From the NCBI GenBank assembly GCA_018340805.1, contig JACMZG010001914.1:4775369-4839368 (forward strand): a stretch of DNA of 64,000 nucleotides. The letters are read 5' to 3'. The stretch comes from Microvelia longipes. Its lineage: Eukaryota > Arthropoda > Insecta > Hemiptera > Veliidae. Position numbers and translations under genes: made by a program. Positions within the stretch are counted from its first letter, which is position 1. Each line of letters starts with the position of its first letter. The notes under the pieces are model-generated. The model did no database searches. It was not told where the DNA came from and saw only the letters and a program-made list of their open reading frames with translations. Below, in pieces: positions 1 through 64,000 of the stretch.

Positions 1-301
1 ATAGTATTAGTCTCTTTGGTTTTAACTTTGCCCTCAACATATCTGGTTTGTGCGGAATCTACACCAATGAGAACTGGAGGACTCAAAAATATGGTAGTTT
101 AAAAGTATTGAAGGACCCCTTAAATTTGATCTTTTTCAATATTATTAAATGTTTATTAATTTCGTTTAGGCCTGTATATTTCATCAAAAGTTGTTCTACA
201 TAAAGCTAATGGATTTTCAATTTCTAATGGAGAAATTGGAGATAGGAGAGACTATATTGCTGCTGTTTCTCATCGGTACTTGTTTGTTATTTTTTATTTA
301 G

Positions 302-422
302 GTAAGTCAAACTTTATGGATGCCATATCCTTTGTCATGGGTGAGAAGACATCATCTCTTAGAGTCAAGAGGCTCAGTGACCTGATTCATGGAGCTTCTA
401 TTGGCCAGCCTGTTTCTAGAGT
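302..422 (+). CDS. SMC1A: SMC1 exon A (Walker A end)
   Basis: The exon opens in phase 1 after tttag, completing a glycine codon, and reads [16 protein letters not shown]. This is the second half of the P-loop (the upstream exon should supply GPNGS) followed by the first ATPase helix. It continues through LIHGA and ends in phase 2 at donor gtgagt. No coding sequence for the P-loop start is visible in positions 1-301. Confidence 0.95.
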
Positions 423-3400
423 GTGAGTAGTCTTTATTTCCCTGTTTATTTAACTGTAAGATAATACTAGTGGTGCCACATGGGGGCACCACTAACCTGG
501 GGGATGTAAGGGTCATCATAACTAGGATTTAATCCTTCTCCTAGGAGGATTAAATCCTCCTGTAATGTAAAATATACTTCAAATATTTTACATAAAAATG
601 AACAATTAAATATTAAATATACGCTTAGAATAATACTGTATATAGAAGGAGCACAGGACCATAACACAATGTAATTCTACTGATAACACGAAAGCCGGTT
701 GACTTGTGCAACTAAGTAATGCTGCCAACCTGACAAGAAAACATTATTTTAAATATTTGTCATAAATATCTATTAATGATGAAAGATCGTAATGAACAAA
801 TATAATAACTTAGAACACCTGCTGAGTATTTAATAAAACTGGTCTTAGATGGCAAAAGGGTGGCGGAATACAAGAATCTACATTTAGTTGACGAGGACTA
901 CTTATTATATATAATTTTATAAATACGTTAAACTACAATTTAAAATGCTTTAAATATTATAATGCACCGATATTTATATTAGTATTTATGAATAATCAAT
1001 CATTAATTAATTAGACATAATAATTCAGCAACAAACAGAAGTATTGCCAACTTCTTTTAGGAAATTGTATATTTTTTGGTGGGGGCAGCATTACTTGTGC
1101 ACCAGGTCAACCAGTTCGTTATCAGTCCTGCTCCTTCTATATAGTATTATTCTAAGAATATACCCCACTTCTATGTACTAGTAATATGTCAAACTGATAT
1201 AGATCAACAGGTAGGACACGGAGCGGCTAAGAGGCTGTAGGCCTTTTGTTTTTTTAATGTTGGTGCATCTGAAATGTTTTCCCCTTTATAATATATTTAT
1301 ATAAAATTGTTTTGTGACAATGATGACAATGCAAATGTTGAATTTTACCTGTTGCTATTTCAGTGCCAGTGTGACGGCTGTGTTTTTAATGGATGATGGT
1401 AACTACAAGAGATACACAAGACTGGTGCAGGGAGCTTCATCCGACTATAAAATAGATAGAGAGGTTTGTTACAATGCTTCTAGATCATTTTTTTATTCGC
1501 AAATAAAATGGAGAACAGTTTTTGAGTGTACACAATTCTTCTATTTTTACTTTTCCTTATTTATACCGTAGGTATATAGGAAAAGTATTGTGTTTGCAAA
1601 AAAAATTCTGTTTGCAAAAAAAATGTCTGTCTCTGATGCTTGTGTGTGATTGTTTTGATGCAGCCTGTTATGTCTTTCTGACTCTGAGCCTGACTTGATG
1701 TATCTGACTCTGATGTTTGTGTGTCTGACTCTGATGTTTGTGTGTCTGACTCTGATGTGTGTGTATCTGACTCTGATTGTTTGTTACTCTGGCTGATTCT
1801 GATGTTGTGTATCTGACGTCTGATGTGTGTCTCACTCTGACGTTTGTGTGTCTCACTCTGATGTTTGTATGTCTGACTCTGATGTGTGTGTGTCTGACTC
1901 ATTTTTATATCTCATTGACAAATGTCTGACTGTTTTGGTGCAGCCTGTTACAACCCAGAAGTACTTATCAGAACTAGAAGCCATGAGGATTAATGTGAAA
2001 GCCAAGAATTTCCTGGTGTTTCAAGGAGCTGTCGAGTCCATCGCTATGAAATCAAAAGGCTTACTGTTTGTTTGAAGAGATAGTGGTAAGTGCTCACTAT
2101 TATTTTAGTCCATCATTCATTATATTTTTAGCTTCATTATTAAATGATGTTATGAGGCATTTATCAATTTTTAGTGCTTTAGCAAATTTTTCCTATGGAT
2201 CTGGTTGCCTTATCGTTTGGCCTTAATTGGTTTTCTACTTAGGATGATGAATGATTTATTTATTCTAAAAATTACAAATTTTCAGTGGTTTAATTTCAGT
2301 TCCAAGTCTACTCCATGGCAAGATAGAAAATAAATTATAAAGAATATAAAAAATAATTAAATATGTTTTGTTTTAACTTCTTATTTTATGATTTTTTCTA
2401 AAAGCACCTGTGCTTGTTTTGATTGTCGTGTTGCTAGGATTTTTTGCCTAAAAGCGTCTTGATCTATTGTTGCTAAGATATTTTTGCTTTAAGCGTCTTT
2501 GCTCTATGTTGTAAATATTTTTGTTGTGAGTTTTTCGCCAGAGCAATTAGCCCCCTTCTTTTGTATTTGATTTAATATTTAAATTGATTTTTATTTAAGT
2601 ATTCATATTATTAAAGTATTTAAATCTAAATTGTGCCAACTCAGGGCATCTGCCATAAAATGCAGGTTTCTCTACCTTACCTTGGTCACAGAGAATCACA
2701 GACATTGCTTATTTCTTCCTTATTAAGATTATAACTAAGCGTCAAGAGACACCCCCTAGCTTTAACTATCCAACTACATTCTTGTCTACTGTTTATATGG
2801 TTTAGATGCCTTGGAATTGGTTTCATCTAATAGTTGATGGTAGTAATATGTATTTTTGGGCTTGTTGGCCTGATTTATAGCATCTTGCCTAGCCCACTGA
2901 GCCCTAGCTAACATTTTCTACATTATATGCTATAGGCACCTTTCATACACGACAGACTCTCATGTGTGATAGGCACCTTCATCAAATAGCTTTACAGGAC
3001 CAGTTTGGGCAGATGGTACATAGTGACAAATCAATTCATTTAAATTCCTAGATTTTTTCTATGTTCAATAATAAAAGAAAAATATAATAGAAGTTGCAGG
3101 GGCTCAAGTAAACAACATTTTTAGTCCTTAAAACGCTCTACCACCAAAGTGTCCGAAAACCACCGAGGTGGTTCCCGCAGGGTGAATACGCTGAAGGGCG
3201 AAAGGCCCTAAAACGGGAATTGTTTTTAATTAATGTGGTTGGGGGTTGCCACCAGCAAACACGTGACTTCTGTTTTAGGTCTAACGTTCTAAGAGACGAG
3301 TATGACAGACTTAAACAAGAAGTACTTAAAGCTGAGGAAGAGACCAATTTCTCTTACTTGAAGAAAAGAGGGGTTGTGGCTGAGAGAAAGGAGGCCAAAC

Positions 3401-4957
3401 TAGAAAAGGACGAAGCTGAAAAGTACCAGAGACTCAAAGATGAACTTGTAAGTTTTTTATTTGTCTGTTCCATTATAGCTTGATTCTAAGTAAACTACTG
3501 CCCCCGACTGACATTAAACCAAACTCACCTCTCTACATGGCAAGAAAATGCTTCAATAAGCTTCCACAAGAAATGGCACTTGCTGAACCCAGCTTTAGTC
3601 AACTCATCAAAGATATTTTGATAAAAAAAAGTCTACTATGCGTAGATGAGAATATCAAATGATAATCTTAAATTATGTTAGTTTATTTACATTATATAAA
3701 TTTGACGAACTAGACAATGTGGGTCACTGTAAGAGTGGGTACTATTATTTTTGTGGTGTGGGAGTACTTTACAGATTTATTCCTTTGTTGACTTATTTTA
3801 TATAATAGGCTTAATAGAAGTTGTGGTAATTAGATTTATAAAAAATTAATGAAAAAAGCCTCTCCACAAAAAAAAGCTTTATTGGAATATGCCAAGCAGA
3901 GTACCTTGGCCAAACTGGAAGGAGCATACTTACTAGGGCTCAGGAACATAAGTCGAAAACCTATAGCAAGTCCTATTATTTTCTCCTAGAAAATTACTTT
4001 GATAAGGTTGTTTGCCTCCATTTTTTAAGGGCCGAAAAATGGATTTCTTGGAAAAGTTAAAAGGGTTGGCGAGCTGAATATAAACATAAAGTGGAGTCAT
4101 CCCCTCTACTACAAGACAAGTTACTTGCACCACCACTGCCTTCTGTTAGTCTGAATCTAATATCCAAAGCTAAGAAGAAGAAGAAGACTCACTCTTCTTC
4201 TTCTTCCTTTTATTTCTTCTATTTATCTATCTATCTCAAGGATCTTGAATAAAGGGGATGATAGAGACAATAGGAGCAAAACTTACCTACCCTTGGTTAT
4301 AATGAAAAAAGGCGCCAAATGCAGTTATGTAGCAGCGTTATCGAGTTTGCTTCTAAACTTTCTTCTGTGCTTCTCATGATTGTTACCTTTGTGGTGCTTG
4401 TTAAGTTATTTGTGCTTATTTAATTTATAATTTTGGACTATTACTTTCACTTCAGGGAGTGGCAAGTAGGTATATGGTAATTGTAGTGGTGTAATTCAGT
4501 GGTTTTGTTTAACCTTCTCAAGCAATAAACAATGGGAAACCATTGAGAGGTAAGTTTGCCTCTAAAATGTAAGACCTGCGCGCTATAAAAATGGCGAAGC
4601 ATGCGCAGTTTGTACCAAGCATGTGCAGTTGGTTTTTGACGTGTGTTTCGTGTTGAATTCTCTCTATTTTTTGGTTTTCGATGGGGTCACTTGTTTGTAT
4701 GGCAAATCGATCCTCGATCTATCTATTTTCAGATTAATGTCCAAAATTTAATTATAGCGGAGTATTCTTGCTTTTAGCGAATTTCTTTGGAAATTGCTAA
4801 TGGGATAGGGCGTCATGGCGGAATTCGAACTCGGACCACGACACAAATCCGTTTCAGAGTCCCCTAATGACGAAAAAATAAGTTCGCGAGACTTTATATA
4901 TTATATATTATATTATATATATATATATATAATTTATATATATATATATATACTATA

Positions 4958-5052
<95 letters not shown>

Positions 5053-8000
5053 TCTAGACACTTTCTTGTACACGATCTTTCGACGGAAAAATATTTTTTA
5101 ACAAACTTGGTACAAAAATCAACCTTGGCGAGGACACGAACCCTATTGAAACCGGTTTTGGTGACGTCATTAACCGGTTTTGTGAGTCAGCGAAATTTTC
5201 AACAAAATCGGCAAAATTCAGGGTTAATATTTTTTGCCGCGAAAAAAAGTCATATTTATTTTTTGAGACGCTGATCGAAGAAACCGGTCCGAAGTCGATA
5301 CGACCCATCTAAGTGACCAAAAGTCGAAAACATTATAAATTACCGAAAACCAAAATTTTAGGTCGATAAAAAATAATTTCGAGTAGGGTGTCGTTTTCTA
5401 TGTAATTTTGGGCGCTGAATCGAATGAAACCGGTCCGAAGTCGATACGACACTTTAAGTTACCAAAAGTCGAAAAACACAAAAAATTATAGAAACCAAAA
5501 TAACGGTCGTTAAAAATAAATTGAGTAGGGTGTCGTTTTCAATGTTTTTTGGGCTCTGAGTTGAATGCCAGTGTCCGGAGTAATACAACCACTCAAACGG
5601 GGTACCGGGTTCACATCTGGAAGGGTCGATAATTTTTAATCGTTTTTTTTTACTTAATATAAGTTTACAACTAGAAAATAATTCTGGCGCGGTGGTCCGC
5701 ATGTCGGGCAAATTTCCTTTGGATGCGAAAACTCAAACCCAGAGTACCTGGGTTCAAATCCTAGTAGGGACAATTATTTTTTATCATTTTTTACCTAATA
5801 TATGTTTACAACTAGGAAAATCTGGCGCGGTGGTCCGCATGTCGGCGAATTCCTTTGGATGCGTGGTTCCGTGCTTTTTACATTATATAAGTTTGCAACT
5901 AATAATAAATAAATCCGGCGCGGTAGTCGCTGTCGGGCGAATTTCATTTAGAATGCGTGTTTCCGTGCTAAACAACTATTTCTTGCTTATGCAAGAACCA
6001 TGCCATTGCGTGGTTCCGGTTCATGCTTTGACCTAAGCAGTTACTCAATTGTCAAGCACTGCTCGTAACTCATTTTGTCTGTATTTTCCAAAGGAAATGC
6101 GCTAAAACCTTTAAACATAACTGACTAAGCTTAAAGATAAGTAACTAAACTTTAAACTAGTGCAAATAATAGTGCGTACTTTTAATTTTAGAGGCAGTTT
6201 TGTACAACCACTGATAATTATGCGCATTTCCTTTGGAAAATACAGACAAAATGAGTACGAGCAGTGCTTGACAATTGAGTAACTGCTTAGGTTCTAAAGC
6301 ATGAACCGGAACCACGCAATGGGCATGGTCTTGCATAAGCAAGAAATAGGTTGTTTAGCACGGAACACGCATTCTAAATGAAATTCGCCCGACAGCGGAC
6401 TACCGCGCCGGATTTATTTATTTATTAGTTGCAAACTTATATAATGTAAAAGCACGGAAACACGCATCCAAGGAATTCGCCCGACATGCGGACCACCGCG
6501 GCCAGAATTATTTCTATAGTTGTAAAATATATTAGGTAAAAAAATGATAAAAATAATTGTCCTAACTAGGATTTGAACCCAGTACTCTGGGTTTTGAGTT
6601 TTCGCATCCCAAAGGAATTCGCCCGACATGCGGACCACCGCGCCAGAATTTTTTATCTTTGTAATTCTTGTATTTGAAGTTTCTTTCTTGATATTTATTT
6701 ATTCTTAGGTGTATTTCTTTCCTTCTTTGCTTTTCTTTCTTTTCTGGTCTTTGGTTATATTGTTGTTGTTTTACTTTTTTTTATTATTTTTCTTTGTTTA
6801 TATTTCTAAAATTAGATTTATATTTGAATTATTTTATTTATAAAAATGAAAAAGCAAATTCCTTACTCAACAACTTTTTCATTCCAAGCAAATTCTTTAC
6901 TCAACAACTTTTCTTCCATTGTATATATGACTTATTTTACCTTTTAACTATTTTATTGTACCTGATTCTTTTAATTTAATTTTAGCCCAACTGTTGTTTT
7001 ACTTCAATTTGTTGCTTATTATTTTGTTATATCTTTCATTTATTCTATTATTACTTGTTTGTTAGGTTTTGCCCTGATGATGGCCTCTAGCTAGGTTGAA
7101 GGCACTTTCTATTAAAGTTTTATTTTGTAGAGTGACTTTTCATTTAATTATTTATGATGTATTCACACTCATTCTTAAGATGTTACAATTTATAGTCATT
7201 TGTGCGCATTTTTTTAAATTTCTTTCTAAATAGTATAGTAATGTTTGTTGGATATCAGAAGAAATGTTTTTTTTTCATTTTTAGGCTGAGAAAGAAATAG
7301 AATACCAGTTGTTCCGTTTATTTCACAATGAGGGAGAGATACAGTACTACGAGGAAGAATTAGTAAAGAAAAGGAAAGAAGTTGAGAAAATTGAAAAAAA
7401 GAAAGAGCAGGCAGAAGAAGCTCTTAAAGAGAAAAAGAAGGAGCATGGAAAGACAAACAGAGAGCTAGCTAAACTTGACCAGGAGATTAGAGAAGTTGTG
7501 AGTATTCTAAAACACATTCACATTTCTTTAGATGGTTACTTCCCGCAACCATCTGAAAATAAAAGTCCGTTCTTTCTGAAAATGAAAAAAATGAAAGTCC
7601 GTTCTTTCATTTTCTTTATGTCTTTGTAATTATTTGTATCCATTCTTGGTTATCATAAAGCTGTTAGATGAAGACAAATCATGCTTATAAAGGAGGTCCC
7701 ACTCCAGGTGTGAGCTGGTGGGAATCGAAAAAACCTAAAATATGGTTGGTAAACAGTAAAATATGGATTTTTTGGGAATAAAAAAATTTGTTGATTAGAG
7801 GGATTTTGGGAATGAAAAGGTTGTTTAGTAGGGGTTTTTGAGAAATAAAAATTTGTTAAGTGGGGTTTTTTGAGAGTTAAAAAGTTGTTTAGTAGGGTTT
7901 TTGGGAATTAAAAAGGTTGTTTGTAGGGTTTTATGGTAAATTAAAAGTTGTTTAGGGTTTTTGGGAATTAAAAAGTTGTTTAGTAGGGTTTTTTGGGAGT

Positions 8001-11000
8001 TAAAAAGTTGTTTAGTAGGGTTTTTTGGGAGTTAAAAAGTTGTTGATTAGAGGGATTTTGGGAATGAAAAGGTTGTTTAGTAGGGTTTTTTGGGAATTAA
8101 AAAGTTGTTTAGTAGGGATTTTTGGGAATGGGGTTATTAAGATGGCATTTTTTTTCTTTCAAAGTGAAGAGGGTTAGCAGCAATCTTTCTGTCAGGTAAT
8201 TTTATTTCTTTGGTATAATGTCTTTAGGTGATGTATTGATGTTTCCTAAATCTGTGATGATTTATGTTAGTAACAACACAATTTGGTTACAGGAAGCTGA
8301 GGTTAACAAGAAGAGACCTTCGTTTATAAAGAGTAAGGAAAGAGTGAACCATCTTCAGAAGAAATTAACTACAGCTAAGAAATCCCTTGCTGAGGTTAAG
8401 CAGGCTGCTGAGGCACACAGGTAAACTAACAGATTGGATAGTATGACGCTCGGTTTCGGGTTATAGAACAAAAGAAACTAAGCTACCACTCAGGGTATTC
8501 TTTATAGCTAAAGGTGTAATTAAAGATTGGCTCCTAACCAGTCACCTGCACCACTGGATCAAATCATCTGGCATGAGGGCACAGTAAACATATGTAAAAG
8601 GACCCAGTCCCAAATTAACTGAGGATCTCCTTAGTCTAAGCAGAAGGGACTTTAGGACAGTAACTGGACTACTGACTGGTCACTTTCACCTCCGAAAACA
8701 TTTCCCATAACTGGTAGATAACCCAGTTATCTACCAGCTTACACGGCTTTGTGAATTGGAAACCGAAACTGCATCTCACATACTCATGAGATGTAAAGCC
8801 CTAGCCTTTCAAAGGTCTCCAACTTTGTAGCAGCATCTCACTAAGTTTGACTCTACCAATAAATCACTGGTCAAAAAGATCTAGACCTAGTCGGGGAAAA
8901 GGATTATTCTGACCTGGACCAATTGAGGGGAATGTACAATAGACTTCCAGTCGCAGTGCAATTGGGTCTATCCTCAACTCCAACCCAATCTTCAATAACA
9001 ATAAAAGGGTATTCTTAATACTATGAACACATAATAAAAGATAAATTAAGTTTTATAATTATTTATTTAATAATGTATTAAGATACAGATAGATAGACCT
9101 AAAATTACGGATGGACTATTACTTATATTTTAGCTCAGAGGCGGAAACGTTTCTCCTCGAGCCTCTCTGGTGAGCCACCGTTTACACATTTTGACGTCCC
9201 CCCTCAAGCAGCCCAAAACTGCCCTTTCTCAGGTCTTTAACTACTCTCTGGGAATTTAAATGTGCTGACACTAATCAAAATATTTGGGACTCTATTTTAG
9301 ACTTAACTTTTTATAATAATTGATAATATTATTAAATTATACACTATAGAATGGGGAGCAGCATTAGGTTCAATTGAACACCAATTTCAACTGTTACAGT
9401 CATAGAGATATTTACTAGAGGGGGCATAGCCTATCTTAATACATTGAGAGGCCTGAAACATCTTTATGGGGCTCTCTGTAACCTTATTGAAACCTTCTTT
9501 AAGAGTGAGTTGAGGTTGTAATTAATAGATTTATTTTTGCATCCCGCACATTGTTTGTGTTTTGATTTGTATTTTTATTGTTTTACTATATAAGTTATTG
9601 TAATTTTGTACTGATTATTTGATTATATTGATAGTCGAAGGTGGTCAGGTTATTATTTCGATGTTTCACAATTTAACCTATAGGGCCCCTCTAGTAATAA
9701 TATCTCTATGGTTACAGTAGTCTTAGTTTTTTTAGCATAGTTTTTATCAGGACTATTTCTGTATCATTTCCAACAAATATACTGTGTCTGATTACAGATT
9801 CAAGTAAAGTTTGATAAATCCTTTTAATCAAGTTTTCGTCACAGAATTCTCTTAGGGATCTGAAATAGTAAATGTATTTTTGAATTTCATTAATAATATT
9901 TTTTTATGTGTGTTTTCCATGTCAGATTCTGGTCTATAGTTACTACTAGATATCATTATTTAGTTGGCTGCACTTACAGTGGTATGATTAAAGTTATAGT
10001 ATTGATAATTTCTTGTTCTGTTTTTAGGGAGGATACAAGACTTCTTGAAGAGGAACTGATGGAAGTAAATAGGAAGAGAGAGGAGTATGAGGCTAATGAG
10101 AAGGACCAGAGTCAGTCTCGGGGCAGAGATGTACAGCTAGAGGATAATCAGGTGTGTTACCTATCACACTGCTTCTATGTGTCTACCAACTAGAGTGGAG
10201 AAAATAAAAAATCCAAACAATTTCCTTGGGTTATTTAAATTTCATAGTTATTTTTAAACTCTAAATAAATAAAGGGGCACCTCAGAAATTTTCTCACCTA
10301 ATTAAATTTGCTAGACTTGTCTTATATATATTGAAATTTCTTAATTTATATTTTAGTATATGTTTGAACTCTCTTTGCTCATCCTAAGAGAGATAAAAAT
10401 CTGTTTTGTTCAGAAAGGCTAACTGTGTACTTATCTCGTGACTACTTTTGATGCTGCTTTGTATAGGCGATCTGACAAAAACCATGCATATATTAGCTGT
10501 ATCCGTGAGCAGATTTATTTGTGTAAAATAGTTATGAATAAAATAAAATGAATGAATTAATATAAATAGCTATGAATAAAATGAATGAATTAATATAAAT
10601 AACTATGTAAAATGAATGAATAATATAAAAATGAATAAAATGAATGAATTAATATAAATAGCTATGAATAAAATATTAATAATAAATGAAGAATTAATAT
10701 AAATAAATACTATGAATAAAATGAATGAATTAATATAATAACTATGGAAAAATAAAATGAATGAATTAATATAAATAACTATGAATAAAATAAAAATGAA
10801 TTAATAAAATAACTATGAATAAAATGATGAATTAATATAAATAACTATGAATAAAATGAATGAATTAATATAAATAACTATGAATAAAATGAATGAATTA
10901 ATATAAATAACATGAATAAAATAAAATGAATTCATGAAAAATTAATGAATTAATATAAATAGCTATTTATAAAATATAAAATAGGTGATGTTATCACATA

Positions 11001-14000
11001 AAATTAAAATTAATAGTGTGAACGTGCCAGCAGAAGTTGTTGACGCTTTTTTAATGGTGACATGGCTGGATGGAATATATATATTGGTGACATGGCTGGA
11101 TGGAATATCAGGTCAACCGACTTGTATTAAACCGAATTGTACAACAATATCAAAATAAAACTGAATAATTGTTTAATATTACATAAAACGTGAAGGTTGT
11201 GGCAAATTTAAGTCACTTTAGTTAGTTGGTCAAATTTATGGTTAAATTGAATTAGCTGGATTGGTAGGAGAAATCACCTGGTGGTGATACTCATGAAAAG
11301 TATACGGGAAAAAACACAGGAAAAAAGTACACGGAAAAAAAGGTACAACAGAAAAAATATACAGGGACAAATTACGCAGAAAAAAATATGAAGAATAAGT
11401 ACACCATAAACTCGTAATGCTAACGTATTACTGGATATTTAGATTAAATCTAAAAATCGGGTACGGGGTACACTGGAACTTTTCCCTCTTCACATCAAAT
11501 TTGCTAAGCTCGTCTTCCCTATTCCGACTCGTTTCGCTCGTCCTCAGAATATACATTACGCCAAATTTATGCTGCAAGACGTCTTTAAACTCATTACGCT
11601 CATCCTCTAATAGTAAATATATCTGTTTCGTTCTGAGTGGTCACCCATACATCCCTGACCACACTCAATGCTGCTTAACATTTATGATCGAACAAAAATC
11701 ATGAATATACTTAATGTATTTAAACCAAACTTGATGTACTTATTTATTACATAGGTATACACTTGTGCTAAATTTCAACTCTCTTTTATTAAAAAAAAAA
11801 AACTTACACAAGTCAATTTATAATGAGTTAAAAATTCGCACCTGTGTTGTTTTTTCTGTGGATTTTTTTCTCTGTACTCTTTTCCGAATACTAATACTCC
11901 TTGGCTAATTTAAATGATTTGATCTTAAAATTTAATTGATTTGATTTTTTAATTTATTTGATTGTTATCTAATTATTTAGTAATGAAGCTTCTATTAATG
12001 TATAGACAATGATTGACCTGGAACAACTCCCTTTGCCCTTTGTTTTTTCTGAGAACTCTATTAAAAGGCATTAATGCAGTCTTTTACTTCTTGGGTCGCC
12101 TCTTACGTTGTTTTTTGTTACGAATAGGTTCAAGAGTACAACCAGCTAAAGATCGAAGCTCAGAAAAAATCGGCTCAGTACTTGCAGGATCTGGATTCCA
12201 TTAACAGAGAGCAAAAAGCCGAGCAGGATAAGCTCGATAATGAGAACAGACTCAAAACTCAGCTCGAGAGTCAGATCAGACAGAAAGGTCATGAAAAGGA
12301 GGAGGCTCAAAAGAGAGTCGATAAACTTGCTGAGCATATCAGGTAAAAGCACTTTGTAGTAGTAAAAGGGTGGAGAGGCAAATTGACCCCGTTGTTGGGC
12401 CCTTATTGTAAACTTGAAGGGCCCAACTTGAGTGAGCCAGGCATGAGATTTTCTTATCTTACACCTTTATCAAAAGCCTTTTGAGGTGGTTGATAAACTG
12501 GAGGATACCTCTCCAAATAAGGGATGTAAGAGACAAGAGACCAACACATCTGATCAGGACCATCGATCAGAGATGGAGCAAGATGTGGGGTATCCGGGGA
12601 ACCCGGTGGGATAAGAAAGAGGTCTCGTGTTGTGGTGTCACCTGGATAAGAAGAATCCACAACAGATCAGATTGAAAATGGATAACCAATATATTTTTAC
12701 AAGCTTGTTTAACACCCGAAATAAAGAATAAGATAAATATTAACATAACAAAATTTTAATTATTTCTATAAAATAACTATCTATTAACTAGAAGAAACCT
12801 ATACTTTTACCTTAAGAAAAAAAAAATTATAATCCAAAATATACTATCTGTAAATCAAGATGAATTACAAGTTAAAGTTATAGTTTTTTTTTAAAACTAA
12901 ATAAATTTAACTCAAAAAATAAATAGTCCAAAACAAACCAAAAATGAGCAGAACTCATAATTTGTTTCACAGCCCTCTGCTGACTTAGATTAATCAAAGT
13001 AAAAGAAGATAAAAAATTATCCATTTTCAAATAAAAATCTAATTAATGGACTACTACCATGACTACTCCTTGAAAACTAGTCATTAATATTCACACTACA
13101 CACTGTCTGAAGTTCAATATTACAGTCTATCGTTTAGTTTAAAAATCTTGACAGGTCAGTTTAGACACCACTGATTCTTAGGGAAAAAATCCCTGCAAGA
13201 AAGGAGCGGGAAAAAACTATGTAAACAAATCAGGTTATTTTACCCGTATTTTCTTGGCAATGGTTTTTTTTACATTTCTTTTGTGTAGTTTTATTTTAAA
13301 ATATTATTTTTAAGATTGATTTGAAAGTAGTTTTTCGAAACGATGAACTACAAACAAAGTGAACGATTGCCGGGAACAAGGTTTTTTCCCTACAGCGGTT
13401 ATTGTGGTAGAGATTTTTTTTTCTCTTTTTAAGTGAGAGTTTGGCAGCGGCTTCTCTGATTGGTCAGTCCCCAAAATACTTATGACCTTGGGGATTTTAA
13501 AACTAAACGATATACTGTAACTATTATTTTGTTTTGATTACTAGACAAAGCGAGATGAGCCTGGAAGAACAGATCAAGCTGAGAGAGGAGCTACAGTCCG
13601 ATGTCGGTACCAGTAAGGACAGAGTCAAGGAACTGCAGTCGGAGCTGGACAGCATAGTCGAACAGCTGGGGGATGCCAAAGTGGACAAACACGAGGAGTC
13701 TCGCAGGAAGAAGAAGCAGGAAATTGTTGAGAATTTCAAGAAGAACTTTCCCAAGGGAGTTGTTAGTATTTTTCCTCTCATCTCATATGATTTGAATAAA
13801 GTTACTTTCGTGAATGAGGCAGTACACTTTCCTACTTTTTAAACAAAACTACCCCTTCAGTTTTTATCCAGAAAAAACTGCTCCTGTGGCAAAACTAAAT
13901 GTTGTTTGTTAATATGGTACAAAGTGGAATAGAATTTAAAAATTTAGTTGAGTCTGACAAAGAAGTGAAAAAATGGCACTCCCCCTTATAAATTTTGGGG

Positions 14001-17000
14001 GTGCTGCCCCTGGGAAAATTACAAAAAATTGATTGGTCACCTGTATAAATTTAAAGAATACCAGAGTGAAAAGTACTTCTTTACTCCCTAAAAACTAGTT
14101 AATAAACTTTACATTATACACCGTCTGGAGATAAAAGAATTATTATTGCCATAATTAGTATAAAATTATCTGTTCGATTCTAAAATGATGCATTTTTTGT
14201 TGTAGTACGACAGAATGATAAACATGTGTCACCCGCAACACAAGAAGTACAATGTGGCTGTTACCAAGGTACTGGGTAAGTACATGGAAGCCATTGTAGT
14301 GGACACGGAGCAAACTGCCAGACTCTGCATCCAGTATCTGAAGGAAAATCTTTTGGACCCGGAGACTTTCCTTCCTTTGGATTACATTCAGACTAAACCC
14401 CTCAAAGAGAGACTCAGGTATGTTGAGGTGAAAACCTCTCGTTTTTCTCTACCTTCATATTTTTGAATATTTTCACCATGGGAAAAATGAGATGTAATGG
14501 CACATGGCGAGATTGTAGGAGGTTACGAAGCTTGTAGGTTATTCCAATAACCTACAACTCCGCCTTTTCCACAAATGCACTCTATTACGGCTGAACCGGC
14601 TTATTAACTTTGTTGGTGCATTTAAAATCCACCAACATTTGTTGGTGATTTCCACCATATTTGTTGACGAAATCCACCAACATCCATCTGAAATCAAACC
14701 CACATTCTTATAAAATCCACCAACATCCATCTGAAATCAAACCCACATTCTTATGAAATCTACCAACATCCATCTGAAATCCACCAACATTTGTTGGTGA
14801 TTTCCACCATATTTGTTGATGAAATCCACCAACATCCATCTGAAATCAAACCCACATTCTTATGAAATCAAACCAACATCCATCTGAAATCCACCAACAT
14901 TTGTTGGAGAACTCCACCAAAATTATTGGTGCATCTGAAACCCACCATCATTTGTTTGTCAAACATATTGTTTTACTTATTGGTTGATCTTTCTGTGATT
15001 GATTTCAGAGCTATAAAAGATCCGAAGAACTGCAAGCTGCTGTATGACATTCTCAATTTCTCGCCACCTGATATCAAGCAAGCAGTTCTGTTTGCTACTA
15101 ACAATGCATTAGTCTGCGATACTCCTGAGGATGCCATGAAAGTGGCTTATGAGATAGACGGACAGAACAGATATGATGTAAGTCGATCCGCATTTTTTTT
15201 TTTTATTGTAATTTTACTTTTTTGAAGTAAAGTTGATGAAAAACTTTACTTTTTTTAAGTAAAGTTGATGAAAAACTTTACTTTTTTTAAGTAAAGTTGA
15301 TGAAAAACCTTTACTTTTTTAAGTAAAGTTAATGAAAAACTTTACTTTTTTTAAGTAAAGTTAATGAAAAACTTTACTTTTTTTAAGTAAAGTTAATGAA
15401 AAACTTTACTTTTTTTAAGTAAAGTTTACGAAAAACTTTACTTATTTAGGTGTTATTCTAGCATGACTAAGAGATTTTCACATCTGGTTTAAGGGTCTAT
15501 CTGATCTGTTTTATAAATAAGATGTGTTTTTTGTTGTTAGGCTGTTGCTCTGGATGGAACGTTCTACCAGAAGTCAGGTATCATGTCAGGTGGTAGCTGG
15601 GACTTGGCCAGGAAAGCCAAGAGATGGGATGAAAAGCATCTGTCTCAACTTAAATCTACCAAGGTGTCCTACTTTTTATTTCACAAATTAACATACAATA
15701 ATAAATCAAATATAAATAAATAAATATATTTAAAATAAACAGGTACATTTTGCAAATATTTTGTTCTTGTCAAAAAGAGAAAAAGAAGAAAAAACGTAGC
15801 AATTTAAAAAAATAACATAGATAAAATAAATTTCCACAAACAATTTCCATTTAGAAATTCACAAACACTCTATACAACATTTGTAGAAAGATATTCTTTC
15901 AGTTTATTTCTGAAATGCATTGTTGGAAGAGCAATGGTTACATCACTTATTTTATTAATAGTTTTGATTCCAACGTAAGAATAAGACAAAGCTGTAATTT
16001 GCAGTCTATCTGGTGGTAAATTTATTTTTGAGTAGTTTCTAGTGAGGTAGTTATGGTCTAGATTATAATGACTAAGCAACAATTTTAAAAAATTCACTTA
16101 ATTTAAAAAAGTTATCTTATCGGGTTGAAATTTAATTTCAACCAGTAAATTTAATTTTAGTGGCAACCATGCAGCCACTAAGCTGCCAGGGGGGTGGCAC
16201 GGGGGCAGAAAAGCAGTCCAGCCCCCTGTGCCGACATGGTTGTTCATGATGATAGGTAGCAGTCGAGGATGTAGAGGGACCAAGAACCTGAATACCTCTT
16301 GTTTGATTACTTATTGAAATATAATTATTTAAAATATAATTATAATTAAAATTATTCTTCCATGCAATTAGTTTTAATTCTTTGAGCACTCCTCACTTCT
16401 TACTCATTTAGTTAAAAGTAAACTTAGTTATTGTTTAAAACAATTTACCTGCTAACTTTATGACATACTCCTTTGTTTTTTAGGAAAAACTAACCGAAGA
16501 TTTGAGAGAAGCCGTTAAGAAATCTCGTAAGGAGTCTGAACTAAATACTGTTGAGTCTCAAATCAGAGGCCTCGAAACCAGGATCAGATACTCGAAGAGT
16601 GATAAGGAAAAGACTGTGAGTATTACAGATCTTTTACTTTTTAAATGTGAGACCCTAGCCTGCAAAAGGTTCTCAAACTATGGTAGCAGCACTCTTACTA
16701 AGCTTGTCTACAATGGATCACTGGTAATGAAGATCCTGGACATTGTTTGGGAAAAGTATTATTCTGACCCCAACTAATTGTAGGGATTGTTTAATAGACC
16801 TCCGGTCCCAGTGTAAGTGGGGTCTATTCTCGACTCCAACCCCACTCAATAATAATAATTAATATAACGAATTCTTCGTACTATAAAGATTTCATTTTAA
16901 ATTATTTTTTTCTTTTCTTTCAGATAAAACAAATCAAGGATTTAGAAAAAGAATTAAAAACACTGGAGACTAATTACGCTGAAAGAGAAGTAAGTCTGAT

Positions 17001-20000
17001 TGTTTTGTTCAAACTATCTATTTTTACTTTTAATTTTTAGGTTTTTACTTTTCCTTGCCCAGTATTGTTTAGAGAAAAACTATTGTGATCACTGTAAAAA
17101 TGTAAAAATTATGCGATTTTAGAGTTTTGAAGACATTGTTAGTAGTTTTTATGATCTCATCTGGGAGTCATGCGTAACTCTCTTTGAGTTCATGCATCAG
17201 GTTAAAAACTTTGTGAGCAAATCTGACTTCAGGACTTCTGTGCGGCCTAAAAAGAAATATTGAATCTTGTTAACCTATTCACAAACGTTTAAAAGGTTTG
17301 TGAAAGTTAATAAATTAAAATTTGATACAAATGTACCTCTTTAGGTGATTTCTTAAGTCCTCCAATTTCACCGTAAAACTTCTCTAAACCTTTTCAAACA
17401 ATTTTCCCTGAATTTTATTGAAATATTGGCTTGAAATTATTGACTTATGCATTTTCAATCTTAGATAGACTATAACTCTTTAAGTTTTAACCACTTTAAA
17501 TGTTTACTTAACTTTTAACACAATTTTAATGTGTTTTCTTAAAAATCAAGCATATTCTATCAATCTAAAGGTAATATAAAGTTGTTCTAAAAAAAAGAGA
17601 GTACGCAGCTGTCATGTATGATTATTTAATATTGAAAATGGGCTTAAAAACTTAAATTTTGTAAAAATATGTATTAAACCTTTAGGGCTTAGTGGTCAGG
17701 GGTTTTTTCTCTGGCTCTTGGACTGTAAGGCACAAAGTAGCCAAATCTAAAGACTTTTTAACATTTACTTCAAAAGTATATATTTATGTGTAAATATACT
17801 TAAAGTTATATTTACATATTTAAAATTATAATTACATACTTAAAATTATACTAACATACTTAAAATTATACTTGCATATTTAAAATTATAATTACATACT
17901 TAAAATTGTACTCACATACTTAAAATTATACTTGCATACTTAAAATTATACTTACATACTTAAATTATAATTACATACTTAAAATTATACTTACATACTT
18001 AAGATTATATACATGGAATAATACTTTGGAGCCACTACGTCTCCTCTGCTACTTCAAAAAAAATCAATAAGATTAATATATAGTGCCGGATGTATAAATA
18101 ACTCTTCAACTCTCTAGCATAAATTTCCTGGGCGCTACGATGATAACAGACACACACATACAGACAGACAACTTTGCAAAATCCACTCAGGAGACCTTAA
18201 AATCACCAGAAACGAATAATTCCGGTTTCATCCCGGTTTCGGATTTTTTTTCCAAACATAATTATTTTCCTATAAATGAGGAAAAGTAAAAATGAATTAA
18301 AAGATGTATTAATTAAAAAACCTTATGTATGACCTAAAAGAATTTTTTAAGTTAAAATTTAATAGTTAGAGTTCTCTTTTTCTGTAATGTGGTTTAATTA
18401 ATGTTTTATTGCACCAAATTATTTTTTTACTTTTCCTCATTTGTACCATAAGTGTACAGGAAAAGTATTGTGATTGCAAAAATATCCGGGATAAAACCGG
18501 AATTATCTGTTTTAGGTGTTTTTAAGGCCTCCTGAGTGGTTTTAACAAAGCTGTATGCATGTGTGTGTGGACACATGTTTGGACATGAAATATCATTTTC
18601 ATTCTCAATTTAAACAAGTCTGATAATCAGTGATTCTACTTGACAATTTATTCCACACCTGTATTGAATTTAAAATACTCAGAGAATAGTAAAGATTTAG
18701 GTCTTCCGGTGGTGAGCGAGTTAATTTAGATGAAGAATCCGACGTTTTGCTTCCACTGTGGGAGGCATCTTTAGGGATGTAGGACATCATGGATAGAAAC
18801 ACAATGCTCTACAAAACTGAAATGAAGATGGAGACGATGAAGGCCCTATTTATACCTGTCTCTGACCTTGTCTTCGAGGACGAAGATTATAGCCATGAGA
18901 AGGGATAAGAGGGTTCGACGGTCCAGTATGACGTAATCCACAAAGACAAGGTCAGAGACAGGTATAAATAGGGCCTCCATCGTCTCCATCTTCAGTTCAG
19001 TTTTGTAGAGCATTCCATATTCCATGATGTCCTACATCCCTGAAGATTCCTCCCACAGTGGAAGCGATACGTCGGATTCTTCATCTACATTAGGAAGACC
19101 TAAATCTTGATGACAATAACCGTGGAAGCCTACACAGTTTATTACGGAGAATAGTGTTAGCACACCCTTAATTATTACTGGGCTCTATAGTTTTGTTGTT
19201 TTGTGTTTTTTATAGCCTCGTAGAGAGATGATAGAGAAGTCAATGGCGGAGAGAGATATCAAGATACAGGAGATGAAGGAGAGAATGAACTCAGTGGAGG
19301 ATGTTGTTTTCAAGAAGTTCTGTGCTAATATTGGTGTTGAGAACATTAGACAATATGAGGAGAGGGAACTCAGGTATGTGTGGATCTTGTTTAAGCATTT
19401 TACTGCCCCATAAAAATTTTATGGCAGGAAAAAAAATAAAAAATAAATTTTAAGTAAAAAATTGGGCCGTAGTACCTCAGAGTTTTTCCTTACCACATTA
19501 GATGATACGCTCATCCTTAGACAGTTAATACATTTGTTATATTCCCTGAATATAACGATAGATGAAGTTGAAATATTATATAATACTACTTTACTACAAG
19601 GATCTTGTTTTGTCTTCAGATCTCAACAGGAGAGAATGAAGAAGAGGTTGGAGTTTGAGAACCAGAAGAGCAGGATTATCAATCAACTTGAATTTGAGAA
19701 ATCTAAAGATAAAAAGATCAGAGGTAACTTGCCTTCCTTATTTTCTAAGTATTAATTGTTCTCTTCAAGAGTTGTCCTGCCACTTTAGTATTATGATAAT
19801 AATAATAATCTATATTCTCACTGCTGCAATGACTAAACACAGGTCTAATAGTCAAATTTGTTTGTACGTGTAGCGATAACTGCCGTAGAAATGGACTGAT
19901 TTTAATAAAAATGTGGTTACATGTAGAACAGAACTATCTATGTGTCAGAGCTGTATAGTCTTTGGTAATATTTCAAAATGGCAGCCAATATGGCGGACCG

Positions 20001-23000
20001 AATGAAAACAAAAATTTGGCGAAAAAATTGTGTTGTATACCTTTTTAAGCACTTAAATAGTAGAAAAATTAAATATATGTTTCATGGTCAACATTTTTAA
20101 AATGGCGGCAAAAATGATGATCTCAAAAAAATTAAGTTAAAAGAAATATATTGAGTAATATATTGTTGAAAAGCTCTTGATTAGTAGAAGAAAACATGAA
20201 GATTTAGGTCTTCCGGTGGTGACCGCGTCAATGTAGATGAAGAATCCGACGTTTCGCTTCCACTGTGGGAGGCATCTTCAGGGATGTAGGACATCATGGA
20301 TAGAAACGCAATGCTCTACAAAACTGAACTGAGTTCAGTTTTGTAGAGCATTGTGTTACTATCCATGATGTCCTACATCCCTGAAGATGCCTCCCACAGT
20401 GGAAGCGAAACATCGGATTCTTCATCTACATTGACGCGGTCACCACCGGAAGACCTAAATCTTCATGACAATAACCGCGGAAGCCTACGCAGTTTAGAAG
20501 AAAACATGTTGTATAACAAATTCCAAAAAATTCAACATATTGGCCATAATTTTATATAATAATTTGTTTTTACTAATTTTATAATAATTTGCAAAATAAA
20601 GATTAATTGTAATGTACTTTAAAGACATAGCGAGTACTTTTTACTCAATCTTGCATGTAAAATCAATATAAACACGAACAAGCAAGTGACGCGAGCCCTA
20701 TTTAGAAAGTAAAATTATAAACATAGGCAATTTAGCGAGCGAAGCGTGCCCTATTTTTCTATACAGAATTATTAATTCACGCAACGTAGTGAGTGAAGCG
20801 AGCCCTAATTTAGCATATAAAATTGTAAATATACGCAATCTAGCGAAGCAAGCCCTTGAACATTATGTTATGTTTTTTTGTTTTGTAATAAAATAATAAA
20901 CATATAAATAAAGGCGAGCAAAGCGAGCACTTTAAATTATGTTTTCTTTTTAGTATGTGCTTCAAATTAGGTACTGACAAGTAAACTAAGAAAGGCGAGC
21001 GAAGCGAGCTCTGGAATATTATGTTATATTTTATTTATTTTTTCTAAAATTAGGTATCAACAAACAAAATTTATATAGGCGATCGAAGCAAGCCGTAGAA
21101 TATTAAGTAAAAGTATGATTCTATTGTATTAATGCATGGTATTTATGAAAATATCTGAGAAACCCTTATAATAAATTATAAATTACTGACTACCCCCCAT
21201 TTTTTTTTTGTACTAATCATAGAATTAATAAATGTTACTGTAATCATTTTTGTACAAAATAATAAAGTGTTTATTTATTTATTTATTTATTTTATAATGC
21301 TTGCAAAGCAAGCACAAGCACTTTGACAGATTTTTTTTGTTTAACAGACATTAAGATTATGTCATAATTTCCTTAAATTCTTATTGACACATTAAGATAA
21401 TGACATAATTTCGTATGAAGTCATAAAATCTTATAGAGACACTTTTAGATAATGAAATAATTTTCTTAAAGTCTTATAGACACACTTTAAGATAATGACA
21501 TAATATCCTTACACACTAAGATGAAGCAATATAAAAATGTTTGCATTTACTGTATACACATGTTTTTGTTAACGATACGATCAAAACACTGGTGTCCTGG
21601 GTGATTGCTAAAAAGCAATCACTCGATACATAGCTGCCCAAAAGCTAGTAGAGCAGATGCACTTATTTGAAAATTGGCTTATTACTAGATTACCAGCCGA
21701 GGGAATAAAAAAAAAATGTGGTTCTCCAAGGAGGCAAAACAAACTTAAGAAATCCACATAGGCTTTTGTTCTTGAGTACAGGGGCCTTCTGAGGTATAAG
21801 AGGGGGGGGGGGGTAATTATTTTAACTGGACCTCTGGTCAAGGGAATCTAATTGCAAATAGAATGTGGTATAAATGATTTACTGTTCTGAATTGTTTTCC
21901 AGACAATGTAACTAGATGGGAAACAGCTGTAGCTGATGACGAGGAAGAATTGCAAGCAGCTAAGAATGCTGAAGTAAAACAACAAAATGAGTTAGAAAAG
22001 GATATGAAGAAGATATCTGACCTAAAGGATAAGAGGTTGGGTTACAAGCAAGAGGCTGATCAGATGGACGATGTCATAGGCAAGGTACTGTCATCACTAC
22101 GTGGGAAATTGTAAACGTCATACTTAATTGAATTTAATAATTGACGTATATACAAAATAAAGTTTTTACTTTTCTTCATTTACACTGTATAGGTATATAG
22201 GAAAAGTATTGTGTTTGCAAAAGAATCCCAAACCTGGTTGTCCCCGGAATCATCCATTTTATGCATTTTAAGGCCTCCTGAGTGGTTTTTACAAAGTTGT
22301 CTGCCTGAGTGTGTCTGTTATCATCGTAGCTCCCAGTCAATTTATGCTATAGAGTTGAAACTTTGTACAAAAATCAGTCTTTAGGTGTAGTTGTGCTATC
22401 AGGTAAATAATTTTTTATGACGTCATTAACCCGGAATAATGTCTCAGTAAAAATGTCAGAAATTCATATGCGATCAAATGAAAAATATTGAGATCGTTTG
22501 AGATTTTTTAGTCACGTATAAGACTGACATATGTGCCACATATTTCATTATCAGCATTAGTTCAATTGTTATTAAATTACTTTTAAGTTTTTTTTTAAAA
22601 AAAAGTAAAATAATAAAATTGAGTTAAAATTCGGTACAAGTGTATATCTTCACATCATAAATGAATACACTAATTTTCATTTTAATGCGACAAGAATATA
22701 CCTGAAATTTGTTGGATCATAAAAGTTAAGCAGGTGATCACTGGGAGTGATACGGATGTATTTACTATACATTTGTATTTATATGTGTTGCAGTATAAAT
22801 TTAAGGTGTTGTATATTCTGAGGACGTCGAAAAGCTAGCCGCGCTCAAGCCTTAAGCTTATGTGGCTAGCAAGATCTTAATTATAAACAAATAATATTGT
22901 GAATAGATGTAATAAGACTTTTAGAGCCAATACAACAAAACAAGCCAAACAAAGCCAGCCAATACAATTCTTCTTAATGACCTGTATTGTTAATCTATTA

Positions 23001-26000
23001 CTGTGCCTTTTTAGAGCCTTTTGTATAATTTTATTGTGTATTACTCTGTAAATCATTTTTAAATTATTAAAAAAATAATAATTAAAATTGTCTTATTAAA
23101 AATTCTGTATGAGTAAGTAAGTAAGACTTCTGTATGAGAAGGTTATATTGCTCAGCAAGTTGTGTCTATTACATGTATTGAAAATTCAAGAAGAGGCTAA
23201 TTAGATAGACCATTACATTAGCAAGGTAAATATGAAATAGAAACTAGTACAGAAAAATTCAGTCATTTTCAATTGTAATTATTAGATCAAGAAAAGAGTT
23301 CAACAATTCTTCTCAATGACCTGTATTGTTAATCTATTACTGTGCCTTTTTATTTTAATAGCCGACTAACGTTTCATTATTATATTTACGATTTTTATAA
23401 TTAAATCAATAGTGAATTATAATTAATCTTATTTTGTTTCCAGGCTAGAAGAGAAGTTGGAGCCATTGCTAAAGATATCCAAACTGCTCAAAAATCTGTC
23501 AATAACATTGAATCCAAATTAGAGATGAAGAAAGCTGAGAGACATAATATACTCATGCATTGCAAGGTAAGAAAACTGAGAGACATAATATACTCATGCA
23601 TTGCAAGGTAAGAAAGATGAAGACATAATATACTCATGCTGCAAAGCTGAGAGACATATATACTCATGCATTGCAAGGTAAGAAAGCTGAGAGACATAAT
23701 ATACTCATGCATTGCAAGGTAAGAAAGCTGAGAGACATAATATACTCATGCATTGCAAGGTAAGAAAGCTGAGAGACATAATATATAATAATATTATGTC
23801 ATAACATAATAATATAATATAACATATTATAATAATAATAACATAATATACACACATAACATAATATAATATATTATATATACATATATTATGCATAACA
23901 TAATATATAAAAAAAAAGGTTAAGAAAGATGAGAGACATAATATAATTATGTAGATCTTTTAGGGGCTTCTTAATTATGCTGAATCTCCTCTATTAGGCA
24001 TATCATCTTTTATTTTGAGATTCTCACATTTTGCTTACACTTTCTGCTCTTGAAACTAAAAGGCAGAAACTTATATGTTATGTATAAGCTTCTATTGAGA
24101 GTTCCAAATTTAAGGTCATCAAGGTTAGGGATATTTTACAGTTTTTTAATATTATTACAATATAAAGGGGAGACATTTTTTTATTTGAATATATTTTATT
24201 ATAAATTTAGCAATTACTATAGCCATTAGTTTAATTTAAATTTTAAACTTAGAAGTTTAAGTTATGCTGTTATATCTGGATGGGTCTCAGTGACTTTACT
24301 CTTGATGTAACGTGAACTAGTCTCACTGTGTCAAGACAAGAGGATTGAATTTTACTGGGTGGTATAATGTTGTTATTGTATTTGCATAGATGGAAGACAT
24401 CCCAATTCCAATGCTGAAAGGTAATATGGAGGATATCATGAGCGATTCTACAGCCATGGATAACACTCAGGGTTCGGAATCGACTGCCAACACTTCTATT
24501 ATCTATGACAAGGAAAGCAGGTAAATTATCTCAAGTATCTCAAAAGTACTAATAAAACACTTATTCCAGGAGCACGACCTGCAAAAGGAAACATATTCCA
24601 GGTGCCAGACTGCAAAAGTACTAATAAAACACATATTCCAGGTGCCAGACCTGCAAAAGTATTAATAAAACACATATTCCAGGTGCCAGACCTGCAAAAG
24701 TACTAATAAAACACATATTCCAGGTGCCAGACCTGCAAAAGTATTAATAAAACACATATTCCAGGTGCCAGACCTGCAAAAGTACTAATAAAACACATAT
24801 TCCAGGTGCCAGACTGCAAAAGTACTAATAAAAACATATTCAGGAGCCAGACCTGCACAAATTTGACTTATTTTGTACTAATTTATATTATTTTTTTTTT
24901 AAACATTTACCTTAAATTATAATGGAAAAGCAAAGTCATTCTATCCAGAGTGGAGCCCTTTGTATGATTACCTATGCTAGAGTGGAGCCCTTTGTATGAT
25001 TACCTATGCTAGAGTGGAGCCCTTTGTATAATTACCTATCTTTGCATAAATTATTCATTTTTCGGGTGTTTTTGAAAGAGCCATAACTTCGGTGGTAGTC
25101 ATCTAATTTTGATGATTAAAAATTTGTTTTATAATAAATTTTATCAGCTTTAAAAAATGGTCTCTTCATGTTTTGCACACGATTTACAGGGAGCCACTTT
25201 TTGCAAGAAAATTGGAATATGTGGTATTTTATAAAATTTTGAGCATGCACAATCATATGAATGGCTCTCTACTCTAGATAGCCAGACTAAGCTTTTCCTT
25301 CATAATTTAAGGTATATTTTGAGAGTAATTTGGTTTGAAGCAGTACAAAATGAGTCACATTCTTTCAGGTCCAGCTCTTGGACAAATCCATAAAGCAGGT
25401 GCTTACAATATCTGCTGTTAACTTTTTCTATACCTACAGACAAACTATTATTATAGCAGTTTGTATTAATGGTATTTATTAAATTGTCGGCCTTTTTGGT
25501 AGGATCCAAGTGGACTATTCAGGATTGAGTGATCATCTGAAAGACATTGACGAGGATGATGTTAAGAAAACAGGGGATAAGTTATCCAGGGCAATAAATG
25601 AGCAATCTATCATGCTGCAGAAGATACAAGCACCCAATATGAAGGTAATCAACTGCTTATTAATCCAGAATTACTTGGTCTACAGCAGAGACTAAAGAAA
25701 CTTTAACAGTAAGACTGTTGATAGGAGTGATAGTAATATGGGAGTGGTAGTAACTACCAGGCAAGTAGGCCATGTTGTTAGGCCCTTTTTGCCAGCTCCC
25801 TAAGATAATGTTCTACTCCTTTTAATTTCAAGTGTAGGTATATTTCATCTACTCTAGACAGAAGAGCCGTGAATTTCTATGGTTCCTCTCATGCTTTTCA
25901 AGCAATCATACATATTTTCACTGACTTATAGTCTAGTGAAAAGTGGTAACAACACGTGCTCTCACTGTTAAACCAAACCTCCACACACTTTAAACTACAA

Positions 26001-29000
26001 GGCAGACACACTATAGTATTATAATGAATCTACTATGAGGGTCCTAAATTTTGTCTATACCCAGTGTCATTTAGGGTAAGGGATCTTTAACGAGTACCTG
26101 AAAACGCACAGGCTCGAGACCACTGGCTTTACGTCCCTTCTGAAGGATGAGGTACGCAGAATTTTTATCCCTCTCATAAAAATCCTAGAGGCCCATGGTA
26201 AAAAAAAGATTCATTTCACAGCCTGGTAGTATAATATATACTTTTTTTCAACAATCATTTTTGCTAGGAAAAAATCGCTTTTTACATGGTTTTTCAGAGA
26301 ATGTAAAAAATGGATGTAAATTTGTTTGTCATTCATTAATAACTTTTGTTTAACAGGCTATAGAGAAGTTAGAGCTGGCTAGAGGAAAACTTCTTGTTAC
26401 AAATGAAGAATTTGAAGCAGCCAGGAGAAAAGCAAAGAAAGCTAAACAGAGCTTTGAGAAAGTTAAGAAAGAAAGATTTGATAAGTTCATGGACTGCTTT
26501 GAACACGTCTCCAACAAAATCGATACGATCTACAAGGTATTACACTCTATTTTTTATCAATTGTTTACTGATAAAAAATTGATACAAAGTGTAGTGTATT
26601 AGAAAAAATACACTACACTTTATCCTAGTTTATGCCTTCAAAAGAAGGCATTACGGATAATAACATTTAATAAGGCAAAAAACACTGCAAGGATATTTTT
26701 ATTAAATTAAAGTAATGACTGTTGTCAATATTTATATGTGTAATGTTTTATTTTATATCAAGCAAAATGTAAATAGCTGTAAAACAAATTTTGAATCGCT
26801 AGAAAGTATACAATCTCTGGAGCATTGAAGAATTATTGCTGACCTTATTTTCCTTTATAATCTCTTAAATAATAATATTGCCTCCCCTAATTTATTAGCT
26901 TTATTGAATTTTAGGGTTCCTCAACACCAAACCAGAAATGCTTTCATGTTTCAAGTTCAAACTACCAATGCTGGTACTAATTACATGCTTAACTCCCCCA
27001 TGAAACGAATTCAAAAGTCTGCAAACCGTTACCTCAAAAGTGATATAGATATTCTTAATTTTAATTTAGTATTATTAAAAAACTTAATCTTAAATATTTG
27101 TTATCTCTACATGTTGATTGAATATTTTAAATAGTTAATACTACCTACCCTTTTTATTAGTTATTTCTTAATGATCCTATTTTGATATTTTTATTTTATA
27201 AGTGTTAATTTTTATGATGTTTGTTTGTCTTTTATGTTCATGGTTCATTAATGAGCACTTCATTCAGTTTTTTATTGCTTTTTATTTGTTACTTGACTAT
27301 AAACCATCTTTTATCAACCTTGATTTTGTGAATTCATTTATTACTTAATTATTAATTTATTTATTTTTAGTATTCCTTTAACATATTTTTGATAATTCTT
27401 TTTTTTTCTGAACATGAATATTAAAAGGTATTAAAGAGATCCTATTTTTTTAGTATTAGTAATACTAATTTATTTTTAAATTTCAATATTTTTACATTAT
27501 GCTTTCTGTGCTCTACTCCTTGTGTTTACATTCATATGTTTTTAATGAGTACAAGATATTTTTTCCTCACTGTATACTCATCTTAACATTTTCACTGTTA
27601 CCTATGTTATTATTTTTTGTAATTGGATATATATATGTCCGTTCGTGTATTAAAAATTAAAATTAAATTAAATTAAATGGAAATAATCATAATTATAAAA
27701 CTGGACATAAGAAAATATTTACCATTCCGGAGCACAAGCTAAAGAGGGCAAGAGTGTGTCAATCTGTCCTGGGGATAAAGATTTATAATAAGCTGCCAGA
27801 TAAAATTAAACACTTAGTACCTAAAGGATTTTAAAAAAGAAGTAAAACAAATTTTATTTGATGCTCCGTTCTATGACCTTCAGGAATATTTTAACTTTTA
27901 ATTATGTATATTTTTTATTTTTTTTAATTTTGACTCAACCTGTTGTTAAATTAGTTTAATTAAATAAAATAATGATAATTTTTTATTTATTTATTTATAC
28001 ATCCATTTGGTATAAAAACCCCTCTCCAGCTTATGTATTTTCTCTTATAAGCTTGCTCTTATGCTTTTTACACCTCAAACTATTTGAGGTGTAAAAATAA
28101 ATACAAAGCAAAAAATTGAATTTTCTATTCATGGTTATATTTTTTATTTATTCGTTAGTTTAGTTATAATAATTATTTCTGGTTTGTGTTTGTAGCAACT
28201 CGCTAAGAATCCGAGTGCCCAAGCTTACCTGGCATGTGAAAATCCTGAAGAACCATATCTAGATGGCATTTCTTATAACTGTGTCGCTCCTGGTAAGAGA
28301 TTCCAGCCCATGTCTAATCTATCGGGAGGAGAGAAAACCATAGCTGCTTTAGCTCTTCTCTTTGCCATCCATAGGTATGTCTTGACTTTGTACTTGTTAC
28401 TTACAAAACCAGGGGAAAATATTTATTCAGAACTTAGCATTTCTATACTAAGAGCAGTCAACATTTACAAATGCATGTCTTGTAATGTTTTTAGCAAATT
28501 TCCAGTGGAAAAAGCAGCTTAAAATTGGGTCATGGAGTGGGGGAACTGGATTTTTCTGAAAGGGAGGGGGCTCACTAATCAAGGTTCTATAAAATGAAAT
28601 GTAATTTGTTTTATAATTTTTAATTTATTTAAAGACACTGGATGGGACTGAAATAACAACAACTTATTGTTCATAAAAAGGAACGAAGGAAAGAAAAGAG
28701 TCTCTCCTCAAAACAATAATTTATTCAAAGCCCTTTCAACCTACATGAGGCCATCATCAGTGCCAGATATAACATAAAGAATAAACGGCTAAGAGAAAGA
28801 CATTAAAGATATTCTGAAGATGACATCAATGATGATTAAAATATATTAAATGCAAAGTTTGTAGACATGAGTATGCTTGGGGTCAGGCCAAATATAGTCA
28901 TTTAAAGAAGTAACAAGTTGTTATTCCAGTCCCATCCAGTGTCTTTAAATAAATTAAAAATTATATAAAATGGTGATGAATACTAATAATATTTGTTTTT

Positions 29001-32000
29001 TTAATCTAAAATATACTCAAAGGTTGATTTTTTGGACTAAGTTTCAACTCTCTTGCTTAAACAAACTATGATGATGACAGACACACGTACAGACAAAAAC
29101 TTGGTAAGAACCTCTCAGCCGGTAAAAAAAAACACCTTACAGAGATAATTAATTGAAATCCCTGTTTTGAAATTTTAGCGTGAACACGGTACTTACCCTG
29201 TATTCCTACTGTATAACTGAGCCTATTATAATTAAATAAATAAATAACCATTTATTTGCACACAATAATTATACAATACACTCACAACAAATAACTTTAA
29301 TTTACATAATAAGTGCAACTCGGCCAACAGCCGTGGTACCTCTTTTGAGGTCAATATTTGGTTGGTTCTCTTTTTCCTTTTCTTTTAATTTACAAAATGA
29401 AATAACCAAAAAAAATATATTTATTTATGCTTATAATAACAATTATTTAACTTTAATTTAATCCTAATAACAATTTATTAACAATTATTTAATCCTACTA
29501 TTCTAATTTATCCTTCATGTCTTAACAAAATGTTTAATCTATTCGCTCATATACATTTATATTCAAGCAAACTCACACACACCCAGTCTTACATATATTA
29601 ATGCTTCAACAAACATAATTCCACATATAATAATAATTAAATTTTAATAAAATTTTTATTTCTGCAGTGAAATTTATAAAATTATATTTATAAACAATAA
29701 TTAATATTTGATTATTTAAGATATATAATACATACATATAGTTTAATTAATTATAATTATTAATTGTTATTATTTTGTCTTACTAGACAAAAGACTAGAT
29801 AAGACTTACCGACATTAAAAACTTTCTCTTCTTTTGCACAAAGACATGCATTTTTTAGAGCCAGAAAATTATTTAATACAATTCTACCAGAAATAAAAGA
29901 AATCAAATCTGTGCATGAATTTAAGAAGGAAGTGGATAAATGGATAAGAGAAGGCTCCCAGTAAATTATAATTTTATACTTATCTTTGCTCACTATTATA
30001 TTTGTTTTTAATCCAAAATAATATTTTATACATTATTTTAAATTTTTTATTTATTTAATTGTTATTTTTTATGTATTTTGAACTTATTAATTAGGTATTA
30101 TAGTAAATAAAAAAATAATAAATAAAAATATATGTTCATCAATACTAAAATAATACTAATTTGAAACATTAAAAAGAATAATCAGAAAATTCAATACATT
30201 GATTAATAATAACACATAATTATTTAGGTTTGGACATAGAATTATTAGGTAATGTAAAAAATAGAAATATTTAATAACTAAAACTACATCTCCAGGTTCA
30301 GCAGTATTGCTTTTTGCAGACGTAGAAAAGGAGCAGGTTTTCATAAATTAAATTTATTGAAAATAAAAAATAGTTCAAACAAAACTAAAACATAGCGATA
30401 AATAAAAAAAAATATTTATTTTTACTATATTTGTAATAATGTAATAATTTTATGAAATAAAGATATTATTATTCTGTAATTAGATATAATATAATAATAT
30501 TACCGAGTCCGGTAGCTCAGTGGTAGAGCGCTCGCCTTTCGACCTGGAGGTCGAGGGTTCAAATTCAGCCGGGGGAGGACCTCAATATGAGTTATCCTTG
30601 TACCGTACACTCGGGAGGTCTTGAATTCAAGGCCGGCCAACCCAGCCAGGGTTTTACGTGGTTTCCTTGGCTACTAATACCAAATGCGGGTTGGATCTAG
30701 TATCATCTGAGACAAGTCTGGATCCCACGTTTCCGTTGTCTCCAGCTCACGAAAAGTTAATGTTCTGCGGGCTGGGGGAGATGAAGGTCGGAAAGATATA
30801 CTGAGCCTTTGTATGTCCGAAAACTTAGTCAGTGAAAGTGATGGCGGCGACACAAGTAACTAAGTGACTAGGAACAAAGTGCTCGGTTCTTGAGACAGAC
30901 GTCTCCTAATGGCACTGCGGAGCTTTGACTTTCAGGTCAGGGCTATAGAATGAGTTTGTAACGCTGACATCTGGGTGCTAGAGTCTTTGTCGGGTGGCGC
31001 TGGACTGGCCAGAGCGGTGAGCTAGCTAGAGTCTGGTGATGCTAGTGGAACTGATGGGATTGGTGAAACTGGAAGTACGAGGTCAAGTGAGACTAATGTG
31101 ATCAGAGGAGCTAGTAAGACTAGATGAAACAAGCACACAGTGAACTAGCAGTCGGCACTAGCCAGAACGGTGAGCCTAGCCAGAGTCTAGCTGGTCTAGA
31201 TGAACTAGGCACACGGTGAACTAGTCGCAGACACTAGCCAGAGCAGTGAGTTTGGATAGAGTCTGGTTGGGCTGGATGAACTAGACACACTGTGAACCAG
31301 TTACATGTGCTACCATGTACGGAGGGGGTGCTTCCTAGATGATTGGATGTCTACAAACTCAGGGGTTAATGTTGAGTGAGGGGAAAACGCTAAATGACCT
31401 ACGGGTTAAAGCGTAAAAAAAAAAAAAAAAAATAAAAAAAATAAAAAAAATAATAATAATTATTAATATCTTTATTTACCTTAGGTATAAATGAGATAAA
31501 GTGACAAATACCAATTATGGCAAAAAAAAAAATAATTAAGTGTTTTGTGTCTACATGTTTTTTTTCTTTTATTGGATCCTGAAAAGTCTGGTATTGAGCT
31601 ACAATTTGCTATGTACTATCATTTATTTACTTTTGATTTATTTGAATACATTACAATTAAAAATTTAAGTTAACTAGTTAGTAAATATCTATTTGCATTT
31701 GTAAATAATTTAATTGTAACAGTGTAATTAATTGTAAATAATTTAATTTTTTGAATTGTAAAATTGTAAATATTTATTTGCAGTTACAACCCAGCTCCAT
31801 TCTTTGTATTGGATGAGATCGATGCAGCTCTGGATAATACTAATATTGGTAAAGTTGCTTCTTACATTCATGAGCATACGGAAGCACTTCAGACCATTGT
31901 TATTTCTCTTAAAGAAGAATTCTTCTCTCATGCTGATTCACTGATAGGAATATGTCCTGATGTAAGTATGATATGAACTCATTTAAATTAAATCGGGTGT

Positions 32001-34488
32001 GGGGTACCTCTGAACTTTTTTTTACCACATGGCATTCCCTACCCTCATTCTCACTATTTCATACCACAGCTAATATAACCTTATACGGCAAAATTGATGT
32101 ATAGGGCACCTGTCTTTAGACAGCTTGACAGACTCTCTAAAGACTTAACCTGACAGACAGAATCTCTAAAGACTTAGCATGACAGACAAACTATCTAAAG
32201 ATAGCCTGACAGACAGAGTATGTAAAGATACCCTGACAGACAGACTATCTAAAGATATTAAATTCTAGGTTAATAATGAAGACTTTAGATAAAATTTTGT
32301 GAATTATCTAAAGATAGCCTGACAGACAGACTGTTGTAGCCTAACAGACTCTCTAAAGACTTAGCCTGACAGGCAGACTATCTAAAGATAGCCTGACAGA
32401 CAGACTCTCTAAAGATTTAGCCTGACAGACAGACTGTTTAAAGCCTGTAGCCTGACAGAGACTATCTAAAGATAGCCTGACAGACAGACTGTTGTAGCCT
32501 GACTGTCTAAAGACTTAACCTGGCAGACAGACTCTCTAAAGACTTAGCCTAACAGACTGTCTAAAGATAGCCTGACAGACAGACTGTTTAAAGACTTAAA
32601 GACAGACTTGTCTGTCTGCCAGACAGACAGATTATGTAAACATAGCCTGACAGACAGACTATCTAAAGATAGCCTGACAGACAGGCTGTCCAAAGACAGA
32701 CTAACATAGTTCTTGTGGTATTTTTTCCTTTCTTTTACTTTTTCTTCACCTACTCATGGGACTTTGTTATATTTTTCACCTACAAGTAGGGCTTTCCCTT
32801 GGGTTTAATTTAACTTCTGGTAACTTGGCTACAGTCTGGTAACTCAACTCTACGGATCTGTAGTTGGCATGATTGCTAAAAGCTGTAATTCGTGATTCAA
32901 AGAGATAGTTGTAAGGTTGGCAATACCAATGGCGGGATAACGAAAGGGTGATCAAAAAGTTTTTATCATAGGATTAGCATGGGAGCTGATAAAATTTTTT
33001 TTTTTATTTCTTTATTTAGTTAGTTTGTGATAAATGAGTTTAAAATTAATAGAACGACTATCGGTGTAAAAAATTGCCTATAATTCATAGATTAATACTT
33101 GGATTATTCCAGGATTTTAAATATAGTATCAGACTCTTATCACTACAGACTTGGACTTGTCTGATATAAAACCTAAGCAAATAATTTAAAGAAACATTTT
33201 ACAACTAAGAGTGAATTTAGTGAGTAAATAAAATTGATTAATAAATTAAAACACCATCATGGGGAAAATCAACTTCTTATCAGTCAATTTAAATACCTGT
33301 TACTATTAATTTAAACAATTTAATGCCATAAATGCTAACTAATATTATTTACAAGTAACATTAATTAACTTGATTTTCACCTTCTTATGACTCAATTTAA
33401 ATACTCGTGACAACCCATTAAAACCCTATTTTTCAATGAAATAGTGATTCAACTGTGTTCATACACCCTAAAGCACTTTTAGAAAAAGTCTAAAAAAATA
33501 ATCGTCAGAAATAAGGAGACCCAAAAAAACCCATAAGGACATTAACAACTATCACCCTTTTGTTATCAATTTCTTATCAACGAGGGTAGCGCAGGTACGA
33601 GCTTTGAATCGTGAATATAACCCCATGTTAAAGGATATTCAGTTGGCATTTTTATAGAATGCAAACAGACTTTTTATGGAATAGAGTGTAACATTTTGTG
33701 TTAGGTAAGCAAACATTGATTTTTTATGAAATAGAGTGTAAACTTTTGTGTTTAGAACGTAAACATTAACTTTTTATGAAATAGAGTGTAAACTTTTGTG
33801 TTGAGAACGTAAGCATTGACTTTTTATGAAATAGAGTGTAAACTTTTGTGTTTAGAACATAAACATGACTTTTTTATGAATAGTGTGTAAATTTTGTGTT
33901 AGAACGTAAACATTGACTTTTTATGAAATAGATTGTAAACTTTTGTGTTTAGAACGAACATTAACTTTTTATGAAATAGAGTGTAAACTTTTGTGTTGAG
34001 AACGTAAGCATTGACTTTTTATGAAATAGAGTGTAAACTTTTGTGTTTAGAACGTAAACATTGACTTTTTATGAAATAGAGTGTAAACTTTTGTGTTAAG
34101 AACGTAAACATTGACTTTTTATGAAATAGTGTGTAAACTTTTGTGTTAAGAACGTAAACATTGACTTTTTATGAAATAGAGTGTAAACTTTTGTGTTTAG
34201 AACGTAAACATTAACTTTTTATGAAATAGAGTGTAAACTTTTGTGTTTAGAATAACAACGTAAACTTCTTATGAAACAGAGCATAACCTGAGTCTAAAAG
34301 GCTACTTTTTTAATCACCTTCATTTTGCATTATATCATTATTTATCGTAGATTGTTACTCTTATTTTAACATTAAGGTTCAATGGTTTTATTGATTTGAA
34401 TATTTTTGTTTAATTACAGGCCGGCGAGTGTTTAATATCAAGAGTAATCACCATGGATCTCACCGACTTCCCCAAGCACTGGGAATAA
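302..34488 (+). CDS. SMC1A: SMC1 cohesin subunit, 24 exons visible, 5' end outside window
   Basis: SMC1 is a core subunit of nuclear cohesin. It pairs with SMC3 through its hinge and binds ATP in a head domain built from its N- and C-terminal ends. Exons: 302-422, 1364-1463, 1944-2085, 3279-3447, 7285-7497, 8293-8420, 10028-10151, 12128-12342, 13545-13761, 14206-14417, 15009-15177, 15541-15663, 16484-16615, 16924-16989, 19216-19373, 19620-19723, 21903-22084, 23444-23566, 24390-24520, 25503-25644, 26357-26536, 28196-28374, 31784-31961, 34420-34488. They sum to 3577 nt, about 1192 codons. With roughly 35 missing N-terminal residues this gives the usual SMC1 length of about 1230. Order: end of Walker A, ATPase N half, coiled coil, hinge, return coil, LSGGEK signature, Walker B and H-loop. 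All introns are GT-AG. Every junction keeps frame except the one after exon C. SMC1 rather than SMC3 is supported by residue-by-residue similarity along the whole chain. Confidence 0.97.
605..1165. mobile_element. Fold-back element in SMC1 intron A-B
   Basis: The segment cttagaataatact with gaaggagcacaggac near 623-660 reappears inverted at 1123-1160, and a second pair (gccggttgac...gtaatgctgcc at about 690-735, inverted at about 1080-1118) lies inside. Related sequence occurs at 54455-54515. Confidence 0.5.
1364..1463 (+). CDS. SMC1A: SMC1 exon B
   Basis: Encodes VASVTAVF... [11 protein letters not shown], the beta-rich part of the N-terminal ATPase lobe. The SS-Y-I core is strongly conserved in SMC1. 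Phase 2 in, phase 0 out; acceptor tttcag, donor gtttgt. Confidence 0.94.
1665..1905 (+). repeat. ~21-nt minisatellite in intron B-C
   Basis: Units like tctgactctgatgtttgtgtg, about ten copies. It is bordered on both sides by a similar acceptor-like block (gttttgatgcagcctgtta near 1652 and gttttggtgcagcctgtta at 1932-1950); the second is the real acceptor of exon C. Confidence 0.8.
1944..2085 (+). CDS. SMC1A: SMC1 exon C, with apparent frame break
   Basis: Encodes [14 protein letters not shown] then [18 protein letters not shown], a hallmark SMC1 block containing the Q-loop glutamine. After about 2058 the frame is lost: the expected FEEIS block appears out of frame at 2071-2084 and an in-frame TGA results. 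The exon is 142 nt long, but its neighbours require a length of 2 modulo 3. Several one-base losses within about 30 nt would explain this. Since the rest of the gene is open, sequencing error is more likely than a real mutation. Confidence 0.9.
2086..3278. other. SMC1 intron C-D, nothing recognised
   Basis: AT-rich intron DNA. I see no exon, RNA gene or bounded mobile element. Confidence 0.5.
3279..3447 (+). CDS. SMC1A: SMC1 exon D (coiled coil start)
   Basis: Encodes [14 protein letters not shown] through [12 protein letters not shown] [20 protein letters not shown], the start of the N-terminal coiled coil. It enters with one base completing a codon, so exon C should end in phase 2. It ends in phase 0 at donor gtaagt. 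Confidence 0.95.
3495..3662 (+). pseudogene. LINE C-terminal fragment in SMC1 intron
   Basis: Encodes [16 protein letters not shown] and onward to a stop. The FNKLP pattern followed by about 30 mostly basic residues is the typical end of a non-LTR reverse transcriptase. Confidence 0.5.
3663..4898. other. SMC1 intron D-E, first part
   Basis: Contains a short aagaag/cttctt tract near 4166-4220. Otherwise nothing recognised. Confidence 0.5.
4899..5050. repeat. AT microsatellite
   Basis: About 150 nt of alternating TA with small interruptions. Confidence 0.95.
5271..5600. repeat. ~140-bp tandem repeat, 2.3 copies
   Basis: Copies begin ctgatcgaagaaaccggtcc at 5271 and ctgaatcgaatgaaaccggt at 5415, each with gagtagggtgtcgttttc near its end; a third partial copy begins near 5556. 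Confidence 0.75.
5684..6655. mobile_element. Long inverted repeat of tRNA-like SINE units
   Basis: Arms at about 5684-6100 and 6225-6655 are inverted copies, with a roughly 120-nt centre. Each arm carries gcgcggtggtccgcatgtcg followed by ggttcaaatcc, resembling tRNA box A and box B, so the unit is probably a tRNA-derived SINE, repeated two to three times per arm. It lies in the SMC1 intron between exons D and E. Confidence 0.6.
7285..7497 (+). CDS. SMC1A: SMC1 exon E (coiled coil)
   Basis: Encodes 71 residues from [16 protein letters not shown] to DQEIREV, a Lys/Glu-rich coiled coil that includes the conserved FxLxHNE motif. Phase 0 at both ends; donor gtgagt. The preceding intron is the longest in the gene (3.8 kb) and full of repeats. 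Confidence 0.95.
7725..8135. repeat. ~31-bp minisatellite in intron E-F
   Basis: Units like ttgtttagtagggttttttg followed by ggaattaaaaag, about twelve copies with many small indels. Confidence 0.85.
8293..8420 (+). CDS. SMC1A: SMC1 exon F (coiled coil)
   Basis: Encodes [20 protein letters not shown] and onward to AEAHR. NKKRP-IK-KE is a conserved SMC1 block. Phase 0 in, phase 2 out. Confidence 0.94.
8600..8995 (+). pseudogene. LINE 3' fragment with RNase H-region C terminus
   Basis: One frame reads [36 protein letters not shown], stop, then [19 protein letters not shown]. This L-TGH-LxxH and C-----T--H-L--C-A layout is the end of I/R1/Jockey-type LINE ORF2. It is followed by an untranslated tail ending in AAC/AATAA repeats. 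Confidence 0.65.
9401..9710 (+). mobile_element. hAT-type MITE, copy 1
   Basis: 310 bp with terminal inverted repeats (CATAGAGATATTTACTAGAG at the left end, its complement at the right end) and a perfect 8-bp duplication GTTACAGT on each side (9393-9400, 9711-9718). No coding capacity. It lies in the SMC1 intron between exons F and G. Confidence 0.85.
10028..10151 (+). CDS. SMC1A: SMC1 exon G (coiled coil)
   Basis: Encodes [20 protein letters not shown] and ends [14 protein letters not shown]. The SQ-GRD-LE-NQ block is conserved across animal SMC1. Phase 2 in, phase 0 out; donor gtgtgt. Confidence 0.94.
10540..10975. repeat. ~31-bp minisatellite in intron G-H
   Basis: Units like aaaatgaatgaattaatata followed by aataactatgaat, about thirteen copies. 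Confidence 0.85.
11420..11900 (-). repeat. Dispersed repeat family, copy in SMC1 intron G-H
   Basis: Shares with 53010-53890 the cgcttgtcctcagaa-like block, the ctcaatgct-ctta block and aaatcatgaatatactt, ending ctaaatttcaactc. Probably a degenerate MITE or SINE family. Confidence 0.5.
12128..12342 (+). CDS. SMC1A: SMC1 exon H (coiled coil)
   Basis: Encodes [18 protein letters not shown] through [12 protein letters not shown] to [11 protein letters not shown]. The N-R-QKA-QD-LD block matches SMC1. Phase 0 in, phase 2 out. Confidence 0.94.
12343..13120. other. SMC1 intron H-I before the MITE
   Basis: 12430-12675 is more GC-rich, with short open frames on both strands that have no motif I recognise. 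The rest is AT-rich and featureless. Confidence 0.4.
13123..13517 (+). mobile_element. Tc1/mariner-type MITE, copy 1
   Basis: 395 bp bounded by TA on both sides, with inverted ends CAGTCTATCGTTTAGTTT and its near complement. No coding capacity. It ends 26 nt before the exon I acceptor AG of SMC1. Confidence 0.8.
13545..13761 (+). CDS. SMC1A: SMC1 exon I (coil to hinge)
   Basis: Encodes [19 protein letters not shown], the conserved [11 protein letters not shown] block, and FPKGV at the hinge boundary. The acceptor at 13543-13544 lies only 26 nt after the end of a Tc1/mariner-type MITE, so part of its branch-site region may be transposon-derived. Donor gttagt. Confidence 0.94.
14206..14417 (+). 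CDS. SMC1A: SMC1 exon J (hinge)
   Basis: Encodes [10 protein letters not shown], then [20 protein letters not shown], then [17 protein letters not shown]. This is the first half of the hinge, the heterodimer contact with SMC3. Phase 0 in, phase 2 out. Confidence 0.95.
14600..14930. repeat. Tandem repeat in intron J-K
   Basis: Repeats of aaatccaccaacatccatct with gaaatcaaacccacattctt, in higher-order units of about 50-90 nt. Confidence 0.8.
15009..15177 (+). CDS. SMC1A: SMC1 exon K (hinge)
   Basis: Encodes [14 protein letters not shown] to [20 protein letters not shown]. The NALVCD motif is diagnostic of the SMC1 hinge. Phase 2 in, phase 0 out. Confidence 0.95.
15222..15450. repeat. ~34-bp satellite of short hairpins in intron K-L
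   Basis: Units of ctttacttttttaagtaaag with a spacer of about 12 nt (ttgatgaaaaa), about six copies. Each unit is itself an inverted repeat (CTTTACTT/AAGTAAAG). Confidence 0.85.
15541..15663 (+). CDS. SMC1A: SMC1 exon L (hinge end)
   Basis: Encodes [20 protein letters not shown] and onward to [28 protein letters not shown] is the conserved glycine-rich end of the hinge. Phase 0 at both ends. Confidence 0.95.
15843..16100 (-). pseudogene. LINE C-terminal fragment, antisense
   Basis: The minus strand encodes [18 protein letters not shown], then [15 protein letters not shown] and FRNKLKEYL, the C-terminal tail of a non-LTR RT. The A/T-rich tail lies toward 15660-15800. Confidence 0.5.
16484..16615 (+). 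CDS. SMC1A: SMC1 exon M (return coil)
   Basis: Encodes [20 protein letters not shown] to YSKSDKEKT, the start of the C-terminal coiled coil. Exactly 44 codons, phase 0 at both ends; donor gtgagt. Confidence 0.94.
16640..16860 (+). mobile_element. Second fragment of the same LINE 3' end
   Basis: Similar to 8806-8990 (the gccctagcct / aaaggt start, the gtagcagca and tattctgacc blocks, and a gactccaacccc end), so it is a shorter 5'-truncated copy. It starts about 25 nt after SMC1 exon M. Confidence 0.55.
16924..16989 (+). CDS. SMC1A: SMC1 exon N (22-codon micro-exon)
   Basis: A 66-nt exon encoding [20 protein letters not shown] and two more residues. Acceptor tttcag, donor gtaagt, phase 0 at both ends. 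Its position and coiled-coil composition fit the gap between exons M and O. Confidence 0.88.
17800..18010. repeat. 20-bp satellite in intron N-O
   Basis: Units of acttaaaattatacttacat, about ten copies. Confidence 0.85.
18095..18560. repeat. Dispersed repeat family, inverted pair
   Basis: Carries gggcgctacgatgataacag, ccactcaggagaccttaaa and aggaaaagta, then the inverse of the same blocks at 18430-18560. Also found at 22163-22380 and 54040-54290. Confidence 0.6.
18694..19130. mobile_element. Fold-back repeat, second copy with degraded hammerhead cores
   Basis: Same family as 20195-20467 but with about 120 extra nt on each side of the centre (the tataaatagggc segments are also inverted). Core changes: GATAC for GAAAC in the plus arm; CTAAAGA and CAAAAC in the minus arm. 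Confidence 0.55.
19216..19373 (+). CDS. SMC1A: SMC1 exon O (return coil)
   Basis: Encodes [20 protein letters not shown], then [20 protein letters not shown], then RQYEERELR. The VED-VF--FC--IGV-NIR block is a strong SMC1 signature. Phase 0 in, phase 2 out. Confidence 0.96.
19620..19723 (+). CDS. SMC1A: SMC1 exon P (return coil)
   Basis: Encodes [20 protein letters not shown] and onward to EKSKDKKIR. The [11 protein letters not shown] block is conserved in SMC1. Phase 2 in, phase 1 out; donor gtaact. Confidence 0.94.
20195..20467. mobile_element. Perfect fold-back repeat with hammerhead-like cores (Penelope-type LTR?)
   Basis: Two arms of about 135 nt meet head to head at about 20331. Each arm holds the order ATCC, CTGAAGA, short stem, GAAAC, RTC, GGAT (plus strand 20377-20418, minus strand mirrored). 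This is the arrangement of the minimal hammerhead ribozymes described in Penelope-like elements. It lies in the SMC1 intron between exons P and Q. No Penelope reverse transcriptase is seen here. Confidence 0.55.
20680..21110. repeat. Irregular repeats carrying gcgagcgaagcgagc
   Basis: Six to seven blocks of about 60-70 nt, each AT-rich with a GC core close to gcgagcgaagcgagccct. It lies in intron P-Q. Confidence 0.65.
21903..22084 (+). CDS. SMC1A: SMC1 exon Q (return coil)
   Basis: Encodes [20 protein letters not shown] to [10 protein letters not shown]. Phase 1 in, phase 0 out. It is placed by phase, by the W-T-DE-E pattern and by position. Confidence 0.92.
22160..22870 (+). repeat. Dispersed repeat family, longest copy
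   Basis: Blocks ataggaaaagtattgtgttt, aaggcctcctgagtggtttt, atgacgtcattaacccggaa, then cattatcagcattagttcaa and aagccttaagct. Similar to 50890-51290 and, inverted, to 53640-54290. No coding content seen. Confidence 0.55.
23444..23566 (+). CDS. SMC1A: SMC1 exon R (its 3' end is the unit of a tandem repeat)
   Basis: Encodes [16 protein letters not shown] to [13 protein letters not shown], matching the SMC1 segment before the acidic linker. The last 33 nt and the donor gtaag are repeated downstream as a 41-nt satellite, which creates several extra donors. Only the first donor (23567) keeps frame with exon S. Confidence 0.94.
23528..23780 (+). repeat. 41-nt satellite built from the end of SMC1 exon R and its 5' splice site
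   Basis: The unit is 33 nt of exon R plus gtaagaaa. Intact donors (aag|gtaag) occur at 23567, 23608, 23678, 23719 and 23760; one unit near 23640 has lost its donor. A further degraded remnant occurs near 23918. Using any donor but the first would shift the frame by 2. Confidence 0.9.
24390..24520 (+). CDS. SMC1A: SMC1 exon S (acidic linker)
   Basis: Encodes [20 protein letters not shown], then an acidic, Ser/Thr-rich segment ending IIYDKESR. The same position in animal SMC1 is a low-complexity acidic loop. Phase 0 in, phase 2 out. Confidence 0.93.
24525..24870. repeat. ~41-bp minisatellite in intron S-T
   Basis: Units of acatattccaggtgccagac and ctgcaaaagtactaataaa, about eight copies. It starts right after the exon S donor. 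Confidence 0.85.
24900..25400 (-). repeat. Dispersed repeat, copy 1
   Basis: Inverted relative to 39300-39780: shared blocks include gtggagccctt, gagccataactt/aagttatagct and catgttttgcac/gtgcaaaacatg. No convincing coding content; an open frame in the other copy has no recognisable motif. Confidence 0.5.
24945..25035. repeat. 38-bp repeat, ~2.5 copies
   Basis: Units of agagtggagccctttgtatg followed by attacctatgct. It belongs to a larger dispersed repeat (24900-25390) present inverted at 39300-39780. Confidence 0.7.
25503..25644 (+). CDS. SMC1A: SMC1 exon T
   Basis: Encodes [14 protein letters not shown] and ends QKIQAPNMK. The I--DY--L and QRI-APNMK-like blocks are conserved in SMC1. Phase 2 in, phase 0 out. 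Confidence 0.95.
25730..26080 (-). repeat. Dispersed repeat shared with 46680-47035
   Basis: Inverted relative to 46680-47035 over about 340 nt (for example the aggaaccatagaa, gagagcacgtgttgtt and gtgtgtggaggtttggttta blocks). Its nature is unknown. Confidence 0.6.
26357..26536 (+). CDS. SMC1A: SMC1 exon U
   Basis: Encodes [20 protein letters not shown], then [20 protein letters not shown], then [14 protein letters not shown]. This is the strongly conserved return to the head domain. Exactly 60 codons, phase 0 at both ends. Confidence 0.97.
26770..27680 (+). pseudogene. LINE 3' end in SMC1 intron U-V
   Basis: Frame: SLEH, stop, [34 protein letters not shown], then [18 protein letters not shown]. 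This is the characteristic C-terminal block of arthropod CR1/Jockey-like RTs. Downstream is an AT-rich 3' UTR ending in a (TTAAA)n-like tail at about 27653-27678. Confidence 0.65.
27715..27910 (+). pseudogene. LINE C-terminal fragment
   Basis: Reads [20 protein letters not shown], then after a frame change [20 protein letters not shown]: a non-LTR RT tail directly after another LINE 3' end. Confidence 0.5.
28196..28374 (+). CDS. SMC1A: SMC1 exon V (ABC signature)
   Basis: Encodes [20 protein letters not shown], then [20 protein letters not shown] and [12 protein letters not shown]. The LSGGEK motif contacts the ATP gamma-phosphate of the partner head. Phase 0 in, phase 2 out. Confidence 0.98.
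28611..28975. mobile_element. Fold-back element with ~55-bp inverted ends
   Basis: Ends carry taaagacactggatgggact and its inverse (about 28611-28670 and 28915-28975). The interior includes ggccatcatcagtgcc. It lies in the SMC1 intron after exon V. Confidence 0.5.
29770..29965 (+). pseudogene. LINE C-terminal fragment
   Basis: Reads [20 protein letters not shown] then [16 protein letters not shown] and stop, the tail of a non-LTR RT. It is followed by an AT-rich stretch. Confidence 0.5.
30503..31450 (+). mobile_element. Long tRNA-headed SINE-like element
   Basis: The head has ggtagctcagtggtagagcg (box A) and gagggttcaaattc (box B) about 30 nt apart. It is followed by an unusually GC-rich body of about 850 nt and an A-rich tail from about 31413. 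The anticodon stem does not pair, so it is not a working tRNA. The body has a repeated region of about 80 nt per unit (about 31010-31290). It lies in the SMC1 intron between exons V and W. Confidence 0.6.
31784..31961 (+). CDS. SMC1A: SMC1 exon W (Walker B)
   Basis: Encodes [20 protein letters not shown], containing the Walker B acidic pair (DE) and D-loop, then [18 protein letters not shown], which matches the switch region. Phase 2 in, phase 0 out; donor gtaagt. Confidence 0.98.
32100..32710. repeat. ~26-bp satellite in last SMC1 introns
   Basis: Units of gcctgacagacagactatct and aaagata or aaagacttag, about twenty irregular copies, between exons W and X. Confidence 0.85.
33640..34270. repeat. 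~50-bp satellite before SMC1 last exon
   Basis: Units of aacgtaaacattgacttttt, atgaaatagagtgtaaactt, ttgtgtttag: about twelve copies. Each unit ends in a T-rich tract plus tag, resembling a 3' splice site. Confidence 0.88.
34420..34488 (+). CDS. SMC1A: SMC1 exon X (C terminus and stop)
   Basis: Encodes [20 protein letters not shown], then WE and TAA at 34486-34488. It matches the short SMC1 C-terminal strand. The acceptor follows taattacag. Confidence 0.95.
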   Translation, partial: AGECLISRVITMDLTDFPKHWE

Positions 34489-34552
34489 TCATCTCAGCAT
34501 TTCACCACTTTTACCGCATAATCAATTTCACCACTTTTCTTTTACTGCTAAT

Positions 34553-34866
34553 CATATAGTTATATACTAGAGGGGGCATAGCCTATCTCAATTCATTAAG
34601 AGTCCTGAAACATCATTTGGGCTCTCAGGGGCTCTGTGTAACCTCATTGAAACCTCTTCTAAGAGTAGAGTTAAGGTTATAATAAATCATTTTTTTCGAC
34701 TTCCTGCACATTGTTTGCGTTTTGATTTATATATTCAGCGTTCTACTATATAATTCACTGTAATTTTGTTCAGTTCATTTGATTATTGATAGTCGAAGTT
34801 GTTTAGGTTATTTTTTGATGTTTCAAAATTCAACCAATAGGGCCCCTCTAGTAATATATCTCTCTG
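34553..34866 (+). mobile_element. hAT-type MITE, copy 2, in SMC1 3' UTR
   Basis: Same family as the element at 9401, in the same orientation, flanked by a perfect 8-bp duplication CTGCTAAT (34545-34552, 34867-34874). The insertion begins 65 nt after the SMC1 stop, before the likely poly(A) signal, so it is probably transcribed in SMC1 mRNA. Confidence 0.85.
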
Positions 34867-34944
34867 CTGCTAATGTTAGAATAATATTAATTTATTAATT
34901 GTGAAGTTGATGACTGCTTTGAGGGTGTGCTGCTGCCTCAACAG

Positions 34945-34950
34945 AATAAA
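34945..34950 (+). terminator. Likely SMC1 polyadenylation signal AATAAA
   Basis: A canonical AATAAA lies about 460 nt after the SMC1 stop and just beyond a MITE inserted in the 3' UTR. Another AATAAA inside the MITE (about 34680) could give a shorter transcript. Confidence 0.45.
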
Positions 34951-35764
34951 GGTGTCTTTTTTAGTAAAAAAAAACACCACAAAATTTTTATTTTTTGTTA
35001 TAATGGGTATTAATTTATATTGATAGGGAATCACCAACTTTGTTATCTTATCTTTTTTTTACTTGATAAATTTTAACTATTGACCTTATTACACCACACA
35101 CTTGTTTTTTTATTTAGCGAAAATTCTACTTTACTTCCCAAACTATCATTCTTCTCAATGGCTAGCCATAATTTTTCTCGGAATGGCCCCAAATAATGGT
35201 TTTAAACCATACTGATCATTTGTTTTTGTTTAATGAAGAGTAAAAGTTATCCGTGTCGGTAAGCAGCAAAATGGAATTTTGCTGACACTTTTTTTTATTT
35301 AGTTCCAAGCCAAAGGCGAGGATGTATATCAAAAAATATAGTTTGACTGAAAAGGCAGAGTTGAGTCTGGTAAATTAATTTTAAACTGACGAGGCTAAGC
35401 CGAGTCAGGCATATTTTAATTACCTGCTGAGGTGTAACCTAAGCTGGTAATCTTAAAATGAGTCAGGAATGTTTCCTTTGTGGCATACAGCATTTTAATG
35501 GAAGGAAAATTACTCAAAATAATTTTAAAATAACTTATTACTTATCTTAAATTTTTAACTAACATTGATAAAGTTAATTTATCAATATTAAAAGTGAAAA
35601 TGAATATTTAAATCTATAAGGCTTAAAGAAACAAGTGTTTTAAATAATAATACTTGTTTAGAGCCTTGCTGACCCAACGGTTGTGGCAACTGTTTCGCTC
35701 AAAGTGTAATCTAAAGTTGGCGAAAAGTTATTTGAACAATAATCTTATATTAACTGAGAGCGTA

Positions 35765-35862
35765 ATCTGGGATGTGAACCCCAGACCTCCGTGGTGTCAA
35801 AGGTCAGTTTAATAACTGACGCCTTAACGACCTCGACCACGGAGGCGGCTGTATGAGTTATT
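35765..35862 (-). mobile_element. tRNA-Ser-like SINE head or tRNA pseudogene
   Basis: The minus strand reads tggtcgaggtcgttaaggcg (box A-like), an anticodon-like stem gtcag/ctgac, then ggggttcacatccca (box B-like). The acceptor ends do not pair. CCTCCGTGGT and ACCACGGAGG flank the A half and could form a 10-bp stem. A short SINE or tRNA pseudogene is the likely explanation. Confidence 0.45.
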
Positions 35863-36409
35863 AAGTTAAAAACATACTAAGACAAATCATTTTTTTCTAT
35901 TTACATCTGTTTTATCTAAATATTAGTCCATATGACAATAAATGATTGTTTGGTGAGTTTTTCGAAAGGTTAAGCACTGTAATGGGTCAATTTGTTATGT
36001 ACGATGCTTAACTTTGCTGATGTTAGTAGATAAAACTGACGTTTGAGAAAATCATGCTTCTTCAAATTCATATGACAGAGAGTTCTGGATAATCCATACT
36101 CACCAGTGTACCAGAATGTGACAAGAATTTTGAAAATAAAATAGAATTTTTCTTATCAAAATACTTATATTTTATTTATTGATTTTTTTGTTAAAAATAG
36201 ATCTTAATCTCATTTTTATAATTTTAAAAAATTGCCAGTAACAGCAATTAGGTTTAAGATTCTTGGCTTCACATTCATCCTCCATAGAGTCTATCTGTGT
36301 AGACTAAGATGGAGGTATAAAAGTTAGATTGATTTCTATTTTTTATTTTGTTCTCTTTTTATTGTGTTTATGGAGTTCATTTTTGAAATTGAAGAAGAAA
36401 TCTCTCCAC

Positions 36410-36565
36410 AGAAAGTATATAACTTTAATAGCTAATTGCTTTTCAACCTAACAAGAGGCTATCATCAGTGCCTAGATATTTATCAGCAAAAGGCTTTTAA
36501 CCTAGGATGATGGCCTTGATGACATTTTAACCTAAGATGATGGCACCGATGATGGCCTCTTGTAA
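36410..36565. mobile_element. Small fold-back repeat
   Basis: Segment aacctaacaagaggctatca is partly mirrored by gatgatggcctcttg, with intervening gatgatggc repeats. Related to the interior of 28611-28975. Confidence 0.35.
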
Positions 36566-37440
36566 AGACATATTTTTTGTGGAAAGACGTACTTTTCTAT
36601 CATTAGCTTGTAGAATTTATAAACAATCAATTCTATTTTTCAGTTCTTGTTCATTTTTCCCTTTTGACAACGGAATCAACTTGTTGCCCGTGTACTAATT
36701 TTTATAAGAAAATATTTATTTTATTGATAACTACATGTAACACAATGGTTTGAATTTGTATAAATTTAAATCTTGAGTTGTTGAGACATGGCCTCATCAA
36801 AACAAGCAACAAACACAAGGTTTTTTTCACAAAGAGCTAAGTGATATATTTCCAACAGATCTTGATATTTTTTTATTTAAAAACATTATTTGTGGTAAGA
36901 ATTGTTATTTTGTGGTGAAAGTTTTTTTTTAAATCGGTATTAATCAAATGTCAATATAAGTTTGAGTAATTCAATTGTCACTATGGATATTAAAAGTTGG
37001 GCTTTATCAGTGGTGCAAAACTCTGTGATTCTATTGGTCCTCAGTCCAAATTCAAGGTAGCAGACCAATGGAATCATTTTCCTGTCAGGTGTTAAGCACA
37101 ATTCATAAGGCCAACTTTTAATTTATAGTCTTATATTCAATATGAAAATTAAATTATTTATTTTAATAATTTAAAAAATATATTGTTTTCTCTACTCTCT
37201 TGAGAGAGGGAAAGATTGTAATTTATTTTTATAAATATGATTTATGTTATAAATATTGTAGTATCTTCATTTTTTAGTTTAATAAACTATTATGTTTTTA
37301 ATTATGATAATGTTTTAAATTAAATAACGTTCTTTACAATTTTTTTCTGAGTTTTTATTAGAAATGACACTTATGAGAAGAGTGGGGGCTTGATTTCTAT
37401 TGGCCAACTGATCTAAAAAATAGGTTGTAAAAAGTTTTTT

Positions 37441-37455
37441 AAATTTATATATATA

Positions 37456-37493
<38 letters not shown>

Positions 37494-37530
37494 ATTATAT
37501 ATATATTTATCATATATATATATATATGCT
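37441..37530. repeat. AT microsatellite
   Basis: About 90 nt of alternating TA with interruptions. Confidence 0.9.
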
Positions 37531-37593
37531 ATGGATAAGCTTTCCTTTTTATATTAGTCCCTTGATTCCACCCAGTCGCCAACGTTATAAGTA

Positions 37594-37830
37594 GATTTAG
37601 GTCTTCCGGTGTGACCGCATCAATGTAATGAAAATCCGACGTTTTGCTTCACTGTGGAGGCATCTCAGGGATGTAGGACATCATGGATATAAACACAATG
37701 CTCTACAAAACTAAACTGATTCAGTGTGTTTCTATCCATGATGTCGTACATCCCTGAAGATGCCTCCACAGTGGAGGCATTCACCGAAGACCTAAATTTC
37801 ATGACAATAACGCGGAAGCCTATGCAATTT
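37594..37830. mobile_element. Fold-back repeat, third copy, deleted
   Basis: Same family, shortened and with many small deletions; the hammerhead-like cores are broken. It lies outside SMC1, between it and the Cys-rich gene's 3' end. Confidence 0.5.
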
Positions 37831-38199
37831 ATTAACTGTTCTTAAATTCCAGTTGGTAACCTGATTCAAATGATAAAACTGATGCTATTTGTACAAACTG
37901 TTGGAATCTTGATTGAAATCATTTACAATTTAAAAACTAAAGTTCAACTACCAAAAGTTGTATTTTGATAACAAAAAGTATCAATTTTAACACAAATTTC
38001 CAACAGATTTTAAAACTAAGTTCAAACATCCCAATAATTCCAGTAGGTCCTACTGTTTTTCATGTCTTCGGTAAAATAAGCTTTTGAAAACTGATTTTGA
38101 GAATTTTAATTCCAAGTTAAATGTTTACTATAATGTGTATGCTCACAATCAATTTTCTAATCATAATGAGAACCCAGCTGTTTGTACTAATAGGCACTA

Positions 38200-38604
38200 C
38201 AGTCTATCGTTTAGTTTAAAAATCTTGACAGGTCAGTTTAGACGCCACTGATTCGTAAGAAAAAAAAATCCCTGCAACAAGGGAGCGGGAAAAAACTATT
38301 TGTAAACAAATCAGGTTATTTTACCCGCATTTTCTTGGCGATGTTTTTTACATTTCTTTTTTGTAATTTTATTTTAAAATATCATTTTAAGATTAATTTG
38401 AAAGTATTTTTCAAAACAATGCAATCAAAAGAAGAACCACAAACAAAGTGAACGATTGCCAGGAAGAAGGTTTTTCCCTACAGCGGTTATTGTGGTAGGG
38501 TTTTTTTTTCTCTTTTTAAGTGAGAGGTTGGCAGCAGCTTCTCTGATTCGTCAATCCCCAAAATACTTATGACCTTGGGGATTTTTAAACTAAACGATAG
38601 ACTG
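38200..38604 (+). mobile_element. Tc1/mariner-type MITE, copy 2
   Basis: 405-bp second copy of the element at 13123, in the same orientation, with TA flanks and nearly perfect inverted ends. It lies beyond the 3' end of the Cys-rich gene. Confidence 0.8.
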
Positions 38605-38857
38605 TAGTTTTAATTATTCCAAACAAGTTGCCAACTGGAAATTTATAACAAACTGGCTTCTTGGTTGGAATCAAAGAACTGTTTGTACAAATAGAAACCT
38701 GTTTTAATAATTCCAAATAAATTGCCAACTAGAAACTTAGTCACCAACAACAGTTTGTGACTTGGTTGGAATCAAGGAACATTTATTAAAGGGAAGAAGG
38801 GCATCGTACCGTAACAATAAAACAAACTGTCCCCTATTGCTGTATTCAAGTTCATAA

Positions 38858-38863
38858 TTTATT
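38858..38863 (-). terminator. AATAAA after last exon 3d
   Basis: Canonical polyadenylation hexamer on the minus strand, about 70 nt past the exon 3d stop. Confidence 0.45.
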
Positions 38864-38931
38864 TTGATAAAAAAATTAATCAATTTTAACTGGTTTTAAT
38901 TTTGTTCCTGTCTTATTATAGTTATAATTAT

Positions 38932-39179
38932 TTAATTTATCACTTCGAGGTCTTCAAAATCAGTTTTATTGTTAGAAAGTTTGTTTGATGGTCTGGTATG
39001 GATTCTCAAAGTAGCTAAGAATTCCCTGTTAGATTCATCCCGATATTTTATTTCCTCAGATACTGTTCCAAGGACTCCTTTAGGACAACAACAGTCAACT
39101 TTGGTTCGAAACTCACTACAGAGAAGAGTCTTATCTGCTGGACATCTTGTTTTTATTGGACAGATGTAGGCAAATTTAG
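38932..39179 (-). CDS. Alternative last exon 3d, divergent, with long C-terminal tail
   Basis: 248 nt (3n+2), acceptor tttacag, open throughout. It reads AKFAYICPIKTRCPADKTLL, then CSEFRTKVDCCCPKG, then about 45 hydrophilic residues to TAA. The spacing C-x5-C-x7-C-x8-CCC is exactly kept although most other residues differ from 3b and 3c, so selection on the Cys frame is likely. An AATAAA lies about 70 nt downstream (38858-38863). Confidence 0.78.
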
Positions 39180-42100
39180 CTGTAAAATAATAAATGACAT
39201 CAGAAGGAATATTTGTTTATAAGCCTGATAAAGTCTTTGGATCTTATTAACCAAAAACTGATAGGTGATATCTATATTAATGTATATAGGTGTAGTAGTC
39301 TAAGAGCCGGACCTGAAAAAATGAGACTCATTTTGTACTACTTCAAACCAAATATTCTGAAATTATACCTTAAAGTATGAAGAAAAAACATAGTCTGCTT
39401 ATCCAGAGTGGAGCCCTTCATATGATTGCGCGTGCTCAAAATTTTAGAAAATCGCACGAATTTCAGTTTTCTAGAAATAAGTGGTTCCCTGTGGGTCGAG
39501 TGCAAAACATGGAGAGAACACACTTCTTAAAGGTGATAAAATGTTCTCTAAAACGAGTGTTTAATCATCAAAATTGGATAACTGCAACCAAAGTTATAGC
39601 TTTTTCAAAAACACTAAAAAAATGGTTAATTTATGCAATCGGCGAATTTCTTTGGAAAAATAGTGGCTGTTTGTGCATTTTTAGGCCATTTAACAAATGT
39701 CATAACTTTAGTTGTATTTATCTGATTTTGACAAAAACTCTCATCTTATAAGCTTTAAAAATGAAATACAAAATTTACTTGTTTAATCTTTGCTACTAAT
39801 ACTATACACAACCTCAAATAAAAACACATTTGTTAATAAATAAGTTTTATTTACAATTCCACCATAAAGCCAAAATATGTTACGTTTACTATGAAAGCAG
39901 TTCTTGTTAATTAGCAACAGCAATTCATCATATAGTTATAATCGCTACACAGCGGTGCTCCGTATAGTGGGCATTGGATGTTTGGTGGACATCTGATAGG
40001 TACTCGATCTAAAAAAAAATATCATTATTTTGCTGGATAGAATTTAAGCCCATGTTGGACCAACGTTCTTATCGTGATATGTTACAAGTACCAGTAGTAA
40101 CTAGTCCCGAGGTCCTGGGGTGGTTTATAGGATTTACACGACAATAGATAAAAGAGTAAGAAAACCACCGGATGGTGTTTTACTCCGGGGACAATACGCT
40201 GTCTGATACTTTATATTTAATAATTTTGAAAAAAGTTATTCAAACGGAACCATTTCATGGTGGTAAAACACTTCAACGGTACAGAGTGGACATCATTGAG
40301 GTATTATTATAGTGTATCCAACGGTTATGATCAGCTGACAGCGCGAGAAAATAGTGTTGAGAAACCAATGAGTTGGGCCTGATATGAAATTGTGGGGGTG
40401 GTTTAACATCCAGGACTAACCTCATTGGATCTCTCGCATGTCAACTGATTTTTAAACTTGCGTTATACTCATAGTTTTAGTCTCTTTGGTTATACTATAC
40501 TAGAGGGGCTTTTTTAGTTGAGTTTTGAAACATCGAAAAAGTAACCTGACCATCTTTGACTATTAATCTTTTTGCGTTTCCTATTAAGTATTACTCTCTG
40601 AATACAACGCTACTTTTAGTTTTGTCCAGCCTTGTTAACTTGTTGAGAAAAGCCAATATTAAAATTTGACTACACACGACGAGAACGAAATTTGGGTAAA
40701 TACTAAATTTCACTCTTTTTAAAAATTAAAAGTATATTCTTACGTAGTTTTCGACGCTGAATCCAAATATACCGAAGCATGTACAGTTAATAAGAAAAGC
40801 GTAATTAAACATTTTTCTACGTATTTCACGCACGCATTTTTGACAGCAATTGCTCTATCTTAGTTTCGACAGAACTAACCTTTTGAGATGCGGTTTTTTT
40901 ACGTTGCCCAATAAGGTTTACCCTCTGAATACAACGCTACTTTTAGTTTTGTCAAGCCATGTTTACTTGTAATGAAAAGTCAATCGTAAAATTTGGGTAA
41001 ATACTAAATTTAATTTAGTAAAAACGTAATTTAACATTTTTTAACCTTTTTCGAGCACGCATTTTTGATAAAAATTGCACTCTTGTTTTCGACAAGGTAA
41101 TCAAAATTACAGTTACTTATAAAGTAAAACGTTTGAAACATAGAGATATATACTAGAGAGGACATAGCCTATCTTAATACCTTGAGAGCTGAAACATTTT
41201 TTGTGGGGTCTCAGGGCTCTGGTGTAAACCCATTGAAACCTCTCAAGAGGAGTTGAGGTTTTAACTAACAAATTGTTTTGGCTTCCCGCCGATTGTTGGT
41301 AGTGATTGTAATTTAAACATTCTACTTATAATTTACTGTTTATATTGATGATAATGTAATCGAATGTGTCAGTTATTTTTTCAATGTTTTCAAAATTCAA
41401 CAATATCTATTAATATATCTCTATGGTTTGAATTACAAATCAAAATAAAAACAATGTCCGGGAAGCCGAAAACAATTTATTTATTTTCATTATAACCTTA
41501 ACATACTCTCAGAGGATACAATGAGGTTACACAGAGCCCCAAAGAGATGTTTCAGTCCTCTCAATGTATTGAGATAGGCTATGCCCCCTCTATGGTAAAC
41601 ACTCTATGTACCGTTAAATCATAAGTAAACGTTAGTAGACACGATAAGCCCAAATAATACATCGTAATGATAATAATGCACGCTTAGAGCTTGTGGCTCA
41701 TCACTGCGGGAACGTTATCAGATCCCCGTTTTTAAAAAGGTACAAGTCTTTTATACCACATGTAAAGTAATATATAAACCAAGTAGGGAAACTCCTACAC
41801 TAACTTGTGTAAAAAAAATCAGACACGCGTGATCAGCTAATAAGTGGCTCAAAAATAAAAATGATCTTAATTTAGAATTACTGAGCGTGAGCCCTTTAAG
41901 ATTTACGTTTTTTACTTAATTTTATTGGCAACCCTGATAACATTGTGAGTTTTTTTTATCGTGTTTTCGACAAGATTCTAGGGATTCTATGGAAGGCTTT
42001 TTTAAAATGTGAATATTAGGTATTTAACCCAGGTTACGNAACGTTTCAGATCCCGTTTTTAAAAAGGTACAAGTCTTTTACCACATGTAAAGTAATATAT

Positions 42101-44014
42101 AAACCAGTAGGAAACTCCTACACTAACTTGTGTAAAAAAAATCAGACACGCGTGATCAGCTAATAAGTGGCTCAAAAATAAATGATCTTAATTTAGAATT
42201 ACTGAGCGTGAGCCCTTTAAGATTTACGTTTTTACTTAATTTTATTGGCAACCTGATAACATTGTGAGTTTTTTTATCGTGTTTTCGACAAGATTTCTAG
42301 GGATTCTATGGGAAGGCTTTTTTAAAATGTGATATTTAGGTATTTAACCCAGGTTACGTTTGTTATTTTTTGCATTTTCAAAGAAATCATGCGGGTTTAA
42401 TTATTTACGGGTTGATTTTGAGAAAATGTATCCATTTATTTTCACAAATTCTACGGTTTTTATTAATATTATTTTTAGAGTATAAATATAAATATTTTTT
42501 TTTAAATTGAATACATATTTTTAAATTATAAATTATTCTCAAATTTTATAGTTTCATTGTTTATTTTGTATATTTTGTATAATGGCATAAAGTTATTATT
42601 TTGATTTGATTTGATTTAAATTTTTCGCTTTCCACAACGGTAACTGGTGCGCTAGCGATTTTGAGAACTATGACATGTTCTCCTAAGCTGATGATTCGAA
42701 ACTTTTTTGCTTTGTAATCGTTATTCTCTTGCTTTCGCCATTTCCTTTATAGGTTTAGGTCACTGTACAGCTAAAATGTCCTTTGACCATCTCTTCTACA
42801 GGGTCGTGCGATTTAGAGTATCTCATATCACTCCCACTCATGTTGGGCATGAGTTTGAAATAGAAGGCGTTTAAGTAAGTCGGAGCGAGAAAAATTCGCC
42901 AAACAATAGCCAAAAATTTGGATGTTATTTTAGATCTAGTAAGGGAATCACTGGTTCTTAAAAACGTTTATCAAATCCATTTACTTAAAAAATTGTAAAA
43001 TATTTAAAATGTATAACTTAAATAAAAAATAAAGTTTTGCATAAGGAGGATCATATCTGAGTGTTCATGCCTGGGTTCAGCAGATGCAGAATTTTGACAA
43101 TAATGCTGTGCGATTTTATTAACCGAAAGGTCATGTCCTGGAAGACCACATATTTTTAGAACAAGATGATTTTGTCTTAATCATATTTAAGGATGCTCAA
43201 CTAGATATTCTATAGAAATATGGCAGTGATGCGTGTGCCTATATGAAAACATGGTATTAACATTACAATTTTGAATACAGTGCTTTGTTTTACGACATGA
43301 CCAAGGATCCCTGCTGCTTTCATGATTTTTTAAAAGAGGCGAAACCTATGACATTATTCTTCAAATAATAAAGAATCATCTCGACGAACCGCTAAGAGCT
43401 AAAACCCTTTATGTCTAACATGGCCAAGCAATTCTATTTAGCCTGGTCGCAGTAATGCCTTCTGCTGATAGATTTAGGCATTTTGCCCTTGGCCATGTTG
43501 ATAGAGCCTAGAGATAGAATTTGAGTAAAATAAAAACGCAAAAAGAAATAAGTATAAATCTTTAAAAGTTTTAGCAACGCAAAAAAAATAAGCAAATTTT
43601 AAAACAATGAGCCAAAAGTTTCTTAAAAATTGTACAACGATGCGACTGCAATTTTGGATTAATCAAAAATAAAACATTCATTAAAATTTAGAAATAAGTA
43701 TTTTAAATTCAAAATAAAATAAGAAATAATTTATATTCTAATATGATATATAATATAAATAATTTTAATTTATAATATGACCATAATTTTGTTTTCTATT
43801 ACTTTTTAGCGAATTTTCATATAAAATGACGCTTATTGAGGTTGTTCGGATGACGGAAGTTGAGGGTGGGAGTGAGTGGAATCGGTTCCTATTGGCTTCT
43901 GATAACAAATATATGTCCGAAAAAATTTAGTATATAATATATATATATATATATATTAATATATTATAATATTATATATATTATATATATATAAATATAT
44001 ATATTATATATATA

Positions 44015-44069
<55 letters not shown>

Positions 44070-47000
44070 GAGTTTCTACCTTTCGTATGGCGACGATAAC
44101 TCTCGAAGGCGTTCTCAAATTGAAACGAAACTTTGCAAATCGCGAGATGTTGAGGAGGTTACGAGGCCTATTGTTTTAAAAAACATTATGACGATCAACC
44201 AAGTTATGACGTCATGAAAAAAATTTTTTTTTGAAACTTAAAAATGGCTTAAAACAAGGTATCTAGTATTAGGTAGACGGCTAGCTGAATCGATTAAGAC
44301 CAATTTCAGCTGAATCGAACATCCAAATGGCGCAATTGTAACATATATAATAATCTTGTATATATGTATACGTCTAGGTAAAGACTCGTCGATATCTGTT
44401 GGGTTCAGTAGTGTAGAGGGTGGATACTAGTATAAAAGAGAGACCTCTACTCTTGCTCCATCATGGTAATGCCTACTGTCCCAAGAGAGAACGGCAAAAA
44501 ATCGGCTTCCACTGAACCAGCCGACTAAGCAGACCCGTAAAGAGGAAGAAATCGGAAGTAGTTTTATTATGGTCGAAGTTATCAAAACGAATGCGACAGT
44601 TTCCTCAATCGGACATCCTAAGTGACGCAAACGGTATTTTTATTTTAAATATAATCAATGAATATTATTTTTTCAACCTTGATTTTTACTCAATAAACAA
44701 TTTGTTTACAAAAAAAATTTGACATTTTTCTTTAAATTTTATAAACAATCATAAAATGTAAGTAAAGTGTTGAAGTTTTTTTTAATATGGTCGAAGTCAT
44801 TTCTAAAAACATTGCGACCGGTTTCAGCTCAATCAGACATCTTTAGTGACGGAACAAAAATCATGAATAATATATTTGTTTATAATGTTTCTTAATTTTA
44901 ATATTATGCATACTATTAATAATAGAGCATTAATAAATCTCAATTAGTAAAATCAAGTTTGTGAGAAAGCCACTCAGGCCCGCGAAGCGGGCCGTGTGGA
45001 GCTGTGAAAATTGCTAGATTACATGGCAAAATGCCATGTAACAAGAAAATAATAAACAACACTAATACAAAACAACAACATGTGGCCGCAAAGCGGCACA
45101 AGGGAGGCCCTGCGGACCGACGCCGCGGAGCGGACGAGGCGCGAAAGCGCCGAGGCCGCGTACGGCTACGGGCCGAAGGCCGTATTTTTTGCAATATGGC
45201 GGATAACTGATTTTTTTAGAGTCCATCCAGTTTATACTAAAATGATGTCAAATTGTTTTATTTTTATTTGTAATTTCGTATAAATAAATATATTATTTAT
45301 TTATATTTGACACTATAAAGTAAATATTTAATAACTTTTTAATAAAAATCGTAGAACTAGAAAAAATTAAAATGAAATGAAAACATTTCCTCAAAAACAA
45401 CCCGCAAATAGATCAAACCCGCGTGGTTTATTTGAAAATGCCAAAGAATTACACTAAACTGTGAAATCCTAAATATCACAATTTTAAAATATCCTTCCCA
45501 TAGAACCCCTAGAATCTTGTGTGTTTTCGTACTTTAATACCACGTGATAATTTAATAATTTTGTATTAAATTCGGTGAAATAATTGTTGTAATAATTTAG
45601 TTAAAGAAAAAGAGAAACTATAGTAAAGATAAATCACATATTTTTATTACGATTTCGAAGAACATACAGACGACAGTGTAATTGCACTAACAGTGTATGT
45701 TGCACTAATGCCTTAAATATAACTTAAAGTTACGATTGCTTTTATTATATTAAGAAAAATGTAGGCTAAAGTTGTTAAATTGCTAATTACAATCAATATT
45801 TGAAGTGAACTAAATAATTATACTCGCAAAATGTACTAAATTAAGTTTGTGCACACGAAAAAAAGTTTAATTAGCCACTCGTTTCATTAAGTTTGTTTAA
45901 ATACTTAAAGAATAAAAACTTAACAAACTTATTATTTATAGATCCGCACTGGATGTGACAAAACGTATTTCTTATATAAATTATTAACATTTTATACCAA
46001 AATGTACAAAGAAATGCAATAAAACAAAAATTTTGAGTACCGTGTATAGTTTGTTTACATTTACAAGGATAGGAAATTAGAAAAATTTGGCCCATAGGGA
46101 AATTTGAGTCAACTTCTTGGTGGACAAAATAAAGGGAGAGTAGAGGTATTACTTTTATAAAGGGGAATAGTAAGCATTTTCGAAAGTCCAGGAACATGTT
46201 TTTCTCTTTATTTTTATATATTTAATGTTAGAGTATCTGATAATGTTCCACTTCAAATCACTGAAATGTTCAAGAGATTTAATTTTAAAATGCTAGAAAG
46301 TTAGAGGAAAAAAAGCATACAAATTAAAAAGCACCATTCTATTGGTTGTAGATGATACACATGACATGCAGGTGTAGATGACTACACATGACATGCAGGG
46401 TTGTAGGATGACTCACATGAATGCAGGTAGGATGACACATGACATCATGGTGAGATGACTACCATAATGCAGGTGTAGTGATACATCATGACAGCAGGTG
46501 TAGGATGACTACAATGACATCAGGTTATGGATAACTAACATGATCAGGTGTAGGATGACACATGACATGCAGTTTAGGATGACTACAAATGATATGCAGG
46601 TTTCATTCTTTCGATACTTTACATTATTTAGTACGTTCACACACACTTCTAAATCTGCCTGTGCGTTGTCAGGTACTCTGAAACTGGGCATAGACAAAAT
46701 TTAGGACCCTCATTGTAGATTCATTATAATACTATACTGTTTCTGCCTTGTAGTTTAAAGTGTGTGGAGGTTTGGTTTAACAGTGAGAGCACGTGTTGTT
46801 CCTAGTTTTCACTAGACTATAAGAGTCAGTGAGATATGTATGATTGCTTGAAAAAGCATGAGAGGAACCATAGAATCCACGGCTCTTCTGCTAGATTAGA
46901 TGAAATATCTACACTGGATATTAAAGGAGTAGAACACTATCTTAGGGAGCTGGCAAAGAGGACCCAACCACGTGGACATACCTGGTGTTACTCACTCCCC

Positions 47001-50000
47001 CATATTACTACTATCTCTATTATTCGATAAGATTCGGAAAAAAGGAAATACAGATTTCTTAAAACATACTGACTTTATAATTAGGGTATAAGCCTAGCCC
47101 TAATTTAACTTTGTAGACCTGAAATAATGACACCATTTGGTAAATACTGATAGTTAAAAAATGTTCTAGACTTCCTCATTCCACTCTGAAATTGATGTTT
47201 TATCAAGGATTATTTTTATATAAACATATAGAGTAAATACAACACTAACAAATTAATTACATAAAAGTGCGAAGTCATCTGTCTTTCGGCAAACATTAAA
47301 AGTGTTAGCAACAGCAGTCCATCATGAAGTTATAATCATGGCATAAGCCATGTCCGTACAGGGGGCAGTTGATATCGGGCGGACAAATGACCTGTACACG
47401 ATCTGTAAAGCATAACAACATAAAGCATAAAGCTAAAACCATACCATCAATGCTAAGAAAAAGCTATATTAAAGACATGTTTACATTCTACACTACTGTG
47501 ACAAGCATGCATTAAGTGAGTTTATTAAACATGCAAATCATCATATTGCAACATTATTAAAATTTATCATAGTGCACTATAATATTGCACTAAGGATCAA
47601 CATCATATTGCACTAAAGATCAACATTATATTGCCTAAGGATAACATTATAGGATCAACATCATATGCCAAGGACACCTTAGTGCACTAAGGATCAACAT
47701 ATATTGCACTATCATTTTCACTATTAATTGCTCTTAAGTGATAACATTATATTGCACTACAATGTTGCACTAAGGATCAACATTATATTGCACTAAGGAT
47801 CAACATCATATTGCACTAAGGATCAACATCATATTGCACTAAGGATCAACATATATTGGCACTAAGGATTCAACATTATATTGCTCTAAGATCAACATCA
47901 TTATTGCAGTACAATATTGCAGTACATATTGACTAAGGATCAACATTATAGTTGCACTACAATGTTGCACTAAGGACAACTATTAATTACTACAATGTTG
48001 CACAAGGATCACATTATATTGCACTACATGTGTCTAAAGATCAACATTATATTGACACATGTTCATAAGGATCCAACATTTATTAGCATCTACAATGTTT
48101 GCCATCTAAGATCAACATTATATTGCACTACAATGTTGCATAAGGACACATTATATTGCCTCAAATGTTGCCACTAAGGATCAACCATGAAATTCTAACA
48201 TAAATAAAATTCCATCATATTGCACCATGGGGATCAACATCATATAGTAACATAGATAAAATTTAATCATGTTGCACCATAAGTATTAAACTCATATTGT
48301 AACATAGATACAACGTGACATAGACATATGTCAACATAGATCGTATTGCACTTGAAAGTTGCACTTTTAATAAAAACATCATCATGCACAATCATGCGAA
48401 CCATATGGCAATCAGTTACGTATTAATGTTGCTCTAGATTCTGAAAAATGGAGACCCAAAAGATGATTTGAGTAAAAATGGTTGGTTTGGATTGCTACAG
48501 CAGCATCTCATCATATGATCATAATCACTACATAAACCTGGTCCATATTTAGTGGATAGTAAATGAATCAATGGGCAGTTTATATCATGAGACAAACTAT
48601 TGCAGACGATCTGTAATAATTATAACAACCACATAATAATTTTAATGAAAAAATTCAACATAAAAAGCACAATTATAAAATCTACTGTTATTATTAGACA
48701 TATATCATTTGTTACTACTGCGTTGTACAAAAGATTAATAGTTGACAGTTGACACCGTATTGAGTGTCACACGATGTGTTGCACTCATAATGCGTGAGAG
48801 AACAGAATGATACAACAGTTCACAGATGTAGCACTGCACTTTGCTTGTAACATTCCTAGATTTCATAAACACTGTTATATTGTAACAACTATTCATGTTT
48901 TGCGTTAGTTCAGAGGCACTTTTGCTAACTATAGTAACTATTCATGTTTTGCATTAGTTCAGAGGCACTTATGCTATCTATAGCATAAGTGAAGTTGTTA
49001 GGTTGGCAATACTGAAACGCCTTATGTAAATTGAAAGGTAATCATCAGCTCGTTTTACTTGCCGGCGTGCCAGCAGTGTGAACAAGTTGTATACATCTTT
49101 CTGCTATTTTATGAGATATTATAATATTCACAGGTGTTTGTGGAAGTAAATCATGATAGATTTTAATAATTGTAGCAGTTTACCATCTAGGACTAAACAT
49201 ATAAAATTAATAAATAAATAAAAGATATGGGTATAGTCAAGAACTACATCCTATATACACCGTTGCCAACAGTACATCATAAGTTGAATAGCTTTAAATT
49301 TTATGCTCTCTGCTGCCACGCCGCCAAGGAGAAGAAGCTGATGATTGCCTTGCAATTTGAATAATAAGGCCCTTTAGTATTGCCAACCTAACTTTACCTT
49401 AAACCGCCGATGACAGTCTCCAACCAAACCGAACACGACTTGGTGGGAAAGAATAATTAATTTTACTATAGACCTGGCGGGGAGTCATTTTTACCACGCA
49501 AATAGTTTTTAGTAAGATTTTAAAAATTTTTATACGACACTAAACGGTTAGACGACTGTTCAATATTTAAGGAAAGAAAAGAGTTACGTCTTCTAGAAAA
49601 AAAAAACTGTAAAAAATGATATTTTAACATGGCTACAAGTATAATAAAATTATAACATTTAATATCCAACAATGAACCTTAAGTGAATTTTAATTAATTT
49701 TGTACTAATTAACATACGAGAAAGGTAAATATGTTGTCGTATTACAGCAAATAGGAATCCATAATTTTATTCATTATATTGTTATTAATTTATTGGATTT
49801 TCGACGTAGTTTTTTTATTAAATTGACCGTATTAGCCTTGACACAATTATTTTAAATATTAAAGTTAAATTACTTATTCCATGTTGGGTTGACTGTTATC
49901 TAGGTTGGAGCAAACAGAGAGGTCTCGTGTAGTTGCAAACAGGTTGAAAATGTTATCAATTGGAACAAACAGATTACGAGTTCTCGGGTAGTAGCAACAG

Positions 50001-51783
50001 GTTGAAATGTTCAAGATTGGAACAAACAGATGAAGGCAAACAGGTTGATGTTAATCAAGATTGGAACAACAGATTACGATTCTCGGGTAGTAGCAAACAG
50101 GTTGAAATGTTATCAAGATTGGAACAAACAGATTACGAGTTCTCGGGTAGTAGCAAACAGGTTGAAATGTTATCAAGATTGGAACAAACAGATTACGTAA
50201 TCTCGGGTAGTAGCAAACAGGTTGAAATTATCAAGATTGGAACAAACAGATTACGTGATCTCGGTAGTAGCAAACAGGTTGAAATGTTATCAAGATTGGA
50301 ACAAACAGATTACGAGTTCTCGGGTAGTAGCAAACAGGTTGAAATGTTATCAAGATTAGAACAAAGATTACGAACAAACAAAATGTAATCAGGATTCTCT
50401 GATGAGGAACAAACAGATACGTGATCAGCAAACAGGTTGAAATGTTATCAATTGGAACAAACAGATTACGATTCTCGGGTAGTAGCAAACAGGTTGAAAT
50501 GTTATCAAGATCAAACATTACGGAGTCTTCAGAAAACAGTACGTGTCTCGGGTAGCAAAAGGTGAATTTATCAAGATTGGAACAACAGATACGAGTTCGG
50601 TAGTACAAACAGGTTGAAATGTATCAAGATTGGAACAAACAGATTACGTGAGTTACAGGTTGAAATGTTATCAAGATTCAAACAGATTAGTAGCAAACAG
50701 GTTGAAAATGTTATCAAGATTAGAAAACAGATTACGAGTCTCGGGTAGTAGCAAACAGGTTGAAATGTAATCAAGATTGGAACAAACAGATTACGAGTTC
50801 TCGGGTAGTAGCAAACAGGTTGAAATGTTATCAAGATTGGAACAGATTACGAGTTCTCGGGTTGTAGCAAACAGGTTGAAATGATCTTTACGTGTCGTCA
50901 TCAATGACACGTATAGAATATAATTGTTCATGACGTCATTAACCGTCATCAACGACACGTAAAAATGCCAAAAAATTTGATAAAACAGGTCAATAATCAG
51001 TGTAATTTGATATTTGGCACGCATGTAGCCCTACATTAGATCAACAGATGTCCTATGTTTATTTCATTATTAGCATTAGTTAAATTTGTTTGCTTTCACA
51101 AGAAAGAATTTTATTGAGTTAAAATTTGGCACGGTTGTATACTCGTGCTAATTTGTTTACCATTTTTTATACCAAATTACAGGGATATCTCTGTAGAAAA
51201 TAAATATGTATATTTAGATATAAGGAGTAGACTCGTGTCGCGCACAAGCCTTGAGCTATGCACACAAATGGTCAATAATATTATTATTTATTTATAAATT
51301 TAATTTAACCTTTGTAAACAGGTATTTATATATAAATAAACGATTATTTATTTATTTATTTATTTATTTAGGTTTCGTTTTAATACGGTTTCTACATATA
51401 TGGTTTGGTTGGATCTCTAATGTTAAGCAGTATGAAGCAAGGATAGTATCTGGATGTGTTACCGCTGCTATTTTTTTTTAAATTAAGTTACATTAACATT
51501 ATTTGTTAATATAGTTTTAGTAGTTAGTAATCTTGACATTTTACCAAAAGATGATCCAAAGGGGTTGAAATATATTTACATAGTTCCTATTTATTTCAAC
51601 ATTGTAAAATTATTCTCGTAATAAGTAATAAAACAAAGGATTTTAGTGCCTGCGGACAGGCGAAGCTAGTCCGAAGATGTTTTAAAAGTTAAATTAGGTA
51701 ATTCTCATATTTCGAGGACGAGAGAAGCGAATCCAATGTGGCGAGGATAAATATATATATATATATTATATATTATATATATA

Positions 51784-51834
<51 letters not shown>

Positions 51835-51839
51835 CATAT

Positions 51840-51874
<35 letters not shown>

Positions 51875-51896
51875 ATATATATATATATATGTGTGT

Positions 51897-51931
<35 letters not shown>

Positions 51932-53561
51932 CTATATAGTGAGATTCCAAGGTACCACGTACCCGATTTTTAAATGGGATGGTCTTGATATGGAATGACT
52001 CTTAATACTAAACCTCGATGTAATGGATATTAGGGATGAGTAAGCACTCTACGAAAAGTCTATAAGATTAATATAATATTTAGCCATATGCACTATGAAT
52101 AAGTCAATAACCAAATGGTTGTAGTTGACAGTACTTACCGGTAGGATGGGCACATCCACAACAATATCCATGGATAACTGCCGGATCTAACCTGCATGCA
52201 TGTGGAGGGCAGTTATCCGGATGACCGCAGTTTGGATGAGGTCTTGGAGGTTTGAATATATTGGTCAGCCATCCTGGAAAAGGGTCGCGATTAGAAAGCA
52301 CTACTGCTTTGGCACTGGTGATATTTTATCATTTATGTCAAGAAATACATTGGTTAGGCAACATGACCGTAATTATATTTTGTAATTTTAAGAAGAGTGT
52401 CTCATAGAACCACCAGAGGCGTTACTACAGCAAGCGATCATAGGAATGTGCGGGGGCTGCTAAGCGAACAAAAGAGCTGCAGCCTCTTATTTCTTTGGGG
52501 AATTCGCTAAATTTGTTGGTTCAGTTGAATGCATAGTATATTTTTACTTAGGTTACCACTTACGTGCAAAGCATGCATGTCAACAACGATATTACCTCAT
52601 CCTTACAAATAAAAAGATAAGTTTTTAATGCCAACAACCTCGAAAATGTTAACCTTAAATGTATTAGGTCAGAAATCGTGCTAAAGATTACATTCATAAA
52701 GAGATCATTTCAGGCTGTAATTACTAAACTGATTTACTCTGTAATATAATTGTAGACGTCTCTTGATGTTTGGGTGCCATGGTTCGACTGACAGTTATTG
52801 ACAGCTAGGGCCATGGCTAGGTTATATATCCAGTGGATTATCTCGTTACCATTAAAGTACAAATTGATTCCAGTATATGGTTTACCTAGAAAGCCATTTG
52901 AGCAATTAGACAAATGTAATGAAACGTCTGTAAATCACAGCTGAGTCAATATATAGCGGGGCCAAACACGTTTACCATCTAAACATACGATGTGATTTTA
53001 ATTTGTTTAAAATTAAAATTAACTTTTCCTTATTACGTCGGATTCGCTACGCTCATCCTCTCTGCTTCGGACTCGCTTCGCTTGTCCTCAGAAATACAGT
53101 TTGCCATTCGTCTTCAGATAGTGAAAGCATCCGTATCATTTTCAGCGGTCACCTATACGAATTCAAGCCAAATTTTTATATTATTAGTAAAATATCAACG
53201 TTTTCCTTACCAGGCCTAGGAGTATCACCACTGGGTGATTTCTTCTATCAAGACTGCCAAGTCACTTTAACCAGTATGAGCGTCAAATATATTTATTGTA
53301 GTAATAAAAATATATTGATAAATAATAAATAATAAATAATGATGATAAATAATAATAAAAAATAAAAATAAATAAGGTATTTAAGGTAAAACCTGAAATA
53401 CCTTGGTTTAACCCGGCTTTCAGGTTCACCGATGAAAATCGAGTCTAAGAACATAATAATAAAAATAATAATAATAATAAAATAAAAATAAATAATAAAA
53501 AATAAAATAAAAATATATTGATTATGATTATGTAAATTGGACTAAAAGTCCGTATTGTTTA

Positions 53562-53597
<36 letters not shown>

Positions 53598-55892
53598 AAA
53601 TAAATAAATAAATAAATAAATAATAAATAAATAATGAATAAAGTTAAAACAAATTTATACAGCACTGACTCAATGCTCCTTAATTTTTATAATCCAACAA
53701 AAATCATGGATATACTTGCCGTATTGAAACAAAACGTAGTCAACTTATTTATTAGGTACTAATATAAATTCGTACTAAATTTCAACTCGAATGAATCATG
53801 TTCTAATTTTTTACTTTTTTAAAAAACGTACACAAGTCATTCAATAAAAATTGAACTAATGTTGATAATGCAAAGAAACTTGGCACATATGTTAGTCTTA
53901 AACATAGTCACATGCGTGTCAAATCTCATCACATCCGATCGCATAATTTTTCTGCGTTTTATGATTTTTCGATATGAACTTTTGCTGAGTCAGTATTGCG
54001 GGTTAATGACGTCATAAAAAATTTTTTTTTTTCCGAATAGCACAACCACAGCGGTAGACTGATATTTGTACAAAATTTCAACTTTCTAGCATAAATACAC
54101 TGGGCGCTACGATGATAACAGACACCTGTACAAACACACACACACTTACAGACAACTTTGCGAAAACCACTCAGGAGGCCTTAAAAACGCATGAAACGGA
54201 TAATTCCGGTTTCATTTGGTTTCGGATTTTTTTGCAAACACAATACTTTTCCTATATACCCAAGGAAGAGGAAAAGTAAAAAGAAATAAACCATTTTTTA
54301 CATTTATAATTAATAAGCAATAGATCATTAATTAATAATTTGATTTGATATTTCAATCACTGGAAGTATTAATAATTTTTCGCAACAAAACATTTTATTT
54401 TGTTACATTTGCAGCCTTGCTTAAGACCACCAATGAAACAAAAAGGTTTTCGTATTATCAGTAGTGCTCCTTCTGTATATAGTATTATCAGATGTGCTCC
54501 TCCTATATATAGTATTATTTTAAGTTGAAAACGATATCAGATAAAGAATTTGAAGCTACAGACGGTGATATTTGCTGGGCTCTGACCAAAGAAGCTAATA
54601 CTAAGTGGGAGGATACAACAGCTCTTATCATAAGCCCTGGGTAGCTTGGTAGCATAACTGCAAGATGTTAGAAATTTATATTTTATATTATTATTTTGTA
54701 TTATTTTATATTATTATTTTGTATTATTTTATATTATTTTATTTTTTTATTATTTTTATTATTTATATATTATTTGTATTATTTTATTTATTATTTTGTA
54801 TTATTTATATTATTTTATTTTTATTGTATATTTTATATTATTTGTATTATTTTATATTTTATTTTGTATTATTTTATATTATTATTTTGTATTATTTTTA
54901 TTATTATTTATTATTATTTTATTATTTATATTTATTTTGTATATTTATTATTATTATTTTGTATTATTTTATATTATTAATTTTGTTATAATTTTATATT
55001 ATATATTATAAATTTATTCTTTAATATATTCAGTATTTTACAACTATTTTGTCTTAAACTAAGTAAAACAAATTTAAAACAAGTTGTAATTATTATTCTT
55101 TAATTATCAGTGTTGTATAAAGTGTATTAATGTGACTTCACTGAAAAATGCTCGCTGTTTGAATAAAAAGTGGAGTAAAAATATGGAGTAAAATAAGAGT
55201 AAAAAAGAGTAAGAATAAGGTGTAAAATAAGAGTAATAGTATTGAGTAAAAAAGGGTAAAATTATGGAGTAAAAAAATTGTAAAAATATGGAGTTAAAAT
55301 AGTAAAAATATGGAGTAAAATAAAAAATAGTAGTAAAAAAAATAAAAATATGGAAAAAATAAGATTAAAAATATACAGTAAAAAAATTTAAAAATATGGA
55401 GTAAAATAAGAGTAAAAATATGTAGTAAAAAAATAGTAAAAATATGGAGTAAAATAAGAGTAAAATATGTAGTAAAAAAATTGTAAAAATATGGAGTAAA
55501 AAGTGATTTTCTATGCATAATATAGAAAATCGAATGAGACTAGGCTCGCAAGCTTGATTTGCTGAGCACGTCTACGAAATTTTATGTCTCCACGACAAAC
55601 AGTAACTCAGCAATTTAGGGAATACAAAAAAGGTATGGATATCTCAACTTTAAACATTACTACACAAACCAAAAGCGCCAAAGCACATGTTTTAAGACTT
55701 ACCTAATCCTAAAAATCTTCCTTCCCTTGATTCTGAATTCGAACCTGATGACGAAGATTCATCAATTGAAACAGACTGGTTGATAATATCATCATCAAAG
55801 CTATCTACATTTAAATTAGCTCGGTTTTCCAAAGTTGTTTCTAAACAACCACCAAGCCCTATTACAAACAGTAGCATCAGAACTGATTTCAT
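38932..55892 (-). CDS. Secreted cysteine-rich protein gene with at least four alternative last exons
   Basis: Visible exons, 5' to 3' on the minus strand: exon 1 at 55892-55703 (signal peptide and acidic pro-region), exon 2 at 52273-52139 (first six-Cys module), then candidate last exons 3a (48610-48434), 3b (47402-47305), 3c (40008-39911) and 3d (39179-38932). All junctions are phase 1: exon 1 ends with one base of a codon, exon 2 is 135 nt, and each intact last exon is 3n+2 nt. Each intact product would be a signal peptide, a Ser/Asp-rich linker and two compact six-Cys modules, so a secreted disulfide-rich protein of roughly 140 to 190 residues. No second copy of exon 1 or 2 lies between the last exons, so alternative splicing explains the layout better than complete gene copies. 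I do not recognise the family. A defence peptide, cuticle or saliva role is possible, but the sequence does not decide this. Confidence 0.75.
39300..39780 (+). repeat. Dispersed repeat, copy 2
   Basis: Counterpart of 24900-25400. It contains a chance 124-codon open frame. It lies between last exons 3c and 3d. Confidence 0.5.
39846..39851 (-). terminator. AATAAA after last exon 3c
   Basis: Canonical polyadenylation hexamer on the minus strand, about 60 nt past the exon 3c stop. Confidence 0.45.
39911..40008 (-). CDS. Alternative last exon 3c (six-Cys module)
   Basis: 98 nt, the same length and phase as 3b. It reads DRVPIRCPPNIQCPLYGAPL, then CSDYNYMMNCCC and TAA. The cysteine spacing is identical (5, 7, 8). 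An AATAAA lies about 60 nt downstream on the minus strand (39846-39851), as expected for a true last exon. Confidence 0.82.
40494..40563 (-). mobile_element. hAT-type MITE end fragment
   Basis: Matches the inverted right end of the family (tactagaggggc, then gaaacatcgaaa, then cctgaccatctt). Confidence 0.5.
40565..41095. repeat. Tandem duplication of ~330 bp, diverged
   Basis: Block tctgaatacaacgctacttt at about 40603 recurs at about 40924, followed in both by gttttgtc, agcc, ttacttg and a taaatactaaattt motif. Confidence 0.6.
41139..41425 (+). mobile_element. hAT-type MITE, copy 3 (decayed)
   Basis: Same termini as the copies at 9401 and 34553. The flanking octamers are GTTTGAAA and GTTTGAAT (7 of 8 match). 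It is shorter, with internal deletions. Confidence 0.75.
41437..41594 (-). mobile_element. hAT-type MITE fragment, inverted
   Basis: Inverted left half of the same MITE family, ending in tatgccccctct. It lies directly after copy 3, forming an inverted pair with it. Confidence 0.6.
41711..42358. repeat. Direct duplication across a single N (assembly artefact)
   Basis: 41711-42038 and 42040-42358 are near-identical, differing mainly by small indels, with the only ambiguous base of the window (42039) between them. Confidence 0.85.
42780..43400 (+). pseudogene. Decayed MULE transposase
   Basis: Frame-broken similarity on the plus strand: HVGHEFEIEGV, then TIAKNLDVILDLVRESLVLK followed by IHLLKKL, then EQDDFVLIIFKDAQLDIL and YGSDACAYMKTW, HYNFEYSALFYDMTKD. 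These resemble the H-GH, IA--L-----ILD--R-S, FVL----AQ and catalytic-core blocks of arthropod MULE transposases. Stops and frameshifts are present. The match is from memory of the family pattern, and the flanking inverted repeats and 9-bp duplication support it independently. Confidence 0.6.
43925..44055. repeat. AT microsatellite inside the MULE
   Basis: About 130 nt of alternating TA with interruptions. Confidence 0.9.
44977..45190. other. GC-rich hairpin cluster inside the MULE
   Basis: Short perfect stems with A/G-rich loops: GGCCCGC-GAA-GCGGGCC (44977-44993), TTACATGGCA-AAA-TGCCATGTAA (45019-45041), GCCGC-AAA-GCGGC (45085-45097), GGCGC-GAAA-GCGCC (45138-45151) and GGCC-GAA-GGCC near 45171. 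GC content is far above that of the flanks. Confidence 0.75.
45530..46325. other. Interval between MULE and exon 3b, first part
   Basis: AT-rich, with short open frames that lack motifs. Probably unspliced intron or inter-exon DNA of the Cys-rich gene. Confidence 0.4.
46330..46600. repeat. ~30-bp minisatellite
   Basis: Units of tgtaggatgactacacatga followed by catgcagg, about nine copies with many deletions. Confidence 0.8.
46680..47035 (+). repeat. Dispersed repeat, second copy
   Basis: Partner of 25730-26080. It holds a short open frame (MYDCLKKHERNHRIHG start) that could be a transposon remnant; I cannot assign it. Confidence 0.55.
47305..47402 (-). CDS. Alternative last exon 3b (six-Cys module)
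   Basis: 98 nt, acceptor tttacag. With the G from exon 2 it reads DRVQVICPPDINCPLYGHGL, then CHDYNFMMDCCC and TAA. Spacing C-x5-C-x7-C-x8-CCC. The stop follows the last Cys directly. No canonical AATAAA is seen just downstream. Confidence 0.8.
47560..48310. repeat. ~23/40-bp satellite between last exons 3a and 3b
   Basis: Units of ttgcactaaggatcaacatc plus att, alternating with ttgcactacaatg; about 25 irregular copies. Confidence 0.85.
48434..48610 (-). pseudogene. Alternative last exon 3a, frame-broken or pseudo-exon
   Basis: Starts at acceptor tacag and shares its first bases (atcgt) with exon 3b. Relative to 3b it lacks 2 nt before the second Cys and carries about 24 extra nt after the CP. 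Further on it reads YGPGLCSDYDHMMRCCC in one frame, keeping the final C-x8-CCC spacing, then a tail of about 20 residues to a TAG. Its length (177 nt) is 2 nt short of the required phase, matching the gap. It may be a decayed exon or suffer from assembly deletions. Confidence 0.55.
48611..49899. other. Interval between exons 2 and 3a, near part
   Basis: Has a direct repeat of attcatgttttgc with gttagttcagaggcactt near 48890-48970. Otherwise unique AT-rich DNA with no further six-Cys exon found. Confidence 0.45.
49900..50880. repeat. ~60-bp satellite in the Cys-rich gene
   Basis: Units of caggttgaaatgttatcaag, attggaacaaacagattacg and agttctcgggtagtagcaaa; about sixteen copies. It lies in the interval between exon 2 and exon 3a. 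Long open frames on both strands here come only from the repeat. Confidence 0.9.
50885..51290 (+). repeat. Dispersed repeat family, copy in Cys-rich gene
   Basis: Shares catgacgtcattaacc, tttcattattagcattagtt and gcacaagccttgagct with 22400-22870. Confidence 0.5.
51745..51935. repeat. AT microsatellite
   Basis: About 190 nt of alternating TA, about 200 nt downstream of exon 2 of the Cys-rich gene. Confidence 0.92.
52139..52273 (-). CDS. Cys-rich gene exon 2: first six-Cys module
   Basis: Acceptor ttttccag, donor gtaagt, exactly 45 codons, phase 1 at both ends. It reads GWLTNIFKPPRPHPNCGHPD and continues to CCGCAHPTG. The cysteine spacing is C-x5-C-x4-C-x10-CC-x-C, a looser version of the pattern in the last exons, so exons 2 and 3 look like an old module duplication. 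The Pro-rich lead (KPPRPHP) is a likely linker. Confidence 0.8.
53010..54290 (-). repeat. Dispersed repeat family, inverted copy
   Basis: Contains gcttcgcttgtcctcagaaa, aaaaatcatggatatacttg, gcgctacgatgataacagac and aggaggccttaaaaacg; split by the AAATA tract at 53310-53640. It lies in intron 1 of the Cys-rich gene. Confidence 0.5.
53310..53640. repeat. AAT/AAATA-rich low complexity
   Basis: (AATAAATA)n and (AAT)n stretches around a short unique block at 53375-53450. Confidence 0.85.
54660..55020. repeat. TTATT-rich minisatellite
   Basis: Repeats like ttattttgtattattttata. Overlapping open frames on this stretch are low-complexity artefacts. Confidence 0.88.
55185..55500. repeat. ~22-bp minisatellite in the first intron of the Cys-rich gene
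   Basis: Units of aaaaatatggagtaaaataa and gagta, about thirteen copies. Confidence 0.85.
55703..55892 (-). CDS. Cys-rich gene exon 1: signal peptide and acidic linker
   Basis: The chosen ATG at 55892 begins MKSVLMLLFVIGLGG, a Lys followed by a hydrophobic core and small residues, a good signal peptide. An ATG at 55916 adds eight residues and weakens the signal. The rest is acidic and Ser-rich (SFDDD, SSSSGS) and contains REGR, a possible processing site, just before the module region. It ends after GGATTAG with consensus donor gtaagt, phase 1. Confidence 0.75.
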
Positions 55893-57060
55893 TTTTAAAA
55901 TACAATATTTAATCAAATACTTTTTTGAAGTAAATTAATATATTAATTTAATGAAAGAGATGTATATTATTTTTAATTAATTTTAAGTTTTAATTACTTT
56001 AAAAATTACGTCAAGTACAGTTTTTGAAAAAAAGTAAAAAAATAAAGTTTAAAAATGAAGTTATTTTTTTATGCTCAATGTCTAACTTGATCTAAAATGT
56101 CTAAATCGTAATGAGAGAGCTTATATAAGATCTGTAAGCTATTAGAGCAATCAGAGAGAAGGTCGGAGACCCCACTGTCGTATTGTTTTAATGTTATTAA
56201 CATAATCTACTAATAGCTTTTTGTTCCAAAAATTATAATTTTAACTAATTTTTGTAGAGGTTGCGTTTGACTGTGAAAGTATATACGTTCAATGATACCG
56301 GTGTAAGTTATTTGTGTTTTTGTAAATTAAGGTATTTATGCAAACTAGGCTAGGTTATGGTTAATGAAAATATAGAGTATCTCTGTCGCTGTTACGTTTG
56401 TGGAGTTTAACTTGGGTATAAGATTACAGTGGCGTATGTTAGTTTGAGTGGCGAGGAGTAAAGTTTTTGTTAATGGTGTTATCTAATCAGTAAAGGTTTG
56501 ATGAACTAGAACAGGTAAACAAGTGTCAAATAGTAAAGCATTCTACTCATAGATATACAGGGTGTTTCATATAAAGTGTCCACCAAAGAAGGAGGTGATA
56601 GTACTCCTCAACAAAAAATAACAATAATATGACAACAAAAAATGCCAAATAATATAAACCCCGATCTCCAACCGTTTTCCCACAAGGACAAATTTAATAT
56701 TTTTAAAAGATATTTGACCTCGCATCATAAAATTGTTAATAGCTTTTATACTGTTCAAGCTAGATATGTTAAATTGGTTTCGTTGGAAAGTTGAGTTAAT
56801 TTCCTAAAGGGCGAACTATTAACTATGTCAAATATTTTGGAAGTTCATGCAAAAATTTGCATGAAAAATTACTTTTGAGCAAGGCTGAAGAGGTACTGGA
56901 ATATAAAGTAAGTAATTGTATACTCTGAGAACAAGCGAAGCGAATCCAAAGTTATGGAAATGAGCGTAGCGAATATGGCATGGCGAGAAAAATATGTTCC
57001 GAAATACCCCCTACTGGATTTATTATTTTGTATTTGAGTTAAATTGTGACTTTTTCAATT
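55893..57060. other. 5' flank of Cys-rich gene
   Basis: Holds the TATA candidate, acagggtgtttcatat at about 56558 (a sequence often seen at insect transposon ends) and unique AT-rich DNA. No gene seen. Confidence 0.4.
56120..56129 (-). promoter_or_regulatory. Possible TATA box of the Cys-rich gene
   Basis: The palindromic cttatataag gives TATATAAG on the minus strand, about 230 nt upstream of the chosen ATG. The distance allows a 5' UTR of about 200 nt. It is AT-rich context, so chance is possible. Confidence 0.3.
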
Positions 57061-57333
57061 CGAGCGCCTTTTTTTTTTTTTTTTTTTTTTTTTAATAAAA
57101 ATCCTTTATTAATAAGTGTTTTAACAAATGTACAATTAATAATTGAGATGTATAGGACTACTCCCCACAAGAGAACCAGAAAGCTCTGTGCTGTGGGGAG
57201 GAGTGTTGTATATACTATACTATCTTAGCTTAACATATAACAAATTAATATTTCCTTGTATTAAAAATAAAAAATAATGTAAATATTTATAAAGAAGCTT
57301 AAAGTACAGTTACATTAAGCTTAAAGTATACAG

Positions 57334-59178
57334 TTAATACTTTTCAATGAATAATTGCTTTACGGATTTGGTGAATATATTAATGGTGTTGGCGTTTTTT
57401 ATATTTTGAGGCAACTTATTAAAAATGCCTGCTGCTACATAAAGCCAGTGCCTCTGACCCAATGCAGTATGTTTTCGTGGTATTTTAAATAAATTAAATT
57501 GAGCTGATCTTGTGTTTAGACCATGCTCTATTAAGGTTAAATTGTGTTTTCCAACATAGATTCTTTGTAAACCAATAAGGTGGTACATATCAGACATGTA
57601 TAAAATTTTAATTTTTTAAACAATGGAGCAGATTCTTCGCGGTTTGGCTGTTTTAATATAATTCTGATAAATAGTTTTTGCAATCTATAAAGCGGGAGTA
57701 AGTGGGTTTCAGCTGCTGATCCGTATGCGGTAATGCCATACCTTAAAGCCGAGTCAACAAGGGCAAAGTACAACATTCTAAGCTTCTCAATACTTAAAAA
57801 CCCTTTTACATTATGAAATATATAGATATATTGTCTTAGCCGCTTAATTAGGACACCAATATGTTGTTGCCAGGACAGATTTCGATCCACTATTATTCCA
57901 AGATATTTAACATTTTCAACATCCTCCAGAGTAGGACAAGTGCAGTTCTGGGGGAACCTGGTTTTGCATGCTTGACTATGTAGACGAATATTAAAAATTG
58001 GTTTAGAATTAACCGTATTACGAATACAAAAATACATTAATTTGGTTTTTTTAACGTTTAAAGAAAGTTTGTTTATTTTTAACCATTTATTAATTGAATT
58101 AATGTTACATTCAAGAGCGTTATATACTTCAAACCAATACTTAGCTGAGCAAATCAAAACCAAATCATCACAAAAACCTATCAGACGGCACCTGGACACA
58201 ACAGAGAACACATTGTTTATGTAAACAAGGAATAATAGTGGACCCAAAACCGTGCCTTGCGGGATAGAATATTCCGAGCTTGTAGGCGCAGCAAGAATAT
58301 TATTGATCTTTACAGATTGACTTCTGCTTTCAAGGTAACTGGAAAACCATCTGAGCACTGTTCCTCTTATACCAATATCATAAAGTTTTTAATTAACTTC
58401 CTATGGGAAACAGTGTCAAACGCCTTAGCCAGATCCAAGAAGACAGCTGCCACTTTCAAGCCGACGTCTAAAGAATTCGTAATGGAAGATATAGTCTCAG
58501 ATATGGCATCCTCCGTACTCAAACCAGCCTGAAAACCAAACTGATTTTTATTTATAATATTCTTAGATACCAAAAGTCAACTAACTGTTTTTTAACGATT
58601 TTTTCAATGACCTTGGCAACATTTGAAAGTAAACTTATTGGTCTGTAATTGCCAGGTTGTGCAGAAATCACCTCCCTTAAAAAGGGGGTAATTAGTGCAT
58701 TTTTGAGAATACTTGGGAAAATGCCCTGAGTCAAACTAGATTTAGCGATGTACAGAAGGGTTTAACTAAATAAGTTTCATTATTTTTTATCACAATAGCC
58801 TGGATATTGTCTAAACCTGGTCCCGAACCACCTTTTATTTGCTTTATAGAATCAAATACGTCTTTTTCTGTTATTTCTTTGTATGTATCCCATAGATTAT
58901 CTTTTACATCAGTAACTATTTCATCATAATTTATATCTTCTATTTGGGTCAGCCATTTTTTTACCCAAGCTTCCAAAATATTCCCCTAAGGCATTTGCCC
59001 CTTCTTGTGGGTGAATATTTAAATCAATATTTTTCCCATTGGATATGATGTTTTTAATGAGTTTTGTTTTATTATTTGATTTCCCAATTCCTTCATTTAT
59101 TTTCCATATTTTACGGGAATCGCCCTCGCATGCCTTTATTTTACTAGAATAATAATCATTTTTGACAGTTTTAATCAT
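57334..59178 (-). pseudogene. LINE ORF2, reverse transcriptase domain, frame-broken
   Basis: RT blocks occur in correct order across several frames: SIKQIKGGSGPGLDNI, QPGNYRPISLLSNVAKVIEK, NQFGFQAGLSTEDAI, FLDLAKAFDTVSH, IPQGTVLGPLLFLVYINN, GFCDDLVLIC, LSLNVKKTKLMYF, then the C-terminal GIFNKLPQNIK tail. The catalytic pair is intact, with FCDD in place of the usual YADD. Frame changes occur near 58.95, 58.73, 58.56, 58.36 and 57.57 kb, so it cannot make a full protein as read. Confidence 0.88.
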
Positions 59179-59261
59179 TTTTGCAATTTCTTATTATAGG
59201 TTTTAATGTAATTTGAAGGTCTAGATTAAAAGGTTCTTTTAAACTTTTTTTTTGATAATTT

Positions 59262-60302
59262 TTATCTTTTTCTTATGCAAGTAATAAGACCAAGAGTTAT
59301 CCAAGGCTTTAATTTTTTGTATTTATGATTTGGTGGTGGCAAAATAGTTGTTGCTTCCTGAATGTAATTATTTAATTTATCAATAAAGTTTGTAGTGCAG
59401 ATATTTAAATTACTTTCACTGAGGACATCTTCCCAATTTTCGTTACTAAGTAAGTTAGATAGTTTTAAATTATCTAGTTTTGATAGAGGATTAGCAGAAA
59501 CAGGCTGTTCGTTATTTTTTTTCTTAGATAAATTTACGTTTATAGTTATAGAGTAATGATCTGTAATATGCGTTTTTATTGTAGTTGCAATAGTTTTATT
59601 GATAAGACATTTTTTTATAAAAATGTGATCTATAGTGGAAGCTGACTTATTAGTAATTCTAGTGGGCGTTGTAATAGCTGGTATATAACCACGATCAGCT
59701 AGACAAGTCAAATAATCATTTGTGTCAGCACTTTGAGTGTCATCATCATTATTAAAGTTTTTATATATATCTTTGTTAATGTCACCAATTATGATATTGT
59801 TTTTAGCCTTATTGATATTACGGAGGAGATCATTTAATTCATTTACAAAGGTAGATATATTTCCTGATGGAGATCTATACAAAGCTGTTACAGTAAATTT
59901 AGTAAACTTAAAAACTAAACAGTTGCAATCACAAGTAAAACTATGCTCAATAGTTTCTTGCAAATCCTCTATTAAACTACTCTTAATAAATACAACAATA
60001 CCACTATTCTGGTTGTAGTTTAATTTGGAATAATACGTAGTATAACCATTTATAGAATAAATTTCACCTGGCTTATTAATTAACCAAGCTTCAGACAATA
60101 TGACCATATCAAATTTTATGACTATGCTTTGTAATACAACAGATAATTGATCTATGTTTTTATCTATACTTCTTATATTTGTGTGAAAAATATTTATAGA
60201 TCCTGAATAGTTTTTGGCTAAAATATTGAAGTCATCCAAATTGTCTGAAACCTGGTTAGTAACTATAAATTCATCTGATAAAACTTGTTCGGTCAAATCC
60301 AT
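59262..60302 (-). pseudogene. LINE ORF2, endonuclease domain
   Basis: 346 open codons from an ATG. AP-type endonuclease motifs are in order: FHTNIRS near residue 40, LSEAWL near 74, ALYRSPSG near 141, GDINKDI near 172, TPTRIT then STIDHIF near 210-225, and THITDHYSI near 245. The Glu, Asp, Asn/Asp and His catalytic positions are present. The frame ends at 59262, where the reading shifts. Confidence 0.88.
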
Positions 60303-60605
60303 AGTAGAATACTATACATATTTAAGCTAATTAAAATAAAACAAAATACTAAGAAGTCTACCTGTGCTTGCCAATTAACATGAAATATGACACCGTAAAT
60401 ATTGAAATATATAATTTTAATCAATTTGTTATTACTTAAGTTTAAGAAATATTCTTTATTAACATTGAAAAGAATGAAAAATAAGCTTAAATTTAGGAAA
60501 GTTGTGAAAATAACTAAAACTCCTGGAAAAAAATTATAATTAAAACTGCTACTACTAAAAAAAAAATTTAAGTATAAAAAAGTAAAGATGTTAATGAAAA
60601 TATAA

Positions 60606-61236
60606 TTAATCTTGAACTTGAAACAGTTGATAAGTTTGTAGTCTCGGCTCGATATCTGAAGAGAGCGAAATAGAATTGTGAAGTAAGTGCCAAATACTTT
60701 GCTTATCGAGGCTTGCTGGCATTGCATTTGGTGCCGGAGGAAGCTGATTAATGTCTTTATAAGTTCGAAAAAATAAAACATTTTCTCCTTGCGCCTTTCT
60801 CACCATTATGGTACCATCTTTAGTCCATACATATGCGTAACCAGCTGCTCTAGCTCTCTCTTTTACACGGAAAAGTAGATTTTTTTTCATAGGGCTTAAA
60901 TGTTCGTTAATATAAATCTTTGAGTCTTGCAAATTGCTATTTAAATCTCTAGCATTCAAGTTTTTGTGTTTAAAACCTGCCAGCCATTCATTCTTTAGTT
61001 TTCGAGATGATAACTGGGCTACAATAGTAGGAGATTTGGTTTTGTCTTTTGCATTCACTCTGTGCGCAATTTGTATATCATTCTCTCCGACCACTATACC
61101 CGCTTTTCCCGCCAGGTTCACTATAATCTCTTTACAGTTTTCTCGAGTAGATATTGGCATACCGCGAACTTCAATATTAAAAATTCTGCTTCTTTGCTCT
61201 AATTCAATTATCCTCTCTTCTTGAGCAAGGATAATT
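60606..61236 (-). pseudogene. LINE ORF1 (RNA-binding protein), 5' truncated
   Basis: The frame begins with a coiled-coil end (EERIIELEQRSRIFNIEVRG), then GMPISTRENCKEIIV, IQIAHRV, a basic stretch, IYINEHLSPMKKNLL and YVWTKDGTIMVRK. These are the blocks of the ORF1 type common in arthropod CR1/Jockey-like LINEs. An ATG at 61160 exists, but the family start lies further upstream. Confidence 0.8.
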
Positions 61237-61239
61237 TAA

Positions 61240-63350
61240 TTTAAGCCTTAGTAGTCGTATCTGTGTCTGGTCTTGTTAAATAAATTTAAATAAATAAATA
61301 CATGAATTGTTTCAAACGTACATCAGGAGGAAGTCAAATATTGCATAGTCCAAATCAAACAGTGTCATCAGCGACCTTTACAATTCTATCGCCTTTAAAT
61401 CTCTAGTAATTCTAGTAAGTACGTATTTCTATAAATCTATTCTAGAAATAACTAAATTTTTCGTTAAAAGTAAATATAACCTTATTTAATATACAATTAA
61501 CTCGTTATGAATTTTAATTTTCTATCCATTAATATTAATAAATTTTAATTATAATATATTAAGAGATAATTATTATAGGTATTTCGCACTAGTGTTACTG
61601 ATTCTATACGTAGCTAAATTATTACTTTTTTCTCGTTAATATCGTAATACTGAAAATTAAAAACCGAAATTTCAGACTTCTTGCGCTTTTTTTACCAAGT
61701 TATCTGTTTGTTATGTTTGCTTGTCTCTAATCATCGTAGGTCCTTATGACGTCTGAGGAATTTTTGGATGACTGAGCAAAATTTTCAAAAATGTATAAAA
61801 CACAAATATATAGTCGGATCGGTGTTAAATTTAGCACGCATTTAGTACAACACGACATAAGACCAATAACTTTGTTAATTTTTCCGACCCACAAAAATTG
61901 ATAATAATAATATTATCAGTATTAATTCCATTGTTTCAAATAAAAATTTTCTGGTCCTAGCTAAGAAAATTTATAGACTCTGATGTAATAAATATATTAA
62001 ATAATTAGAATATTTACTTATTATAATAAGTAAATTAATATTTAATTAGTTAATTATTATTTTTTTAATTAGCAATGATTTTTTTAGCACCTTCATCGTT
62101 GGCTTAGGGCCCAATATGGTCTGCTGTCCTCACTCTCCTGACCAGTCCGCCCCTGAGCCTGACTCACAGATTTGATCCGTCAAATCAATTTGTCGGGGAT
62201 TGATTCGTATAATAAATCCGTATATCAGATCTATAAGATAAACCGTACATGTAAACGCTCCTTTCAACCTTTGTCTATGAACTTGAATTCGATTTAAAAA
62301 TGTGGGAAAATCGACGAGTGCGCTACGAAAACATGTAATTTTGACATATTACATCCCTTTGTGACAATGTTGTTACAAATACCCAGCGTCCAAAGTACCG
62401 AAATTGTACACTGTTACCAAAATATACAATGTAACAAGAGTATTGTACAAGTGAAAACGAGTTGCGGTTTCGACTTGTGACATAATAAATTTAAAATAGG
62501 GTCAGAAAATGTTTTGAACACTACAGAGTGTTTATGGGTCGTGTGGCTTTACTGAAACACCGAATTCTATGCCATAGATAAGACCTCCCCATAGACTAAC
62601 AATGAATCAAAAGCATCGCACAATAGTTCCGACACAATGAACACACAAGCAGTCTTTCCTATGTCGAGTAATTGTCGCACAAAAAAAACTGTTTGGCAAA
62701 TCAGTTTCCCACGTCTGAATGGTACCTGTTTGGTTTGACTTTACGAACCTGTACCGGACCGAGGGCGGAATCTTTGTGTTAAAGGTATTGTTGAGGTACT
62801 TTTAGGTACCTCAAGACTGGGTGGCGGCATCTTGCACCTCCTTCAGGCGGCTTCGTTTCATCTTTAAGCGGTTTTTAAGTTTAAAGGATGTATTGGATAA
62901 CTTACATATTTAAGATAAAATATAAATATAATATATTCTTTATCATTGAGAGCCACTTCAATAAATCAAACCTTATTTGCTAATTTTTCTCTTGGAAATT
63001 AGATGAAATATATTTTTAATTTTAAGCAGTCTCTAATTAATTGTATTATTCTTGTATCATGATTATGTATTGCTTTGGTTTTAATAAAATTATTTACGTT
63101 AAGTTTTATATACTTTAAACAACGGTTATGCTAAAAATACTGACGTAATGAGAAATTTCGTTCTCTGTGTCGATCCAATGTGTCTATTTGTACTGCACAT
63201 AGTTTAACTAAAGTTTAACTAATTAAAAGTGTTTTCATTAGTATTAGTATTAAATGTGAAGATATTAAGTTTTTCGCGAATTTCATTACCTCCTTGTTAG
63301 ACCTTCTAAGGCGTACAATATGATAAAGGCTAAGTTACCTCCCCAATATG
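61240..63350. other. Gene-free region upstream of the LINE
   Basis: I see no exon, RNA gene or bounded transposon. Some moderately GC-rich unique sequence lies at 62090-62850. Confidence 0.45.
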
Positions 63351-63354
63351 TCAA

Positions 63355-63765
63355 GTTCCAAGCTTATGAAGACATCACTTCGGTCTCACTACGCTCGTCC
63401 TCACCAAAGCCTCTCACTTCGTCTCACTACGCTCGTCTCAGAATGTGATGTTGATCCAAAGCCTATGATGACATCACTTCGGTCTCACTACGTCAGAATG
63501 TTGATGTTGATCCAAAGCCTATGATGACATCACTTCGGTCTCACTACGCTCGTCCTCAAAATGTGATGTGATCCACCTATGATGACATCACTTCGGTCTC
63601 ACTACGCACTATGATGACATCACTTCGGTCTCACTACGCTCGTCCTCAGAATGTGATGTTGATCCAAAGCCTATGATGACATCACTTCGGTCTCACTACG
63701 CTCGTCCTCAGAATGTGATGTTGATCCAAAGCTTACGATAGCATCACTTCGGTCTCACTATGTTA
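63355..63765. repeat. ~60-bp satellite
   Basis: Units of ctatgatgacatcacttcgg, tctcactacgctcgtcctca, gaatgtgatgttgatccaaa gc; about seven copies, some with deletions. Confidence 0.9.
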
Positions 63766-64000
63766 TAAATTATGTTGTAAATGGCAATCAATTATTTTAT
63801 CGATGTATTGGAATATTTCATAAACTAAGATTTGGATACGGCATACATAGGATTTTCCGGTTATCCGGATCCATATATCACCATTTGCCTTTTTCCTGAA
63901 TTAACTTGGTTTATCTTGTATATTTACTGAACGTCTCTTTGGATCAAAAGCTAAGCTTTATTTCAATCATCCTGATTTGCAATTAATCGTTTTTTGTAAG

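Follow-up and report, generated by a model that had tools for sequence, protein, structure and literature searches.

Does this locus of Microvelia longipes hold a single gene that yields several secreted peptides by choosing among alternative last exons, or is only one of its apparent endings in use? The window (the whole stretch of DNA that was analysed, 64,000 nucleotides long) carries the following features, on which the argument rests:

55703..55892, minus strand: coding part of exon 1, with start codon, hydrophobic leader and pro-region; donor GTAAGT, phase 1.
52139..52273, minus strand: exon 2, module 1 (C-x5-C-x4-C-x10-CC-x-C), phase 1 at both ends.
48497..48610, minus strand: last exon 3a, a broken module 2; acceptor present, CCC end kept in another frame.
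47305..47402, minus strand: last exon 3b, an intact module 2 of 32 residues terminating in CCC-stop.
39911..40008, minus strand: last exon 3c, an intact, canonical module 2.
38932..39179, minus strand: last exon 3d, a divergent module 2 followed by 50 further codons.
42039..42039, no strand: single N joining overlapping contig ends, between 3b and 3c (overlap alignment).

An earlier note on this DNA had proposed four last-exon acceptors, the upstream donors and phase 1 junctions, and all of these boundaries were confirmed at base level. Exon 1 ends at 55703 as ...TTAG/GTAAGT, exon 2 is bounded by CCAG/GATGG and ACCG/GTAAGT (52273-52139), and AG precedes 48610, 47402, 40008 and 39179 (seven of the seven splice boundaries checked agreed). 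Since every exon junction is in phase 1, exon 2 can join any last exon in frame; exon 1, exon 2 and a last exon joined together give products of 140 aa with 3b, 140 aa with 3c and 190 aa with 3d. On a crude pyrimidine score, ranked among 3303 AGs of the same strand, the acceptors of 3b, 3c and 3d fall in the 86th, 86th and 93rd percentiles, and that of 3a is ordinary (63rd). The leader of exon 1 was judged by eye to be a signal peptide, and the pro-region closes with R-E-G-R-F-L-G-L.

The content of the exons agreed less evenly with what had been proposed. Each block had been said to carry the module and to end in a stop, and this was correct for 3b, 3c and 3d, which are open and carry it; the frame of 3a, however, meets a TAG directly after its fourth residue (the stop codon ends at 48597), and the half of 3a that bears the cysteines sits in a different frame, with other spacing. 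The exact pattern C-x5-C-x7-C-x8-CCC was recovered in 3b, 3c and 3d, the three copies described as intact, and not in 3a. Exon 2 does not share the module of the last exons, its C-x5-C-x4-C-x10-CC-x-C being spaced differently. The exact last-exon pattern occurs 3 times in the window and in none of 60 first-order Markov windows; a chance origin of the cysteine pattern was rejected on this result and on the neutral simulations given below. We also ran a profile made from 55 relatives, none taken from the window, on the six-frame pieces of the window. It returned 3c (E = 3.1e-14), 3b (1.7e-12), exon 2 (3.8e-12), 3a (3.6e-5) and 3d (8.5e-5), and the next piece after these five exons scored E 1.9.

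The relatives place the gene in a wider family. A first database search with the gene gave 4 matches at E<=0.001, the best relatives coming from the leafhopper Homalodisca, and an alignment-based search gave 78 relatives at E<=10 (E below 0.001 for 77). These span what we take to be eight orders (Ephemeroptera, Orthoptera, Phasmatodea, Blattodea, Hemiptera, Neuroptera, Coleoptera and Lepidoptera), orders being assigned by species name and 13 of the 78 rows lacking one; no row among the 78 bears the name of a fly or wasp. Module 1, written as C-x(1-7)-C-x(3-4)-C-x10-CC-x-C, is found in 78/78 relatives, and exon 2 fits it. Module 2 has exactly C-x5-C-x7-C-x8-CCC in 61/78, of which 42 terminate at CCC. 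The other 17, inspected by eye, are mostly module-1-only pieces running into an apparent intron and cut or odd models, together with P0067 and P0064, the latter with a module 2 one residue shorter. The Leu before the third Cys and all the Cys of module 2 are invariant in 55 aligned members. Before module 1, where the window gene has REGR, 22 of 61 relatives have a strict RxxR and 50 of 61 a loose basic pair, both counts being without chance control. On its two modules the gene is assigned to an unnamed two-module, 12-cysteine family of secreted insect peptides. Ending 3c shares up to 24/32 residues with other insects and, on that comparison, is the canonical ending.

For the products of 3c and 3d Pfam returned 0 families at E<=1, and with no serpin domain found the serpin family was dropped as an assignment. 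For the 55 relatives Pfam gave three weak, scattered families, which we took as chance (the best in 3/55, E 0.0062). No PDB match was found by sequence, nor by fold with Foldseek. The view that no named family has this layout stood in so far as there is no convincing Pfam family, but the family itself is widespread, in eight insect orders. The AlphaFold model of P0001 has a mean pLDDT of 77.7, with 80-95 in ten-residue blocks of the cysteine part, and helices at 77-84 and at 109-122, of which the latter continues into CCC; 3d folded alone gave a poor model, which was set aside for its low confidence (pLDDT 54.9). We infer that the function is most likely that of a conserved extracellular ligand or inhibitor, because the family spans insect orders. 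The locus points to a family of uncharacterised secreted peptides, conserved from mayflies through to moths, for which Pfam gave no convincing counterpart and PDB none.

If the last exons were the ends of separate tandem genes, each with private signal-peptide and module-1 exons, then further copies of those upstream exons should accompany them. Such an arrangement seems to occur within the family, since three consecutive Homalodisca models (J6590_027097, 027098 and 027099, that is P0061, P0002 and P0001) have similar leaders and module 1, two of them with the same module 2 and P0061 ending soon after module 1. In the window, the best other tblastn match to exon 1 has E 0.15 and an internal stop. 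A second exon 2 was found neither in the window nor among the best candidates of a search of the whole genome (664.6 Mb, 1470 contigs), where the exon-2 query at E<=10 gave at least 1 match, exon 2 itself, the sole one found. Because this search scores the best candidates only, its match counts are lower bounds. The 3c query gave at least 5 places (3c, E 1.1e-16; 3b, 1.5e-9; 3a, 0.18; a place on contig C505, 0.69; 3d, 5.4). As these searches saw exon 1 once in the window and exon 2 once in window and genome, the Homalodisca-like reading is disfavoured and we hold it to be very unlikely here. The single upstream exons proposed earlier were thus upheld, and what is found is the layout expected of alternative endings: upstream exons that occur once, several homologous and phase-compatible last exons, and a kept cysteine frame.

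The C505 place, which outscores 3d in the 3c query, lies at G000:C505:18086216-18086269. It matches the end of module 2 only: cysteines one and two are missing, and a stop lies 18 codons ahead of the CCC end. It may be a chance match or a relic.

A more serious alternative to a gene with several endings is that 3c alone is used, and that 3a, 3b and 3d are decaying relics of exon duplication. The broken 3a and the canonical 3c, with its AATAAA at +60, agree with this, as does the finding that none of the 78 relatives, read by eye, showed two module-2 endings. To weigh it we turned to the divergence among the copies. The likeness between exons 3b and 3c begins at the AG and reaches the stop codon (73% in 101 columns), and no further similarity was found between their 800-nt flanks, so their duplication is old, which tells against 3b being a relic. 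The flanks of 3c and 3d partly cover the same bases, and past this overlap blastn was blank; those of 3a and 3b have in common the satellite tract between them and nothing else. Between 3b and 3c, 30 of 96 nt differ (8, 6 and 16 by codon position) and 22/32 residues are equal, so that 3b resembles 3c in its residues much more than 3a or 3d does. The comparison of dN/dS among the last exons, advised earlier, gave for this pair a dN of 0.23, with dS beyond the range of the method.

Neutral simulations, which assume independent substitutions and no indels, reached the 3b-3c residue identity in 0/20,000 runs in each direction, and at that divergence the six cysteines survive in about 1/1000. Between 3d and 3c, 48/96 nt differ and all six Cys are kept, a retention seen in 1/20,000 simulations one way and in 0 the other way. 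Overall identity of 3d to 3c is 10/32, modestly above neutral (P about 0.04), and this small excess also agrees with use of 3c alone. Stop-free frames by themselves are unremarkable (P 0.12-0.24). The simulations clearly point to past protein-level constraint on 3b, and to past constraint at least on the cysteines of 3d, which in neither case is proof of present use. Selection on the disulfide frame, as first proposed, agrees with the cysteines kept in 3b and 3d beyond neutral expectation; the spacing itself is a family constant (61/78) and hence not peculiar to this array. Taken together, frame, acceptor and six Cys are kept in 3b and 3d where neutral copies rarely would keep them, and we regard use of 3c alone as unlikely, though it is the alternative to which we give most weight.

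The state of the assembly bears on 3a. In 41720-42370 the two sides of the N can be aligned with each other in 330 columns (95% identity, 13 gap columns) and differ mostly by single-base gaps. They are unmerged contig ends, which suggests that the assembly has indel errors here. The order of 3b and 3c rests on the join at 42039, which the overlap supports. Minisatellite arrays lie between the last exons and exon 2 (46347-46602, 47582-48310 and 49919-50886), several with 10-23% indels. Given these signs of indels, at the N join and in the minisatellites (up to 23%), the frame break of 3a may be an assembly error. Elsewhere in the surroundings, LINE-like retroelement ORFs were noticed by eye on the minus strand at 57537-61160, with a poly-A end that lies a short way upstream of exon 1, and a tRNA scan found no tRNA genes.

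Poly(A) signals divide the endings in another way. AATAAA stands +60 nt from the 3c stop and +69 nt from the 3d stop, and neither AATAAA nor ATTAAA was found in the 400 nt downstream of 3b. The minus strand of the window holds 177 AATAAA, an expectation of 0.21 per 75 nt, so these hexamers lend weak support to 3c and 3d and are a mild mark against 3b. The same distribution would agree with an array that is partly live, with 3c and 3d in use and 3b intact-looking through recent loss; 3b, however, is fully open and has the residues closest to those of 3c, and we consider this reading highly improbable, the last among those weighed.

We then asked whether the endings themselves have counterparts in other insects. 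No species among the 78 relatives, read by eye, has one upstream part with two module-2 endings. The rows include three forms labelled isoform X2 (Aethina, Rhodnius and Leptinotarsa), their X1 partners lying outside the 78-row set. For 3d the closest tail is that of P0018 from the assassin bug Pristhesancus, which has the leader, module 1 and an ending 16/32 identical to 3d in local alignment, with CCCPxGV common to both. Its matrix score over 32 columns is 84 as against 83 for the mayfly Cloeon P0054, the best tails of P0018 itself are others (P0043 first), and the tree support for 3d with P0018 is 0.58. The tail tree resolves little, as it does not pair 3b with 3c, and it was abandoned for placing 3b and 3d, the sequences being too short. 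A search with the 3d and P0018 tails returned P0018 alone and adds nothing new, since the tail of P0018 was part of the query. With a one-point lead, that support and that tree, an old age of the 3d ending is only suggested. A bolder proposal builds on it: a conserved, hormone-like 12-Cys ligand of insects would have become switchable in this lineage, regulated choice of last exon swapping the whole of module 2 against a fixed module 1, the 3d ending being old and shared with true bugs. We offer this as speculation, and consider it unlikely.

The reading that we prefer, and think quite probable from the sequence evidence, is one gene with alternative last exons, making several versions of a peptide by choice of ending. 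For this gene we infer splicing, poly(A) use, secretion and pro-region cleavage. The gene would comprise an exon for the signal peptide and pro-region, a module-1 exon, and then a terminal-exon array produced by old duplications of a module-2 exon. Choosing among last exons that each bring a poly(A) site of their own would produce secreted peptides of two modules, in which module 1 is constant and module 2 variable. The endings on offer would be the canonical 3c, the variant 3b and the long-tailed 3d, and 3a would be a dead (or mis-assembled) copy. With one half of the peptide perhaps varied and the other fixed, the locus may be a natural experiment on which half binds what.

The nearest known systems are members of the unnamed 12-Cys family. 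Homalodisca P0001, Periplaneta P0003, Bombyx P0021, Tribolium madens P0010 and Cloeon P0054 have the same two modules, preceded by a leader and a putative basic site, and beside them the 3c and 3b forms are ordinary members; the 50-residue tail of 3d sets it apart. The window gene differs from these relatives, which were compared as proteins, in that none of those read has more than one module 2 or shows a second module-2 ending. Psyllid and lac-insect members (Diaphorina P0007, Cacopsylla P0025, Cyamophila P0059 and Kerria P0067) also multiply one module, but the other one. In Diaphorina P0007 module 1 is present twice and module 2 once, Kerria P0067 has a double module 1, and Cacopsylla P0025 and Cyamophila P0059 have a single module 1 of one or the other kind. 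There module 1 is multiplied, with both copies in one product (P0007, P0067), whereas the window multiplies module 2 as endings. This suggests that the module-1 exon of the family has likewise been shuffled, and with exon 2 of the window gene in phase 1 on either side, exons are easily duplicated in frame.

Outside the family, alternative last exons are counted among the event classes of spider and lacewing venom genes, and the portions of those transcript accounts available to us (PMC6700725, PMC12758981) describe no array of this kind. Riptortus midgut cysteine-rich proteins, in the part available of PMC3653873, were considered as a further comparison. No literature containing the letters HGYCCGC was found, and neither the locus nor the family is reported in the available text of the matches listed for alternative last or terminal exons and secreted cysteine peptides.

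The closest parallel in layout is PpSerpin-1 of Pteromalus which, like other insect serpin genes, has an array of duplicated alternative C-terminal exons; the available text of PMC10513286 gives 21 alternative exons of 44-50 residues and isoforms confirmed by RT-PCR. As far as that text goes, the two share constitutive upstream exons, duplicated C-terminal exons, and a constant part joined to a variable functional end. They differ in that the protein here is unrelated and an entire disulfide module would be the unit that is swapped. Given the serpin exon arrays, the proposed alternative-last-exon mechanism has a precedent and would here serve a different type of protein, and if the splicing is as proposed the serpin-type layout of alternative endings extends to small disulfide peptides.
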